64,000 bases of DNA from Erysipelotrichaceae bacterium (GTDB lineage Bacteria > Bacillota_I > Bacilli_A > Acholeplasmatales > Anaeroplasmataceae), in contig SVAZ01000001.1 of the NCBI GenBank assembly GCA_015059145.1, positions 1-64,000 on the forward strand, written 5' to 3'. A program made the translations under genes and the position numbers. This document shows, piece after piece, positions 1-64,000 of this stretch. The notes under the pieces were generated by a model, which searched no databases, was not told the origin of the DNA, and saw only the letters and a list, made by a program, of their open reading frames with translations. How positions within the stretch are numbered: position 1 is the first letter of the stretch; each line of letters opens with the position of its first letter.

Positions 1-15
1 TGTTAAGAATCCCAT
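1..15 (-). CDS. 5' end of a truncated minus-strand CDS (MGFLT...) running off the window edge
   Basis: Reverse strand reads AAGGAGGAGGTGATATC ATG GGA TTC TTA ACA: a near-perfect Shine-Dalgarno and an ATG; product unknown. Confidence 0.45.
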
Positions 16-167
16 GATATCACCTCCTCCTTGAGGTAATATTACATTCTAAATAGACATTATTGATGTCTAAATATAAAATAAATTTGAGTTATGGCTA
101 TATTTTGAATATTAACTCTATTAATATTTTAAATGAGATACAATTTCTTAAGAAATAAAAAATAAAA

Positions 168-187
168 CTGCAACATTTAGCTTGCAG
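168..187 (-). terminator. Rho-independent terminator after acpP
   Basis: CTGCAA/TTGCAG stem followed by a T-rich tract on the minus strand. Confidence 0.5.
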
Positions 188-200
188 CTTTATTACTCAA

Positions 201-446
201 TTATTCAATATTAGCAAATACGTATGCAGCAAGAGAATCTATATTATAGAAATGGCTTTTGTCAATACCAGTTGTTGAAACACCAAATGTTTCATCAATA
301 AAAGCAACTAGCTCAATTGAATCAATTGAATCTAAGCCAATTCCCTCACCAAATAATTGTGTGTCAAACTCTAATTCGTTTGCATCTACTCCCAAATTAG
401 TACAAAGAAAATCCTTTAATTGTTGTTTGATTTCTAATTCTGTCAT
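201..446 (-). CDS. acpP: Acyl carrier protein
   Basis: Small acidic protein with the phosphopantetheine motif GLDSIDSIELV; start refined to MTELEI, preceded by GGGGGAT. Confidence 0.85.
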   Translation of the reverse strand: MTELEIKQQLKDFLCTNLGVDANELEFDTQLFGEGIGLDSIDSIELVAFIDETFGVSTTGIDKSHFYNIDSLAAYVFANIE

Positions 447-568
447 TGTTTTATCCCCCTTCAAGTTTTTCGCTAAAATAAGCTATATTTTTCAAGAAAA
501 ATTATAGCACTACTATATGACAAAATCAATGAAACCTCAAAAAATTTATATCCTAAATCGATATACTT

Positions 569-880
569 TTAGTAGAGTTGTACAAAAGCGACTACAAAAT
601 CACCATCATGACTAATAGAAATCTTTATTTCTGGGTGATTTAAAACATAAGGCTTACCATTTTCCTCATTTAAAATAGAATAGCCTAAATAATTCCTATC
701 TTGAGTTGCTTTAAATATTGCTTCCTTAGAAGCCCACCTAGTAGCTAGAAAAACCTTTTTTCTTTCCTCTTTTAAAGCATCATATATTTTCCTTTCCTCT
801 TCGGTTAATATCGTATTTATAAATTTTTCACTTCTATCATTAAATCTAGATATTAATGTGATATCTACTCCAATATCCAT
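569..880 (-). CDS. acpS: Holo-[acyl-carrier-protein] synthase
   Basis: MDIGVDITLISRF N-terminus, RWASKEAIFKA and ISISHDGDFVVAFV motifs; adjacent to acpP. Confidence 0.9.
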   Translation of the reverse strand: MDIGVDITLISRFNDRSEKFINTILTEEERKIYDALKEERKKVFLATRWASKEAIFKATQDRNYLGYSILNEENGKPYVLNHPEIKISISHDGDFVVAFVQLY

Positions 881-933
881 AATCGCACCTCCTAGCCTAA
901 ATGTATTATATCATATTTTATAAAAAATAAAAA

Positions 934-951
934 AGACAGCCACGGCTGTCT
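934..951 (-). terminator. Terminator hairpin after the YitT-family gene
   Basis: AGACAGCC-AC-GGCTGTCT stem followed by a T-run on the minus strand. Confidence 0.75.
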
Positions 952-952
952 A

Positions 953-1897
953 TTATATTATTGTATGCTTGAAGAATGCACCTATTATCCTCTTTACAGG
1001 AACAACAGTGATAAAGGCTTCAGGGTCAACCTTGTAAATAATTCTTCTAGCCTTTTCAAGCTCGTATGATGAAATAACCATAAAAACATCAAACTTAGCT
1101 TCCTTTGTATAAGCTCCCTTTACATCCAATATAGTACATCCTCTATTAATTTCTGAAATTAAAGCATTAGACACCTCATCAGAATGCTTTGTAATAACAT
1201 CAATTCGTAAATAATTATATGCAGTATGTATTTTATCAATTACTAAATTAGTAATGATGATGAATATAAATGTATAAAATGTAATAGCCCAATTACCCTC
1301 CATTAAGCCACCAGCAATTACTGCTAATACTATATTAAATACCATTGAGAATGTCCCAATAGATATATTCTTTTTTAAGCTTAAGGCTTGAGCTAAGATA
1401 TCTACACCACCTGTTGATGTTCCATATCTTAAGGCAACACCAATACCAGCACCTGCAAATAATCCAGCTATTATAGTTAAAAACAGCTTGTCCTGATTAG
1501 GATCAATACCTAAATTGATCTCAGGTACCCAACCCATTAGGAATATTGATTGAACTATTATAGATAATACTGTATAAATTATAAATCTAGGTGATACTGA
1601 TTTATAACCATAAATACACAAAGGAATATTAAACACAAGTGTAAATACACCAATAGGTATATCAACCCCGGTATTTAAAATTAATCTATTCATAATTTGG
1701 CCAACAGCCGTGAAGCCTATTGCAATTAAATTTGCTGGCTCCAAAAACCATGTTACCGCTAATGAATAAATAACGGAAGAAACAATAACTATAACTACTC
1801 TAAATACATCATTAAGAACTGCTTTTGTTTTAGGATGACTGATAAAGCTTTTAATCGAATGTTTCTTTTCAACATCTAGATTCATATTATCTAACAA
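953..1897 (-). CDS. YitT family membrane protein (DUF161/DUF2179)
   Basis: Multi-TM N-terminus with GTSTGGVDILAQ and a C-terminal DUF2179-like domain (RGCTILDVKGAYTKEAKFDVFMVI). Confidence 0.8.
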   Translation of the reverse strand: MLDNMNLDVEKKHSIKSFISHPKTKAVLNDVFRVVIVIVSSVIYSLAVTWFLEPANLIAIGFTAVGQIMNRLILNTGVDIPIGVFTLVFNIPLCIYGYKSVSPRFIIYTVLSIIVQSIFLMGWVPEINLGIDPNQDKLFLTIIAGLFAGAGIGVALRYGTSTGGVDILAQALSLKKNISIGTFSMVFNIVLAVIAGGLMEGNWAITFYTFIFIIITNLVIDKIHTAYNYLRIDVITKHSDEVSNALISEINRGCTILDVKGAYTKEAKFDVFMVISSYELEKARRIIYKVDPEAFITVVPVKRIIGAFFKHTII

Positions 1898-3818
1898 TAT
1901 CTCCTGGATTCAAATCAATAATTTTAATTAATTCTAGCTTATTATCATCCTTATCAGAAGCACATAATAGCATACCATGTGATTCTTCTCCTCTAAGCTT
2001 AATTGGTTTTAAATTCTTAACTACAACGACCTTATATCCTATTAAGTCATCTGGATTATAGAACTTAGCAATACCAGAAACAATTTGACGTACCTCGCCA
2101 CCTAAATCAACCTTAAATACTAAAAGCTTATCAGCCTTTGGATGCTTATTTGCCTCTATAATTTTACCAACACCTAAATCAATCTTATCAAAATCATCAA
2201 TTGTAATTTCAGGCTTTGAAGGAGCTTCTTCAGCTACAGCTTTTGGAGCCTCTTTAGCTTTTTCCTTAGCTTCTACTATATCCATTACCTCTTTAACATC
2301 TAAACGCTTAAATAATACCTCACATGTACCAACATTATATGATGAATTAGCACCAAACTCTAAATTAACAAATTCAGTTAATTTAGTATTTAATCCTGTA
2401 TAAATCTTTTCAGCTGTAGAAGGCATAATAGGCTCTAGCATGATAGCACTAATACGAATAGATTCTAATAGGTTATATAAAACTGTTTTTAATACTTCCT
2501 TCTTTTCATCATCCTTAGCTAAAACCCAAGGACAAGTTTCATCTATATATTTATTAGAAGATCTTAAAAGCTTAATTACAGCCTCAATACCATCTGCAAC
2601 CTTATATTGATCCATTAAACTCTTATAAGACTTTATAGCCTGTAAAGCCGTATTCTTTAAATTTTCATCAAACTCAGTAGCAACTGATGATGTAATAGCC
2701 TCATCACCAAAATATTTCTTAACCATCGCTAATGTACGGTTAACTAAATTACCTAATGTATTAGCTAAATCTGAATTAGACTTTTCACATACTAATTCAT
2801 ATGTAATGTTACCATCCTGTGCAAATGGAATTTCATGTAAAACATAATATCTTAATGCATCTACACCAAATAATTCAATTAAATCATCAGTATAAATAAC
2901 ATTGCCCTTACTCTTACTCATCTTACCATGATTCATTAAAATCCATGGATGACCAAATACCTGTTTAGGTAGTGGAATATCTAATGCCATTAGCATAATC
3001 GGCCAATAAATAGTATGGAATCTTAAAATATCCTTACCAATCAAATGAATATCAGCTGGCCAATATTTATCATATAAATCTCCACACTTACCATTAACCT
3101 TATAGCCAAGTGCAGTAATATAATTCATTAGCGCATCAATCCATACATAAATAACATGCTTATTATCAAACTTTACAGGAATACCCCATGTATAAGATGT
3201 TCTTGATACACATAAATCTGGAAGTGGCTTAGATAAGAAATTATTTAACATTTCATTTTTTCTAGATTCAGGTTGAATAAACTCAGGATGAGTATTAATA
3301 TATTCAACTAGTCTATCTTGATATGGAGCAAGCTTTAGGAAATAACACTCTTCCTTTGTTAAAGTTACCTTTGCACCACAATCTGGACAACATCCATCAA
3401 CTAAATCCTTCTCAGTATAATATGATTCACAATCAACACAATAATGACCCTCATACACACCCTTATAGATGTCACCCTTTTTATATAATCTTTCGAAAAC
3501 ATCAGCAACTACTGCCTCATGATAATCATCAGTTGTGCGAACAAAATAATCATAGTTAATATCTACAGATTTATAAATTCTTTTAATCTCATTAGAAATA
3601 TTATCAACATGCTGCTTTGGTGTAATACCTAACCCTTCAGCCTTTTGTTGAATCTTTTGACCATGCTCATCAGTTCCTGTTTGGAAATAAGTATCATAGC
3701 CATCCTTCTTTTTATATCTTACTATACTATCAGCTAAAATAGCCTCATATACATTACCTACATGTGGCTTAGATGAAGTATATGCAATTGCGGTTGTTAA
3801 ATAGAATTTCTTACTCAT
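1887..3818 (-). CDS. metG: Methionyl-tRNA synthetase with C-terminal tRNA-binding domain
   Basis: AYTSSKPHVGN (HIGH-like) and KMSKSKGN motifs, zinc-binding CVDCESYYTEKDLVDGCCPDC, C-terminal EMAP/Trbp111-like domain. Confidence 0.95.
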   Translation of the reverse strand: MSKKFYLTTAIAYTSSKPHVGNVYEAILADSIVRYKKKDGYDTYFQTGTDEHGQKIQQKAEGLGITPKQHVDNISNEIKRIYKSVDINYDYFVRTTDDYHEAVVADVFERLYKKGDIYKGVYEGHYCVDCESYYTEKDLVDGCCPDCGAKVTLTKEECYFLKLAPYQDRLVEYINTHPEFIQPESRKNEMLNNFLSKPLPDLCVSRTSYTWGIPVKFDNKHVIYVWIDALMNYITALGYKVNGKCGDLYDKYWPADIHLIGKDILRFHTIYWPIMLMALDIPLPKQVFGHPWILMNHGKMSKSKGNVIYTDDLIELFGVDALRYYVLHEIPFAQDGNITYELVCEKSNSDLANTLGNLVNRTLAMVKKYFGDEAITSSVATEFDENLKNTALQAIKSYKSLMDQYKVADGIEAVIKLLRSSNKYIDETCPWVLAKDDEKKEVLKTVLYNLLESIRISAIMLEPIMPSTAEKIYTGLNTKLTEFVNLEFGANSSYNVGTCEVLFKRLDVKEVMDIVEAKEKAKEAPKAVAEEAPSKPEITIDDFDKIDLGVGKIIEANKHPKADKLLVFKVDLGGEVRQIVSGIAKFYNPDDLIGYKVVVVKNLKPIKLRGEESHGMLLCASDKDDNKLELIKIIDLNPGDIVR

Positions 3819-3883
3819 TTTTATCACTCCTTAACATTATTTGATTATATCAAAACTTTTTGATTTTATCAATATAATAAGAA

Positions 3884-3912
3884 AATGCATCTCGCATTAG
3901 CGAGACGCATTT
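3884..3912 (-). terminator. Terminator after the Cys-rich lipoprotein gene
   Basis: ATGCATCTCGC-ATTA-GCGAGACGCAT hairpin with T-rich tail on the minus strand. Confidence 0.7.
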
Positions 3913-3913
3913 G

Positions 3914-6583
3914 TTAATATAAATATGTAATTAATACAAGATAAGGGTCAACTGTTCCAGGCTCTGCTGTATAGAAAGTCCAACTTACACGGTAATCCAT
4001 TATAAAATCATATACAATATAAATTCCACATTCAGTACAATACATACAGCTAGTTTCTTCATCATATTCCATCGTTGTATCTAAATTATCACTATCTGGC
4101 TCATATTGTGCTCCACAAGCACAAATAGATCCAACCATAAAGTGACCCTTTGAGCATACACTATCCTCAAACACTTCTATTTCTTGCATTGTTGCATTAT
4201 GACCATATGGATATTCTACCCATGTCATTCCACAATCAGAGCATGTGTAAGTTACTTCTAAATCTGAGTAGCAGTCCTCAACCTCACCAAAGTCAGCTGT
4301 AATTGTTCCGGTATGTCCATAATTGCTGATATCTAGATAAATCGCACCACAGATTGAACAAACATAATAATCAACAACTATATCACAGCATTCACTACCA
4401 GCGATAGACTTTGTCTCATCCTTAACATAATTATGCTTTTCTTCATCAAGACCATAATGATCAGTAAACATTATAGTATTAGTGTTACAGTCATATAAAT
4501 AGTTAATAGTATTTGCTTCATAATTATTTGTGCCCTCATATTCAGGAGTTACATTTTCTATTAAGCTATAGATGTAGCTTTCTAAATCATCTGCATCATC
4601 ATGTAAAACAAATGTATCTTCATCCATTGTAACATTAGAATATAACTTATTTACACTGTTAATTGTTGCATTATTCAAATACCTTACATCATAAAAACCA
4701 TTACAATTAGAGCTTATCAAAATAGGTGCATTAGACAAGTCAACAAAATACTCTTCAGTTTCTAATTCTGCTGAAATAGTCACAGTTGTAGTATCCTTTT
4801 CTATTGTAATTATATTTAATTCAGTAGTTACTCGACTATATCCAATTACATTTCCATCATTATCAAAAACAAATTCATCCTCATAATCAATGAACTCTGA
4901 TTCCTCAAAATATGGATCCTTAACTAAAGTTGTATTTTCATCAATTGCTATTCTAGCAACCATTGTATCAACCCTATTAATTAACTCTTCAGTATCATAA
5001 GTGGCTTCAAAATCAAATTCTATTTGTGCCTCTGCTTTACCAGAAATACCAAATGACTCTAAAGCTGATAAATCAAAATCTAAATCAATTTTTGTAATAG
5101 TTCCTTCTTCAGTTGTTAAGATTTGACAATTATCAATCGCACTAAATAAATCAATGAAACCATCAACCATTTCCTTAATTTCTGAATCTTCATAGTCATC
5201 AGATGTAAGTGCTATAATCTCATAAATAGTCATATTGCCAAATCCAGTGATTTGTTCTAAAACAGCATCTGTATATTCACTAATATCTGTGATATGCTCA
5301 CTGATGAAATCAACAACCTTAGTATTTTTTAAACCTGTTTGACTAAAATAAGCTATTAAATCCTTGATTTCTTCATTAGTTAATTCTTCAAAATATGATT
5401 TTAATGAAGCATCTTCATCCTCAAGCTTTATAAGCTTATCAATATAATCAACAGCTGACTTTAAATCGATATCATGTTCTTGAACAAGATCATTTAAATC
5501 ACCAATAGTCATATCAAGCATATCTGAAATAGCAGTTGTTAACTCATCAAAAGATCCATCACCAAAGCATTCTTCATATAATTCAGCTAATGTCTTTGTA
5601 TTTAGCTTTTCACTTAATTCAACTAAGGCTTCATAATTTAATTCATAGCAATATCCATCTTCAGATGTATTTACAAACGCTATATCAAATATTTCCTTAA
5701 GAGCTAAATTAGTACATACACCTAAAACCTCAGGATTTAAATTTTTAGAAAGATAATCTATTTCATCCTTAAAATCCTCTAAAGTAGCTTCAATTTCATC
5801 CATATATTCATCCATAGGAATTTCATTTGTATATATATTGTATGCTGGAATTTTACATGTATAATTACCAGAATTTATTGTAGATTCATAATCAGCAAAA
5901 TTTGTATATTCTGCATCAATTGTAAAAGCGCCACTATTCAATGTTGCATATGCAAAGCCATCCTCATATACAGCTTCAACATCATAAACGCCACATACAC
6001 CATAAAGATAAACCTCTGCACCACCTTCGAAATAAGCTGTAATGTCTCCAGCTTCATCTAATTGTACATAAAGAGGTACATCACTTACAACGAATTCAAG
6101 ATCAAAACCTTCCTCTACAAATGCTATATCAACGTCAGAAACAGTAAAACAAATTTTATCCTCAAAAGAATTTATCAAATTTGTTATATATGTATCAGCC
6201 ACTAATTCAGTACCAGTGACCTCAGTTGCTTGTGTAACCTTATGTCCACATTCACAATATTTAGTTTGTAGGCCTTTAACAAATAGTGTAGCAGGAATAG
6301 TAGTTTTCCATTCTCCATATTCATGATCAAGCCATACTAATTGTTTACAATCATCACAATACCTTTGATGTTGATTTTCATACAATGGGTTATCCTCATA
6401 TAAATAACCCTTCAAAAAATTGTGTGTATGTGGCGCCTCAGTAGTATCACCACTACTTGTACCACTATCTGTAGAACCATTATCAGGTCCTGGTGTTACG
6501 GCTGGTTCATCATCACACGCAGCTAGTGTTATAGAAAAAATAAATAATAAAATTAAACTTAAATACTTTAAAACTTTCTTCAT
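3914..6583 (-). CDS. Large secreted lipoprotein with terminal CxxC knuckles, function unknown
   Basis: Lipoprotein signal (LLLFIFSITLAACDD); CDDC, CECG, CSICG, CSDCG, CACG and CTECG pairs flank an acidic central region. Confidence 0.65.
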   Translation of the reverse strand: MKKVLKYLSLILLFIFSITLAACDDEPAVTPGPDNGSTDSGTSSGDTTEAPHTHNFLKGYLYEDNPLYENQHQRYCDDCKQLVWLDHEYGEWKTTIPATLFVKGLQTKYCECGHKVTQATEVTGTELVADTYITNLINSFEDKICFTVSDVDIAFVEEGFDLEFVVSDVPLYVQLDEAGDITAYFEGGAEVYLYGVCGVYDVEAVYEDGFAYATLNSGAFTIDAEYTNFADYESTINSGNYTCKIPAYNIYTNEIPMDEYMDEIEATLEDFKDEIDYLSKNLNPEVLGVCTNLALKEIFDIAFVNTSEDGYCYELNYEALVELSEKLNTKTLAELYEECFGDGSFDELTTAISDMLDMTIGDLNDLVQEHDIDLKSAVDYIDKLIKLEDEDASLKSYFEELTNEEIKDLIAYFSQTGLKNTKVVDFISEHITDISEYTDAVLEQITGFGNMTIYEIIALTSDDYEDSEIKEMVDGFIDLFSAIDNCQILTTEEGTITKIDLDFDLSALESFGISGKAEAQIEFDFEATYDTEELINRVDTMVARIAIDENTTLVKDPYFEESEFIDYEDEFVFDNDGNVIGYSRVTTELNIITIEKDTTTVTISAELETEEYFVDLSNAPILISSNCNGFYDVRYLNNATINSVNKLYSNVTMDEDTFVLHDDADDLESYIYSLIENVTPEYEGTNNYEANTINYLYDCNTNTIMFTDHYGLDEEKHNYVKDETKSIAGSECCDIVVDYYVCSICGAIYLDISNYGHTGTITADFGEVEDCYSDLEVTYTCSDCGMTWVEYPYGHNATMQEIEVFEDSVCSKGHFMVGSICACGAQYEPDSDNLDTTMEYDEETSCMYCTECGIYIVYDFIMDYRVSWTFYTAEPGTVDPYLVLITYLY

Positions 6584-6695
6584 AATTTAACCTCCTATTA
6601 GATACATTATAGCAAAAAAAATAAATAGTGTAAAATGATATTTCGATTATGGCCATCCTACTAATTATTGTTATATAGTGCTTTTTAAAATTAAA

Positions 6696-6715
6696 AAAGG
6701 CTATTACTAGCCTTT
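6696..6715 (-). terminator. Terminator hairpin at the end of the thioredoxin-like gene
   Basis: AAAGGCTA-TTAC-TAGCCTTT stem followed by a T-run on the minus strand. Confidence 0.65.
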
Positions 6716-7241
6716 ATAATGTATCCTTATAAACTTTATTGATTAAATCTGAAATTGCTAAGGTGAAATCAATTGTTTGATCCTCAGTAGAATCAGCTAA
6801 ATGTAATCCAGCATCATCCTTAATTAGTTCCTTATCAAAGTATCCAATACAGCTACCATTCTTTATACCAAAAATAAATGGAACATGTATTCTAGGAATT
6901 AAAGTATCTACTACTAACTCCTCAGACTTATACTTAATCTTTTCCACGATTGCATAATATTTAAGCTTATGCTCTAACGTTTTACAATCCCTTAGGTCCT
7001 CTTCCTCTTGAAAAATATTTATAAACTTTGGATCATAGTTGTAAATAACATCTAGTCCGAGCTTTTTACCAATACCATTCAAGTCATTGATAATTGCCTG
7101 ACAATTTGGACACCACGGACCACCAATAAAAATTAGTCCTGTGCCAAATCCATCTAATAAATCTATTAGTTCGTCATAGCTAATAGATTTAAAAATATGA
7201 TCCTTATCATTTAAGAATTCATATTCCTTACAATAATCCAT
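6714..7241 (-). CDS. Thioredoxin-fold protein
   Basis: GLIFIGGPWCPNCQAIINDL: CxxC active-site context of thioredoxin-like proteins. Confidence 0.7.
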   Translation of the reverse strand: MDYCKEYEFLNDKDHIFKSISYDELIDLLDGFGTGLIFIGGPWCPNCQAIINDLNGIGKKLGLDVIYNYDPKFINIFQEEEDLRDCKTLEHKLKYYAIVEKIKYKSEELVVDTLIPRIHVPFIFGIKNGSCIGYFDKELIKDDAGLHLADSTEDQTIDFTLAISDLINKVYKDTL

Positions 7242-7244
7242 ATG

Positions 7245-8093
7245 CTATTCTCCTTTATTTTTGTACTCAATATATTCCTTATATAATTCTTTCCTGTCTA
7301 AATTAAATAGCTTTGAAACCTCTTTAATAGCTTCATTAGGCTTATAGCCTAAGGAAATAAGCTCTTCTATTTTTGAATTAGGATTATCAACTAACTCCTT
7401 AGTTTCCTTATATCCTGAAACTATTAATACAATTTCACCCTTAATTGCTTCTATCTTTAAAAGCTCACTTATAGAGCCCCTAATATATTCCTCGTAGGTT
7501 TTAGTCAATTCTCTTGCGATTACACATTGTCTATCGCCAAATACCTCTAATATATCAGCTAAAGTTTCAAATATTCTATGTGGAGCCTCATAAAAAATAA
7601 TAGTATGATCTACATATTTCAAGCTATTTAATTCAGCTAGTCTCTTTGTCTTTTTGCTGTCTAAAAAACCATAAAATGTATATGGCATAGGTGCAAGACC
7701 AGATGCAATAAGTGCACTAATTCCTGCAGATGCTCCTGGAATTGTTGATATAGCAATATTAAGCTCTGAAGCAGCCTTAACTATTTTATATCCAGGATCA
7801 GATATAATAGGTAAACCCGCATCAGATATTATTGCTATTTTCATTCCATTTTTAAGCTCTTCTATAATACTGTCTGTTTTTATATCCTGATTATACTCAT
7901 GATAGCTTTCTAGCTTAGTAGTAATATTAAAATGCTGTAAAAGATAAATTGAATTTCTAGTATCCTCAGCATATATCTTATCAACAGATTTTAAAATCTC
8001 TACTGCACGATAGGTCATATCACTTAAATTACCTATTGGCGTTGCTACTAAATATAGAATACCATTATCATGATTAAAGCTTCTAACTCTCAT
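7245..8093 (-). CDS. rsmI: 16S rRNA (cytidine-2'-O)-methyltransferase
   Basis: LYLVATPIGNLSDMTYRAVEIL, AEDTRN and ISDAGLPIISDPGY motifs. Confidence 0.95.
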   Translation of the reverse strand: MRVRSFNHDNGILYLVATPIGNLSDMTYRAVEILKSVDKIYAEDTRNSIYLLQHFNITTKLESYHEYNQDIKTDSIIEELKNGMKIAIISDAGLPIISDPGYKIVKAASELNIAISTIPGASAGISALIASGLAPMPYTFYGFLDSKKTKRLAELNSLKYVDHTIIFYEAPHRIFETLADILEVFGDRQCVIARELTKTYEEYIRGSISELLKIEAIKGEIVLIVSGYKETKELVDNPNSKIEELISLGYKPNEAIKEVSKLFNLDRKELYKEYIEYKNKGE

Positions 8094-8500
8094 TAGTTCT
8101 TAATGATACGAATAGCCTTTTCTCTTAAATCACGCTCAGCGTAAACAATTGAAAACAATTCTCTACGCTTTTCTGAAGAAATATCAAACTTCTTTTGGAT
8201 ATCCTCTAGGAACAATAATTCAGATGTATTATATAGATCATCCTCCATAGAAATAATAACAAGATTTAGATAAACAACGTGCTTAACCACCTGATTACAA
8301 TTAACAAAATACTCTAAAGTTTTTTCAATTGTATCAGTTAATCTAAAAGAATATTCATCCTTAACCTGATCCAACTCAGCAATCATTTTAGTTAAAACTC
8401 TCTTTTCAACAGCTGTAGGCTCACCATCAATATCAACCATATAGATAGCTAGGTCTAAGAATTTTAGCATTTCCTTTTTGTTTAATAAACTTAAAAACAT
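8093..8500 (-). CDS. Small alpha-helical protein, possibly TerB-like
   Basis: Two acidic-turn repeats (MVDIDGEPTAVEKRVL; SMEDDLYNTSELLFLEDIQKKFDIS) resembling the TerB tellurite-resistance fold; tentative. Confidence 0.35.
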   Translation of the reverse strand: MFLSLLNKKEMLKFLDLAIYMVDIDGEPTAVEKRVLTKMIAELDQVKDEYSFRLTDTIEKTLEYFVNCNQVVKHVVYLNLVIISMEDDLYNTSELLFLEDIQKKFDISSEKRRELFSIVYAERDLREKAIRIIKN

Positions 8501-8505
8501 ATACT

Positions 8506-9234
8506 CTACTTCCCCTCATAATTATAAATTTTTAAAACCTGGTCTGTCCATTTATTGTCATCCCCATATACATAAAGTGGAGGTAAGACCCTTAGTCCAT
8601 CCTTACTTCCATCCTTGATGCCTTCAATTAATATATGATTACATTCCTTATCTTGTTTTGGATATACAAATTGTAATCTTTTTGGCTCGATTTTATATTT
8701 CTTCAAAACCTCTAATATTTCAACAAGCCTATCAGGTCTATGAACCATTGCAAGCCTTCCCTTAGAATTTAAAAGCGTACTTGCCTCCTTAATGATATCA
8801 TCTAGGCTTGCAAGAACCTCATGCCTTGCAATTGCCTTTTTATCATTAGGATTAATTTGATTATCACCTAGCTTAAAGAAGGGTGGATTACAGGTAACAA
8901 CATCAAATTTACCTATTTCCTTATGAACACCCTTTAAATTAGCAAGCTTCATTTCTATTTGACTATCTAGCTTATTTTCATTAATAGACATATTAGCCAA
9001 TTCATAAGAGCTCTTTTGAACCTCAACTCCTACAATATTAGCCTTAGTTCTTAAAGACAAATAAAGAGGGATAGGAGCATTACCACTACACAAATCACAA
9101 ATTCTTTTTACCTTAGTATTTATAGTGACAAAATCAGCTAAAAGCATTGAGTCAATAGAAAAGCTAAAGCTATCTGGATCCTGATATATTTTAATAAGCT
9201 CTCTACCTAATAGCTCATTACAAACTATAGTCAT
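8506..9234 (-). CDS. tRNA1(Val) (adenine-N6)-methyltransferase family (YabB-like)
   Basis: SAM-binding ICDLCSGNAPIPL and catalytic VTCNPPFF (NPPF) motif; next to rsmI. Confidence 0.85.
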   Translation of the reverse strand: MTIVCNELLGRELIKIYQDPDSFSFSIDSMLLADFVTINTKVKRICDLCSGNAPIPLYLSLRTKANIVGVEVQKSSYELANMSINENKLDSQIEMKLANLKGVHKEIGKFDVVTCNPPFFKLGDNQINPNDKKAIARHEVLASLDDIIKEASTLLNSKGRLAMVHRPDRLVEILEVLKKYKIEPKRLQFVYPKQDKECNHILIEGIKDGSKDGLRVLPPLYVYGDDNKWTDQVLKIYNYEGK

Positions 9235-10072
9235 TATCCTCTTCCTCTATTATTTTCTTTTTATCCTTAGATGGAGTGAACTTAACATCCTCAAGCTTTA
9301 AATAACCAAATTTATTATCTTCATTAACATACTTAACCTTTAGATTTTTATTAATAACATCACATGATAAAACCTTGGCAGGCCCTTCAGCTGTTTCAAC
9401 TATATCTCCTGTATCAGGTGCAAATCTTCTTAGCTCAGTATATAAATCATTTTCATAATTAATACAGCATAAAAGCTTCCCACAATTACCACTGATTTTT
9501 ACTGGATTAAGTGATAGATTCTGATTCTTAGCCATTTTCACTGATACATTATCAAACTGTGTAATAAATGTTTGACAGCATACAATTAAGCCACAAGGGC
9601 CAATACCACCAAACACCTTAGCTCCATCACGAGAGCCAACCTGTCGCAATTCAATTCTAGTATGATATTCATCAGCTAGATTTTTAACTAGCTCTCTAAA
9701 ATCTACCCTTCCCTCAGATTCGAAATAAATAATAAGCTTTGAACAATCAAGCGTATATTCAGCCTCTAAAACCTTAATCTCAAGATTACTTTTCTTAGCA
9801 TAATATTTAGTTTTTTCTAAAACCGTAGGTTCAAGCTCCTTATTTCTTAAATATGCTTTATAATCCTCATTAGTAGCTATACGAACAATATCCTTAAGCT
9901 CGCTTGATAAATCCTCAGCCTTTAATTCAAATGGCTCACCTACACAAAAACCTAATTCTATTCCTCTAATAGTATTTACAATAACCCTTGTTCCGTTTTG
10001 AACATTTAGGTTACCTACACCAAAATAATATCTTTTACCTACTGGTTTAAATTGGACACGAATTGCCCTCAT
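9218..10072 (-). CDS. ricT: PSP1-domain protein RicT/YaaT
   Basis: GIGPCGLIVCCQTF and NCGKLLCCINYENDLY cysteine motifs; neighbour of holB. Confidence 0.9.
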   Translation of the reverse strand: MRAIRVQFKPVGKRYYFGVGNLNVQNGTRVIVNTIRGIELGFCVGEPFELKAEDLSSELKDIVRIATNEDYKAYLRNKELEPTVLEKTKYYAKKSNLEIKVLEAEYTLDCSKLIIYFESEGRVDFRELVKNLADEYHTRIELRQVGSRDGAKVFGGIGPCGLIVCCQTFITQFDNVSVKMAKNQNLSLNPVKISGNCGKLLCCINYENDLYTELRRFAPDTGDIVETAEGPAKVLSCDVINKNLKVKYVNEDNKFGYLKLEDVKFTPSKDKKKIIEEEDNDYSL

Positions 10073-10084
10073 GCTACCACCAAC

Positions 10085-11047
10085 CTAAATTAATTTAGCT
10101 ATCAGCTCATGAAATACATTTTTAGCTGATACATTATATCTAAGCCTATTGGATAAGTCTAATGTAATTTCTAGCTTATCCTTCAGGCTATTATAATCTT
10201 TATTGTTCATAATAATTTTATCATATAAAGGCGCCAAAATCAAACCATCAGGATTAGATTGAACCATATAAGAATCCTCAATAAATAGCAATATCCACTT
10301 AAGTAATATTGATAAATTTTTAGGATTAGAAAAATACGAAGCATTATCTATAAAATAAACAACTCCATCCTTTTTCTTTCTTAGGCTTATAAATTCAATA
10401 AATAAATCCTTAATCCTTTTAAAGTCCTCTGTTTGAACAATCGACAGTGCCTCATCTATATTGTTCGTCAAGCTCATCAGAAGCGAAGCATCAAGCTGAT
10501 CTATACCACCCTCAGTAAGCATACCTATGCTTTTAGCCATAGGCACAGCCTTAAAGTGCTGTAGTGCACATCTTGATATTATTGTAGTAACAACATTAGA
10601 TAGCTCACTTGCTAAAAAGATACCTATAGTAGGTGTTGAATTTATTGGCTCCTCAATAAACTTTAGCAAGCTGTTTTGAGCTGCAGCTGATGCTGTATCT
10701 ATTCCATCAACAATATATATTCTACTTCCCTCAACAAGGCTTGTCTTAGAAAACTCATCCTGAAGTGCAGTAATCTGATCCTTAGAAATCATAGTTTTTG
10801 TTTCATCAACACCTATATAATCTACGTTCATATGATTCCCACTTAAAATGCTTTTACACGTTTCGCATTCTAAGCAACCATCATTAGGGCAATACAAAAG
10901 GCAGGCTAATGCATAAGCCATCTCCTTTTTACCAACACCCTCATCACCATAAAATAGATAAGCATGTGATAATCTATTATGAAGTTTTGCCTGTTTTAAA
11001 TTGTTAAAAATACTAATCTGATTTTCAACAGCTCTTTTAACATTCAA
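10085..11047 (-). CDS. holB: DNA polymerase III delta' subunit
   Basis: LSHAYLFYGDEGVGKKEMA, zinc CPNDGCLECETC, NSLLKFIEEP. Confidence 0.9.
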   Translation of the reverse strand: MNVKRAVENQISIFNNLKQAKLHNRLSHAYLFYGDEGVGKKEMAYALACLLYCPNDGCLECETCKSILSGNHMNVDYIGVDETKTMISKDQITALQDEFSKTSLVEGSRIYIVDGIDTASAAAQNSLLKFIEEPINSTPTIGIFLASELSNVVTTIISRCALQHFKAVPMAKSIGMLTEGGIDQLDASLLMSLTNNIDEALSIVQTEDFKRIKDLFIEFISLRKKKDGVVYFIDNASYFSNPKNLSILLKWILLFIEDSYMVQSNPDGLILAPLYDKIIMNNKDYNSLKDKLEITLDLSNRLRYNVSAKNVFHELIAKLI

Positions 11048-11060
11048 ATATCTTCACTCC

Positions 11061-11684
11061 CTATAACCCTAAATATTTTAATACAGCATTAACACAATCC
11101 TCTGTTACACGCTCTAAGGAATTATTTCCATCAATTCTAACAACACGTTCAGGATACATTTTTACTACCTCTTGATATCCCTCATATACCCTTCTATGAA
11201 AATCCTCAGCCTCTAAATCTAATCTATCTGATTTATCTCTACCTGATAATCTCTTAAGCGCAACCTCAGGTAAAACATCAATGAAAATAGTTAATCCGGG
11301 TAAATAATCTAACGCAAAAGCGTTCGCTCTTAAAACCTTATCTATTCCTAGGCCTCTAGCATATCCTTGATATGCGATTGATGAATCTAAGAATCGATCA
11401 CATAAAACAATCTTACCATCATTAATAGCTGGAATAACTCTTTGACTTAAATGCTGCATTCTACTTGCAGCATATAAAAGCGCCTCGCATTCACTTGTCA
11501 TATCAGTATTATTAATATCTAGGATAATATTTCTAATATCCTCAGCTATACGAATACCACCTGGTTCTCTTGTTGTGATATACTCAATATTTAATTCCTC
11601 TAATTTCTTACAAACATGAGCAATAATAGTAGTCTTACCACTACATTCGCCACCTTCAAATGTAATAAACTTTTTCATATTCAT
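11061..11684 (-). CDS. tmk: Thymidylate kinase
   Basis: KFITFEGGECSGKTT P-loop, TTREPGG, DRFLDSSIAYQG. Confidence 0.95.
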   Translation of the reverse strand: MNMKKFITFEGGECSGKTTIIAHVCKKLEELNIEYITTREPGGIRIAEDIRNIILDINNTDMTSECEALLYAASRMQHLSQRVIPAINDGKIVLCDRFLDSSIAYQGYARGLGIDKVLRANAFALDYLPGLTIFIDVLPEVALKRLSGRDKSDRLDLEAEDFHRRVYEGYQEVVKMYPERVVRIDGNNSLERVTEDCVNAVLKYLGL

Positions 11685-11776
11685 AATTGATTCCTCATAT
11701 CCAAACTTATAGTTAAATTATACTATATTTTAAATATCATATAAACTATTATTTATAAATTTTGTTTAAAAATAAA

Positions 11777-11796
11777 AGCCTGTAAATCTACAGGCT
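11777..11796 (-). terminator. Terminator after the kinase gene
   Basis: AGCCTGTA...TACAGGCT stem, T-rich tail on the minus strand. Confidence 0.65.
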
Positions 11797-13150
11797 AAAA
11801 AGATCCATTAAGTCCTAGGTATAGTAGTAATATACCTAATACACAAATTATAATAGAGAATAACAAGCTCTTAAATCTTTGCTTACGGAAAATAACTACC
11901 AAGCTTAATAATCCAAAATATATTACCATACAAATGATGGCCATAGGAATATATGCATTCTTAAATAGCTCAAACGGCCATATTAATTCAAATATATTTA
12001 TTTTCTTAATTAGCCACGTAATACCAAATGCTAACAAAGGTACTATAGACAATAGGGCTCTTGTTATTGTAATACCCTTATGTATTTTCATCTTTAAAGG
12101 TAGTGGCTGATTTGGTCTCACATCATAGCCATCCTGCTTATCCTTTATACGCTTTTCAAATTTATTTCTTTTAGCTAAAGCACAATAAGGACATTTCTTT
12201 AGCTTCTTAAAATAAGTATGTGGATGCTCCTTACATTCTCTAAAGCCTTTTCTTTTAAGCTTTAATAAAGCCTTCTTATATTGCAACGCTGTAGGCCTTT
12301 TCTTATCTAAGCTAAATGATTTAACAAATAGCTTTCTTAGGCTCTTAGGAATTTCATTTTTTAAAATACTAAAAATAGGCATCTCATACTTTTTATCAGA
12401 AAGTGGACAAGCATAAGCCTCTAAGCCTTCAAACTCACCACTTTTATTCATATATGCATTACACACAATCAATTGATATAGATGTGCAGCAAGTGCATAA
12501 TAATCTGTATTTTTAGAGAATTCAGCAAGAGTGTTATTCGCATTTACAGCAAACATTGTTTCAATGGCTTGAAACTCTGGGCGCGCCTTACCCTTCATAT
12601 ATTTTTTGAAGCAGAATGAATCTACATCAATTATATATACCTCACCATTATCGCCAACTAAAATATTACTAGAATTAAAATCACCTATAACATAGCCTGC
12701 ACTGTGAACCTCATACACTCTATCACACAGGCTTATTGCTAAATCTATAGATGTTCTAACATCAAATATTCTTAAATTATAATCGTAATCACTCTTACAG
12801 TAATCAAAGAATGTTCTATGCTTTGGAGCCTCATACATTATAAAACCCTCAAATGAACCATTTTGATATACTAAATCAACTGGAAAAAATATATGCTGAT
12901 TAATTTCATTTACTCTCTTATTCTTTCTTAAATCAGCAAACATATCGGCAAGCTTACGCTTTTTAATCATAACCTCTGTCATTTCCTTTTTAGTGTGTGC
13001 CTCATAAATTTTAACTCTTAGCTTAGCACCTGCATAAAAAGGATTGTCATATCTTACAACCTTGTAAACCTTACCCTCTCCACCGCATTTAGGGTCTTCT
13101 AACGAAATTTCAATATTATATTTGTTACTGTCATAAAATATTGGATTAAT
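11795..13150 (-). CDS. Protein kinase-like protein (TerY-P triad type) with zinc ribbon and C-terminal TM helices; probable AUU start
   Basis: ORF track starts at 12982, but the in-frame upstream sequence translates to MNPIFYDSNKYNIEISLEDPKCGGEGKVYKVVRYDNPFYAGAKLRVKIYEAHTKKE (G-loop GGEGKVYKV, K in RVKIY). Downstream: GDFNSSNIL catalytic loop, IIDVDSF, zinc ribbon CKEHPHTYFKKLKKCPYC. SD GGGAGGGG upstream of the ATT at 13150. Confidence 0.75.
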   Translation of the reverse strand: MNPIFYDSNKYNIEISLEDPKCGGEGKVYKVVRYDNPFYAGAKLRVKIYEAHTKKEMTEVMIKKRKLADMFADLRKNKRVNEINQHIFFPVDLVYQNGSFEGFIMYEAPKHRTFFDYCKSDYDYNLRIFDVRTSIDLAISLCDRVYEVHSAGYVIGDFNSSNILVGDNGEVYIIDVDSFCFKKYMKGKARPEFQAIETMFAVNANNTLAEFSKNTDYYALAAHLYQLIVCNAYMNKSGEFEGLEAYACPLSDKKYEMPIFSILKNEIPKSLRKLFVKSFSLDKKRPTALQYKKALLKLKRKGFRECKEHPHTYFKKLKKCPYCALAKRNKFEKRIKDKQDGYDVRPNQPLPLKMKIHKGITITRALLSIVPLLAFGITWLIKKINIFELIWPFELFKNAYIPMAIICMVIYFGLLSLVVIFRKQRFKSLLFSIIICVLGILLLYLGLNGSF

Positions 13151-13170
13151 AAGAATCCCCTCCCTGCTTA

Positions 13171-14019
13171 TTATTTTGATTGATCGTTATATAGTAAGCT
13201 ATTCTTCTCCTCTATTATTTCATCCCAGTTAGGTGGAGTGTAATAATCATCACTCATCCTAAGAGGTATAATAGAATCATCATAAATTACCGAAACGGTA
13301 ATATCATCGTTTATTGCATTATTATTAGATAAGAAATCAAAGACCTGATTCTTATACATTTCTAATAATTCATCACTCAAATTCTTTTCACTCAAATTCA
13401 TTAAAAGCTCAGCTAGCCTAACATGAATGCCTATAGGAAAGCATTTATACACCCCTATAGCAAGCTGATCAAAAACTCCATCCGTTGCCATTAATACACT
13501 ACACATCGGAGCTTCAACCTTAACAAATTCCCAAAAATCCTTTAATCTAAATGGAATAACTGAGATTCCATCCTCACCCTTTTGAGGGCTTGTAATAATG
13601 TGATATTTACCATCATAGTCAAGAGCTAATATTCCACCGTCTCCACTATGACCATAATATATATGATTATTATAGTAAATAACACAATCTAGTGTAGTAT
13701 CATATTCAAGCTCATTTCCACCCTTTTTCTTAATAAAGGTATTTAGCTTATCTAATGAATACGAATAGGCTTCACTTATTCTTAGTAATATTTCTCTTTC
13801 ATCTACATCATGCTTTTTATACCAGCTATCTAAATATTCTATAACATTTTCTACAGCCATTTTAGAAGCAACCTCTGAGTGAATCGCGCTACCTACGCCA
13901 TCAGCAATACATGATATACACATGTCCTTAACAAAAATGGTGTCACTATAATCCTGACAATTTACGCCATGCCTTATATGTGACCTACCCACTTTTGAAG
14001 AAAAATAATTCCTTATCAT
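13171..14019 (-). CDS. PP2C-family serine/threonine phosphatase
   Basis: CISCIADGVGSAIHSEVAS, YGHSGDGGI, MATDGVFD metal-binding motifs; ATGA overlap with the upstream VWA gene. Confidence 0.85.
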   Translation of the reverse strand: MIRNYFSSKVGRSHIRHGVNCQDYSDTIFVKDMCISCIADGVGSAIHSEVASKMAVENVIEYLDSWYKKHDVDEREILLRISEAYSYSLDKLNTFIKKKGGNELEYDTTLDCVIYYNNHIYYGHSGDGGILALDYDGKYHIITSPQKGEDGISVIPFRLKDFWEFVKVEAPMCSVLMATDGVFDQLAIGVYKCFPIGIHVRLAELLMNLSEKNLSDELLEMYKNQVFDFLSNNNAINDDITVSVIYDDSIIPLRMSDDYYTPPNWDEIIEEKNSLLYNDQSK

Positions 14020-14792
14020 TCTATATCGTCAAACATCCAATCGTTTAAATCCTTAGCGTTAACAACCTTTACGGCCTCACATTCTAGGGATGGTAGCTTT
14101 GCATCAAATCCAACCTGACTATTTGATACAACCTGCATTGACTTACTAAGCCAATCAAAGAACCCATCAAATGTCTCATCATTTAAATGAATAATGCCTC
14201 GCTTTGTACTAAGCATTGATAAATAATATGCTGGATTTTCAGTACGAGTTTGAGGATTTACCTCCTTTAAATTGTCTCCAACAAAGAAGGTATATACATG
14301 GAACTTTCTCTGTCCATTATGCTTTTCCTTGTGCTTATCTAGTAGGGCCTTTGCTTCTCTCATCTTATGAACATCTGTTGGACAGCCATCTGTACATACT
14401 AAAATCATAGGCTTATATGCAGATATACCAAGCTGAGCATATTGATTTCTCTTAGCATTAACCATATCAATTGCCTTTAACATTGCTTCACCTAAGGACG
14501 TCAAACCCTCACAATTTAATTTAGGTGGCTTAACCTTACATATAGGTGCGAAATCCTGTACAACTCTAACCTTAGAATTGAATTCAATAATTGCTAAATC
14601 AACTGTATTTCTAGTTATTTCATCCTTAACAACATTTTCTAAAAATCTTGCAATACCTTTATTAAGAATATCCATTCTTCCAGACATTGAACCAGATGTA
14701 TCTAACAGTAAAATACAAGCTAAATGTGGAGTATTAACGCTTTGAGGCATTAAACCAACATTATCAAAATTAAACTTAAATTCCTGATCCAT
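14016..14792 (-). CDS. VWA-domain protein, TerY-like
   Basis: MIDAS motif LLLDTSGSMSGR, EGLTSLGEAM, VCTDGCPTD; start refined to MDQEFKF with GGGGGTGGT upstream. Confidence 0.85.
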   Translation of the reverse strand: MDQEFKFNFDNVGLMPQSVNTPHLACILLLDTSGSMSGRMDILNKGIARFLENVVKDEITRNTVDLAIIEFNSKVRVVQDFAPICKVKPPKLNCEGLTSLGEAMLKAIDMVNAKRNQYAQLGISAYKPMILVCTDGCPTDVHKMREAKALLDKHKEKHNGQRKFHVYTFFVGDNLKEVNPQTRTENPAYYLSMLSTKRGIIHLNDETFDGFFDWLSKSMQVVSNSQVGFDAKLPSLECEAVKVVNAKDLNDWMFDDIE

Positions 14793-14876
14793 AATACCAC
14801 CCCCAACTATATATACACAAACCAATTAATTTGATTATAGCACAAAAAGTAAAAGAGAAAAACATATAAAGCTAAT

Positions 14877-17800
14877 TTATTTTATGTCACTTAAATAATT
14901 ACAAATATCCTTTAAATAATCTAAGGTCTCTCTACCTTGAATTTCTAATAATATTTGAATTTCTCTATTCTTATATGTCAATGAAATATATTTATAATTA
15001 GCCGCAATAGAGAAAAGCTTTATACCATCCATATTAGAGCTTTTATCCACTGTAAATGTAAATCCAAGATATCTTGGATTAGTCTTATCAATCTTATAAA
15101 TATCGAATTCCTTACAATATGCTTTTAAAAGCTTCTCATACATATATGCTAATAAATCATCATCAGCTTGACCAAACCTATCCTTTAGCTCTAATAAAAG
15201 CTCATCCATTTGTTCAATAGTTTCAAGCTTATCTATCTTCTTATGAATAGCAATTCTAGTATCATCATTATTAATGTAGCTTTCCTTAATTGTTCTATTT
15301 GCCAGTGGACTTATAAGTGAGGCATCCTGCTTCTTAGGCTCATCAAGAGCCTTTTTATTTATCTCCTCGTTCAAAATCTTCATATACATATCAATACCAA
15401 CAGATTCAACAAATCCAGATTGCTCCTCACCTAATAAATCACCAGCTCCTCTAATAGATAAATCACGCATTGCAATTTTAAAGCCACTACCTAGCTCATT
15501 AAATTCCTTGATGGTTTCTAATCTCTTTTCAGCCTCCTGAGTTAAAACCTTTCTAGGCTCATACATTAAATAAGCATAGGCTATCTTATTAGATCTACCA
15601 ACTCTACCTCTAATTTGATACATTTGTGATAATCCTAATCTATCAGCGTCATGAATAATTAATGTATTAGTATCTGGCATATCAATACCAGTTTCAATTA
15701 TTGTTGTACATAATAATACATCATATTCCTTATTAATAAATTTAGTTATAACACTTTCTAACTGATCTCTAGTAAGCTTTCCATGACCTATACAAATTCT
15801 AGCCTCAGGCACAAGAGATCTTATTTTAGCCGCCTGCAATTCAATAGAATCAACAAAATTATATAAATAGAAAACCTGACCACCACGCGCAAGCTCACGC
15901 TCTATCGCATCAGTAATTATTCTATCATTTCTTTCAATTACATAGGTTTGAATAGGATATCTATTTTTAGGTGGAGTTTCTATCATAGATAAATCCTTAA
16001 TACCCATTACCGACATTTGTAGGGTTCTAGGTATAGGTGTTGCAGATAAGGTGATACAATCCACATTAACCTTTAATTCCTTAATCTTTTCCTTATGAGT
16101 AACTCCAAAGCGCTGCTCCTCATCTACAATTAATAATCCCAAATCCTTATACTTGATTTCCTCAGATAAAACCCTGTGTGTTCCGATTACAACATCAACA
16201 CCACCAAGGGCTAAATCATCAATAATCTTTTTTTGATTTTTAGGACTTACGAATCTAGATAATAATTCAACTCTAATTCCATAATATTCCATTCTATTTT
16301 TAAAGTTAAGATAATGCTGTCTTGCAAGTATTGTTGTAGGTGCTAATACACACACCTGCTTACCACCATAAACAGCCTTAAAGGCAGCACGCATCGCAAC
16401 CTCAGTTTTACCATACCCAACATCGCCACAAACCAATCTATCCATAGGTCTAGGCGATTCCATATCACTTTTAACTGCGGCTATAGCCTTCTTTTGATCT
16501 GGTGTAAGCTCATACTCAAACTCTGCCTCAAATTGCGCTTGCTCTAAGGAATCCTCAGGAAATTGATAGCCCTTGGCTTGGCTTCTTGCCGCATATAAAG
16601 CGATAAGCTTATCAGAAATATCATGAACTCTTTTTCTAACCTTAGCCTTTGTTCTGGCCCAGGCAGTACCACCAATTTCATGAAGTGTAACTCCCTCAAC
16701 ATCAGCGGATGCATATTTCATAATATTTGAAATTTGCTCAAGTGGTATATATAGTCCACTTCCATTACCATACATCACATATAGAAAGTCTCTTTCGATA
16801 TCATCATTTTTAATTGTTTTAATACCTAAATATTTACCAATACCATAATCATAATGAACTACATAATCACCTATACAAAGCTCATCATATTTAGAAATTT
16901 TAATCGCGTTTTTATAAATTGATTTATACTTAACCCTTCTTGGAGAATATGTAACATCAAATATTGCAGATTCATTTATAATTATTAAGTTATCATAAAT
17001 AAGCTCAAATGCAGGATAGTCGCCTCTAATAATATTTACACTACCAAGCTTTGCGTTTGTTAAATCCTCTATAACATTAGGGAAAACGTCATTTTCTAAT
17101 AAATATTCCTTAAGCCTTTTTAATCTTTCCTCACTCTTAATAGCTACAATTAGAAGCTTCTTATTTTTAAGGCTATTAAAATCCTGAAGTATAAGCTTTT
17201 GATTAGCCTTATAAGGAGTAATCTCCTTGGCATATGCTTGATAATCTACATTACCAATGCTTCTTAATCCTTCAATTTGAACATTAGCCTTTGAAATAAT
17301 TAAATTATAATCATGAAACATTTTCATATGAGCTATGCTATAACCACCAATACGTCCACAATACTCATTTAAATCTAATGTCAAATGATCATAGCCCTCT
17401 TTAGCCTTAATTGGATCAATAATATATATTCTTTTATTTTTAGAATAATCAAAAAGAATAGATAAATTTTCATCAAAAAAGCCTAAATATCTAGATAATG
17501 AATCTAATGATTTATGCTCACTAAGCTTATATAAATCCTGCTTATATTGTTCACTCTCTATTTGAGATAGCTTATAATTATCCATAAATGCTAATATCTT
17601 ATTTTGAGCAATCTCAAATTCCTCTTTAGAATAAATGAATTCACTTACTGGTAAAATATTTACACCTTCTATTTTACTAATAGATCTTTGAGTTTCAGCA
17701 CTAAACTCCTTAATTGTATCAAGCTCATCACCAAAGAAATCTAATCTTATTGGATTTGAATAACCAAGCGGAAAGATATCTACTATAGATCCTCTTTTAG

Positions 17801-18305
17801 AAAACTCACCAGTTTTGGTAATTGTATATACTGATTCATAGCCTAGCTTAACCAAAGCTAAGCAAAGCTTTTTAATATCATATGATTCATTAGCCCTTAA
17901 GCTAAAAATACTACTAGTCCATCTCTTGGGATTCATTTCATATTTGATTGCACCATGCATATTAGTAACAACAATCTTTTTATTTCCCTCTAAAAGAGTA
18001 TATAATGTTTGTATTCTTTCAAAAAGGAAATCTCCTGTAGCCGCAATCATTTCTGCAGAAACCAGCTCATCGGCAGGAAAAAATAAAACATCATCCTCAT
18101 TTGCATAATTAGCTAAATAATCATAATACTTTTGAGCCTGATATAAATTGGGTAAAACAACAAAAATACTTTTATCATTCATATAAAAGTCTGTCGTAAT
18201 TAGCATAATGTTATATTCATCACAGCTACCTGCAAGCTTTATTTTATCATCGCTTAATATTTTATTTACGCTGTCCAATTTATAAAAATATTTGTATAAG
18301 CTCAA
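14877..18305 (-). CDS. mfd: Transcription-repair coupling factor
   Basis: CGDVGYGKTEVAMRAAFK, DEEQRFG, SATPIPRTL, TTIIETGIDMP, RGRVGRS. Start refined to a TTG at 18305 preceded by AAAGGAGC. Confidence 0.95.
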   Translation of the reverse strand: MSLYKYFYKLDSVNKILSDDKIKLAGSCDEYNIMLITTDFYMNDKSIFVVLPNLYQAQKYYDYLANYANEDDVLFFPADELVSAEMIAATGDFLFERIQTLYTLLEGNKKIVVTNMHGAIKYEMNPKRWTSSIFSLRANESYDIKKLCLALVKLGYESVYTITKTGEFSKRGSIVDIFPLGYSNPIRLDFFGDELDTIKEFSAETQRSISKIEGVNILPVSEFIYSKEEFEIAQNKILAFMDNYKLSQIESEQYKQDLYKLSEHKSLDSLSRYLGFFDENLSILFDYSKNKRIYIIDPIKAKEGYDHLTLDLNEYCGRIGGYSIAHMKMFHDYNLIISKANVQIEGLRSIGNVDYQAYAKEITPYKANQKLILQDFNSLKNKKLLIVAIKSEERLKRLKEYLLENDVFPNVIEDLTNAKLGSVNIIRGDYPAFELIYDNLIIINESAIFDVTYSPRRVKYKSIYKNAIKISKYDELCIGDYVVHYDYGIGKYLGIKTIKNDDIERDFLYVMYGNGSGLYIPLEQISNIMKYASADVEGVTLHEIGGTAWARTKAKVRKRVHDISDKLIALYAARSQAKGYQFPEDSLEQAQFEAEFEYELTPDQKKAIAAVKSDMESPRPMDRLVCGDVGYGKTEVAMRAAFKAVYGGKQVCVLAPTTILARQHYLNFKNRMEYYGIRVELLSRFVSPKNQKKIIDDLALGGVDVVIGTHRVLSEEIKYKDLGLLIVDEEQRFGVTHKEKIKELKVNVDCITLSATPIPRTLQMSVMGIKDLSMIETPPKNRYPIQTYVIERNDRIITDAIERELARGGQVFYLYNFVDSIELQAAKIRSLVPEARICIGHGKLTRDQLESVITKFINKEYDVLLCTTIIETGIDMPDTNTLIIHDADRLGLSQMYQIRGRVGRSNKIAYAYLMYEPRKVLTQEAEKRLETIKEFNELGSGFKIAMRDLSIRGAGDLLGEEQSGFVESVGIDMYMKILNEEINKKALDEPKKQDASLISPLANRTIKESYINNDDTRIAIHKKIDKLETIEQMDELLLELKDRFGQADDDLLAYMYEKLLKAYCKEFDIYKIDKTNPRYLGFTFTVDKSSNMDGIKLFSIAANYKYISLTYKNREIQILLEIQGRETLDYLKDICNYLSDIK

Positions 18306-18410
18306 TATACCAGCTCCTTTAGTAAAACACAAAAAGACCTAGAAAATACTAGATCGTTTCTGTGTTAATTATACAATTAATTTTTGTAAAAATAAATCAA
18401 ATAATGCAAT

Positions 18411-21400
18411 TTAAATAAATAAACTTTCTCCACGCTCAGTAATCAAGCCATCAAGCTTTAAAAATACTACTACGTCATCTAAAAGCTTCTTAGTATTTTC
18501 TGTTAACCTAGATATACCTAATATACTAATAAGCGCTCTATAACAGCCATCCTTTGTAATTCCATTATTCTTTTTAACAATTGAATAAATTCCATTTTGA
18601 AGCTCATCCCTTGAGATTTGCTCAATAGTTCTATCAGAATTTAATCTTAGTGTTTGATCATAATTATAATCTACATAATAGAATGAACCATTTTTATTTA
18701 TATCTCTAGTTAAAGACTTAATTACAGATGTCTTTAAAACATTAGTAACTCTAGTACCTAAAAGCTTTGCAGCTCTCTTATAAAGATACTCCTCATGAAT
18801 AGGCTGTTCAATCTTTATGATTTCTCTAATTGCATAATCTAACCCGTATTTATCTAAGTAATCCTTAGCTAAATCCATATCTATTTCCTCATAGCTTTTA
18901 AAGCAGGCTTGAAGCTCATCACTAGAGTTATCCTCCCTTAAATAGCTATCCTCTATTGTATCTGCTATAGCTTGAGGCGCTTCATCTGATAGTGCCTTTT
19001 TTAATCTATCACATTCTAAGGCATTATGCATAAACCATGCTGTAGAATAAAGCATATAATATCTCCAGCCCAATCTTTCTAATAATAAAGCCTCTAATCT
19101 CTTTTTATCAGTTGTGTTAGATTTATACTTTTCCTTCTTATCTATCATTATAGCTAATACAAATTGATCATCCTTCATAACTGCTAGATCAATTTTAAAT
19201 GTTGACATACCATAATTTGGATATACAGTATAGCCTAATGATTCAAGGTAGCTCTTAACACTTAATGCTACACCATCATCAGTAGAGCTTGATGATTCCT
19301 TATTTTTAATATTTTCAATAAACTCTAAATAATCTCTTAGCATCTTAACACCTAATGATTCAGTATTATCAGTTTTGATATCTGTATATCTTATAGATGA
19401 TACAACGCTAATATTATATTTAGCTCTAGTAATTGCAACATTTAACCTTCTTTCTCCACCTAAATTATTAAGTGGTCCGAAGCGTTGGAAGAATTTATCA
19501 CTTGAATTATATCCATAGCATATACTAAAAATAATTTTATCTCTTTCATCACCCTGAACACTTTCAAGGTTTTTAACGAAGAAAGGCTCATCTAGTGACT
19601 CATCAAAATATTTTGCAAGCTTTGGATCCTTTTCAATACGCTTTGCAATTAGGTCATCTATTAATCTAGCCTGAACATCAGAGAATGCAACTACACCTAA
19701 TGATTGAGTTGAATTCTTATAATGCTCAAATACCATATCACAAATTTTTTGGGCCTCAACCATATTAGTTCTAGTCTTCATATCATATCTACCATCAGCT
19801 AAATAATAGAAATCAATACCAAAGCCCTTTTCATGCTTTTTAGCTTGAGGAATAGTAATCAATCCCTCATCATAGAAATTAGAATTAGAGAATGCAATTA
19901 GCTCCTCACTTCTACTACGATAATGCCATCTTAGCCTGCTTGTTAGGAAGACAAGGCTTGCAGTATCTAAAATAGAATCAAGCTCTAAATCACTATCCTC
20001 TTCATCATCCTCAATTGAAGTACCAAAGAAATTAGATGGTGGCATTTGCTTGTTATCACCAATGATAATACATTGCTTAGCTCTATATATTGCACCTAAA
20101 GCATCCCAAGAAAATATCTGTGATGCCTCATCAAATATAACACAATCAAATATATTTTCCTTACCTGCTAGATATGTTGAAACAGATAATGGTGACATTA
20201 AAAATACTGGCTTTATATCTAATGCTAATTCCTCAATTTCCTCTAAAAGAGTTCTAATAGGCTTTTGTCTTTTTAGCTTATTTGCCTCAACAGATAAAAT
20301 TTTAAATTTAGATCCTTCTAATAAAAGATCATCAGGTCTATTCATTGAGCAACGAGAAATAATAGTATCTCTATTAATGTCTAATATTTCCTCATCAAGC
20401 TTTTTAAATTCTTCAACTATTCTATCCTCGTTATAGCTTGTAAAGCTATTTAACACAGGAGATTTATCTACATATTGATAAATCTTTGATTGTAAAAATA
20501 GCTTCTCATATGTTGATGCTAAATAATTAATATCTAGGCCTTTAAATAAATAATCATCAACATAAATAATTTGCTTAAGGCTTGTTAGCTTATCTATCGT
20601 CTTTAATAATAATAAATATTCAGCTACCTTATCCTTTTGAGCCGCAATACCGTGAAGCTTAGATTGTACCTCTAAGGCATTTGCATTATATAAATCAAAT
20701 ATATCATTATCAAATAGCTTAGAAATCTTTGCTAATATTCTATTATCACTAGATATGCTTTTAAATGAAATAAGAATATCGATTAAATATGGTCTAACAT
20801 TCTTATAATCATCCTCTGCTAATTTAGCATCACTAAATTTTACTAGCTTATTCATATCAGCTAAAGCAAGCTTATATTCACTAGGATCAATATTATTAAG
20901 CTTTTCATTAAGGAATGCCTTAATTAAATCTAATTCCTTTAATCTAGATTGATAATCGATAATTGAGGTAAGCTCACTAATTATTACTTTTGGCTTAGCT
21001 TTAGAGCTTCTATATGCTAAAATTTTACTATTTAATTCCTTAAATATTCTATTCTTAAATAATCCCCTATTATTAGCCTTATAGTTAATAAGCATTGTTT
21101 CTAGATCTTCCTTTAAAAGTGATTCTCTATAATTCTTAAGTGGATTAGAATCCAAATTCTTATTAGCTTCAAAATATCTATTTAGCTTATTAATTAGCTC
21201 ATCTCTAGTTTCCTTGATTAAATAATTAGAATTGTAGGTTTTTAGATTTGCAAGTATATCAACTAAATCTAAGCTATTATAAATATCAGTTATGCTTACT
21301 AGCTTTAATTCAATATATTTATTTAAGTTATTCTTTAAGTCAATCAGCTTATTAATATAAGGAATTACCTTTTTAAAATCCTCATCAAATTCATATCTTA

Positions 21401-22826
21401 AATAATCATTTCTTACATTATTAAATCCATAAAATGGTGATGACTTATAATTATATCCTAATAACTTTGAATAATTTACATACTCATTTAAAACCTTTAA
21501 AATATCAGCTAAATCATCAAGATTAAAGCCATCTATATTACTAAGCCTATAGTTATAATCTAGAGCCTTAACCTTTAAAGCTCTAGATATTAGCTCATAA
21601 AGAGAAACCCCAAGCTCTGCTATAGGATTATGTATTTCACGCTGGTATTCCTTAATATTTACCTTTAATGCTTTATGCTTTTCAATCACATCATTAGCTT
21701 TAGAATCAATATTATATTTAGGCTTAATAGCAGTTGTGTATAAATTATTAATGAAGTCCTTTTTATTCGCCTTATTAGAGTGAAGCTCAATAGCAAACTC
21801 ATCAAGTCCAGCCTTCTTTAAATTATTATATACAACATTTAATGCGGCAAGCTTTTCGGAAACAAATAATACATGCTTGCCTAATGCCATTAATGTTGAA
21901 ATAATATTAGTAATTGTTTGGCTTTTACCACTTCCAGGAGGCCCCTGTAAAACAAATGACTTTCCGTTAGCCGCAAAGCCAATAGCCTCTAGCTGTGATG
22001 AATCATAATTAACAACAGGATAAACTGGATTTTCCATTAGTAAATCTATATTAGCTGTTTGATCACCTAACAGTGCCTTAATATTATTATTGCGTAGTAC
22101 ACTATCTGAGTTAGTAGTAATGTCATTATACATATTCATTTTTAAAAACGAATAAATACCAATGGCACATCCATCAATAAATTTAGTATTCTTAGGTAAT
22201 GAATCAGTGATTAGCTTATAATAGCTATGTAATGCTTCATCGTTATAATCAGGTAAATCTACATTAAGCTCTGTTTTCATATAATACTTTAATGTAGGAT
22301 TTAAAATAACCTCATTCTCATATTCCTTTATTTTAAAAATACCCTTATCAATTTTTAATTCAATTGGAATTAACAATAATGGTGCTTTAAATACTTCTTT
22401 ACCCTCTAGATATTCAATAAATCCAAATGACATATAAAGACTATTTATTCCCTTTTCATTAATAGAGTATTTATACTCCTTATAAATTGATTTTAATGTC
22501 TTATCTAATGTATATCCCTTCTTATAGCATAATAATTGATTTTTCTTAAGTAATGGTGTAGCAATATCACAAACCTTTAAGGCTGAATAATCTAAAACCT
22601 TATCATTTTCAGAATCAATAATTAAATCATTATGATACTTTTCTAATACAGCATCAAGAGGAAAAACCGTATATGCTTTTGAATCTACAATACTATCAAA
22701 TATATGTTTAATATCCTTATTATAAATATTAAGTGTCCTTAATCCTGTATCCTTATAGTTTAATAATCTATTTCTCTTACCTAAATCAAGTAAGTGATTA
22801 GCGATAGCTTTTAATTTCTTTTTCAT
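18411..22826 (-). CDS. Giant SF1 (Upf1-like) helicase: DUF4011-AAA-Vsr-like-DUF3320 type
   Basis: N-terminal LLDLGKRNRLLNYKD (DUF4011-like), Walker A QGPPGSGKSQT, Walker B IFDEASQI, NVAITRAKYNI, nuclease-like GMSTFKIDLAV, C-terminal wHTH-like region. Start refined to MKKKLK. Confidence 0.85.
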   Translation of the reverse strand: MKKKLKAIANHLLDLGKRNRLLNYKDTGLRTLNIYNKDIKHIFDSIVDSKAYTVFPLDAVLEKYHNDLIIDSENDKVLDYSALKVCDIATPLLKKNQLLCYKKGYTLDKTLKSIYKEYKYSINEKGINSLYMSFGFIEYLEGKEVFKAPLLLIPIELKIDKGIFKIKEYENEVILNPTLKYYMKTELNVDLPDYNDEALHSYYKLITDSLPKNTKFIDGCAIGIYSFLKMNMYNDITTNSDSVLRNNNIKALLGDQTANIDLLMENPVYPVVNYDSSQLEAIGFAANGKSFVLQGPPGSGKSQTITNIISTLMALGKHVLFVSEKLAALNVVYNNLKKAGLDEFAIELHSNKANKKDFINNLYTTAIKPKYNIDSKANDVIEKHKALKVNIKEYQREIHNPIAELGVSLYELISRALKVKALDYNYRLSNIDGFNLDDLADILKVLNEYVNYSKLLGYNYKSSPFYGFNNVRNDYLRYEFDEDFKKVIPYINKLIDLKNNLNKYIELKLVSITDIYNSLDLVDILANLKTYNSNYLIKETRDELINKLNRYFEANKNLDSNPLKNYRESLLKEDLETMLINYKANNRGLFKNRIFKELNSKILAYRSSKAKPKVIISELTSIIDYQSRLKELDLIKAFLNEKLNNIDPSEYKLALADMNKLVKFSDAKLAEDDYKNVRPYLIDILISFKSISSDNRILAKISKLFDNDIFDLYNANALEVQSKLHGIAAQKDKVAEYLLLLKTIDKLTSLKQIIYVDDYLFKGLDINYLASTYEKLFLQSKIYQYVDKSPVLNSFTSYNEDRIVEEFKKLDEEILDINRDTIISRCSMNRPDDLLLEGSKFKILSVEANKLKRQKPIRTLLEEIEELALDIKPVFLMSPLSVSTYLAGKENIFDCVIFDEASQIFSWDALGAIYRAKQCIIIGDNKQMPPSNFFGTSIEDDEEDSDLELDSILDTASLVFLTSRLRWHYRSRSEELIAFSNSNFYDEGLITIPQAKKHEKGFGIDFYYLADGRYDMKTRTNMVEAQKICDMVFEHYKNSTQSLGVVAFSDVQARLIDDLIAKRIEKDPKLAKYFDESLDEPFFVKNLESVQGDERDKIIFSICYGYNSSDKFFQRFGPLNNLGGERRLNVAITRAKYNISVVSSIRYTDIKTDNTESLGVKMLRDYLEFIENIKNKESSSSTDDGVALSVKSYLESLGYTVYPNYGMSTFKIDLAVMKDDQFVLAIMIDKKEKYKSNTTDKKRLEALLLERLGWRYYMLYSTAWFMHNALECDRLKKALSDEAPQAIADTIEDSYLREDNSSDELQACFKSYEEIDMDLAKDYLDKYGLDYAIREIIKIEQPIHEEYLYKRAAKLLGTRVTNVLKTSVIKSLTRDINKNGSFYYVDYNYDQTLRLNSDRTIEQISRDELQNGIYSIVKKNNGITKDGCYRALISILGISRLTENTKKLLDDVVVFLKLDGLITERGESLFI

Positions 22827-22842
22827 AATATATCCCCCCTTT

Positions 22843-24390
22843 TTAAAATAGTGGTGCAAAAATATTTAAAATAAATGCAATTAGCTTTTGATACCATGGA
22901 CGCTTCTTCCATTTAGGATAATCTATTTCCTCAGAAGCTGATACTGCATTCTCAAAATCCTCTCTCATTTTTATAATTTGATCATTTAAAGCAATTAATG
23001 CACCACATTCGTAATGTAAAAACAAGCTCCTATAATCCATATTAACTGTACCAATAAACGCATATTTATCATCAACGATAATATTCTTTGCATGATTGAA
23101 GCCTGGTGTATATTCATAAAATTTTCCACCGGCCTTCAATATTTCTCTATAATGAGCCCTACTCATATAAAAAACAGATTTCTTATCTGGCTTCTTAGGC
23201 ATTAAAACTCTAACATCTACACCGCTTTTTGCCTTAAGTGCAATCGCACTAACGGTTTGATCATCAATAACAAAATATGGTGTTGAAATATATAAATATT
23301 CATTCGCTGAATTAATTAATGCATGGAATAAATCATATGCCGGATTAGAATTATTATGAGGTCCATCACCAAATGCCATAACATAGCCAGGCTCATTATG
23401 CTTATAATCAACGGGGTTGTAATCTAATTCAACAACCTCTTTTGTCGAAATATACCACATCTCTAAAAATAAGGCAGCGAATGTTAGGGCAACATTTCCT
23501 TCGTATTTTCCACAGTTATCTCTCCAATATCCAAATCTTTCCTTTTTGTGAATGTATTCATCAGCAAGATTATCTCCACCACAATATGCAACTCTACCAT
23601 CAATAACCATTATTTTACGATGATCGCGATTGTTTACTAGGAAATTAATATTCAAGCCTAATGGCTCATAATTATTAATTTTACAATTAGGTATCTTCGA
23701 TATTTTCTTTAATAACTTTTTAGGCATAACACCCTTGCTGCCGATATCATCATATAATATTTTAATTTGTACTCCATCATTACCCTTTTCCTGTAATATA
23801 GGTAATATTTGATCCATAATATATCCTTTAGCAATAATAAAGTATTCAATAAATATGTATTTTTCTGCCTTTTTTAACTCTAATAACAAATCGTCAAGCT
23901 TATCCATACAATCATTAAAATATGTAAATTTTACATTATCCCAAACAGAAAAGCTTACAGAATGCTTAAGTGCCTGAAACAATCTAGCTCCAACTGGATC
24001 CTCTTGTTTAAGCTTTTCTAATGCATCATCTCTATTAGCATACTGATGAATTGCCTTCTTTATTTGTCTTTGTTTTCTCTTAGAAAGCTTTCTAGAAGAG
24101 CTATTAAATATATATAACGCTATGAAGGGTAGTGGAAATATTAAAATCATAATGCTCCAGGTAAGCTTATAATGTACTGATATAGGCTTATGAATAATAT
24201 ATAACACAAAGCAAACACCAGCACCTAAGGTTAAGAAGTAAATCCACTTTATAGGTGATGCAGTATATTCAATTGAAATATCAAAAACAACCAGCATTAT
24301 AAAAAGCTGAATTAAGAAGAAAAATATAGAAAATACAAATAAAATTAGCTTCTTCCAAATTGGTAATGATAATCGTTCATTTTGTGTCAT
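22843..24390 (-). CDS. cls: Cardiolipin synthase (two PLD/HKD motifs)
   Basis: DHRKIMVIDGRVAYCGGDNLADEY and NHAKNIIVDDKYAFIGTVNMDYRS; N-terminal TM helices. Confidence 0.92.
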   Translation of the reverse strand: MTQNERLSLPIWKKLILFVFSIFFFLIQLFIMLVVFDISIEYTASPIKWIYFLTLGAGVCFVLYIIHKPISVHYKLTWSIMILIFPLPFIALYIFNSSSRKLSKRKQRQIKKAIHQYANRDDALEKLKQEDPVGARLFQALKHSVSFSVWDNVKFTYFNDCMDKLDDLLLELKKAEKYIFIEYFIIAKGYIMDQILPILQEKGNDGVQIKILYDDIGSKGVMPKKLLKKISKIPNCKINNYEPLGLNINFLVNNRDHRKIMVIDGRVAYCGGDNLADEYIHKKERFGYWRDNCGKYEGNVALTFAALFLEMWYISTKEVVELDYNPVDYKHNEPGYVMAFGDGPHNNSNPAYDLFHALINSANEYLYISTPYFVIDDQTVSAIALKAKSGVDVRVLMPKKPDKKSVFYMSRAHYREILKAGGKFYEYTPGFNHAKNIIVDDKYAFIGTVNMDYRSLFLHYECGALIALNDQIIKMREDFENAVSASEEIDYPKWKKRPWYQKLIAFILNIFAPLF

Positions 24391-24464
24391 ATTTACTCAC
24401 TTCCTTTCTTTAGCAATATATAGTATACCACAATATAATAACAAAAATATGTGACAAATATAAA

Positions 24465-24494
24465 ATGCTTGTAAACTTTTAAGCCTACAAGCAT
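24465..24494 (-). terminator. Terminator after the DUF2188-like gene
   Basis: ATGCTTGTA...TACAAGCAT stem. Confidence 0.6.
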
Positions 24495-24500
24495 TATTAA

Positions 24501-25031
24501 TTAATGTTTTCTAATTTTTCCATCAGGTCCATGTAATAAAATATAGCTTCCATTTCTTCTTTTATTACATAAATCCTGTGCATATTCTAAAGCCTCTAAA
24601 TGGCTATCGAATACCTTAAGAATACTAGTAGAGCCTTGTATAAACAGCTTCCATTGATTACTATCCTTATCAAGCTTACTAATATGATAAATCACCTTAG
24701 TGGGCTTTGAAACGATAGGTGCAGGTGGAATATCTAGCTGCTTTGGCTTAGCCTTAAGCTTAATAGTCTCACTCATAGTCTTTTTTTCTAGAGCTCTTTT
24801 TTCTAGGGCCTTTTTTTCTCTTTCCTGTTTTTTATTAGCCTCTAAACGCTCTGCTTCCTTAGCTCTTTTAAGCTCTGACTGATCAATATAAAGCTCTCTT
24901 ATATTTGGCTTTGGCTTCGTTGTCTTTGGATCAATAGCGACAACTCTTTTAGATACAGTTACACTAGCTGTCTTTTTTTCTTCAGTTTTTAAAGTCATTT
25001 TTAAGGTTGTTTTAACCTTAGATATTGGCAT
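24501..25031 (-). CDS. Basic coiled/disordered protein with a C-terminal DUF2188-like domain
   Basis: WKLFIQGSTSILKVFDSHLEALEYAQDLCNKRRNGSYILLHGPDGKIRKH resembles DUF2188; Lys/Glu-rich N-terminal extension. Confidence 0.6.
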   Translation of the reverse strand: MPISKVKTTLKMTLKTEEKKTASVTVSKRVVAIDPKTTKPKPNIRELYIDQSELKRAKEAERLEANKKQEREKKALEKRALEKKTMSETIKLKAKPKQLDIPPAPIVSKPTKVIYHISKLDKDSNQWKLFIQGSTSILKVFDSHLEALEYAQDLCNKRRNGSYILLHGPDGKIRKH

Positions 25032-25075
25032 AACTATACCCCCAAATCCCTCATAATCTACATATTATAGGTTAT

Positions 25076-25101
25076 AAAAAGCTGATTAAAATCAGCTTTT
25101 T
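25076..25101 (-). terminator. Terminator after rqcP
   Basis: AAAAAGCTGATT-AAA-ATCAGCTTTTT hairpin. Confidence 0.7.
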
Positions 25102-25358
25102 AATTCCTTTTTCTCCTCAGAAATAAATTCATACATATTTAGAGCATCTTCTTTTTTAACGAATGAATCTAATGAAGCAACTCTAACCTTAACAATCTTA
25201 TTACCAAATTCAATAGTAATAATATCGCCAACATTAAGCTCCTTTGATGGCTTAGCTAACTTATCATTAACTAAAATTCTTTCGTTTTCAGCTACCTCTT
25301 TAGCAAGTGTTCTACGCTTAATTAATCTAGATACCTTAAGATATTTATCTAAACGCAT
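25092..25358 (-). CDS. rqcP: S4-domain RNA-binding protein, RqcP/YabO type
   Basis: [45 protein letters not shown]; short S4-only protein. Confidence 0.85.
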
Positions 25359-27325
25359 TACTCTTTATCCTCAGTATCATTAGTAGTATCAGTATCTAAA
25401 GCCTTATTCTCTAATTCAGTCTCAATAGCCTTTGCCTCTTCAATTGCTTGAGCCTTTAATGCTTCCTTATCCTCGTACCACTTTAATGTACCTGTTTTAT
25501 CAATTTCCTCAATATCAGCCTTAGTTAAGGTTTCAACCTTAATTAGGTAATAAGCAATTTTCTTTAAAAGCTCAAGATTTTCAGTAATAACCTTCTTAGC
25601 TCTATCATAGCATGCATCAATAATCTTTCTAGTTTCTTGGTCAATTTCTAAAGCAATTTGATCAGAGAAATTCTTATCCTTTAGATAATCTCTACCAAGG
25701 AATACACTACCCTGTGGCTTTTCATATTGAACAGGACCTAGGTTTGACATACCATATTCTGTAACCATGGCACGTGCAATCTTAGTTGCTTGCTGGAAGT
25801 CATTTGATGCACCTGTAGAAACCTCCTTAAAGTTGATTTCCTCAGATACACGACCACCTAAATAGCCTGTGATTCTATCTAATAATGATTGTTTAGTTTC
25901 TAGGAATCTCTCCTCTTCAGGTAGCATAAGTGCATAACCACCAGCCTGACCACGAGGAATGATTGTAACCTTTTGAACAATATTAGCATTATCTAGCTTT
26001 AAACCAACAACAGCATGACCTGCCTCATGGTGAGCAATTAAGCTCTTTTCATGATCACTAATCTTTCTAGTCTTCTTTGCAGGACCCATCATAACACGGT
26101 CAATAGCCTCATCAATATCGAAAATAGAAATAACCTTTCTATTATCTCTAGCAGCGAGTAATGCTGCTTCATTTAATAAATTCTCAATATCAGCACCACT
26201 GAAGCCTGGAATTCTTTGAGCTATCTCATCGAATTTAACATTTTCCTCAAAGTGCTTATTTCTAGCATGAACATTTAAAATAGCCTCTCTACCAGCAACA
26301 TCTGGATTACTGATAGTGATTTGTCTATCAAAACGACCTGGACGTAATAAAGCAGGATCTAATACATCTGGACGGTTTGTTGCTGCCATAACAATAATAC
26401 CTAAATTACCATTAAATCCATCCATTTCAACTAATAGCTGATTAAGTGTTTGCTCGCGCTCATCATGGCCACCACCCATACCGGCACCACGCTGACGACC
26501 TACCGCATCAATTTCATCAATAAAAATAATACATGGAGCATTTTGCTTAGCTGTCTTAAACATATCACGTACACGAGATGCACCAACACCTACGAACATT
26601 TCAACAAAGTCAGAACCAGAAATTGAGAAGAATGGTACTCCTGCTTCACCAGCTACTGCCTTAGCAAGTAATGTTTTACCTGTACCAGGTGAACCAAATA
26701 ATAGCACACCCTTTGGAATTCTTGCACCAATTTCATTATACTTTCTTGGATTTTTTAAGAAATCAATAATTTCAACTAGCTCCTCTTTTTCCTCATCACA
26801 GCCAGCAACATCCTTAAATGTTACTGTCTTACCACGAGAAAGCTGAGCAGTTGATTTACCAAAATCAAATGCCTTATTGCTTCCTTGACCTCTCATTAAG
26901 AAAAAGAAGAATCCAATTATTATTACATATGGAATTAAGCTCACTAATAGGCTTAGCCAAATATTAGTTTCAAGCTTAACTATTTCAATATGAATAGCAT
27001 CATAATCTGAATCCATCATGATTACATTTAATATATCTGATGTAATGTTCATTGTAAATTGAGTAACCTTTTCGTTCTCCTCAATATTACCTGTAATAAC
27101 ATATACACCATAATTTTCTCCACCTATTGGCTGAGCACTAATCTCACCCTTTATATCTCCTTCAGCTACATATGTAGTGAATTCATCAAAATTAATTTCA
27201 CGAGGACCTGTTTGAATAAATCCTCTAATTAATAATATAACTCCAACTACTATAGCAGCAACAACTAGAAAATATAATAAATCAAATTTCTTTCTTCCAT
27301 GTCTTTGATTATTATTTTGCTGCAT
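25358..27325 (-). CDS. ftsH: ATP-dependent zinc metalloprotease FtsH
   Basis: [26 protein letters not shown] region, HEAGHAV zinc motif. Confidence 0.97.
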
Positions 27326-27340
27326 AACAAATAATCCTCC

Positions 27341-27874
27341 TTATTTTGAATAAACCTCTTCCTTAAGAATACCGATAAAAGGTAAATTACGATAATTTTC
27401 ATTATAGTCTAAGCCATAGCCAACAACAAACTCATTAGGAACCAAATCTCCTACATAGTCAGCTTCAATCTCTACTACTCTACCTTCTGGCTTATCTAAT
27501 AATACGCAAATAGCAACTGACTTAGCACCGATAGATAATAATAACTCACGAACCGCTCTTAATGTTCTACCTGTTTCTAATATATCATCAACGATAACTA
27601 CATGTCGTCCCTCAATTTTAGGCATCTCGCCCTTGATAACAACATTACCTGTAGAGGCAGTACCATCATATGAAGAAACCTTCATATATTCTAATGTACA
27701 TTTAATATCTACATTTTTTAATAGGTCTGTCATGAAAGGAATAGCGCCCTTTAATAAACCAATAAATAATGGATTCTTATCCTTATAATCTACTGATATT
27801 TGTTCACCTAATCTTTTCGCAATTAAATCAATTTCATCCTTTGATACAAGTACCTTTTTAATATCGTTTATCAT
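27341..27874 (-). CDS. hpt: Hypoxanthine(-guanine) phosphoribosyltransferase
   Basis: VVIVDDILETGRTL PRPP motif; position between tilS and ftsH. Confidence 0.95.
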   Translation of the reverse strand: MINDIKKVLVSKDEIDLIAKRLGEQISVDYKDKNPLFIGLLKGAIPFMTDLLKNVDIKCTLEYMKVSSYDGTASTGNVVIKGEMPKIEGRHVVIVDDILETGRTLRAVRELLLSIGAKSVAICVLLDKPEGRVVEIEADYVGDLVPNEFVVGYGLDYNENYRNLPFIGILKEEVYSK

Positions 27875-27876
27875 AA

Positions 27877-29181
27877 TTATATTTCCTCACACACAAAATA
27901 TAAATCACCAATATTTCTTTGCTCTAAAACCTCTTTAGACTTAACCAAATTATAAACCCATAATATTGTATTATTTCTATCTACAATAATTGGATAACTA
28001 TTTCTTTTATCTAAAGAAATCTTATTATCAATGAAAATTCTGCTTAACCTCTTAGTTCCAATTGGAAGGCTTATTATATCACCATCCTCTTTAGTTCTAA
28101 TAGTTAAGGGCAATTCTAAATTATTATAACATAATTTAATATATTTTGCATTACAATTTGATGGTAAATTATGGGATAAATAAAATTTGTATTTACCATT
28201 AAATATAGCTTCTTGTTCTAAATCTACGAATACGCTTGATATTATGTTTTCGTCATTCAATTTGATAATAGCCTTATCATAGCTTCTAACAAATAAATGA
28301 TTTTGTTCTAAATTAATAGATTTTGTTCCAGATGTAGCAGCTAATAAGCCTAAAGCATCATCAATAAGATTAGTACATTTATTAAGATTATATCTTTCAA
28401 ATAACAATGATATAATGTCCTTTTTTAAGGCATCATCCAGTTTATTAAAGGATTTTATATCAATAGTATTGTTTGTATTATTTAGGTATTCTATACTCTT
28501 AGTTCTAATAAAATTAAATGCTTCCTTTAGCTGATTTGAATACTGTGCAATCTTAACATAAAAATTATCAGACTCTTCTCTAAGCTTAGGTATAATATGA
28601 TGTCTAATTCTATTTCTTAAAAAATCATCCTTATTATTAGAATCATCCTCAAAATATTTCAAAGCTGAATCTAAGGCATAGCTGTATAGCTCAGCCTTAG
28701 TAGCACATAATAACGGTCTTACAATTTTATACTCACCATCAAAGTTACAAGCTGAAATACCACCATAACCATATAAATTAGAGCCCTCTAATATTTTCAT
28801 AATAATCGTTTCAGCTTGATCATCTAGATGATGCGCTGTAGCAATTACATTAGTATTATACTTACTACAAAGGCTTCTAAAGAAATTATATCTTGCATTA
28901 TGAGAGTCATTGTGGAAGTTATCATTACCATCAAAATGATAATCTAATAGCTCAAAGGGAATACTCAAGTCCTCTGCAAGCTTTTGCATAGCCTTTTGTT
29001 CAATCTTAGATTCCTCTCTTTTATTATGATTGACATGAGCTAATACAACCTTATATCCAAGCTTATATAAAATATCCAATAGGCATATTGAATCTACACC
29101 ACCAGAAACAGCACATATAATAGTATTATCAGGATTTATTAAATTGTTTTGATTAATATAATTCAATACTCTCTTTTTCAT
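27877..29181 (-). CDS. tilS: tRNA(Ile)-lysidine synthase
   Basis: AVSGGVDSICLLD PP-loop, ATAHHLDDQAETIIMKI, NRIRHHIIP. Confidence 0.95.
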   Translation of the reverse strand: MKKRVLNYINQNNLINPDNTIICAVSGGVDSICLLDILYKLGYKVVLAHVNHNKREESKIEQKAMQKLAEDLSIPFELLDYHFDGNDNFHNDSHNARYNFFRSLCSKYNTNVIATAHHLDDQAETIIMKILEGSNLYGYGGISACNFDGEYKIVRPLLCATKAELYSYALDSALKYFEDDSNNKDDFLRNRIRHHIIPKLREESDNFYVKIAQYSNQLKEAFNFIRTKSIEYLNNTNNTIDIKSFNKLDDALKKDIISLLFERYNLNKCTNLIDDALGLLAATSGTKSINLEQNHLFVRSYDKAIIKLNDENIISSVFVDLEQEAIFNGKYKFYLSHNLPSNCNAKYIKLCYNNLELPLTIRTKEDGDIISLPIGTKRLSRIFIDNKISLDKRNSYPIIVDRNNTILWVYNLVKSKEVLEQRNIGDLYFVCEEI

Positions 29182-29232
29182 AATATTTTCACCTATGCTG
29201 TGATTTTAACATATTTTACAAAAAACAAAAAG

Positions 29233-29252
29233 GGAATATCTTGCGATATTCC
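29233..29252 (-). terminator. Terminator after the PL9-like gene
   Basis: GGAATATC-TTGC-GATATTCC hairpin with T-rich tail on the minus strand. Confidence 0.7.
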
Positions 29253-29263
29253 ACTTTTTATAA

Positions 29264-32200
29264 TTATCTTAATGTAAGTACTCCATCTTCAAATTTCCAT
29301 ACATTATCTAAATCCATCTTTAATCTATTCTTTACAAATAGCTCAGAAATGTTAAATAACTTAGTCTCACCAGTTTCTTCATCTGTTGATGATAAGTCAA
29401 ACACAATTGATTGAGAGATAATGTGGTCAGCATAGTATTCAGACCATGTACCGAAATTATCCTTAGTCTCATAAATACCTGCCTCAGCCTTAACTGCACG
29501 ACCAACAATAGGATTTGAGTTCTTATGTGCATACTTTTCAGCCTTAGATAATGGAATATTGAATGGATCTAAAAGCTCACCATTATATCTAAATGTAGCA
29601 ACTGAATAATTGTTTTTAATTACAACGTGGCCAACACCATTATCAAAATCACCAACGATACCAGCATTATATTGACCCTTTGCTATAATTAATCCTTCAT
29701 AGTAGCATCTTTCAACAGTAAGCTTACATGCAGTTGAATCATTCTTAGCACGACCAATAATACCACCTGTATTACCACCAGCATCTTCACCATTACCAAT
29801 TGTAGCCTTAACATAACAATCTTGAATAGTTAAGTCAACAACTGCTTGATCTGAATTCTTTTGACAGTTACCAACGATACCACCAGCATACTTATTATAT
29901 GCTGCAATAACATAATCTGTATTGCCTTCTTCATCACATTCATTAACTAATGAGCATTGTGTAATATAGTTATACCCACCTGTAACTTGACCAACTAAAG
30001 CACCAACACCTTCTCTACCATATGCTGCAATATTATGCATCTTAATATTATGTAAGTAACCACCTTGAAGATCACCAACAATACCGATAATCTTAGCACC
30101 TGTTTCTAAATCTGTTGACTTTAGCTTGATATTATCAAAGTTAAGGTTCATAACAGTACCACCACTAACCTTATAGAATAAATTTACAGTTTGAGTAGAT
30201 CCACCTGCGTCACCTTCTACGATTAGGTTCTTAATTGTGTGGTTATTACCGTTAAATAAACCATAGAAAGCTGCACAATCGGCCTTTGCCTTAATTACCC
30301 ATTCATAATCTGTGAAGTCTAAATCATTCTTCAAGCTATAAATAGTTGGATTACCAGATGTACCTTCTATAGAGCCCTTTGTAGCAATTTGATAAAATTG
30401 ATCTACAGTAGTAACGTCAAATATATCTACTTGGAAGCTTCTAACTTCGTTAGATGTATTTGTCTTATTTCTATTAGCAACTACATAATTTACATAATAT
30501 TGTGTAGTACTATCTGTCTTAATATTCTTATTGTTAGCAACGAAATTTGCATCAATATAATCTGTAGAAATTTGTACACTTTGTACATCCTTATGATTTA
30601 ATAATTCGTCTCTTGTTAATGCAATAGGAGTTTCAGAAGCCACTGCATAAACAGCACCATCAATATTAGATAGCTCTCCTGAAATCATAAATCCATCTCT
30701 TGTTAATGCAATATTAATCATACTTGAAGAGAAATCTACCTCGCAGTTTGGATCTACAACATACACCTTATAAGCATATACAGATTTTGAACCATTTGAC
30801 TTTAATGTAGCAGTTGCAGTTACCTCATAAACACCTGGAACAGATGTATATACGCCATCTACACTATAATATTGACTAACTCTACTTGAAGCATATCTAT
30901 ATGAATAATCAATATCATATAAATCTGCAGGAAGTTCAGCATTACTAATAGATGAATCATCTAATGCGTAAATCTTTGGAACAATATATTGACCATAAAT
31001 GTCAACTCTAATAACATCATCATCAGTTGAAACAACATTACCTAATGTTTGTTCCTTACCCTTAATAATTAAATCAAATTCCTTAACCTCAGTAGCATCA
31101 CCACGACTAACAGTTGCCGTAAGCTTAACAGATGTATCAGTTTTTGGAGTAGTAACAGTAACATTGCCTAATACAGTTGTTGATACAGAAACCTTTTCAT
31201 CCTTTTCGATTTTTAAAACACTTGCATTAGATGAACTCCATACTACATCACAACCATGTACTAGCTTAGGGATTTCAAAATTTTGATATACTGCATTTGA
31301 ATCTACTAAAACCTCAATAACACTCATAGCTGATCGAACTGCGATTTCATTTTCAGTTGTTAAACCTGTAAAATCTGGATTAGCATAATGTGTATATGCA
31401 TCAAAGCTAGACTTAGATAAATTTGCACCAATTGGATTATTATTAGCATAAGTTAATAAATTTTCATCTACTATTTTTAATAAATCTCCAAGATTAACAG
31501 ACTTATCTGAATTTCTTAAAGAATCATGATAAGAAGCTAATGAAGCTATATTAGCAACACCATCACACACTGCATTAATATTTTCTAGACTTGCAAAAGA
31601 TTCATCACTTATACCAACAAATTCAACACCGCCTGAGAAAGACTTATCTACTGTCTCAGAATGATATGAAGAACCATCAGTATATCCTGTGTATGTAACA
31701 TAATTTTCAGTTTTAACCTTTGCATTATAACCAGTATTAAAAATTGAATATGCAACACTACCTCTAAATGCGTCCTCATTATATGAGCTATCGCCAGAGC
31801 CATCAAATGCTGCTTGATTGTTTATATAAGAAACTACACCATAGAAATTATTATAACTTTTATTTGTACGAGCTAAATCGATATTATTTGACTTATTAGT
31901 AACACCTTCGATACCTCTATCATCAACCTCACCATTTTCATGATTTAAACCAATACAGTTGTTATATGCTGTACAATTTTTTAGACTGATAACACCTGGA
32001 TTAGAGTTATCTGAGAAACCATGTAGCTTATTGTTAAAAGCAACACAGTTTTCCATAATAACGTCACCCTCCATTGTAGAACCACCTAGCTTAAATCCAA
32101 TACCATCACCATTTAATGTGTCATAAGATTGATATGTATTTCCAGCCTTATCTATTCTATCAATTTTATATGGAAGATATCCATTTTCGAATGAAACACA

Positions 32201-32974
32201 ATTATATAAAACTACAGTACCAATATTTCCTGAATCTTCCTTAGCATATAAATCCCAACCATCATCTGAGTTTCTATATGCAATACATCCATCAAAAACA
32301 TTACCATATCCAACAGTTAATTTTGCAGCAAAACCATCGGCATTCTCACCAAATGTTTCGCCATCAAAATTACCAAATGAAGTACAATTTTTGATTAAAT
32401 TATATGAAGGCCATTCATCAATAGTTGTTTCTTCACTATATCCACGGCCTATTTGTAGACCAGTATCTCTATTGTTATAGAACACACAATTTTCAATTAA
32501 ATTATGGTTACCAGAGATATACATACCATTATCACCAGCACCAGTTACTGTTATATCGTAAAAATGCCAATAATCACCATAAACCTGAATACCACGATTA
32601 GAGCCTAAAAATGCCATTTCAGAGAAATCAAAAATAACATCCTCAGAATCTGATGCAGGCTTAACTGTAATATATTTACCGGCAGCACCATTTAAGTCAA
32701 GCTGAATACGATTTCCCGCCTTATATGATCCACCCTTTAATAGGAAAACATCACCAGGAACAGCTGATTTAACTGCATTAAAAAATGAAGTTGGATCACT
32801 TTCAGTACCAGCACCGCTTGATGTTGCATCAGGAGCACAATAGAAAGTTGCAGCCTTTCTTGCTACTGAACCTTCATCTAAATTAGGATTATCTATATCC
32901 TTATCCTTCTTACAACCAGTAAAGAAGAAAAGACATATTACAATTATTATTAATAATGAAAATCTCTTTTTCAT
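29264..32974 (-). CDS. Secreted lipoprotein, PL9-like right-handed beta-helix pectate lyase with Ig-like and GLUG-like repeats
   Basis: Lipobox FFTGCKK; FYCAPDATSSGAGTESDPTSFFNAVKSAVPGDVFLLKGGSY...YWHFYDITVTGAGDNGMYISGNHNLIENCVFYNNRDTGLQIGRG is typical of PL9 lyases. Confidence 0.8.
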   Translation of the reverse strand: MKKRFSLLIIIVICLFFFTGCKKDKDIDNPNLDEGSVARKAATFYCAPDATSSGAGTESDPTSFFNAVKSAVPGDVFLLKGGSYKAGNRIQLDLNGAAGKYITVKPASDSEDVIFDFSEMAFLGSNRGIQVYGDYWHFYDITVTGAGDNGMYISGNHNLIENCVFYNNRDTGLQIGRGYSEETTIDEWPSYNLIKNCTSFGNFDGETFGENADGFAAKLTVGYGNVFDGCIAYRNSDDGWDLYAKEDSGNIGTVVLYNCVSFENGYLPYKIDRIDKAGNTYQSYDTLNGDGIGFKLGGSTMEGDVIMENCVAFNNKLHGFSDNSNPGVISLKNCTAYNNCIGLNHENGEVDDRGIEGVTNKSNNIDLARTNKSYNNFYGVVSYINNQAAFDGSGDSSYNEDAFRGSVAYSIFNTGYNAKVKTENYVTYTGYTDGSSYHSETVDKSFSGGVEFVGISDESFASLENINAVCDGVANIASLASYHDSLRNSDKSVNLGDLLKIVDENLLTYANNNPIGANLSKSSFDAYTHYANPDFTGLTTENEIAVRSAMSVIEVLVDSNAVYQNFEIPKLVHGCDVVWSSSNASVLKIEKDEKVSVSTTVLGNVTVTTPKTDTSVKLTATVSRGDATEVKEFDLIIKGKEQTLGNVVSTDDDVIRVDIYGQYIVPKIYALDDSSISNAELPADLYDIDYSYRYASSRVSQYYSVDGVYTSVPGVYEVTATATLKSNGSKSVYAYKVYVVDPNCEVDFSSSMINIALTRDGFMISGELSNIDGAVYAVASETPIALTRDELLNHKDVQSVQISTDYIDANFVANNKNIKTDSTTQYYVNYVVANRNKTNTSNEVRSFQVDIFDVTTVDQFYQIATKGSIEGTSGNPTIYSLKNDLDFTDYEWVIKAKADCAAFYGLFNGNNHTIKNLIVEGDAGGSTQTVNLFYKVSGGTVMNLNFDNIKLKSTDLETGAKIIGIVGDLQGGYLHNIKMHNIAAYGREGVGALVGQVTGGYNYITQCSLVNECDEEGNTDYVIAAYNKYAGGIVGNCQKNSDQAVVDLTIQDCYVKATIGNGEDAGGNTGGIIGRAKNDSTACKLTVERCYYEGLIIAKGQYNAGIVGDFDNGVGHVVIKNNYSVATFRYNGELLDPFNIPLSKAEKYAHKNSNPIVGRAVKAEAGIYETKDNFGTWSEYYADHIISQSIVFDLSSTDEETGETKLFNISELFVKNRLKMDLDNVWKFEDGVLTLR

Positions 32975-32988
32975 ATTCCTTCTCCTCC

Positions 32989-34443
32989 TTATTTATTAGT
33001 TGCAATTACACAGCCATGGAAATATACACTGCCCTCAGCAGACTTAAAAGTGTATGTTCCAGCTCTATTAACATCATAAGATAATGCAACAACGACTTGC
33101 TTATTAGTTGGTGTAATATATTGAGATGGAATCTCATATTCATCTTCTCCAGCAAGTAATGCCATTAGTTCAAGCGGAGTAGCACTATCTGCTGCCTTTG
33201 CAACAAATAAAACTATGGTACCTGGTGCTTCCATATTTATAGAAACTGTACCATTATATTTTGGCTCAATTTTAATTCTTCTGTTAAATGCGATTTCATT
33301 ATATTTATCTTTACCAGTGCCATCACTATTTAATCTCTCAGCATTTTCAGAATAATTAGTTACTGAAACAACATTATCTGTTCCGATTTTTACAGTCGAT
33401 ACACCATCAGCAACCTCAACAGTTTGTTGTTCAGCAGATAAATCAGTATAAATACTAATATTTTGTGTAGTAGATTCTACAACTGTTACATCTAATTCAA
33501 CCTTTTGAGTAGTATCTTCAATTAATCTAATTGTAAGTTTAGTTGTACCCTCAATAAATGATACACCACCACTAACTGTGAATAAATCATAGCTGAAATT
33601 TACCACTTGATTTTGAATTGGATTTTCTCTATATATCTTAAATTGCCATTTAGTGAAATCTAATGGTTCAGTAGATGCAGCAAAAGTAGTATCACCTGTA
33701 GAAATCTTTTCAATACTAGTAACTGGATTACCTACACGAATAATTGTATATGAAGTCGCAGAATTCTTCACTGTTTTATCACCAAAAGTGATATCACCCT
33801 CGCTATATGTATATTTGATCATATAATCGCCATTCTTTGATGTATCAACCTTTGAATAATCTATATCAAGCTTTGTGTATGCAACAGCTTTAACCTCAAC
33901 TTCCTCATCATTCTTAAAATAATGAACCTTACATTCAACCTTAGAAATATCAAATGTAAATTCTTCATCTAATAATAATGTTTCAATTTGCTTTCCATCA
34001 TATTTTACTTCTATACCACCAACATATTTTTGACCTGATTCAGATAAAACAGTTGATTTAACTACTATATCATACGATTGAGTAACTACCTTAGTTCCAC
34101 TACGATAAATTACCTCAACTGGATATGTACCACATGAATACATATCTATATTTTCAGTATTAATAGAGAAATCTAAGCATTCAACTCTTTCAGCAACTGT
34201 TGAATTATCTAGCTTAGTTTTAACATAATTTACATAAACCTTAAGATTTTCAGCTGTAAATTCTTCTCCTAAATAATACTCTTTCTTTACGTTTGCAGTA
34301 TCTAACTCCATGGTACTAAGTCGGACATTTGTATAAACCTCTTCAGTTCCGTCTTGTGGCTCATCATCCTTTTTACAAGATGTAATACCAAAAATCATTA
34401 GAAACGCTAACGGGATAAGAGCTAATTTTTTTAACTTTTTCAT
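32989..34443 (-). CDS. Secreted lipoprotein with bacterial Ig-like domains
   Basis: Start refined to MKKLKKLALIPLAFLMIFGITSCKK, preceded by AGAGGAGGAA; repeated Ig-like segments; upstream of the PL9-like gene in the same operon. Confidence 0.7.
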   Translation of the reverse strand: MKKLKKLALIPLAFLMIFGITSCKKDDEPQDGTEEVYTNVRLSTMELDTANVKKEYYLGEEFTAENLKVYVNYVKTKLDNSTVAERVECLDFSINTENIDMYSCGTYPVEVIYRSGTKVVTQSYDIVVKSTVLSESGQKYVGGIEVKYDGKQIETLLLDEEFTFDISKVECKVHYFKNDEEVEVKAVAYTKLDIDYSKVDTSKNGDYMIKYTYSEGDITFGDKTVKNSATSYTIIRVGNPVTSIEKISTGDTTFAASTEPLDFTKWQFKIYRENPIQNQVVNFSYDLFTVSGGVSFIEGTTKLTIRLIEDTTQKVELDVTVVESTTQNISIYTDLSAEQQTVEVADGVSTVKIGTDNVVSVTNYSENAERLNSDGTGKDKYNEIAFNRRIKIEPKYNGTVSINMEAPGTIVLFVAKAADSATPLELMALLAGEDEYEIPSQYITPTNKQVVVALSYDVNRAGTYTFKSAEGSVYFHGCVIATNK

Positions 34444-34461
34444 TATATTCCTCCTCTTTTG

Positions 34462-34476
34462 TGTAAAGCGTTTACA
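34462..34476. promoter_or_regulatory. LacI/CcpA-type operator palindrome
   Basis: TGTAAAGCGTTTACA, matching a cre/LacI-family consensus, just downstream of the -10 box. Confidence 0.7.
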
Positions 34477-34480
34477 ACAT

Positions 34481-34509
34481 ATTATAACAACATATTTAGC
34501 CGTAGTCAA
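34481..34509 (-). promoter_or_regulatory. SigA-type promoter of the 34443-29264 operon
   Basis: Minus strand TTGACT-17 nt-TATAAT. Confidence 0.75.
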
Positions 34510-34595
34510 TAAAAATGAATAATTAACCAGTACTTCATTTTTCATTTAAATAATGATATAATTACCTCGTTAATTACTAGTAAAGGAATGGTACT

Positions 34596-36833
34596 ATGAC
34601 TGAACTATTAGCTCCAGCAGGAAGCTTCGATGCATTAGTTGCAGCAATATCAAATGGTGCAGATGCTATCTATTTAGGAATGAATAAATTTGGTGCACGT
34701 GCATACGCTAATAATTTCGATTACGAAGAATTACAAAAGGCAATAGATTATGCTCATCTTAGAAATGTAAAAATATATGTAACTATGAACACAATTGTCT
34801 ATGATAAGGAATTAGATGAGGCATATAAGCAAATTGATAAAATATATGAAATTGGCGTAGATGGAATTATTATTCAGGACCTTGCTATATTTACCTATGT
34901 AGTAAATAATTACCCAAAAATGGAAGCTCATTGCTCAACTCAAATGGGTCTAGATGATTTAGAAGGAACTCTTCTTCTTAAATCATTAGGGGCTAAAAGA
35001 GTTGTTTTATCTAGAGAGGTTTCAATAGAGGATATAAAGAAAATAAAAAAGGAAGCTAAAATTCCAATTGAAATATTTGTACACGGGGCTCTTTGTGTAT
35101 CCTATTCTGGAAACTGCTTAATGAGTGGTCTAATTGGTTACCGTAGTGGTAATAGAGGCCGATGTGTTGGTTCATGTAGAAAGCCTTATGAATTAATAAA
35201 CACTACTACTAATGAATCATTAGGTAATTCATATATATTATCAATGAAGGATTTAAACACTATCGATAATATAGATAAAATTAAATTTGCTGATTCATTA
35301 AAAATAGAAGGCCGAATGAAGGAGCCTGTATATGTTGCCAATGTAATAGGTGCATATAGAGAGGCACTAGACTCGAATTCTAGAACCTATAAGCTTAATA
35401 GAACCTTTAACAGAACCTATACTAAAGGATATATTTTTGGTGAAGATAAAAAGAATATCACCAATATTTTAAAGCCAAACAACTTTGGATATAAAATAGG
35501 TACAATAACAAAGAAAACTAAAATTGGCTACGAAATAGCATTAACAGATGAATTAAATCAACAGGATATTATTAGAATAGATCACAATAATGAAGATATT
35601 AATTTATCTATAAGTAAGCTATATGATAAAAACGATAATTTAATCTCCTCTTCTAAAGATGTATGCTATATAAAAATTAAGGAGCAATTATCTATAGGCG
35701 ATATAGTTTATAAGACAAGAGATTATAAATATAATCAAATGCTAGAAGCCTCATATCCAAAGGAATTTAAGAGATTTAAATTAAATCTATATGTATATGG
35801 CGATGTGGGTTCTACCCTATCTATTACACTAGAATGTGATAACAAATCAGTCTATGTTGAATCTGATTTCTTATTAGAGGAGGCGCAAAAGGCTCCTACC
35901 TCTTTAGAACAATTCCGTAAGCAATTTGATAGATTAAATGATACTGTATATAGGTTAAATGATATTGAATATACTGTAGGCAACGTATTTATCCCTTCAG
36001 CTAAGCTTAATGATTTAAGAAGAAAAGGTATAGACCTATTAAATCAAGAAAGATTAGAAAAAAGAGAACCTATTAATATTACAGCTGAAGTATATGAAAA
36101 ATTATCATTTGAAATAGAAAATCCTAAGCTTGCGGTATATTGCACAACAGATGAGCAATATCAAGCAGCAAAGGATTTAGATATTGATATTATCTATGAT
36201 GAAAATAATACTATAAGACGTAATGAAACTAAATATCCAAAAAAAGATAATACTCTATTAATCGGTGGATATGGTGGTATTTATGCATATAAGGACACCA
36301 ACAAGTTCATTACAGATTACTCACTTAATGTAGTAAACTACAAATCAGTATATGAGCTTCATAAGCTTGGAGCTAAAAGAGTAACCATATCATATGAAAT
36401 AAATCATGAACAAATAAATGATATTATTGATAATTATTATAATAAGGTTGGAGGATATCCAAGCTTAGAGCTTATTGTATATGGTAGAGCGCCTATGATG
36501 TTTACTAGATATTGTCCATTAAAGGTTATGAACCAATGTGGGAAATGTAAGGAAAATCAATATATTATAAGGGATGAATATGGAGAGTTCCCAATACTAT
36601 CTCATAAGGATTGTACTACTACCTTATTAAATGGTAAAATCATGAATCTCATAGATGAATTAGAAAACATTCATAATATTAATGTATTTAGAATTAATCT
36701 AACTAAGGAATCATATGATGAATCCATTAAAATAATAAATATGTTTAAGGATAAATTAAAGAATAAGAAGGCTACTAATTTATTTAATAAGAATACAGAT
36801 ACAAGAGGACATTTTAATAAGGAAATATTATAA
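34596..36833 (+). CDS. Peptidase U32 family protein (RlhA/YdcP-type)
   Basis: TELLAPAGSFDALVAAISNGADAIYLG, FVHGALCVSYSGNCLMSGLIGYRSGNRGRCVGSCRKPY. Confidence 0.9.
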   Translation: MTELLAPAGSFDALVAAISNGADAIYLGMNKFGARAYANNFDYEELQKAIDYAHLRNVKIYVTMNTIVYDKELDEAYKQIDKIYEIGVDGIIIQDLAIFTYVVNNYPKMEAHCSTQMGLDDLEGTLLLKSLGAKRVVLSREVSIEDIKKIKKEAKIPIEIFVHGALCVSYSGNCLMSGLIGYRSGNRGRCVGSCRKPYELINTTTNESLGNSYILSMKDLNTIDNIDKIKFADSLKIEGRMKEPVYVANVIGAYREALDSNSRTYKLNRTFNRTYTKGYIFGEDKKNITNILKPNNFGYKIGTITKKTKIGYEIALTDELNQQDIIRIDHNNEDINLSISKLYDKNDNLISSSKDVCYIKIKEQLSIGDIVYKTRDYKYNQMLEASYPKEFKRFKLNLYVYGDVGSTLSITLECDNKSVYVESDFLLEEAQKAPTSLEQFRKQFDRLNDTVYRLNDIEYTVGNVFIPSAKLNDLRRKGIDLLNQERLEKREPINITAEVYEKLSFEIENPKLAVYCTTDEQYQAAKDLDIDIIYDENNTIRRNETKYPKKDNTLLIGGYGGIYAYKDTNKFITDYSLNVVNYKSVYELHKLGAKRVTISYEINHEQINDIIDNYYNKVGGYPSLELIVYGRAPMMFTRYCPLKVMNQCGKCKENQYIIRDEYGEFPILSHKDCTTTLLNGKIMNLIDELENIHNINVFRINLTKESYDESIKIINMFKDKLKNKKATNLFNKNTDTRGHFNKEIL

Positions 36834-36857
36834 AAAACTGGAAAATTCCAGTTTTTT
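36832..36857. terminator. Bidirectional terminator between convergent genes
   Basis: AAAAAACTGGAA-AA-TTCCAGTTTTTT near-perfect palindrome between convergent ORFs. Confidence 0.8.
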
Positions 36858-38025
36858 ATACTTTTGGTCTATCTAATAAATAATTCCATGTAGGATCCTT
36901 TTGTCCAAACACACCTAATTGGTTTAGCTCCGCATATAACTTAGCATTTACAAAATAAGAATAGTAAGGAATATCCTTATATAACATATCATAATTGCCT
37001 TCAATATCTAATTTTGAATATCCATTTTTTATTATTTCATAATTTAGTAAAGTAATATTGTTTTCCTTTTGTGTCCAAACATAAGCACTTATTCTATTAT
37101 TTCTATTTAATAGCTCTTCATTTTTAACACTTTGAACATAACACTTATCGGCTGCATCAATGTTATCTACAACAAAATTCTTAGCGGGCATTCCCCATTC
37201 CTCTATAGTTGAGGCATTTGCGATAGGAGTCGATATTTTGGTAAAATCTACCTTTAATGAAAAATTACCACCCGCATAAGAGGCATTTGCAGCACCAACC
37301 TTTTCTGCAAGCTCTAGCTCACTCGGAAAAACAAAATAAGCCGATGATGAGTCCCAAGAAGTTCCTAATGGTGTCTCAAGTGCATAACCTGTTCCCATTA
37401 AAACATCTTCTTCTTTTTCTTCAAATAAATCACCATCTAAAAGCTCCACTAAAAATTGTGGACCAGCCAACAGCTCATCTGGAGTTACTGAATTAATAAA
37501 TTCTCCAAAATAGTTAAAATTATCTAATCCATAAATTATATAATCATAAGGATTAAATTCCTTCTCATTTTCTACACGATCAATCTTTCTAACATACGTA
37601 ATATCTTGATTTTTATTAGCAGTTCCTATTTTACCGATGGTATCACAAACTACTTTATTATACATTAAAGCTACTGCTTCACTTCCAGTAAAATTAAGCT
37701 TCTCAGACTTCAAATCTGCTTTATCTACAAGCTCATCATTTGCATTTGGATTACAAATAACATAGCATTCCTTAGCATCTAATGATCCTTTTAAGCTTAT
37801 TTGCTCTTTTATTGTAGTAGCTGCATCATTATAAATCACAACACTATAATTCTTTAAAGATATTTTATCCTCACTAGAATTATAAATTTCAATTCCTTTG
37901 TTATCATTTGTTCCTTCTAAATAAACACTAATCATAACTTGGTTATAATTTGTAACCTTTGAAGAACAGCTACAAATTATTAGCATAAATACTATTACAA
38001 ATAGCATTGAATATATTTTTTTCAT
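36856..38025 (-). CDS. Lipoprotein with a lamin-tail-like domain
   Basis: Start refined to MKKIYSMLFVIVFMLIICSCSS; GIEIYNSSEDKISLKNYSVVIYND resembles LTD. Confidence 0.6.
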   Translation of the reverse strand: MKKIYSMLFVIVFMLIICSCSSKVTNYNQVMISVYLEGTNDNKGIEIYNSSEDKISLKNYSVVIYNDAATTIKEQISLKGSLDAKECYVICNPNANDELVDKADLKSEKLNFTGSEAVALMYNKVVCDTIGKIGTANKNQDITYVRKIDRVENEKEFNPYDYIIYGLDNFNYFGEFINSVTPDELLAGPQFLVELLDGDLFEEKEEDVLMGTGYALETPLGTSWDSSSAYFVFPSELELAEKVGAANASYAGGNFSLKVDFTKISTPIANASTIEEWGMPAKNFVVDNIDAADKCYVQSVKNEELLNRNNRISAYVWTQKENNITLLNYEIIKNGYSKLDIEGNYDMLYKDIPYYSYFVNAKLYAELNQLGVFGQKDPTWNYLLDRPKV

Positions 38026-38051
38026 AATATCACTTCTTTCTTTAATAAAAA

Positions 38052-38873
38052 TTAAAATGTATGACAAAGTCCTAAAAATACACCTTCGTATATTAAATCT
38101 TGAACCTTCATTATTTCTTCATTTGTCGGATTTAATACATACATTGTTGGTCCACTACCACTTATATATACATTAATTCCAGCCTTTTTTATATTCAAAT
38201 ATAACTCATTAAATTCCTTAGATAATGATAAGGCTGGATCAGCCAAATCATTAAATATATTTTTCTTTAATAATTCTAAATCATTATTATTTAATGCTTT
38301 AATAATGTTATTTATATTTTCTTCCTTACTAACACCATTATATTTATATGCTTGGTAAACAGCCTTAGTAGATAAACCAACCTGAGGCTTAATTAAAAGC
38401 ACATTAATTCTAGGCACCTCTATATCTAAAGGATTAATAACCTCTCCTCTATTTGTGCATAAGGCAATCGTCGTATCAATAAAAAAAGGAACATCGCTAC
38501 CTAATTCCTTAGCTAATTCCTTTAGCTCTTCATTGCTAGCATTAACATCAAATAGCTTATTTAATCCCTTTAATACTGAGGCTGCATCAGTAGAGCCTCC
38601 AGCAAGTCCTGCCATTAAGGGTATATGCTTTGTTAGGTTTATACAAACGCCCTTATCTATATTATATTTTTCGATAAAAAGCTTTGCAGCCTTTAGGCAA
38701 ATATTATCCTTTATTTGATCATTTTCTATATATACCTTATCACTAATAGAGAATGATAGCTCATCATAAATACTAATAGGCACCATCAGGTTATTTACCT
38801 TGTGATATCCATCAATCTCATCCATAACCTCTAATGCTAAATTTATTTTTGCGTATGCTCTTTCTTTAATCAT
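38052..38873 (-). CDS. ispE: 4-diphosphocytidyl-2-C-methyl-D-erythritol kinase
   Basis: AYAKINLALEV, PLMAGLAGGSTDAASVL, ISGSGPTMYVL (GHMP kinase motifs). Confidence 0.95.
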   Translation of the reverse strand: MIKERAYAKINLALEVMDEIDGYHKVNNLMVPISIYDELSFSISDKVYIENDQIKDNICLKAAKLFIEKYNIDKGVCINLTKHIPLMAGLAGGSTDAASVLKGLNKLFDVNASNEELKELAKELGSDVPFFIDTTIALCTNRGEVINPLDIEVPRINVLLIKPQVGLSTKAVYQAYKYNGVSKEENINNIIKALNNNDLELLKKNIFNDLADPALSLSKEFNELYLNIKKAGINVYISGSGPTMYVLNPTNEEIMKVQDLIYEGVFLGLCHTF

Positions 38874-38883
38874 TATAATACTC

Positions 38884-39651
38884 CTACTTTATTAATAATC
38901 TCATTTTACCATAGGTTTCAACTCCACCTATACTACCCTTATTCATTTTAGAAAAATTATAAAGGCTTTCAATATCTATAGTTTTGGTTATTGGTGTAAT
39001 AGATGCCAATATACCAACAATCGCTGGATCATAGGCTTCTATGTTGTTTCTATCTATTGATGATGCAAAATTAGCACCTGCAGCTATCAAAGCTTCAAAA
39101 TTAGAGCCACAGGCTCCTGCATATATGCAGATGTCATCTAAGGAATAATATTCTCTTATCTTAATAACTGCTTTAATAAAATTTATTGTATTTCGATAAT
39201 TATTTAAGTCAGTAAGGCCCTTGTTGTTATATGAATCATGCCCCGTTAAAATAACAATATTTGGCCTTACTCTTTTTATTAACTCAATTACCTTTAAATA
39301 AAATGACTCCTCATTTAAGGCTACCCCATATGCATATATATTTAATTCCTTATATAAATTAAGGCATTTATTCAAATATGTGGCATCACTATCTAAATGA
39401 AGAATCTTACCAGTAATATGACTAATCTTATCCTTATAGCTTTCTATAATACTTTTTTGATAACTCAAATCAGCATCCTCATACCTAGAAAGCACTCCTT
39501 CATCTACTAGCTTTAAATCTGAAATGTCAGCATCTGCAACTAATCTAACGTATACACCCTGTAATACTGCCACATTACCAACTATTTCATGAATTACAAA
39601 TATTATATCGTAATGATAAGAATGTCTAGCAACAATATCTCCCTTTTTCAT
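38884..39651 (-). CDS. yabG: Sporulation-specific protease YabG family
   Basis: KKGDIVARHSYHYDIIFVI, ILHLDSDATYLNKCL, VILTGHDSYN, GACGSNFEALIAAGANFASS; between ispE and rsmA as in Bacillus. Confidence 0.9.
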   Translation of the reverse strand: MKKGDIVARHSYHYDIIFVIHEIVGNVAVLQGVYVRLVADADISDLKLVDEGVLSRYEDADLSYQKSIIESYKDKISHITGKILHLDSDATYLNKCLNLYKELNIYAYGVALNEESFYLKVIELIKRVRPNIVILTGHDSYNNKGLTDLNNYRNTINFIKAVIKIREYYSLDDICIYAGACGSNFEALIAAGANFASSIDRNNIEAYDPAIVGILASITPITKTIDIESLYNFSKMNKGSIGGVETYGKMRLLIK

Positions 39652-39682
39652 AAATAATCACCATATGATTATATGATAATTA

Positions 39683-40543
39683 TTATTTATTGTTGACTAT
39701 ATAATTACTTAAATTTATAAAATCAACAATATCCAATTCCTCACTTCTAACTGTAGGCTTTATACTATTATCCTCTAGCATTTTATTTATTAATTCCTTA
39801 CTGTAATCGCCTGATAAATTATTGACTAAGGTTTTTCTTCTTTGATTAAAACAAAGCCTTATAAAATCAAAGAAATGCTTTTCATCTAAGGCTTGGTATT
39901 TTTTATCAGGATATAAATCTAGCTTTACAACCGCACTATCAACATTAGGTGCGGGAATAAACACAGTTCTAGGAACCTTGCAAACACGTGTTGCATCAGA
40001 TCTATATTTAATCGCAATACTTAATGCATTATAATCCTTTGTTTTAGGCTTTCCACAAATACGATCTGCAACCTCTAGCTGCATCATCATAACATATCTT
40101 TTAATCTTATCTGTTTTAGATAATAATCCTAATATAATAGGGGTAGTAATATAATATGGCAAGTTAGCTACTAAATATAATTTTTTATAATTAGCTAGCT
40201 TCTCATCAATATCCTTATTTATATCAACCTCTAAAATATCCTTATGAACAACCTCATAATTATTAAAATCCTTTAGATTATTCTTTAATACTGGAATCAA
40301 ATCTCCATCTATTTCATAGCATAAAACAAAACCAGCTACACTACATAATCTTTCAGTTAAGCTTCCTAATCCTGGTCCTATTTCGATAACTGCAGTATCC
40401 TTATCAATCTCAGCAGAATCTACAATGGTAGATAGTATATTTTGATCTGTTAAGAAATTTTGTCCAAACTTCTTTTTGGCATATAAATCATTATCCTTTA
40501 GAGCTTTATTAACAAAGCTCGTATTACCTATTTTACCTTGCAT
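39683..40543 (-). CDS. rsmA: 16S rRNA dimethyladenosine transferase
   Basis: KKFGQNFLTDQNI, VIEIGPGLGSLTE, LVANLPYYITTPI. Confidence 0.95.
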   Translation of the reverse strand: MQGKIGNTSFVNKALKDNDLYAKKKFGQNFLTDQNILSTIVDSAEIDKDTAVIEIGPGLGSLTERLCSVAGFVLCYEIDGDLIPVLKNNLKDFNNYEVVHKDILEVDINKDIDEKLANYKKLYLVANLPYYITTPIILGLLSKTDKIKRYVMMMQLEVADRICGKPKTKDYNALSIAIKYRSDATRVCKVPRTVFIPAPNVDSAVVKLDLYPDKKYQALDEKHFFDFIRLCFNQRRKTLVNNLSGDYSKELINKMLEDNSIKPTVRSEELDIVDFINLSNYIVNNK

Positions 40544-41061
40544 ATAATTTCTTCAACCTTTTCATAAGTTAAGCCTAATAGGTTTAACCTTTTTAAAAAG
40601 GTTTTACAATTAGGCTTACCAATATTTAAATAATTAGATATCTTTTCTCTTAATATAGCACTATTTTGATTACCATTTAAGCCTAGCTTAAACAAATCCT
40701 GATTAGTAATTGTTTCAATATTACTATTATTACTATACACATTATTTAAGGCTTCCTTAATAGCTTCCTTAGAAGCGTGCTCAATTCCAACCTTTTTATT
40801 ATTACTGCTTATACAATCCTTTTTTCTAAGAAATGCTTGCTTAGCATTAGGAACTGCCTCAGTAATAATACTTCTTATTTTTTCTCCAGGTGAATCTGGA
40901 TCAGTAAAAATAATTATATTATTTGTCTTACTTAGCTCTTTAATACAATCAATAGTTTCATTACTAATTTCTCTACCATTAGTAATTATACAATTAGCAT
41001 CAGGATAAACTGATTTAATTTTAGAAACATCATGTGTACCCTCTACTACAATTATATCCAT
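40528..41061 (-). CDS. rnmV: Ribonuclease M5
   Basis: Toprim motifs VVEGTHDVSKI and IIFTDPDSPGEKIR; IEHASKEAI. Confidence 0.93.
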   Translation of the reverse strand: MDIIVVEGTHDVSKIKSVYPDANCIITNGREISNETIDCIKELSKTNNIIIFTDPDSPGEKIRSIITEAVPNAKQAFLRKKDCISSNNKKVGIEHASKEAIKEALNNVYSNNSNIETITNQDLFKLGLNGNQNSAILREKISNYLNIGKPNCKTFLKRLNLLGLTYEKVEEIICKVK

Positions 41062-41062
41062 C

Positions 41063-42274
41063 TTAATCCTCTAAAAAATAAATTCTTTCTAAGCTCTTAT
41101 AGCTTGACTTTGTTAAGCCTTCAATTAAATTAGAATATTGATCTAGTGATTTAATATCTCCATTAGGTAATAAAACCTTAATATCATTTATATCACTTGT
41201 TTTACTGTGTAAATAAGCAACTGCAGATACCTTAGATTCTCTATAAAAATATCTTTTATTAAAATCATTATGCAAGCCTTTAACATATTCTAAATATTCC
41301 TTTGAAGGATCATTATTAAGCTCTACAAAATTGAATAGCTTTCGATTTTGAAATGAATTTGATAGCTTATTTAATATTGGATCTGATGATTTAGTTAATT
41401 GCTTAATAAACCCATTCACATAAGCATCATCTAACTCTATATATGATTCTATATCATCAGATGATTTTATTACATTTAGAAATGCCTCTATAGAAGCATC
41501 AACCTTTTTGTTTTCCTTAACTAAATCCTTAATCCTAGAATAAATACCCTCTAATATACATTCATATGATCTAGCAACAGGATGATAATAAACCTGGAAG
41601 TACATATGATATCTACTCATTAAATATGATTCAATTGAATGAACGCCGCTAGCTCTAACTAGTATTTTTCCATCCATTAGCTTCATACTTCTTAATATTC
41701 TGAAGTAATCTATATGACCATAGGCTGCACCAGTAAAATAAGCATCTCTAGATAAATAATCCATTCTATCAACATCTAATTGAGATGATACTAATGACTC
41801 AATTATAGGAAATTTACCACTATGTGATATTACATCTGCAATATCATTAGCTAAATTAGGTGAAATACTTAATATTTTATTTACCTCAGTAGCCTTACTT
41901 AAAATAAGCTTACTAGTCATTTCCTCATGGCTTGCCTCCATAACATGCTCAAACGCATGACTATATGGCCCATGACCAATATCATGAAGTAAAGCAGAGC
42001 ATAAAAATAATATTTTTTCATACTCAGTTAAGCTCTCAATCCCCTCAACATTTTGAATAACTAAATTAGCCATTTGATATGCACCCAAGGAATGTGTAAA
42101 TCTAGAATGCTCAGCAGTTTGAAACACCATCGCAACGCCACTTAGCTGTCTAATTCTACGTAATCTTTGAACCTCCTTAGAGTCTATTAAATCACTGATT
42201 AGCTTATAATCTACAGTTATATATCCATATAAAGGGTCTCTAAAAACCTTTGTACGCTCTAGTCTTTTAAACAT
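41063..42274 (-). CDS. HD-domain phosphohydrolase (YwfO/dGTPase-like)
   Basis: HSRFTHSLGAYQMA, ALLHDIGHGPYSHAFEHV, SSQLDVDRMDYLSRDA. Confidence 0.85.
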   Translation of the reverse strand: MFKRLERTKVFRDPLYGYITVDYKLISDLIDSKEVQRLRRIRQLSGVAMVFQTAEHSRFTHSLGAYQMANLVIQNVEGIESLTEYEKILFLCSALLHDIGHGPYSHAFEHVMEASHEEMTSKLILSKATEVNKILSISPNLANDIADVISHSGKFPIIESLVSSQLDVDRMDYLSRDAYFTGAAYGHIDYFRILRSMKLMDGKILVRASGVHSIESYLMSRYHMYFQVYYHPVARSYECILEGIYSRIKDLVKENKKVDASIEAFLNVIKSSDDIESYIELDDAYVNGFIKQLTKSSDPILNKLSNSFQNRKLFNFVELNNDPSKEYLEYVKGLHNDFNKRYFYRESKVSAVAYLHSKTSDINDIKVLLPNGDIKSLDQYSNLIEGLTKSSYKSLERIYFLED

Positions 42275-42373
42275 AATAACACCATCCTTATTATATAATA
42301 TAAAGATTAATTCTATATAAATTCTAACATTTTATATGGTAAGTTTCAACTTAGACTTGAAAGCGTATTTTTT

Positions 42374-42402
42374 TTGACAATAATTCATTATTATTTTATA
42401 AT
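42374..42402 (+). promoter_or_regulatory. SigA-type promoter of the PL1 lyase gene
   Basis: TTGACA-17 nt-TATAAT, consensus at both boxes. Confidence 0.8.
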
Positions 42403-42446
42403 AATTGATAGAAGTTAAAAAATTCCCTATAAAGGAGAGCCAAAAA

Positions 42447-45400
42447 ATGAAAAATATAAAAAAGATATTATTTACACTATTAATAATGGTAGTATTTACC
42501 ATATTAAGCTCTTGTTCAATTAATATTGATAACCCAAATATCAATGTTGATGAGCCTGAGATAACTGAATATACTGTTTCATTTGTTGTTAATTCGGATA
42601 ATATTACAACAAAAGAAATTAAGTATGAAAAAGGTAAAAAGCTTTCAGAGGATGATATAAAGAAGGATGTTTTTGAAAATAAAATACCAACTAAAACTGG
42701 ATATACAATGGAAAACTGGTATTCAGATAAAGACTATTCTACAAGCGTGGGATTACCAACTATTGTATCTCAAGATACAACACTTTACTTAAAGTGGGTT
42801 AAAAATACTGTTTCATTAAGCTATTATGTCGATAATAAATTAAAGGAAACAATTACAATCGACGAAGGAGAAATTCTAACAGATATTTATACTCCTACTA
42901 AAAATGGTTATACTTTTGATGGTTGGTATACTGATAATACTTATACTACTAAATTTAATTTTAATAATAAATTAACTGCAAACACTAGTGTATATGGAAA
43001 ATTTGTTCAAAACTCTAGTGATGAGCCTATTACTACTTATACATTAAATTATTATTTAGATGGGTCTTTACATCACACAGATACAGTATTATCTAATCTT
43101 AACACTGTAGCTATCGCAAATCCATCAAAGGAAAATCATACATTTGATGGCTGGTATACTGATAATACTTACACAACTAAATTTACTTTTGGTTCTAAAT
43201 TAACTGCAAACACTAATGTTTATGGTAAATTTGTACCTATTACTACATACTCACTAAATTACTATGTAGATGGGTCATTACATCAAACTGCTAGCTTTGC
43301 ATCAAATGTAAATACTACTGCTATTACAACTCCAACTAAGACTGGTTATACATTTGATGGCTGGTATACAACTAATACATATACTACTAGGTTTACTTTT
43401 GGTAATAAATTAACTACTAACACTAACATTTATGGTAAGTTTGATATAAATACATATAAGGTGGAATTCTATGATGGCTCTACTTTATTAGCTACTCAGC
43501 AAGTTGAATATAATGATTATGCTGAAGAATTATTATCAACAGATACTAATAAAGAGAACTATACATTTGTAGGATGGTGTACAGATTCAGCATGTACAAA
43601 CCAAATTTCACTATCTACATACAAAATAACTCAAGCAACTAAGCTTTACGCTAAATATACACTTGATAATATTGATTCGTTATCTTTAAATGTAACTGCA
43701 TTTAGTGGCTATAATGAGGGTGCATATATTGAATTTGATAGAACTGAGGGTGTTGATTTATCAAATTATGAGGTATACTATCAAAAATCAGGCGCCTCTA
43801 CCCCTACAAAAATAGATTCAGAATTAATTAGAGAAAATACTACTACAATTAGAGCTGATATCTTAGGTTTAACTCAAGGTACTTATACAATAACTATAAA
43901 ATTAACGGGAACTGATGTATCAGAAGAAAAATCTGTAACAGTTTATCAAGCTGATAGATCAGGATATGCTCACTTTGTTGCCGATACAGATGCAATTGGA
44001 GCATATAACGAGGATGGCTCTTTAAAATCTAATGCTGACGTTATTTATGTTTCAAATGAAACTAAAAATACTGTAACATATGGTAGTTATACAGGATTAG
44101 TTCAAATACTTTCAAACGCTAATAAATTCACTAACCCTGTAGTAATAAGAATACTTGATAAGATTTCTACAAATCAATGGAAGGCAAAATCAGATGCACC
44201 TAGAATTTATGAATCTGGAAATAATTATGGAACTAACTATACAGAAGCTACTTTCAATAGTTATATAACTAACGAATTAGAAACAACATATGGAGATAAT
44301 CTTGTTGGATTAACTAATAAAATTATGATTCAACAAGAGTTAAAGCAAATAACTTACTCTTATACTACTACACAAACAGGATTATCAAGTGTTTCTAAAA
44401 CTGAAAAAACATTAGAGGAGGATGCAACTACTTCATATAATAGAAATGATTTTAGTGAAGCAAAAGGAAAAACTGTTTATGATGATGATTCATACTTTAA
44501 TATGCTTGATATTAGTGAATCAACAAAGGGATTAACACTTGAGGGAGTAGGCTCTAGCGCAGAAATCTTCCAATGGGGTATGACTTTTAAAAAGTGTACT
44601 AATGTTGAAATCAAAAATTTAACATTTACATCAGCACCAGAGGATGCATGTAGTATTGAAGGAAATAAGGATTCTGTAGCAAATTACAAAAATTATTGGA
44701 TTCACAATAATACATTTAATAGAGGATTAAATAACTGGGACTTAACCGGAGAAAAGGATAAATATGCCGGTGATGGTGCAATGGATTTAAAATACTGTCA
44801 AGGTGTAACAGCTTCTTATAATAAATTTAACAATTGTAAGAAAACTGGCTTAGTAGGTGGTGGTGATTCTAATATTCAATATAATATTACATTCCATCAT
44901 AATTATTACAACCAGGTTGAATCAAGACTACCATTAGGTAGACAAGCAAATATGCATATGTATAATAACTACTATTATGATTGTGATGTTACAGTCGACA
45001 TAAGGGCTAATGCTTACGCATTCCTAGAAGCAAATTATTTTGAAAACTCACAAAAACCAAGAACTACAGTTAAATCAGATAATGGCTACTATCCATTTGT
45101 AAAATCATACAATGATGTATATGATTCTTGTTCAGATCCAGCATCAAACTATGGAACAGCTTTTATAGCTTCATCTCGTGATTCATATCCTGATACATAT
45201 GATTCTACTGTCAATGGATGTAATATAAATGGAACAAGCTATTTAAAATTTGATACTGATTCTACATTATTCTACTATAATACATCAACTAAGAAATCAA
45301 ATGTTACTTATTTAACTGATGCTGCAACAGCAAAAACAGATTGTATAAGCAATTCGGGTGTATTATCTGGAACATTTGTAGGAAACGGATCTGGAAGCTC

Positions 45401-45908
45401 TTCAGGTGGTTCTACTGGAGGTAGCACTGGTGGTGAATCAGGAGGTTCATCTACTCCAATAACTGGTTCTACAACAATAACATTTAATAATTTCACTACA
45501 GAGACATTGTCAACTACAACTACCTTAAATGGAATAACATTAATTAAAAATACAAAAACTGTTGCAGTTCAAGAATTCTCTGAAGCTAAAACTATTAATG
45601 GTCAAGCTATTAATAAATATGTAAGCTTCGGCGGTGGTGCATCTTATACAGATGGCTGTGTTCAATTTACAACTACAGCTACTGCAAACATTACTGTTTA
45701 TTATGCAAGTGGTGGATCATCTGAAAGATTTGCAGCAATTTTTAATGACACTGAAGGCAAGCTTGATGAAGCTACTACTCCAACAGTTATTAAAGATGCT
45801 AATACTATTGTTAGCTACACATTCAATAATATTGAAGCTGGTAACCTTGCTATTGGTTCATCAAGCTCTGGTATTAATATTGTTGCAATTGTAATTGAAT
45901 ATATTTAA
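42447..45908 (+). CDS. Lipoprotein PL1 pectate lyase with N-terminal InlB/Listeria-Bacteroides repeats and a C-terminal beta module
   Basis: Start refined to MKNIKK with AAAGGAGAG SD; lipobox ILSSCS; GYTFDGWYTDNTYTTKF repeats; WIHNNTF, DGAMDLKYCQGVTASYNKF, HHNYYNQVESRLPLGRQANMHMYNNYYYD typical of PL1. Confidence 0.88.
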   Translation: MKNIKKILFTLLIMVVFTILSSCSINIDNPNINVDEPEITEYTVSFVVNSDNITTKEIKYEKGKKLSEDDIKKDVFENKIPTKTGYTMENWYSDKDYSTSVGLPTIVSQDTTLYLKWVKNTVSLSYYVDNKLKETITIDEGEILTDIYTPTKNGYTFDGWYTDNTYTTKFNFNNKLTANTSVYGKFVQNSSDEPITTYTLNYYLDGSLHHTDTVLSNLNTVAIANPSKENHTFDGWYTDNTYTTKFTFGSKLTANTNVYGKFVPITTYSLNYYVDGSLHQTASFASNVNTTAITTPTKTGYTFDGWYTTNTYTTRFTFGNKLTTNTNIYGKFDINTYKVEFYDGSTLLATQQVEYNDYAEELLSTDTNKENYTFVGWCTDSACTNQISLSTYKITQATKLYAKYTLDNIDSLSLNVTAFSGYNEGAYIEFDRTEGVDLSNYEVYYQKSGASTPTKIDSELIRENTTTIRADILGLTQGTYTITIKLTGTDVSEEKSVTVYQADRSGYAHFVADTDAIGAYNEDGSLKSNADVIYVSNETKNTVTYGSYTGLVQILSNANKFTNPVVIRILDKISTNQWKAKSDAPRIYESGNNYGTNYTEATFNSYITNELETTYGDNLVGLTNKIMIQQELKQITYSYTTTQTGLSSVSKTEKTLEEDATTSYNRNDFSEAKGKTVYDDDSYFNMLDISESTKGLTLEGVGSSAEIFQWGMTFKKCTNVEIKNLTFTSAPEDACSIEGNKDSVANYKNYWIHNNTFNRGLNNWDLTGEKDKYAGDGAMDLKYCQGVTASYNKFNNCKKTGLVGGGDSNIQYNITFHHNYYNQVESRLPLGRQANMHMYNNYYYDCDVTVDIRANAYAFLEANYFENSQKPRTTVKSDNGYYPFVKSYNDVYDSCSDPASNYGTAFIASSRDSYPDTYDSTVNGCNINGTSYLKFDTDSTLFYYNTSTKKSNVTYLTDAATAKTDCISNSGVLSGTFVGNGSGSSSGGSTGGSTGGESGGSSTPITGSTTITFNNFTTETLSTTTTLNGITLIKNTKTVAVQEFSEAKTINGQAINKYVSFGGGASYTDGCVQFTTTATANITVYYASGGSSERFAAIFNDTEGKLDEATTPTVIKDANTIVSYTFNNIEAGNLAIGSSSSGINIVAIVIEYI
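42890..43650 (+). repeat. Tandem InlB-type repeats, near-identical at DNA level
   Basis: GGTTATACTTTTGATGGTTGGTATACTGATAATACTTATACTACTAAATTT-like units recur at about 42.9, 43.1 and 43.3 kb, with a divergent unit near 43.55 kb. Confidence 0.75.
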
Positions 45909-45922
45909 ATATAATTTCTTAT

Positions 45923-45950
45923 GGTGTATATCCAAGCATGGATATACACC
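45923..45950 (+). terminator. Terminator after the PL1 lyase gene
   Basis: GGTGTATATCC-AAGCAT-GGATATACACC stem followed by T-rich sequence. Confidence 0.8.
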
Positions 45951-46008
45951 TTTATTTATTTATAAATAAATACCTATTATTTTTATATTAAAATTAAGTA
46001 GAAAACGC

Positions 46009-46037
46009 TTTACAAATCTACTGTATTATAATATAAT
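46009..46037 (+). promoter_or_regulatory. SigA-type promoter of the pectinesterase gene
   Basis: TTTACA-17 nt-TATAAT; the -35 overlaps an operator-like motif (46001-46014). Confidence 0.7.
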
Positions 46038-46051
46038 TGTTGTATATCGTT

Positions 46052-46066
46052 ATTAAGCGTTTTCAT
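46052..46066. promoter_or_regulatory. Second operator-like motif at the pectinesterase promoter
   Basis: ATTAAGCGTTTTCAT, an inverted match to AGAAAACGCTTTACA at 46000-46014. Confidence 0.55.
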
Positions 46067-46120
46067 TTCATTTATGACTTAAGAGCGAAATAAATAAAAA
46101 AACAAAAAGGAGAGCAAAAA

Positions 46121-49100
46121 ATGAAAAAAAGAAAACTTCTTGTAGGTTTATTAGCTGCATCTGCTGCTATTGGTTTAGCATCATGTGATAAAGATAAATC
46201 AGTTGATGAGCCTACTAATGACTCTACTAACCAAGATGATGAAGTTACTAGCTATACTGTAACATTTAATTCGGTTGGTGGTTCTAACGTAGCAAAAGCT
46301 ACAACAAATGCTGATGGTAAGGTTGCAAAGCCTGCTGATCCATCAAAAGAAGGGTATACTTTCGGTGGTTGGTATACTGACGCTGAATACAAGACTGTAT
46401 TCAATTTCGATACTAAATTAACTGCAAACACAACATTATATGCAAAATGGGTTGAAGTAGCAGCAACTACTTATACAGTTCAATTCTATGTTGGTGATAC
46501 TCAATTTGGTGACGATGTAATCGTTGAGGAAGAGGATTTAGTTGCATTCCCTAACACTAATCCAACAGATCCATATAAGAATTTTGCTGGATGGGTAACT
46601 GAATCTGGTGCTAGCTTCTCTGCTAGTACACCAATTATGGCTGATACTAAGCTATATGCTAAATGGGAAAAAAGATATGAGCCTGTAACAGTTGAGTTCT
46701 CTCAAGCAATGTTTAAAAAGTTATCAGGTAAATCTTTTAGCTATGCAAACTTTGATTTTGGTTATACTGGTAATGCGCCTACAGATAAAAATGGTACTAT
46801 GACAATTAAAACTGGTAAATCAACAAAGATTACTGTAACTGAGGTTGCTACATTAAGATTTAGTGCACTTTCTGGTTCTGATAATCCTGCTAAGCAATGG
46901 GTTGGTTTAGTTAGAACTCACGATGCTGATGGTAATGAGCTTGCTACACCTGAAAAAATTACAGTTAATAATGAAGAAAAAATTGTTATTACAAAATCAT
47001 TTGCTGACTATGAATTCGCAAATTTACAACCAGGTACATATTTTTTAACAGCTGCAAACAGTTCATTCCAAGCTGAAGAGAGTGGAGAGGCAGGATTAAC
47101 TTATTATGATGGTTCTGGTGGTACTACTCAATTTGCATGGATTTCATTAACTTCTGATAAAGAAGTTGGTCCAGTTGAAAAAATTGAAACAGGAATCACT
47201 TGTCCAAAATTTGATTATCTATTAAATGAAGACTATAATCTTGAACAATTAGCAATCGATGTTATCTATGAAAATCAAAGAATTGATGCTATTGGTTTAG
47301 AAGATGTTACAATAATTGGTGAAGAAAATATCGATAAGACAACTGAGGGTACATATACATTAACTGTAGAATATACACATGCTGTTGACGGTCTTAAGAA
47401 GACAACTACTATTGATGTAAATTATTATACTGCTCAAAGCTTGGATTTAGCTTTCAATAAGGTTGAAAAGGTTGCTAATAATACATGGGGCAATGGTGTT
47501 TACTTTAATCAAACAGTACAACAATTATATAAAATGGGCTCAAATGCAACTATTGACTTAGATGCATTAACAGCAACAATCACTGCTAAGAATGGTGAAG
47601 ATGAAGCAGAATTTGTAAGACCAATGAATGCAACTGATAACATTATCGGCTATGATGTATCTGCTGCTGGTAAGGTTACTGTTACTGTTAAATATATTGA
47701 TGGTATCACTAATACATTTGATATTCAAGTTGTTAATACTGAGCCAGTTATCACTAATAACACTGTTCAATTAATAGTTAATCCAGACTATGAAGGTCAA
47801 TTAGCTCTTACTAGTGATGGCAAGCATCAATTTAACAATATTCAACAAGCATTAGAATACTTAGAATTATATAAGGTTGGTTCTAATGTAACTAAGGAAA
47901 TTTACTTAACTGCTGGTACTTATAATGAAAAGGTTGAAGTAACATTACCTAATGTTCATATTATAGGTGCTGATAAGGCTACTACTAAGATTGAATTTGA
48001 CGCATTATATGGTCAATACGATGAAAGTGGATTTGTTCACGTTACTGATTCTACTGCTACTATCTCAGTTAGAGATACAGCAATTGGATTCGTATTAGAG
48101 GGTGTAACAGTTTCTAACAAGTGGGATACTCTTAAGGATTTTGATGACGAATTTGGTGAAAATTATGGTGAACACAGAGCATTAGCTATGTTAATCCAAG
48201 CTGATCAAGTAATCGTTAAGAACGCTTCATTAACTGGTTACCAAGATACATTAGAATTAATGAGTGGTCGTCAATATTTTGAAAACGTATTAATTACAGG
48301 TACTACAGATTTCATCTTCGGTACTAACAATACAACAGTATTCGAAAACTGTGAAATCCGTTCAATTGAAAGTGGTAAGGACTCAACTCAAGGTGGTTAT
48401 ATTACTGCATTTAAGGGTAATAATAAAAATGCAAACGATGCAACTAAGTACGGTGTAATCTTCAATAACTGTAACTTCACTGCTGATGATGCTGTTCAAG
48501 CATACGGCGATAAGGATGCAGAAGAAAATGACCTAGCTGGTTGGACAGCTATCGCTAGACCATGGGCAAATTATTCAGTTGTTACTGTTATGAATTCTCA
48601 ATTAGGAGCTCATATTTCTAAGGATGGTTATAATGGTGATAGCAAGAATAGAAGATATGTAACTGGTTTAATTAAGGAATTCGTGAATACTGTTAAGAAC
48701 TATGAATACAATAATACAGGCGTTGGTGCAATTACTGAGGCTGTTGAAGGTATGAGCTTCTTAACTGCTGACCAAGCTGCTGAATTTGGTGATTTATCTA
48801 AGGTATTTGCTGCTAACACAGCATTAGGCTTAAAGAGTGATTGGATAATCTCTCAAAATCACCAAGACACTTATAAGTTAAACTTCCAAGTAGTTTATGA
48901 TTCTGCAATTGGTATTGAGACATCAACTGTTCAAGCTTTATTACCAAGCGTATTATCTTATACTAATGAATTTGCTTTACCTGAATCTGTTGATGTTAAG
49001 GGTGCTAAGCTTGAAGGCTACTATACAGATGCTGAATGTACAATTCCATTCGATGGCACAACATATACTATAGCTGATACAGATGCTGAAAATGCAAATG

Positions 49101-50509
49101 AATCTAACGCAACTATTTATGTTAAATTTGTTGATTATGCTGTAACTGTTACATATAACTTAAACAGCGGTTCAATTGATGGAATTGTTGATGACAATTC
49201 AGATGGTGTTGTTACAGCTCCTGTTACAAAAGAGGATGGCAATGCTGAATTACATACTCCAACTAGAGATGGCTATGTATTTGCTGGTTGGACAGAAACT
49301 GAAACTACTGGTGAACCAAATACTGATATTAAGTTATTCAAAGTTGACACTAAGACTGGTTTAACTGAAGATATTACATTATATGCTGTATGGTTAGAAT
49401 TACATACTGTTTCATTTGATGGTACAATTGTAGATGCTTTACAAACTGCATGGACTAATACTGCAGCAACTGTAGATGAGGGAACTGGTGTAGCCACTAT
49501 TCCAACTAATAAGATTGCTCCAAATGATGGCACAGGTTATACAAGTTCAAATTATATTGACGCTGTAAAATTAGGAAAAGCTAATAGTAGCAATATCTCA
49601 ACTACATTTACTAATCCAATTAAGAAGGCTACTTTAAATCTTGTTATTGGTAATAATGGTTCTGGTAATGCTCAAGATGATGTTGTTGTAATTGAAGGTT
49701 ATGATTCTACTGGTAATGTTGTTGCAACATTAAAAGTTGATACTTTGGCTGGTAAAATTACTGATTACTTAACATTAAATGATTCTAAGGATTTAGTATT
49801 AGAATCTGATGCTGCTGATATCGTTAAGATAGCTGTTTATACAACATATTCTAAGGATTTAGGTGTATATAGCATTGATGTTAAATATACTGATTTCGTT
49901 GATATGAAGTACGATGTTGAAGAAGTTGTAGAAACTGTTACTAATAATTATTCATTTGACTATTCAGCAATCGATACTACTAAATTAACTAAGGTTGATC
50001 AAAATAGTGATTCTGTTGTTGATGAATCTGATACATATGACAAAGCTCAAATTAATAATGCGACATTTGCTGAAACTGCAAATAGCTTCTTAACTGTTGG
50101 AGATTCTACTAAGGTTACATATAGAACAAGCGGAAGCTGCATTGAAACTAAAGATGATAATTTAACTGTTACTTTTGTTGGTACAGGTACAATCACAATC
50201 TCATTTGCTTCTACTGGTGGTTCTAACATTTCTGCTTTAGGTCTTAAGGATTCTGAAGGTAACTGGATTGCTGGTACTACTACAGATGCTACATTAATTG
50301 CTGAAGGTGTTCAAGGTGGTAAGACTGGTTCTTTAGCTAATTACACTGCTGAAGAATATGGTGCTTATTCAGTAACTGGTTCAACATATGTTACAGTAAC
50401 ATTTACAATTGAAGAAGCTGGCACTTATACAATTTCAGCTCCATCTACTACAAATGGTCGTGGTACTCGTATTAATTCTATCGTTATGGTAGATAATTAC
50501 GCTGAATAA
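46121..50509 (+). CDS. Lipoprotein CE8 pectinesterase, multidomain (InlB repeats, Ig-like, C-terminal beta modules)
   Basis: Lipobox GLASCDK; LTAGTYNEKVEV, GYQDTLELMSGRQYFENVLITGTTDFIFG, IARPW pectinesterase motifs; SD AAAGGAGAG. Confidence 0.9.
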   Translation: MKKRKLLVGLLAASAAIGLASCDKDKSVDEPTNDSTNQDDEVTSYTVTFNSVGGSNVAKATTNADGKVAKPADPSKEGYTFGGWYTDAEYKTVFNFDTKLTANTTLYAKWVEVAATTYTVQFYVGDTQFGDDVIVEEEDLVAFPNTNPTDPYKNFAGWVTESGASFSASTPIMADTKLYAKWEKRYEPVTVEFSQAMFKKLSGKSFSYANFDFGYTGNAPTDKNGTMTIKTGKSTKITVTEVATLRFSALSGSDNPAKQWVGLVRTHDADGNELATPEKITVNNEEKIVITKSFADYEFANLQPGTYFLTAANSSFQAEESGEAGLTYYDGSGGTTQFAWISLTSDKEVGPVEKIETGITCPKFDYLLNEDYNLEQLAIDVIYENQRIDAIGLEDVTIIGEENIDKTTEGTYTLTVEYTHAVDGLKKTTTIDVNYYTAQSLDLAFNKVEKVANNTWGNGVYFNQTVQQLYKMGSNATIDLDALTATITAKNGEDEAEFVRPMNATDNIIGYDVSAAGKVTVTVKYIDGITNTFDIQVVNTEPVITNNTVQLIVNPDYEGQLALTSDGKHQFNNIQQALEYLELYKVGSNVTKEIYLTAGTYNEKVEVTLPNVHIIGADKATTKIEFDALYGQYDESGFVHVTDSTATISVRDTAIGFVLEGVTVSNKWDTLKDFDDEFGENYGEHRALAMLIQADQVIVKNASLTGYQDTLELMSGRQYFENVLITGTTDFIFGTNNTTVFENCEIRSIESGKDSTQGGYITAFKGNNKNANDATKYGVIFNNCNFTADDAVQAYGDKDAEENDLAGWTAIARPWANYSVVTVMNSQLGAHISKDGYNGDSKNRRYVTGLIKEFVNTVKNYEYNNTGVGAITEAVEGMSFLTADQAAEFGDLSKVFAANTALGLKSDWIISQNHQDTYKLNFQVVYDSAIGIETSTVQALLPSVLSYTNEFALPESVDVKGAKLEGYYTDAECTIPFDGTTYTIADTDAENANESNATIYVKFVDYAVTVTYNLNSGSIDGIVDDNSDGVVTAPVTKEDGNAELHTPTRDGYVFAGWTETETTGEPNTDIKLFKVDTKTGLTEDITLYAVWLELHTVSFDGTIVDALQTAWTNTAATVDEGTGVATIPTNKIAPNDGTGYTSSNYIDAVKLGKANSSNISTTFTNPIKKATLNLVIGNNGSGNAQDDVVVIEGYDSTGNVVATLKVDTLAGKITDYLTLNDSKDLVLESDAADIVKIAVYTTYSKDLGVYSIDVKYTDFVDMKYDVEEVVETVTNNYSFDYSAIDTTKLTKVDQNSDSVVDESDTYDKAQINNATFAETANSFLTVGDSTKVTYRTSGSCIETKDDNLTVTFVGTGTITISFASTGGSNISALGLKDSEGNWIAGTTTDATLIAEGVQGGKTGSLANYTAEEYGAYSVTGSTYVTVTFTIEEAGTYTISAPSTTNGRGTRINSIVMVDNYAE

Positions 50510-50517
50510 TAAAAATT

Positions 50518-50543
50518 AAGGATTTGCCTAAAGGCAAGTCCTT
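50518..50543 (+). terminator. Terminator after the pectinesterase gene
   Basis: AAGGATTTGCC-TAAA-GGCAAGTCCTT then a T-run. Confidence 0.85.
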
Positions 50544-50566
50544 TTTTTATATAAACAAATTAAAAA

Positions 50567-50596
50567 GGTATGATACCATTCAATAAATATCATACC
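50567..50596 (-). terminator. Terminator after the CE12 esterase gene
   Basis: GGTATGATA...TATCATACC stem followed by a T-run on the minus strand. Confidence 0.75.
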
Positions 50597-50606
50597 TAAT
50601 TTTTAA

Positions 50607-52634
50607 CTATTCAAAGTATTCAATTATAATATCGTAAATGTAAACTCCACCGCTTGATGAGCCAACATAATATGTTCCAACACCTTCTATTTCATTTGTT
50701 GTTATTGAAATAGCTGTGTTAGCTTCAAATGTAGCTACTTCATTTTTAGTATTTGTACTATCTACCATTTTAACTACTCTATTATCAGTATTATTAGAAG
50801 ATTTAGCTACAATAGTAACACTACATTTACCAGTTGTAGTAAATGATATATATCTACCTGTTCCATATGTTGCAGTTCCGCCCATTGATAAATACTGACT
50901 TACTGTATATTCTTCACTATTATAAGTATATTTAGTAGATGATGATTTAACTGTTACTTCTTTATCCGTAGCTGAATCTGAATAAATTGTAAATATACCT
51001 AGTGTTTGATTTGAACTTAATTCACCTGCTGTTAAGCCTTGAGGATTCATTCTAACTACACTAGTAGGTACTGGTCTATTTGCAATTATAGTTTGTTCGA
51101 TTGTTGCTTCATATTCAACTAAGCTTTGATAATTTGTAATAAGACTTCTATATGTAGCATTTACTGCATCATATATAGCTCTTACCTTTATAGCCTCAGT
51201 TTGTCTAGCAAGATAATTATCATTAGTAATTTCTACAGCAATAAGCTCATTAATTGCTGCTATAGCTGCTTTTTCATCATTAAATGCTCTATCTGGATTA
51301 GTTACATCTACCTTTTCAATTAGAGCCTCTAAAGCATCTATCTTAGCAATTGTAATTAAATTAGATGGATCTATATAATCTTCTGGAGTTTTTAATACGG
51401 AATTTACAAATTTATAAGATTCTTTATTTGAATTATGAGATTCTTTATTCTCTATACTATTAAGTAAAGCCTCAGCTAAATATGCTGCAGTTAAATATGC
51501 ACCATACTTATTATAATGAGTAGCCTCAATACCAGTATAACCAGCCTTTGTATTACCATAAGCACCATCATAACCAGTAGGCCATGTACCATTATCTAAT
51601 TCATTTGGCTTTAATGCCATTAAATAATTAGCATATGTAGAAGTAGCTTCCTCTAATAATTCCTTAGTTGATGCAAATAAATCAATTAATAAGCAATCCT
51701 CTTCCTCGGCTAATTGACGAACAGCCTTAACATATGCAAAATCATCACCATGTAAACCTGGGCCACCAATTATTTGGCTTCCAGAGAACTTGACTCTAGC
51801 AACAGGTGTTATTAAAACTGGAGTAGCACCCTTTTCTCTAGCAAAATCAATATATTGCTTTAAATACCATTTGTAAGTACCGCTTCCATATGCATAATAT
51901 GTTGAACCATATTTTGCAATTTCTTTTAAAGCACTTGTTTCTTCACTATCAGTAGCATATTGTGTATATTCAGTAGGAAGTGTAGTTGTTGCAGTTCTTT
52001 CGCCTGCTGTAGTTGGATAAATGCCCTTACTATTAGGTGTTCCTAATGGTACCATACGATTATATAAATTAGTATAATTTGAAGATGCTGATGACTCCAT
52101 TTTAGTATCATCATCATTATGACCAAACTGAATGAATAAATAATCTCCAGCTTTTATCTCATCGCCAATAGAATTACCACCATTTTCACTAAATGTATAA
52201 TTACCACCAGCTATATCGTATAATCTACCCTCATTAATAAATGATCTAGAGCTTCTTCCTCCTTGTGCACAATTCTTAACTGTAATATTATCATCTAAGA
52301 ATAAATCTAAATATTGACCCCAACCTGCTATATATTGAGAGTCATTATATGTTTTTACAGTTGAGTCACCAGCTAAGAATATAGTAGTCTCGGCATCTGG
52401 ATTAACAAAAGGCACCTCAGTTTCTTCCTCCTCTTCCTCAGGCTCATTATTATTTGAACCTGATTGATTTGTATCATTTTGGTTATCATTTGTTGAATCC
52501 GATTGATTTGTGTTATCCTGATTATCGTTTGTTTCATTTTGATTTGTATCTGGCGTTGGCTCTTGTGATTCATCACACGCAGCTAAGCAAATAACTGAAA
52601 CAAGCATAATCATAAATGCTAATAGTTTTTTCAT
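50607..52634 (-). CDS. Lipoprotein SGNH rhamnogalacturonan acetylesterase (CE12-like) with C-terminal beta module
   Basis: Lipobox VICLAACDE, low-complexity Asn/Asp/Thr linker, TTIFLAGDSTVKTY...GWGQYL, KNCAQGGRSSRSF, FIQFGHNDD, and a C-terminal catalytic-type EATHYNKYGA. Confidence 0.88.
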   Translation of the reverse strand: MKKLLAFMIMLVSVICLAACDESQEPTPDTNQNETNDNQDNTNQSDSTNDNQNDTNQSGSNNNEPEEEEEETEVPFVNPDAETTIFLAGDSTVKTYNDSQYIAGWGQYLDLFLDDNITVKNCAQGGRSSRSFINEGRLYDIAGGNYTFSENGGNSIGDEIKAGDYLFIQFGHNDDDTKMESSASSNYTNLYNRMVPLGTPNSKGIYPTTAGERTATTTLPTEYTQYATDSEETSALKEIAKYGSTYYAYGSGTYKWYLKQYIDFAREKGATPVLITPVARVKFSGSQIIGGPGLHGDDFAYVKAVRQLAEEEDCLLIDLFASTKELLEEATSTYANYLMALKPNELDNGTWPTGYDGAYGNTKAGYTGIEATHYNKYGAYLTAAYLAEALLNSIENKESHNSNKESYKFVNSVLKTPEDYIDPSNLITIAKIDALEALIEKVDVTNPDRAFNDEKAAIAAINELIAVEITNDNYLARQTEAIKVRAIYDAVNATYRSLITNYQSLVEYEATIEQTIIANRPVPTSVVRMNPQGLTAGELSSNQTLGIFTIYSDSATDKEVTVKSSSTKYTYNSEEYTVSQYLSMGGTATYGTGRYISFTTTGKCSVTIVAKSSNNTDNRVVKMVDSTNTKNEVATFEANTAISITTNEIEGVGTYYVGSSSGGVYIYDIIIEYFE

Positions 52635-52710
52635 TTCCTTCTCCTTTTTAAAATTAAATTTACTATTATATAATAATTATATACTTTTAATTTGAAAAAG
52701 AAAGAACTAA

Positions 52711-52723
52711 TGTAAGCGTTTTT
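52711..52723. promoter_or_regulatory. Operator-like motif upstream of the CE12 gene
   Basis: TGTAAGCGTTTTT, the same core as 34462-34476. Confidence 0.45.
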
Positions 52724-52758
52724 GGTTCAAGTTTGAAACAAGTGTACCGATAAATAAA

Positions 52759-52790
52759 AAGTCTTTAATGAATTATATCACTAAAGACTT
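52759..52790 (-). terminator. Terminator after the histidine kinase gene
   Basis: AAGTCTTTA...TAAAGACTT stem. Confidence 0.7.
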
Positions 52791-52797
52791 ATTTTTA

Positions 52798-54108
52798 TTA
52801 TTTAGCATCATCTGGTTTGGTTATAATAAATGATACACCTATTGTTTCATTTTTAACCTTTAAATTTAAACCAAAAAAATCAATTGTTTTCTTAACGATA
52901 GATAGGCCTAAACCAAATTCACCCTTACTGCCCTTTTCATAAGGTTTAAATGAGCTTTTTAAGAAATTTTCATCAATATGCTCACCATCATTATAAATTC
53001 TTAATCTATCCTTGCGTAAAACTATCTTTATTTTTGTTTTAGCGTATCTTTTAGCATTATCTACAATATTATCCACTACAGTATATAAATTCTCTCTATA
53101 GCCCTTAAAATAGACATTATCTGCTAAATCAACCTCTAAATTCAAATCTGTTTGAAATTTATAATTTTGAATTATTTCAGTAATTAACTCATTCATAGAA
53201 ATATCCTCAAATTCCTTATCCTTGTTAAGGTATTCTAATGAATTATATTGTAATAGTCTATTAACCTTTTTCTTTAATAAATCAGCTTGAGCTATTATAA
53301 CCTTAGTAGAATCCTCATCAGCCATTCCATCCTGCTGAGCTTCAGCATAGGATTTAATAACTGCGATTGGAGTTTTAAAATCATGAGATAAATTTTGTAG
53401 CATTTCCTGTTTTGTTTTTTCATTATGATTAATTTCTATACGCATCTGTTCAATTGCTCTAGATAGCTCACCTATTTCATCTAAGGAATCATCAATATAA
53501 GCAACCTCATATTTATCCTTAGGTAGGTTAATAATATGACTTTGAATTAATCTTATTCTTTTTACAAAATGATTAGACCACATATAAATAATATAGGTTG
53601 ATAGCATAATAAGTAAAAAGAAAACTAAAATAACCTGACCAGAAACATTTCTAACCATATTAGTTGTATAGCTTGAATCCGTAAAAATAATAGTAAATTC
53701 CTTTTTGTTGCTAGAGGCTGATAGTACATAATAAATCTTTGTTTTATCATTCTTAACAATATATCCCTGATTAGCTTCAGAAGAAATTAGTGGACCATGA
53801 CTATTTATTAGCTTTTCAGTAATCAAATCATTTAATTGTTCACTAGATATATATTTACTAAGGCTTGGGCTAGAATACCCATTTGGATTATCACTATCCT
53901 TGATGTAATATCCAACATTCATATCAGGTAATGCTTCATTACCTTCATTATCAATAAAATAAATATAAGTAGATAAGCGAGAATAAACCTCTCTTTCAGC
54001 AAATACCTGAATACGTGTTAAGGTAATTAATGAAAAGGCACATGAGGCAACCAATACTATAGTAAAAAATAATAATAATAGCTGAGAAGAAATATTTATT
54101 TTTTTCAT
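52798..54108 (-). CDS. Two-component sensor histidine kinase
   Basis: Two TM segments around an extracytoplasmic domain, HAMP-like linker, LSHDFKTPIAVIKSYAE, GEFGLGLSIVKKTI. Confidence 0.92.
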   Translation of the reverse strand: MKKINISSQLLLLFFTIVLVASCAFSLITLTRIQVFAEREVYSRLSTYIYFIDNEGNEALPDMNVGYYIKDSDNPNGYSSPSLSKYISSEQLNDLITEKLINSHGPLISSEANQGYIVKNDKTKIYYVLSASSNKKEFTIIFTDSSYTTNMVRNVSGQVILVFFLLIMLSTYIIYMWSNHFVKRIRLIQSHIINLPKDKYEVAYIDDSLDEIGELSRAIEQMRIEINHNEKTKQEMLQNLSHDFKTPIAVIKSYAEAQQDGMADEDSTKVIIAQADLLKKKVNRLLQYNSLEYLNKDKEFEDISMNELITEIIQNYKFQTDLNLEVDLADNVYFKGYRENLYTVVDNIVDNAKRYAKTKIKIVLRKDRLRIYNDGEHIDENFLKSSFKPYEKGSKGEFGLGLSIVKKTIDFFGLNLKVKNETIGVSFIITKPDDAK

Positions 54109-54779
54109 ATAGATAATCTATAGCCATATCCATAGATTGTTTCTACGGATAAATTAGGCATTTTTTGTCTTAATCTTCTTACTAAATCATCAACTACTCT
54201 ATCGCTACCAAAATAATCATTACCCCAAACCTTATCTAGAATTTGATCTCTAGAAAATGCCTTAGTATTATTTTGTATAAGGAATAATAATAAATCATAT
54301 TCCTTAGATGTTAAATTAATATTAACATCATTTTCAGTAACAATTCTTTTATCATAGTTTATGATATAACCATTAAATTCCTCAGTATTACCTTGCTTAG
54401 CTGATGCCTTATTACCATAGCTCCTATTTAAAAGATTCTTTACTCTAAGCATTAATTCCCTTATAGAATAAGGCTTAGCGATATAATCATCACTTCCAAG
54501 CTCTAAGCCCATAATCTTATCGATATCCTGATCACGAGCTGAAGTAAATATTATTGGCTTTGATTCATTCTTAGCTCTAATTTCTTTAATTAGATCATAG
54601 CCAGAAATAACTCCAGGAAGCATTATATCTAAAATCCACAAATCGATATCCTCAGATATAGATTCTTGTGCATCCTCCCCATTATAAAAGGTAATTACCT
54701 CATAATTTTCAGCTTTTAAATATTTTTCAACTAGTGATGATAAATTCCTTTCATCCTCGACTAATCCTATTTTGTACAT
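54105..54779 (-). CDS. OmpR/PhoB-family response regulator
   Basis: LWILDIMLPGVISGYDL phosphoacceptor, TSARDQD, C-terminal winged helix (DKVWGNDYFGSDRVVDDLVRRLRQK). Confidence 0.93.
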   Translation of the reverse strand: MYKIGLVEDERNLSSLVEKYLKAENYEVITFYNGEDAQESISEDIDLWILDIMLPGVISGYDLIKEIRAKNESKPIIFTSARDQDIDKIMGLELGSDDYIAKPYSIRELMLRVKNLLNRSYGNKASAKQGNTEEFNGYIINYDKRIVTENDVNINLTSKEYDLLLFLIQNNTKAFSRDQILDKVWGNDYFGSDRVVDDLVRRLRQKMPNLSVETIYGYGYRLSI

Positions 54780-54844
54780 GAAATCACCTCATTCTAATTA
54801 AATTTTAACATTAAATATAAATAAATAAAATATATTAATACGAG

Positions 54845-54874
54845 AAAAGGACAACCTACATGGCTGTCCTTTTT
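54845..54874 (-). terminator. Terminator downstream of rpoE, or of a short transcript between rpoE and the response regulator gene
   Basis: AAAAGGACAACC...TGGCTGTCCTTTTT stem. Confidence 0.75.
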
Positions 54875-55022
54875 ACTCATAATTGGGAGAGTTATAATTT
54901 GCTTATGAAAAAGATATCTATCCTTGTAGGGAGAATGATAGATATTGTCATTAAGACAAATATAGTATACCCTCTAATAATTGTTATAATATCAAAATCC
55001 TATGTGAAAATATGAAAACCGA

Positions 55023-55577
55023 TTAGTTTTCGTCGTACATATCCTCGTAATCATCCATGTAGTTATTATACTTATCTTCATTGAAGCCTTCTTCAGTATA
55101 TCTATCCATGTCTTCATCTTCTAATTCGCCGTCGTCATAATCACTGTCGTCATCATCGTCATCTAGATCATCTTCATCATCTAAATCACTTGATTCGTCA
55201 TCATATTCTTCCTCATCGTCACTGTCGTCATCATCATCGTCATCTAGATCATCCTCATCTAAATCATCCTCATCATTTAATTCTTCCTCATCATCGAAGA
55301 ACTCTTCATCCTTAGAGTTAAATGCAGAACCATCCTTATCATACTCATCTAATGATTGACGAGATTTTAAATCCCATTCATCATTACCCATATATACAAA
55401 TTTCGAACTAGTTGTAATGTCAATATATAATTGTGTTGTTAATTCGCCATCCTCATCACTAAGACCCTTCATCTCTAATACTTCCTTAATAAGTGCCTTA
55501 ATGTTTTGAACAGTACGCTTTTGTTCCATTAATTTTACTGCAACCTCTAATAATGACATTTGCGAAATATTTTCCAT
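55023..55577 (-). CDS. rpoE: RNA polymerase delta subunit
   Basis: N-terminal HARE-HTH-like domain plus a long Asp/Glu tail. Confidence 0.9.
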   Translation of the reverse strand: MENISQMSLLEVAVKLMEQKRTVQNIKALIKEVLEMKGLSDEDGELTTQLYIDITTSSKFVYMGNDEWDLKSRQSLDEYDKDGSAFNSKDEEFFDDEEELNDEDDLDEDDLDDDDDDDSDDEEEYDDESSDLDDEDDLDDDDDDSDYDDGELEDEDMDRYTEEGFNEDKYNNYMDDYEDMYDEN

Positions 55578-55641
55578 CTTTATTCCTCCAAAATTGAATA
55601 CTATTTGATTTTACTTGAATTTTCATAGTTTTTCAAGTATT

Positions 55642-56004
55642 TTAACGCATAATTATCCATATTTTATGACTTGAAAGTAAATCGTTATCTAAAATCATAT
55701 CGTATTCTATATCTATTCTATTTTCTGTAATTGAAAGCTTATGACATTTAGCTATAAAATCAAACTCTAATCCTAATTGATTTTTATAATATGAAGGTAT
55801 GCTTTTATTTTCAATAAAAGATATCTTCATTTCTACGCTTCCTTTTCTTTCTAAAATAAGCTTGTCCTTATAGATATATAAATAAATTACTGTATTTTCT
55901 ATAGACTTATCCTCAAATACTATTTTATTATCCTCACGCTTATAAGCTGTATTAAAGGATACTTTGTTATTTTGATTATCTAAGCTATAAAAGAATACCT
56001 GCAT
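55642..56004 (-). CDS. DUF1934 (YwiB-like) beta-barrel protein
   Basis: Short beta-rich protein ending LDNDLLSSHKIWIIMR; sits beside rpoE. Confidence 0.5.
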   Translation of the reverse strand: MQVFFYSLDNQNNKVSFNTAYKREDNKIVFEDKSIENTVIYLYIYKDKLILERKGSVEMKISFIENKSIPSYYKNQLGLEFDFIAKCHKLSITENRIDIEYDMILDNDLLSSHKIWIIMR

Positions 56005-56013
56005 AAACTTCTC

Positions 56014-56193
56014 CTAAATAATAATAAAAATTAATAAAGCTATTAAGCCTGGTAATCTAAAAAATCCAACTAATAAAATTGATAATATTGAAAATGGTAA
56101 TTTTAAATTAAAAAATTGTCCAATCAAATTTATTATTAACAAGGTTAATACACCAAACAAAATAGATTTAAAAACATATTTAATAATTTTCAT
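56014..56193 (-). CDS. bofA: BofA-family membrane protein (SigK-checkpoint type)
   Basis: Two TM helices ending LPFSILSILLVGFFRLPGLIALLIFIII; directly follows recR as in Bacillus. Confidence 0.75.
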   Translation of the reverse strand: MKIIKYVFKSILFGVLTLLIINLIGQFFNLKLPFSILSILLVGFFRLPGLIALLIFIII

Positions 56194-56194
56194 A

Positions 56195-56225
56195 AAAATC
56201 ACCATTTAATATTATGGTGATTTTT
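56195..56225 (-). terminator. Terminator-like hairpin between recR and bofA
   Basis: AAAATCACCAT...ATGGTGATTTT palindrome flanked by T-runs. Confidence 0.65.
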
Positions 56226-56228
56226 TTA

Positions 56229-56828
56229 TTAATATTCACGTCTTCCTTCAAATGCCTTTAAAACTGTCATTTCATCAGCATAGGATAAATCTCCACCCAC
56301 AGGTAATCCATGTGCTATACGTGTTATTTTTACATTATACTCATTAAGTAATTCCTTAATATATCTAGCGGTTGTTTCACCCTCTAGGGTAGCATTAGTA
56401 GCTAAGATTATTTCATCAGCTTCATTATTTTTTACCTTTTCAACTAATGAATTAATATTTAAATCATTAATTGTAATACCCTTAGAAAAGCTAATAGCAC
56501 CATTTAATACATGATATATTCCGTTATAATTATTTATTTTCTCAATAGTAAATAAATCTTTAATACCCTCTACAACCAATATTTGTCTATGATTACGAGA
56601 GTTATCCTTACATATTATACAAGAATCACCTTCACAAATATTTCCACATTCAGGACAAATATTAATATCTGTATTAATACCTATAAACGCATTAGAAAAA
56701 TCAATAACATCAGCCTCATCTAAATGCATTAAGCAATGCAAAGCAAAACGCTCTGCTGACTTTCTACCAACAGAGGGTAATTTAGAAAAGCATTCTATTA
56801 GATCCTCTAGAGCCTTAGGATATTTCAT
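56229..56828 (-). CDS. recR: Recombination protein RecR
   Basis: LPSVGRKSAERFALH, zinc CPECGNICEGDSCIIC, VVEGIKDLF toprim, THG-like HGLPVGGDLSYADE. Confidence 0.97.
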   Translation of the reverse strand: MKYPKALEDLIECFSKLPSVGRKSAERFALHCLMHLDEADVIDFSNAFIGINTDINICPECGNICEGDSCIICKDNSRNHRQILVVEGIKDLFTIEKINNYNGIYHVLNGAISFSKGITINDLNINSLVEKVKNNEADEIILATNATLEGETTARYIKELLNEYNVKITRIAHGLPVGGDLSYADEMTVLKAFEGRREY

Positions 56829-57121
56829 TAGAATAATCCCATTCCGCCGCCAAAGGCTCCCATAGTCTTTTGAGTTTCAGCATCAATCTTTTTGTTAGCA
56901 TCATTGATAGCAATAACAATCATATCCTGAACCATTTCTAAATCGTCCTTAATTGCTTCCTCATCAATAGTTACAGATAAAACCTCATGAGTACCCTTTA
57001 CCTCTACAGTAACAACTCCACCACCTGCAGTACCTGTAAATACTGAGCTTTCAAGCTTCTCTTGAGCTTCCATCATTTGTTTTTGCATTTTCTTTAAACG
57101 CATCATTGCTTGTTGATTCAT
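56828..57121 (-). CDS. YbaB/EbfC nucleoid-associated protein
   Basis: MRLKKMQKQMMEAQEKLESSVFTGTAGGGVVTVEVKGTHEVLSVTID; between dnaX and recR. Confidence 0.95.
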   Translation of the reverse strand: MNQQAMMRLKKMQKQMMEAQEKLESSVFTGTAGGGVVTVEVKGTHEVLSVTIDEEAIKDDLEMVQDMIVIAINDANKKIDAETQKTMGAFGGGMGLF

Positions 57122-57124
57122 CTT

Positions 57125-58939
57125 TTATTCCTCCACTATTTTTAATTGATCATCTTCAAATAATTTTAAAACATCCTCAAATTCATCTTCTACCTTTTTT
57201 TCCTCTATAAAGCTTGGAATTACTCTTTTCTTAATTCCAATCTTAATATCATCTAATACAGGCTTTGGATTTTCTAAGGAATATTTATTTTTATAATCTA
57301 TACGTATTTTACTCCATACAGCCTTAGGTATACAAATATAATCCTTTATATTCAAATCAAATTCATTAAAGATTTCAATAATCTTTACATAATTTTCATA
57401 ACGCATTACTCTATTACAGAATCCAACATCCTGTAATTCAACAATAAATGCATCATCACTTACCGCAACTATATTGCCATTTACTAATATTTGAATTGCA
57501 AATGTATTTGAATATCTTTCAGATATTTGATACCAAACTGAATTCAGCTTTTCACGCTTTTCCTTAGAAGCGTTATTTAATATTTTTTCAATATCTCTAA
57601 TTGTAATCTCATCATCTACTGATTGAGCAACCTCTTTTACAATAGGCTTAAAAGCCTCCTCAGTAACTGGTGATGCCTTAATTACATCCTCCTTAACCTC
57701 AGAGAATTGTTTAAAATCCTGTGAGCTTGGGAATGATGGAATATACGTTTCTTCCTTAATAATATTTCTATTAGAAAAATTATTTGAATTATTCATTACC
57801 ATAGAAATATTATTTTCTAATGATTCAATTCTTTCTAATAAATTAACCTCTTCATTTAGCTTATTATCATTCATTTTTAGAACTGCTAATTCTAGGAATG
57901 CTCTTTTTTGAGTTGAAAAGCGCATTTGATTTAAGGAATCATTTAATATATCTAGCCATCTATAAATATGTGGCTTAGCTATATTATTTGAAAAAGCTAT
58001 AAAGCTTTGATTACTAAACATTAGCTTTTGCTCAATAATAGCATCATTCTTATATAATAAAACATCCCTTAAGAATAAAATAATATCATTTATAATTCTA
58101 GGAACCTCTTTGCCTTCCTTTAATATATTATCCAAAATGGTAACTGCCTTAGCTTCCTCATTACCAATACATGCAGATAATAATTCTATTATTTTAAAAT
58201 ATGAAATATTGCCAGATACAGCTAAAACATCATCTAAGGTAATCTCAGGATTAACGCAATATGAAATACATTGATCAAATAATGACAACGCATCACGCAT
58301 TCCTCCCTCAGCTGATAAGGCTATTTGATATAACGCATCCTCGGTAATTTTAATATTTTCTTCCTTAGCTACAATTTCTAATCTTTTTAAGATATCCTCT
58401 AAGGATATAGACTGAAAGTCAAATCTTTGACATCTAGATAAAATTGTATTAGGTAGCTTATAAGGCTCTGTTGTAGCAAGAATAAAAATTACATGCTTAG
58501 GTGGCTCCTCTAATGTCTTTAATAAAGCATTAAATGCTGCATTAGAAAGCATATGAACCTCATCTATAATATAAACCTTATATTTACCAACTGCCGGTAA
58601 ATATTTAACTGTATCACGTAATGCACGAATATCATCTGCACCATTATTTGATGCAGCATCGATTTCTACAACATCAGAAATCATACCCTTTTGAATGCCA
58701 CTACAAATCTCACATTCATCACATGGCTCTATACTAGGACCATGCTCACAATTCAATGCCTTAGCCATGATTTTTGCAAGAGTAGTCTTACCTGTTCCTC
58801 TAGGACCACAAAATAAATAAGCATGTGCTACCTTATTTAAGGCTATAGCATTTTGTAATGTCTTTATGATATGCTGTTGTCCTACTACCTCATTAAATTT
58901 TTGAGGTCGATATGCACGATATAATGCTATATAAGCCAT
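57125..58939 (-). CDS. dnaX: DNA polymerase III subunits gamma/tau
   Basis: YRAYRPQKFNEVVGQQHIIKTL, GPRGTGKTTLAKI, zinc CEHGPSIEPCDECEIC, NALLKTLEEPP. Confidence 0.97.
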   Translation of the reverse strand: MAYIALYRAYRPQKFNEVVGQQHIIKTLQNAIALNKVAHAYLFCGPRGTGKTTLAKIMAKALNCEHGPSIEPCDECEICSGIQKGMISDVVEIDAASNNGADDIRALRDTVKYLPAVGKYKVYIIDEVHMLSNAAFNALLKTLEEPPKHVIFILATTEPYKLPNTILSRCQRFDFQSISLEDILKRLEIVAKEENIKITEDALYQIALSAEGGMRDALSLFDQCISYCVNPEITLDDVLAVSGNISYFKIIELLSACIGNEEAKAVTILDNILKEGKEVPRIINDIILFLRDVLLYKNDAIIEQKLMFSNQSFIAFSNNIAKPHIYRWLDILNDSLNQMRFSTQKRAFLELAVLKMNDNKLNEEVNLLERIESLENNISMVMNNSNNFSNRNIIKEETYIPSFPSSQDFKQFSEVKEDVIKASPVTEEAFKPIVKEVAQSVDDEITIRDIEKILNNASKEKREKLNSVWYQISERYSNTFAIQILVNGNIVAVSDDAFIVELQDVGFCNRVMRYENYVKIIEIFNEFDLNIKDYICIPKAVWSKIRIDYKNKYSLENPKPVLDDIKIGIKKRVIPSFIEEKKVEDEFEDVLKLFEDDQLKIVEE

Positions 58940-58949
58940 AAATAATCAC

Positions 58950-59708
58950 CTACCCTAAATAATATATATGCTGTACTCCATTAGAATCAAAAATATGATA
59001 ATAAGAAATATAAGTATCGCTACTTATGATTAAATCATAAATAGATGTACTAAATTCATCTTTATTTAAATTAACACCAATTTTACTATAAGCCTTTGAA
59101 ACAATATCACTACAATATGATTTATTTTTTAAATCAAAAATAAAAGAGAAATTATAAGGATCACCTATTAATCCACAGCCAGCAGAAATGACCTCCTTAC
59201 GCTCATCCTCAGTCATTTTTACTCTTAAGCCAATTACCTCATCATAAACCGAGTTATTACCCCAATAAGCTCTATTAAATACCTTAGATAAATTATCACC
59301 AGGCTCCAAACCTGTTGCCTCAATAGAATCAGCTAAAGTGGCATTAATATCAAAATCTGTATATTCATCTAAGCATATAGCAGCATGTCCGCCAGCAAAA
59401 AATGAAATAAATCCATTTACAACTGGATGAACAATAGCCTCCCTTGAAACTAATATATCGCCAGGTGCACCAGGTATTATTTGATTATAGCTTTTAATAT
59501 AAGCTGGCAATTCTTCATTAGAGTCAATTTTATAAAATTTAACCTTCTCTGTAGAAAGCTCCTCCTGATAAACTCCTTTATTCTTAAACTGTTCAACTAG
59601 AGCTACCTTATATATATTTTTAACAGTAGCTGTTGTAACTGCTCCAATAGCTATAAATATTAAAATGCTTCTTAATAAAATTAATGCAATAATTATATAT
59701 TTTCTCAT
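58950..59708 (-). CDS. Membrane-anchored NlpC/P60-superfamily (YiiX-like) putative cysteine hydrolase
   Basis: PGDILVSRE, FFAGGHAAICLD (His), KSYCSDIVSKAYSKIGVNL (Cys): permuted papain-like arrangement. Confidence 0.65.
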   Translation of the reverse strand: MRKYIIIALILLRSILIFIAIGAVTTATVKNIYKVALVEQFKNKGVYQEELSTEKVKFYKIDSNEELPAYIKSYNQIIPGAPGDILVSREAIVHPVVNGFISFFAGGHAAICLDEYTDFDINATLADSIEATGLEPGDNLSKVFNRAYWGNNSVYDEVIGLRVKMTEDERKEVISAGCGLIGDPYNFSFIFDLKNKSYCSDIVSKAYSKIGVNLNKDEFSTSIYDLIISSDTYISYYHIFDSNGVQHIYYLG

Positions 59709-59789
59709 AGTACTATTCTATCATAAATTATTTATAATTTAAATAATTACTTATTATTTTATTATTTTAAAAAAAATAGAAATAAAAAA

Positions 59790-59810
59790 TCCAACTGCTT
59801 AACAGCTGGA
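59790..59810 (-). terminator. Terminator after jag
   Basis: TCCAACTG-CTTAA-CAGCTGGA stem, T-run on the minus strand. Confidence 0.7.
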
Positions 59811-59822
59811 TCTTTAATTATT

Positions 59823-60428
59823 TTACTTTTCTCTTGGCTTAATAACGATAGCTCTATTTTCGCCTTCGCCCTCAGATTCAGTATATATATCACGCCAATC
59901 ACTTAACTTTTCATGAATAACGCGACGCTCAAATGAATTCATTGGTTGAAGCTTAACAGCTACCTTAGATTTAGCAACTTCCTTTGCAGTTTTAGTTGCT
60001 AAAATTTCAAGCTGATGAGCTCTATTACTTCTATAACCACCAATATCAAGAGTAGTTACAATTCTATCCTTTGTATATGTAGCAATTAAATTACGAAGTA
60101 AGATTTGAATAGCCTCTAAAGTTTTACCCTTAACACCAATTAATAATGAGTTTTCATAGCTATCAATAATATAATGAATTTGTTGCTCACCATTTACAGA
60201 TCTAGCTTCTAATTGATAACCAATATTTAAAGCTTTTAAAATACCCTCTAAATATTTTTTACCTTCTAAAGTTAAATTAACATCAACTAAAGCCTCACAA
60301 TTAATACCTTCAGGTAATTCACCTAGTACTCTAACAAATATCTTATCGCTTGAAATATGTAATTTTTTTACTGCTTCAGCCATTGCTTCTTCAGTATTTT
60401 TTGCAATAAACTCTACTTTCTTTTGCAT
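59823..60428 (-). CDS. khpB: RNA-binding protein KhpB/Jag (Jag_N-KH-R3H)
   Basis: MQKKVEFIAKNTEEAMAEAVKKL, KH GVKGKTLEAIQILLRNL, R3H MNSFERRVIHEKLSDW; start refined. Confidence 0.92.
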   Translation of the reverse strand: MQKKVEFIAKNTEEAMAEAVKKLHISSDKIFVRVLGELPEGINCEALVDVNLTLEGKKYLEGILKALNIGYQLEARSVNGEQQIHYIIDSYENSLLIGVKGKTLEAIQILLRNLIATYTKDRIVTTLDIGGYRSNRAHQLEILATKTAKEVAKSKVAVKLQPMNSFERRVIHEKLSDWRDIYTESEGEGENRAIVIKPREK

Positions 60429-60438
60429 AGTACCACCA

Positions 60439-61431
60439 TTATATATTATTTTTTTGCTGTGTTTTATAATATTGGTATTCATTTATCTTTCTACCAATAA
60501 ATGATTGGAAGATTTGATATACAGCACCAATTAACCAATATATTGCTAATGATGTTGAATTTAAACACATAAACACAAACATTATGTTCATTACAAGCAT
60601 CATAGTCTTCATTTGCTTTTGTTGTTGATTTTGCTGTGCACTATTTGCGTTTGGATGTTGCTTTTGATACTTAGGTGGGCGTGATGATAATTTTTGTTGT
60701 AAAATTTGTAAACCACCAAATATTAAAGCAACTACAACAGCAAATATTTTATCCTTAACTGCTGTTGCTTCGAAGAATGAAGTATTCAACTCAAAAAATC
60801 CAAATACTTTAGTATTTAATAAAGCAAATTTACCAGCAACTGTTACATTAACAGCTCCATCAACTACTGTAGTAGTTGTTGCATTAATTCTTTGTACTAC
60901 CTCATACATAGACATGAAAATTGGGAATTGAAGGAACATAGTACCAAAGCATCCTAATGGATTAACCTTATATTTCTTATAAAGTTTCATCATTTCCATT
61001 TGCATTGCTCTTTGAGATTGAGGATCCTTTCTATTACCATATTTTCTTTGAACCTTTGCCATTTCTGGCTGCATTAATTGCATTTTCAAGCTCATTCCAT
61101 TTTGCTTACTGTAAATTGGCCAAGCTAATGTTCTAACAATTAATGTAGTAAAGAAAATACCCCAGAAGAAAGAATTACCTAATCCTTTACCAATTCCTGA
61201 ACACATCCAAGCAATTGGATATGAAATTAAATTAATAGGCCATCCCCATAATGTATTCCAGAATCCACTTCCGCCATTCCATAAATCAACCCATTCAGCC
61301 TTGTATGTAGTATATGGCTTATTATTCCATGAACCTGAATCCATACGACAACTAGTTAATGTAAATAATATTAAAGCTAAGAAGATTACTAAAATTAATT
61401 TATGTCTATTTCTATAGAAAAAATTAGTCAT
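60439..61431 (-). CDS. yidC: Membrane protein insertase YidC/OxaA
   Basis: Lipoprotein signal (LTSCRMD), FFTTLIVRTLAWPIYSKQNGMSLKMQLMQPEM, NPLGCFGTMFLQFPIFMSMYEVV. Confidence 0.95.
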   Translation of the reverse strand: MTNFFYRNRHKLILVIFLALILFTLTSCRMDSGSWNNKPYTTYKAEWVDLWNGGSGFWNTLWGWPINLISYPIAWMCSGIGKGLGNSFFWGIFFTTLIVRTLAWPIYSKQNGMSLKMQLMQPEMAKVQRKYGNRKDPQSQRAMQMEMMKLYKKYKVNPLGCFGTMFLQFPIFMSMYEVVQRINATTTTVVDGAVNVTVAGKFALLNTKVFGFFELNTSFFEATAVKDKIFAVVVALIFGGLQILQQKLSSRPPKYQKQHPNANSAQQNQQQKQMKTMMLVMNIMFVFMCLNSTSLAIYWLIGAVYQIFQSFIGRKINEYQYYKTQQKNNI

Positions 61432-61777
61432 TTTTTTCTCCTTTTATTAATTTTTGTTTATTAAATAGATATTCTAATTGTTTAAGCATTTCTTGATATG
61501 AAATATCAAGAATTTTGACTTTTGCAATTATAAAAACATCTGTATTTCTATTAAGATCAATATTTAATTCATTAATTACTGCTCTTATTTGTCGTTTTAG
61601 TTTATTTCTAATAACGGCATTACCTAGTTTTTTTCCTACACTAATCGCATATCTAAAATGGCTGGTTTCGGGATTATTTCTTTTATAAACTGAAAAATAA
61701 GAATTTGAAGAAAATTTCTTTTCTTTTAAAATCTTTTCTATTTCATTACTTTTTTTAACGCGATATTGTTTATTCAT
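61424..61777 (-). CDS. rnpA: Ribonuclease P protein component
   Basis: RYAISVGKKLGNAVIRNKLKRQIRAVI signature; between yidC and rpmH. Confidence 0.95.
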   Translation of the reverse strand: MNKQYRVKKSNEIEKILKEKKFSSNSYFSVYKRNNPETSHFRYAISVGKKLGNAVIRNKLKRQIRAVINELNIDLNRNTDVFIIAKVKILDISYQEMLKQLEYLFNKQKLIKGEKND

Positions 61778-61805
61778 AGAATATCCTCACTAAATAACAA
61801 AAAAA

Positions 61806-61842
61806 TACGACCAAAAATTATTAAAAAATTGATCTGGTCGTA
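61806..61842 (-). terminator. Hairpin between rpmH and rnpA
   Basis: TACGACCA...TGGTCGTA stem flanked by T-rich sequence. Confidence 0.55.
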
Positions 61843-61874
61843 CTAGTTATGTCAATATAATTATTTAATTAAGA

Positions 61875-62009
61875 TTAAACAGTTAATTGTTTTCTACCTT
61901 TTTGACGTCTACGAGCTAAAACTGCTCTACCACTCTTAGTTGCCATTCTTGCACGGAAACCATGAGTTACTTTTCTTTTACGTTTATTAGGTTGATAAGT
62001 TCTTTTCAT
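61875..62009 (-). CDS. rpmH: 50S ribosomal protein L34 (not in the ORF track)
   Basis: Minus-strand translation [44 protein letters not shown]. Confidence 0.98.
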
Positions 62010-62089
62010 ACTAAAAACCTCTCTTTCTTTCCAAAACCACGCTCAATAATTTTAACAAAATTTACTACCTATGTCAATAGAAAAAATGA

Positions 62090-62300
62090 CAACTTTTTAA
62101 TATAATTATTTCCTAAAAAAAAATGTTTAAAAAAAGTTGAAAATTTTTTTATAAAATGTGGATAATTAATTAACAAATTTATCCTCATGTGAAATTGTCA
62201 ATTATATCAAAAAAACACGCCATAAAGCCCTTTTTTTGCATACTTATCCACATTTTTATAGTATTTTTTGTCGATTTATGAAAAAACTTATCCACATTTT
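62090..62300. other. oriC: Chromosomal origin region (oriC), upstream part
   Basis: AT-rich tract plus perfect DnaA boxes: TGTGGATAA 62157-62165, TTATCCACA 62244-62252 and 62288-62296; lies between rpmH and dnaA. Confidence 0.88.
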
Positions 62301-62467
62301 TAGTGGAAAAGTTTATGTTGCGTTATCTAATTTTTATGATATATTTTAAGCATGTTATAAGTAGATTACACTAAAATACTATTTTTTTTGAGTTTTATAA
62401 ATATTGTAAAGCTTTTTTAGTGTGTTTTACTTATCTTTTACTATTAATTAAGATCGTGGGTGGAATT

Positions 62468-63784
62468 ATGAATGATTATCAAGCTTTATGGAATGACACA
62501 TTAGATAAGCTTTCTAACAGTTTATCTGAAAACACATTCCAAGAAACCTTTGGTGAGGTTAAGCATGTAATGAAGGAGGAAAATGGTGTTATATATATTT
62601 TAACTCCTTCGACATATATTAAAAGTAAAATTAATAATATATATGTAAGACAGGTAAATGAAATTTTGAGTTCATTAACATCAAAAAAGCTTAAATTTAA
62701 ATTTGTTATTGAGGAAGAATTAAAAAATAAACCTTCTCAACCTGCATTTACTAAGATAACTAAGCATAATTTAAACGCTAATTATACGTTTGAATCATTT
62801 GTTATTGGTGATTCTAATAGATTAGGATATTTAACTGCTACTAGAGTTGCAGATGAACCAGGAACAATATTTAACCCACTTTATATTTTTGGAGGAGTTG
62901 GACTTGGAAAAACTCATCTAATGCAAGCTATTGGTAATTATATTTCTGAATCAGATCTTAATAATAAAATATTATACGTACAAGCTAATGAATATTTAGA
63001 GGATTATGTTAAGGCAAGTAGAGATAAAAATATGAAAGCATTTGAAGAAAAATATGAAAATCTAGATGTTTTATTAGTAGATGATATTCAAATGCTTGAA
63101 AAAGGAAAGGCTTCTCAAGAGGAATTCTTTAAATTATTTAATAATATGATTTCTAGACAAAAACAAATTGTTATAACATCAGATTGTCCAGCAACTAAAT
63201 TAAATGGTATTATGGATCGTTTAACATCAAGATTTAGTATGGGTATTACAGTAGATATTAAGCTTCCAGATTTAAATCAAAGATTAAATATTTTAAAAAG
63301 AAAATTAGCTGAAACTTCTGAAATAACAATTGATGATGATGTTTTAAATTATATTGCTGAAAATTTTACTGATAATGTAAGAGAACTTGAGGGTGCTTTA
63401 ACAAGAGTTTTATGGGTTTCTGAGGTTTATAATTCTAAGCCAACCTTACAAATGACTAAAGAGGCTTTAGAAATTTTAATAAAAGCTAAAAAGCCTACTC
63501 TAAATCAAAATTATGAGAATGCATTAAGTGTAATCGCTAATATTTATAATATTAGCGTAGTTGACCTTTTAGGTAATTCTCGTAATGCTAAATATGTTTT
63601 ACCAAGACATATTGCAATGTATATTTTAAAGAATCATTATAAGCTTACATACTCTAGAATTGGTTCAATTTTAAATGGTAGAGATCATACTACTATAATG
63701 AATGGATGTAATAAAATTGAACAAGATTTAAAGACAAACGAACAATTGAAAATGGCAATTGATTCAATATTAAAAAAAGTATAA
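62468..63784 (+). CDS. dnaA: Chromosomal replication initiator DnaA
   Basis: NPLYIFGGVGLGKTHLMQAIGN, LLVDDIQML, C-terminal GRDHTTIMNG; start refined to MNDYQALW. Confidence 0.97.
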   Translation: MNDYQALWNDTLDKLSNSLSENTFQETFGEVKHVMKEENGVIYILTPSTYIKSKINNIYVRQVNEILSSLTSKKLKFKFVIEEELKNKPSQPAFTKITKHNLNANYTFESFVIGDSNRLGYLTATRVADEPGTIFNPLYIFGGVGLGKTHLMQAIGNYISESDLNNKILYVQANEYLEDYVKASRDKNMKAFEEKYENLDVLLVDDIQMLEKGKASQEEFFKLFNNMISRQKQIVITSDCPATKLNGIMDRLTSRFSMGITVDIKLPDLNQRLNILKRKLAETSEITIDDDVLNYIAENFTDNVRELEGALTRVLWVSEVYNSKPTLQMTKEALEILIKAKKPTLNQNYENALSVIANIYNISVVDLLGNSRNAKYVLPRHIAMYILKNHYKLTYSRIGSILNGRDHTTIMNGCNKIEQDLKTNEQLKMAIDSILKKV

Positions 63785-63799
63785 AACTAAGTGGATTAT

Positions 63800-63875
63800 T
63801 TATTCCTTTTCCACATCAAATATGTTATAATAAATGTTGTAGTTAAGTCATTTTTTTGACTTATCCACAAATACA
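63800..63875. other. oriC, downstream part (dnaA-dnaN intergenic DnaA boxes)
   Basis: TTATCCACA at 63861-63869 and a near match TTTTCCACA at 63807-63815. Confidence 0.65.
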
Positions 63876-63931
63876 CATTCTTAATAATAATAACAATATA
63901 TAATTAATTAAATTTTTTATTGGAGGAATTT

Positions 63932-64000
63932 ATGAATATTACAATTAGTCGTGAGGTTCTTTTAGAAAATCTGAATATAATTTCTAGAGGATTACCTAGT
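63932..64000 (+). CDS. dnaN: DNA polymerase III beta subunit, 5' partial
   Basis: TGGAGGAATTT ATG; translation MNITISREVLLENLNIISRGLPS.. follows dnaA. Confidence 0.88.
   Translation, partial: MNITISREVLLENLNIISRGLPS

Follow-up and report, generated by a model that had tools for sequence, protein, structure and literature searches.

The TerY-P triad, as described by Anantharaman et al. (2012) and cited in PMC11090510, combines a TerY-like VWA protein, a PP2C phosphatase and a Ser/Thr kinase that carries a C-terminal zinc ribbon. Initiation at AUU is likewise a known start type, found in infC and in cvfC1 of S. aureus, and other rare starts are used by ccpN and by Streptomyces sigR. In S. aureus, cvfC1 (AUU) and ccpN (AUA) have extended Shine-Dalgarno (SD) sequences and yield about 10% of the output of AUG (PMC13009471). 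The GTC start of sigR is repressed by IF3 and keeps the sigma factor from exceeding its antagonist (PMC5472188). A rare start can also be limited to a strain lineage, as in NCTC 8325 derivatives of S. aureus, where citZ begins with AUA and gives low output (PMC13009471). Among annotated genes AUG-to-AUU switches are very rare, with one in 61,358 reconstructed (PMC5622118).

Here we describe a kinase gene in the genome of an Erysipelotrichaceae bacterium (GCA_015059145.1), within a 64,000-nt stretch of contig SVAZ01000001.1 (positions 1 to 64,000; hereafter the window). That the start of this kinase has been mis-called is well supported, and its sequence and predicted fold indicate that it is probably AUU-initiated.

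A TerY-P-type operon upstream of tmk

On the minus strand of the window, adjacent and co-oriented genes for a VWA protein, a PP2C phosphatase and a kinase form a TerY-P-type operon (Table 1). The TerY-like VWA gene matches PF13519 (4.4e-7) and PF00092 (3.9e-6), each above the cut-off, and has a MIDAS-like DTSGS, while the PP2C-like phosphatase gene matches PF13672 at 1.8e-26. The kinase scores below the cut-off of Pfam Pkinase (19.4 of 31.7 bits); it is recognizable as a kinase with a C-terminal zinc ribbon by its invariant kinase motifs, by fold matches (E 1e-10) and by C306, H311, C320 and C323, which are common to triad kinases. The VWA-PP2C-kinase order recurs in same-class genomes (L006, L007 and L009) and in plasmids from Sinorhizobium, Rhodococcus and Sphingomonas, L046 being one of these loci. 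These domain matches, the gene order and the zinc-ribbon ligands bear out the earlier assignment of the kinase to a TerY-P-like triad.

In its order and domain content, in the ribbon ligands past the kinase domain and in its tight spacing, the window operon is like the described triads. It is unlike them in that the kinase starts with AUU rather than ATG or GTG, has a 20-nt gap and a strong SD of its own where an ATGA overlap is usual, and bears hydrophobic helices at its C-terminus. It also differs in its surroundings: no effector module or restriction gene neighbours the triad, which is flanked by mfd and tmk, and PADLOC returned weak kinase matches only on the window.

At the upstream end of the operon, the mechanical ORF list begins the VWA gene at a TTG with a poor SD (−1.5), a less likely start than the ATG given in Table 1. 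The putative promoter, TGCTATAAT, was noticed by eye and is not in the output of the promoter scan, which requires a −35. At the other end, the terminator scan found one hairpin where 1.0 was expected by chance, although its position is apt.

Among 55 genomes of the family, the triad kinase occurs in this genome only; the only other match is very weak and extends over 82 residues in a different protein. No close ortholog of the kinase was found in the 55 family genomes, in about 880 genomes overall (relatives, class and phylum), or among viral contigs, phages and plasmids, and a scan of genome contigs gave kinase homologs of up to about 31% identity only. Within the genus, the tmk-holB pair that follows the operon here is retained, while the 1.5 kb before tmk lacks the triad; the two genus genomes that were read upstream of tmk have different, unrelated genes there. 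The uniqueness of the triad in the family, together with this variable content, therefore suggests that the operon was probably acquired as a cassette, at a site whose content varies.

The segment upstream of tmk (window 11685-14876) resembles a variable insertion site, occupied in this genome by the triad, in L170 by a tRNA pseudouridine synthase-like gene among others, and in L169 by a corrinoid/methionine-synthase-like gene. Related kinases also occur in other arrangements. An Anaerolineales MAG (L108, 3300-5723 and 7061-8140) has three such kinase genes in a row, two of which share their N-terminal sequence and upstream DNA. L124 (1526-2704) has a triad whose phosphatase and kinase genes are separated by a TPR-repeat gene. 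In L010 (421-3453), where there is no triad, a larger protein has a related kinase domain in its C-terminal half and is followed by a MORN-repeat-like gene.

Table 1. Features of the operon in the window (all on the minus strand; SD values are SD:anti-SD energies in kcal/mol)
Feature	Position	Strand	Remarks
Extended −10-like TGCTATAAT	14834..14842	−	upstream of VWA gene; probable operon promoter
VWA (TerY-like) gene	14016..14792	−	ATG 14792 (SD −13.1), favoured over TTG 14825
PP2C-type phosphatase	13171..14019	−	its ATG overlaps the VWA stop (ATGA)
Shine-Dalgarno GGGAGGGG	13157..13164	−	GGAGG core 8 nt before ATT
Proposed AUU initiation codon	13148..13150	−	SD, homolog start position
Kinase CDS re-annotated from ATT 13150, 451 aa	11795..13150	−	C-terminal hydrophobic helices after kinase domain and zinc ribbon
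GGEG of glycine-rich ATP-binding loop, residues 23-26	13073..13084	−	alignment
Beta-3 lysine K47 (of RVKIY)	13010..13012	−	invariant in 41 sequences
First canonical start ATG in kinase frame	12980..12982	−	rejected: within helix alpha-C, no SD (−2.0)
Catalytic loop IGDFN, residues 155-159	12674..12688	−	G156, D157, N159 invariant
Zinc-ribbon ligands C306, H311, C320, C323	12182..12235	−	invariant in 41 sequences
Terminator-like hairpin and T tract	11777..11796	−	directly 3' of kinase; probable operon end

The kinase frame upstream of its first ATG

Bounded upstream by a TAA at 13187-13189, the kinase frame runs open from 13186 to its stop at 11795. Its first ATG, GTG or TTG is ATG 12982, which 188 nt (12983-13170) separate from the phosphatase stop. 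Upstream, the frame translates as INPIFYDSNKYNIEISLEDPKCGGEGKVYKVVRYDNPFYAGAKLRVKIYEAHTKKE, and the stretch between the phosphatase and ATG 12982 encodes INPIFYDSNKYNIEISLEDPKCGGEGKVYKV...RVKIY, with a glycine-rich loop and a beta-3 lysine. The first-pass annotation was correct in all of its coordinates, that is, in the 188-nt gap, in the frame being open to the TAA and in the absence of ATG, GTG or TTG before 12982.

When the window kinase was aligned with 40 homologs, G24, E25 and K47 proved invariant, and a profile from 37 homologs scored the full frame at 159.6 bits, compared with 145.9 bits from ATG12982 (a gain of 13.7 bits). An AlphaFold2 model built from the alignment predicts beta 1 (12-23), beta 2 (26-34) and beta 3 (44-49) of the N-lobe, followed by alpha-C (54-76), with a mean pLDDT of 90-95 over residues 1-50. 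It places M57, the residue encoded by ATG12982, inside alpha-C, and Foldseek matches it to solved kinase domains at about 1e-10. The invariant residues, the gain in profile score and the confidently modelled N-lobe argue that the upstream stretch is coding. Initiation at ATG12982 would take away an essential portion of the kinase domain, both the GGEG loop and the lysine of beta 3 included, and the earlier claim that this start strips the protein of its ATP-binding loop thus agrees with both the alignment (G24, E25, K47) and the predicted fold.

A kinase that starts at ATG 12982 or at ATG 12970, as a truncated protein that is regulatory or dead, is accordingly hard to credit. These are the first canonical codons of the frame, and ATG12970 follows a moderate SD (−7.8), but the product would have none of beta 1-3, the G-loop or the invariant lysine, the frame upstream is conserved protein sequence, and no homolog uses such a start.

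Evidence for the start at ATT 13150

We placed the start of 63 homologous kinases, which is ATG in 52 and GTG in 11. In 59 of them it precedes the GEG of the loop by 20-24 codons, in all 63 by 18-27, and in none is it downstream of the loop. The ATT of the window kinase is 23 codons before GEG, the distance at which ATG is found in the same-class kinases L006-L009. The search for homolog starts admitted only ATG, GTG and TTG and found one in place in every member of this set; four more frames without a placed start (L002-L004 and L010) represent other kinase architectures and stand outside it. By this search, AUU or another non-canonical start occurs in 0 of 63 distant homologs, and the non-AUG start, whose conservation in orthologs had been put forward as a check, is not conserved: every homolog with a placed start uses ATG or GTG. 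Apparent non-canonical starts in L123 and L126 (both CTG) and in L124 were rejected, as each has a GTG in place. The spacing to the preceding gene differs as well, with the kinase start overlapping the phosphatase stop by 4 nt (ATGA) in 26 of 40 triads and ATT 13150 beginning 20 nt past that stop.

The strong SD that the first-pass annotation had placed about 8 nt before ATT 13150 was confirmed, with an SD:anti-SD energy of −12.4 kcal/mol, as against −2.0 at ATG12982. ATT 13156 was rejected as a start, the SD being too close to it (−4.7). An SD as strong as −12.4 precedes 25 of 219 genes, and only 3 of the 3973 internal ATT codons in these genes reach that value. In a survey of 268 kb of this genome, taken as stretches, only infC and the window kinase combine a strong SD and ATT without a plausible canonical start. 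The SD+ATTAA pattern as such occurs at the control rate, with 9 matches in the genome and 10 in its reversed control. Of the 9, only those of infC and the kinase mark gene starts that lack a well-placed canonical codon; the remaining matches are inside genes, in short frames or beside an in-frame ATG. Since the pattern is not enriched, we put the weight on the match with the start position of the homologs and on the absent canonical start. One other survey candidate, an ATT at C22:170813, was dismissed as an ordinary start, since an ATG stands in frame three codons before it.

In the same genome, infC (G000 C9:45837; L050, L197) reads AGGAGGTGTTTCGT-ATT-AAC, that is, AGGAGG, 8 nt and ATTAAC, and has no well-placed canonical start. 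The kinase resembles this gene, and the infC genes of E. coli and Bacilli with their AUU, AUA or AUC starts, in its AUU, its strong SD and the GGAGG 8 nt before ATTAA; it is unlike infC, which is autoregulated by its own product (IF3), in having no such loop in itself. Where the infC start of a relative could be read (26 loci within L141-L167), the best site is ATT (17), ATA (6) or ATC (3), nearly always after a strong SD; in one further relative, not counted in the 26, the locus is cut at a contig end. Gene callers limited to ATG, GTG and TTG can therefore be expected to mis-start infC throughout this order. The earlier statement that AUU starts are rare, with infC as the established case, holds for infC, which begins with AUU in this genome too, but the codon is less confined than this implied, given cvfC1 (PMC13009471).

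On the position of the homolog starts, the SD, the predicted fold and the evident AUU of infC in the same sequence context, added to the open frame and the absent canonical start, ATT13150 appears by far the best start, as had been proposed. We consider it likely that the kinase is initiated at this AUU by means of its strong SD, as a protein of 451 residues with a complete N-lobe, and that the AUU probably keeps output below the level of an AUG. Its membership among AUU-start genes is provisional. An ATG, GTG or TTG that would give the full domain is absent, the strong SD is properly spaced, and the start is not conserved in the distant homologs.

A programmed −1 frameshift from the phosphatase, which had been offered as an alternative and would make a phosphatase-kinase fusion, can draw on the 16-nt overlap of the two frames (13171-13186) and on the phosphatase end TCA AAA TAA TAA, whose lysine codon could slip by −1. 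However, there is no proper slippery heptamer, only AAAA, RNA structure around the kinase start is nothing beyond chance (z 0.03), and in all homologs with a placed start the kinase begins separately at this same place; for these reasons we regard the frameshift as very improbable. It would also leave the SD unexplained.

An error in the consensus or assembly, with ATG (or GTG or TTG) as the true codon, seems quite unlikely to us. Single-base consensus errors are rare in short-read assemblies, and annotation bias conceals AUU starts. On the other hand, this is a draft genome of 34 contigs, one changed base would give a canonical start, and the rarity of reconstructed AUG-to-AUU switches (PMC5622118) points the same way. 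A recent ATG-to-ATT mutation in the strain would have left the gene hypomorphic or decaying, and its AUU without a regulatory role. The ATG or GTG of all homologs with a placed start, the accessory nature of the cassette and the precedent of citZ (PMC13009471) fit such a history, but the kinase is otherwise intact, as are the phosphatase and VWA genes, the strong SD is correctly spaced, and a 20-nt gap stands where most triads have the ATGA overlap. We therefore think a recent mutation unlikely, while giving it some weight.

A possible role for the AUU codon

If the kinase does start at AUU 13150, we can present a rough proposal for its expression. 30S subunits, perhaps ones freshly set free by termination of the phosphatase 20 nt before, would be held at the AUU by the strong SD and would initiate there with fMet, the kinase beginning fMet-Asn-Pro. 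By analogy with the AUU and AUA starts of S. aureus and with sigR, this would hold the kinase at a low level compared with its phosphatase. The usual 4-nt overlap would couple phosphatase and kinase; in the window, its place is taken by a gap and a weak codon with a strong SD.

Like cvfC1 and ccpN, the kinase combines a non-canonical start with an extended SD in a regulatory gene of a low-GC Gram-positive bacterium; the S. aureus starts, however, are conserved across species and proven by ribosome profiling and reporters (PMC13009471), whereas the AUU of the kinase is a candidate start that its homologs do not share. With sigR it would share a place in stress signalling, an antagonist encoded alongside and a rare start that may set the ratio of the two, although codon, phylum and protein are different and the case of sigR is proven by experiment. 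It is conceivable, if doubtful, that the AUU is a selected throttle in the manner of the sigR GTC, in which initiation sensitive to IF3, together with termination at the phosphatase stop, would fix a low kinase-to-phosphatase ratio and tie the TerY-P stress switch to the condition of the initiation machinery.

Gene callers that admit only ATG, GTG and TTG make this kinase look dead and N-terminally truncated, and comparison with the starts of its homologs restores the full protein. The kinase is one more candidate on the short list of bacterial AUU starts besides infC, and its signalling operon is one in which the ratio between antagonists is plausibly important.
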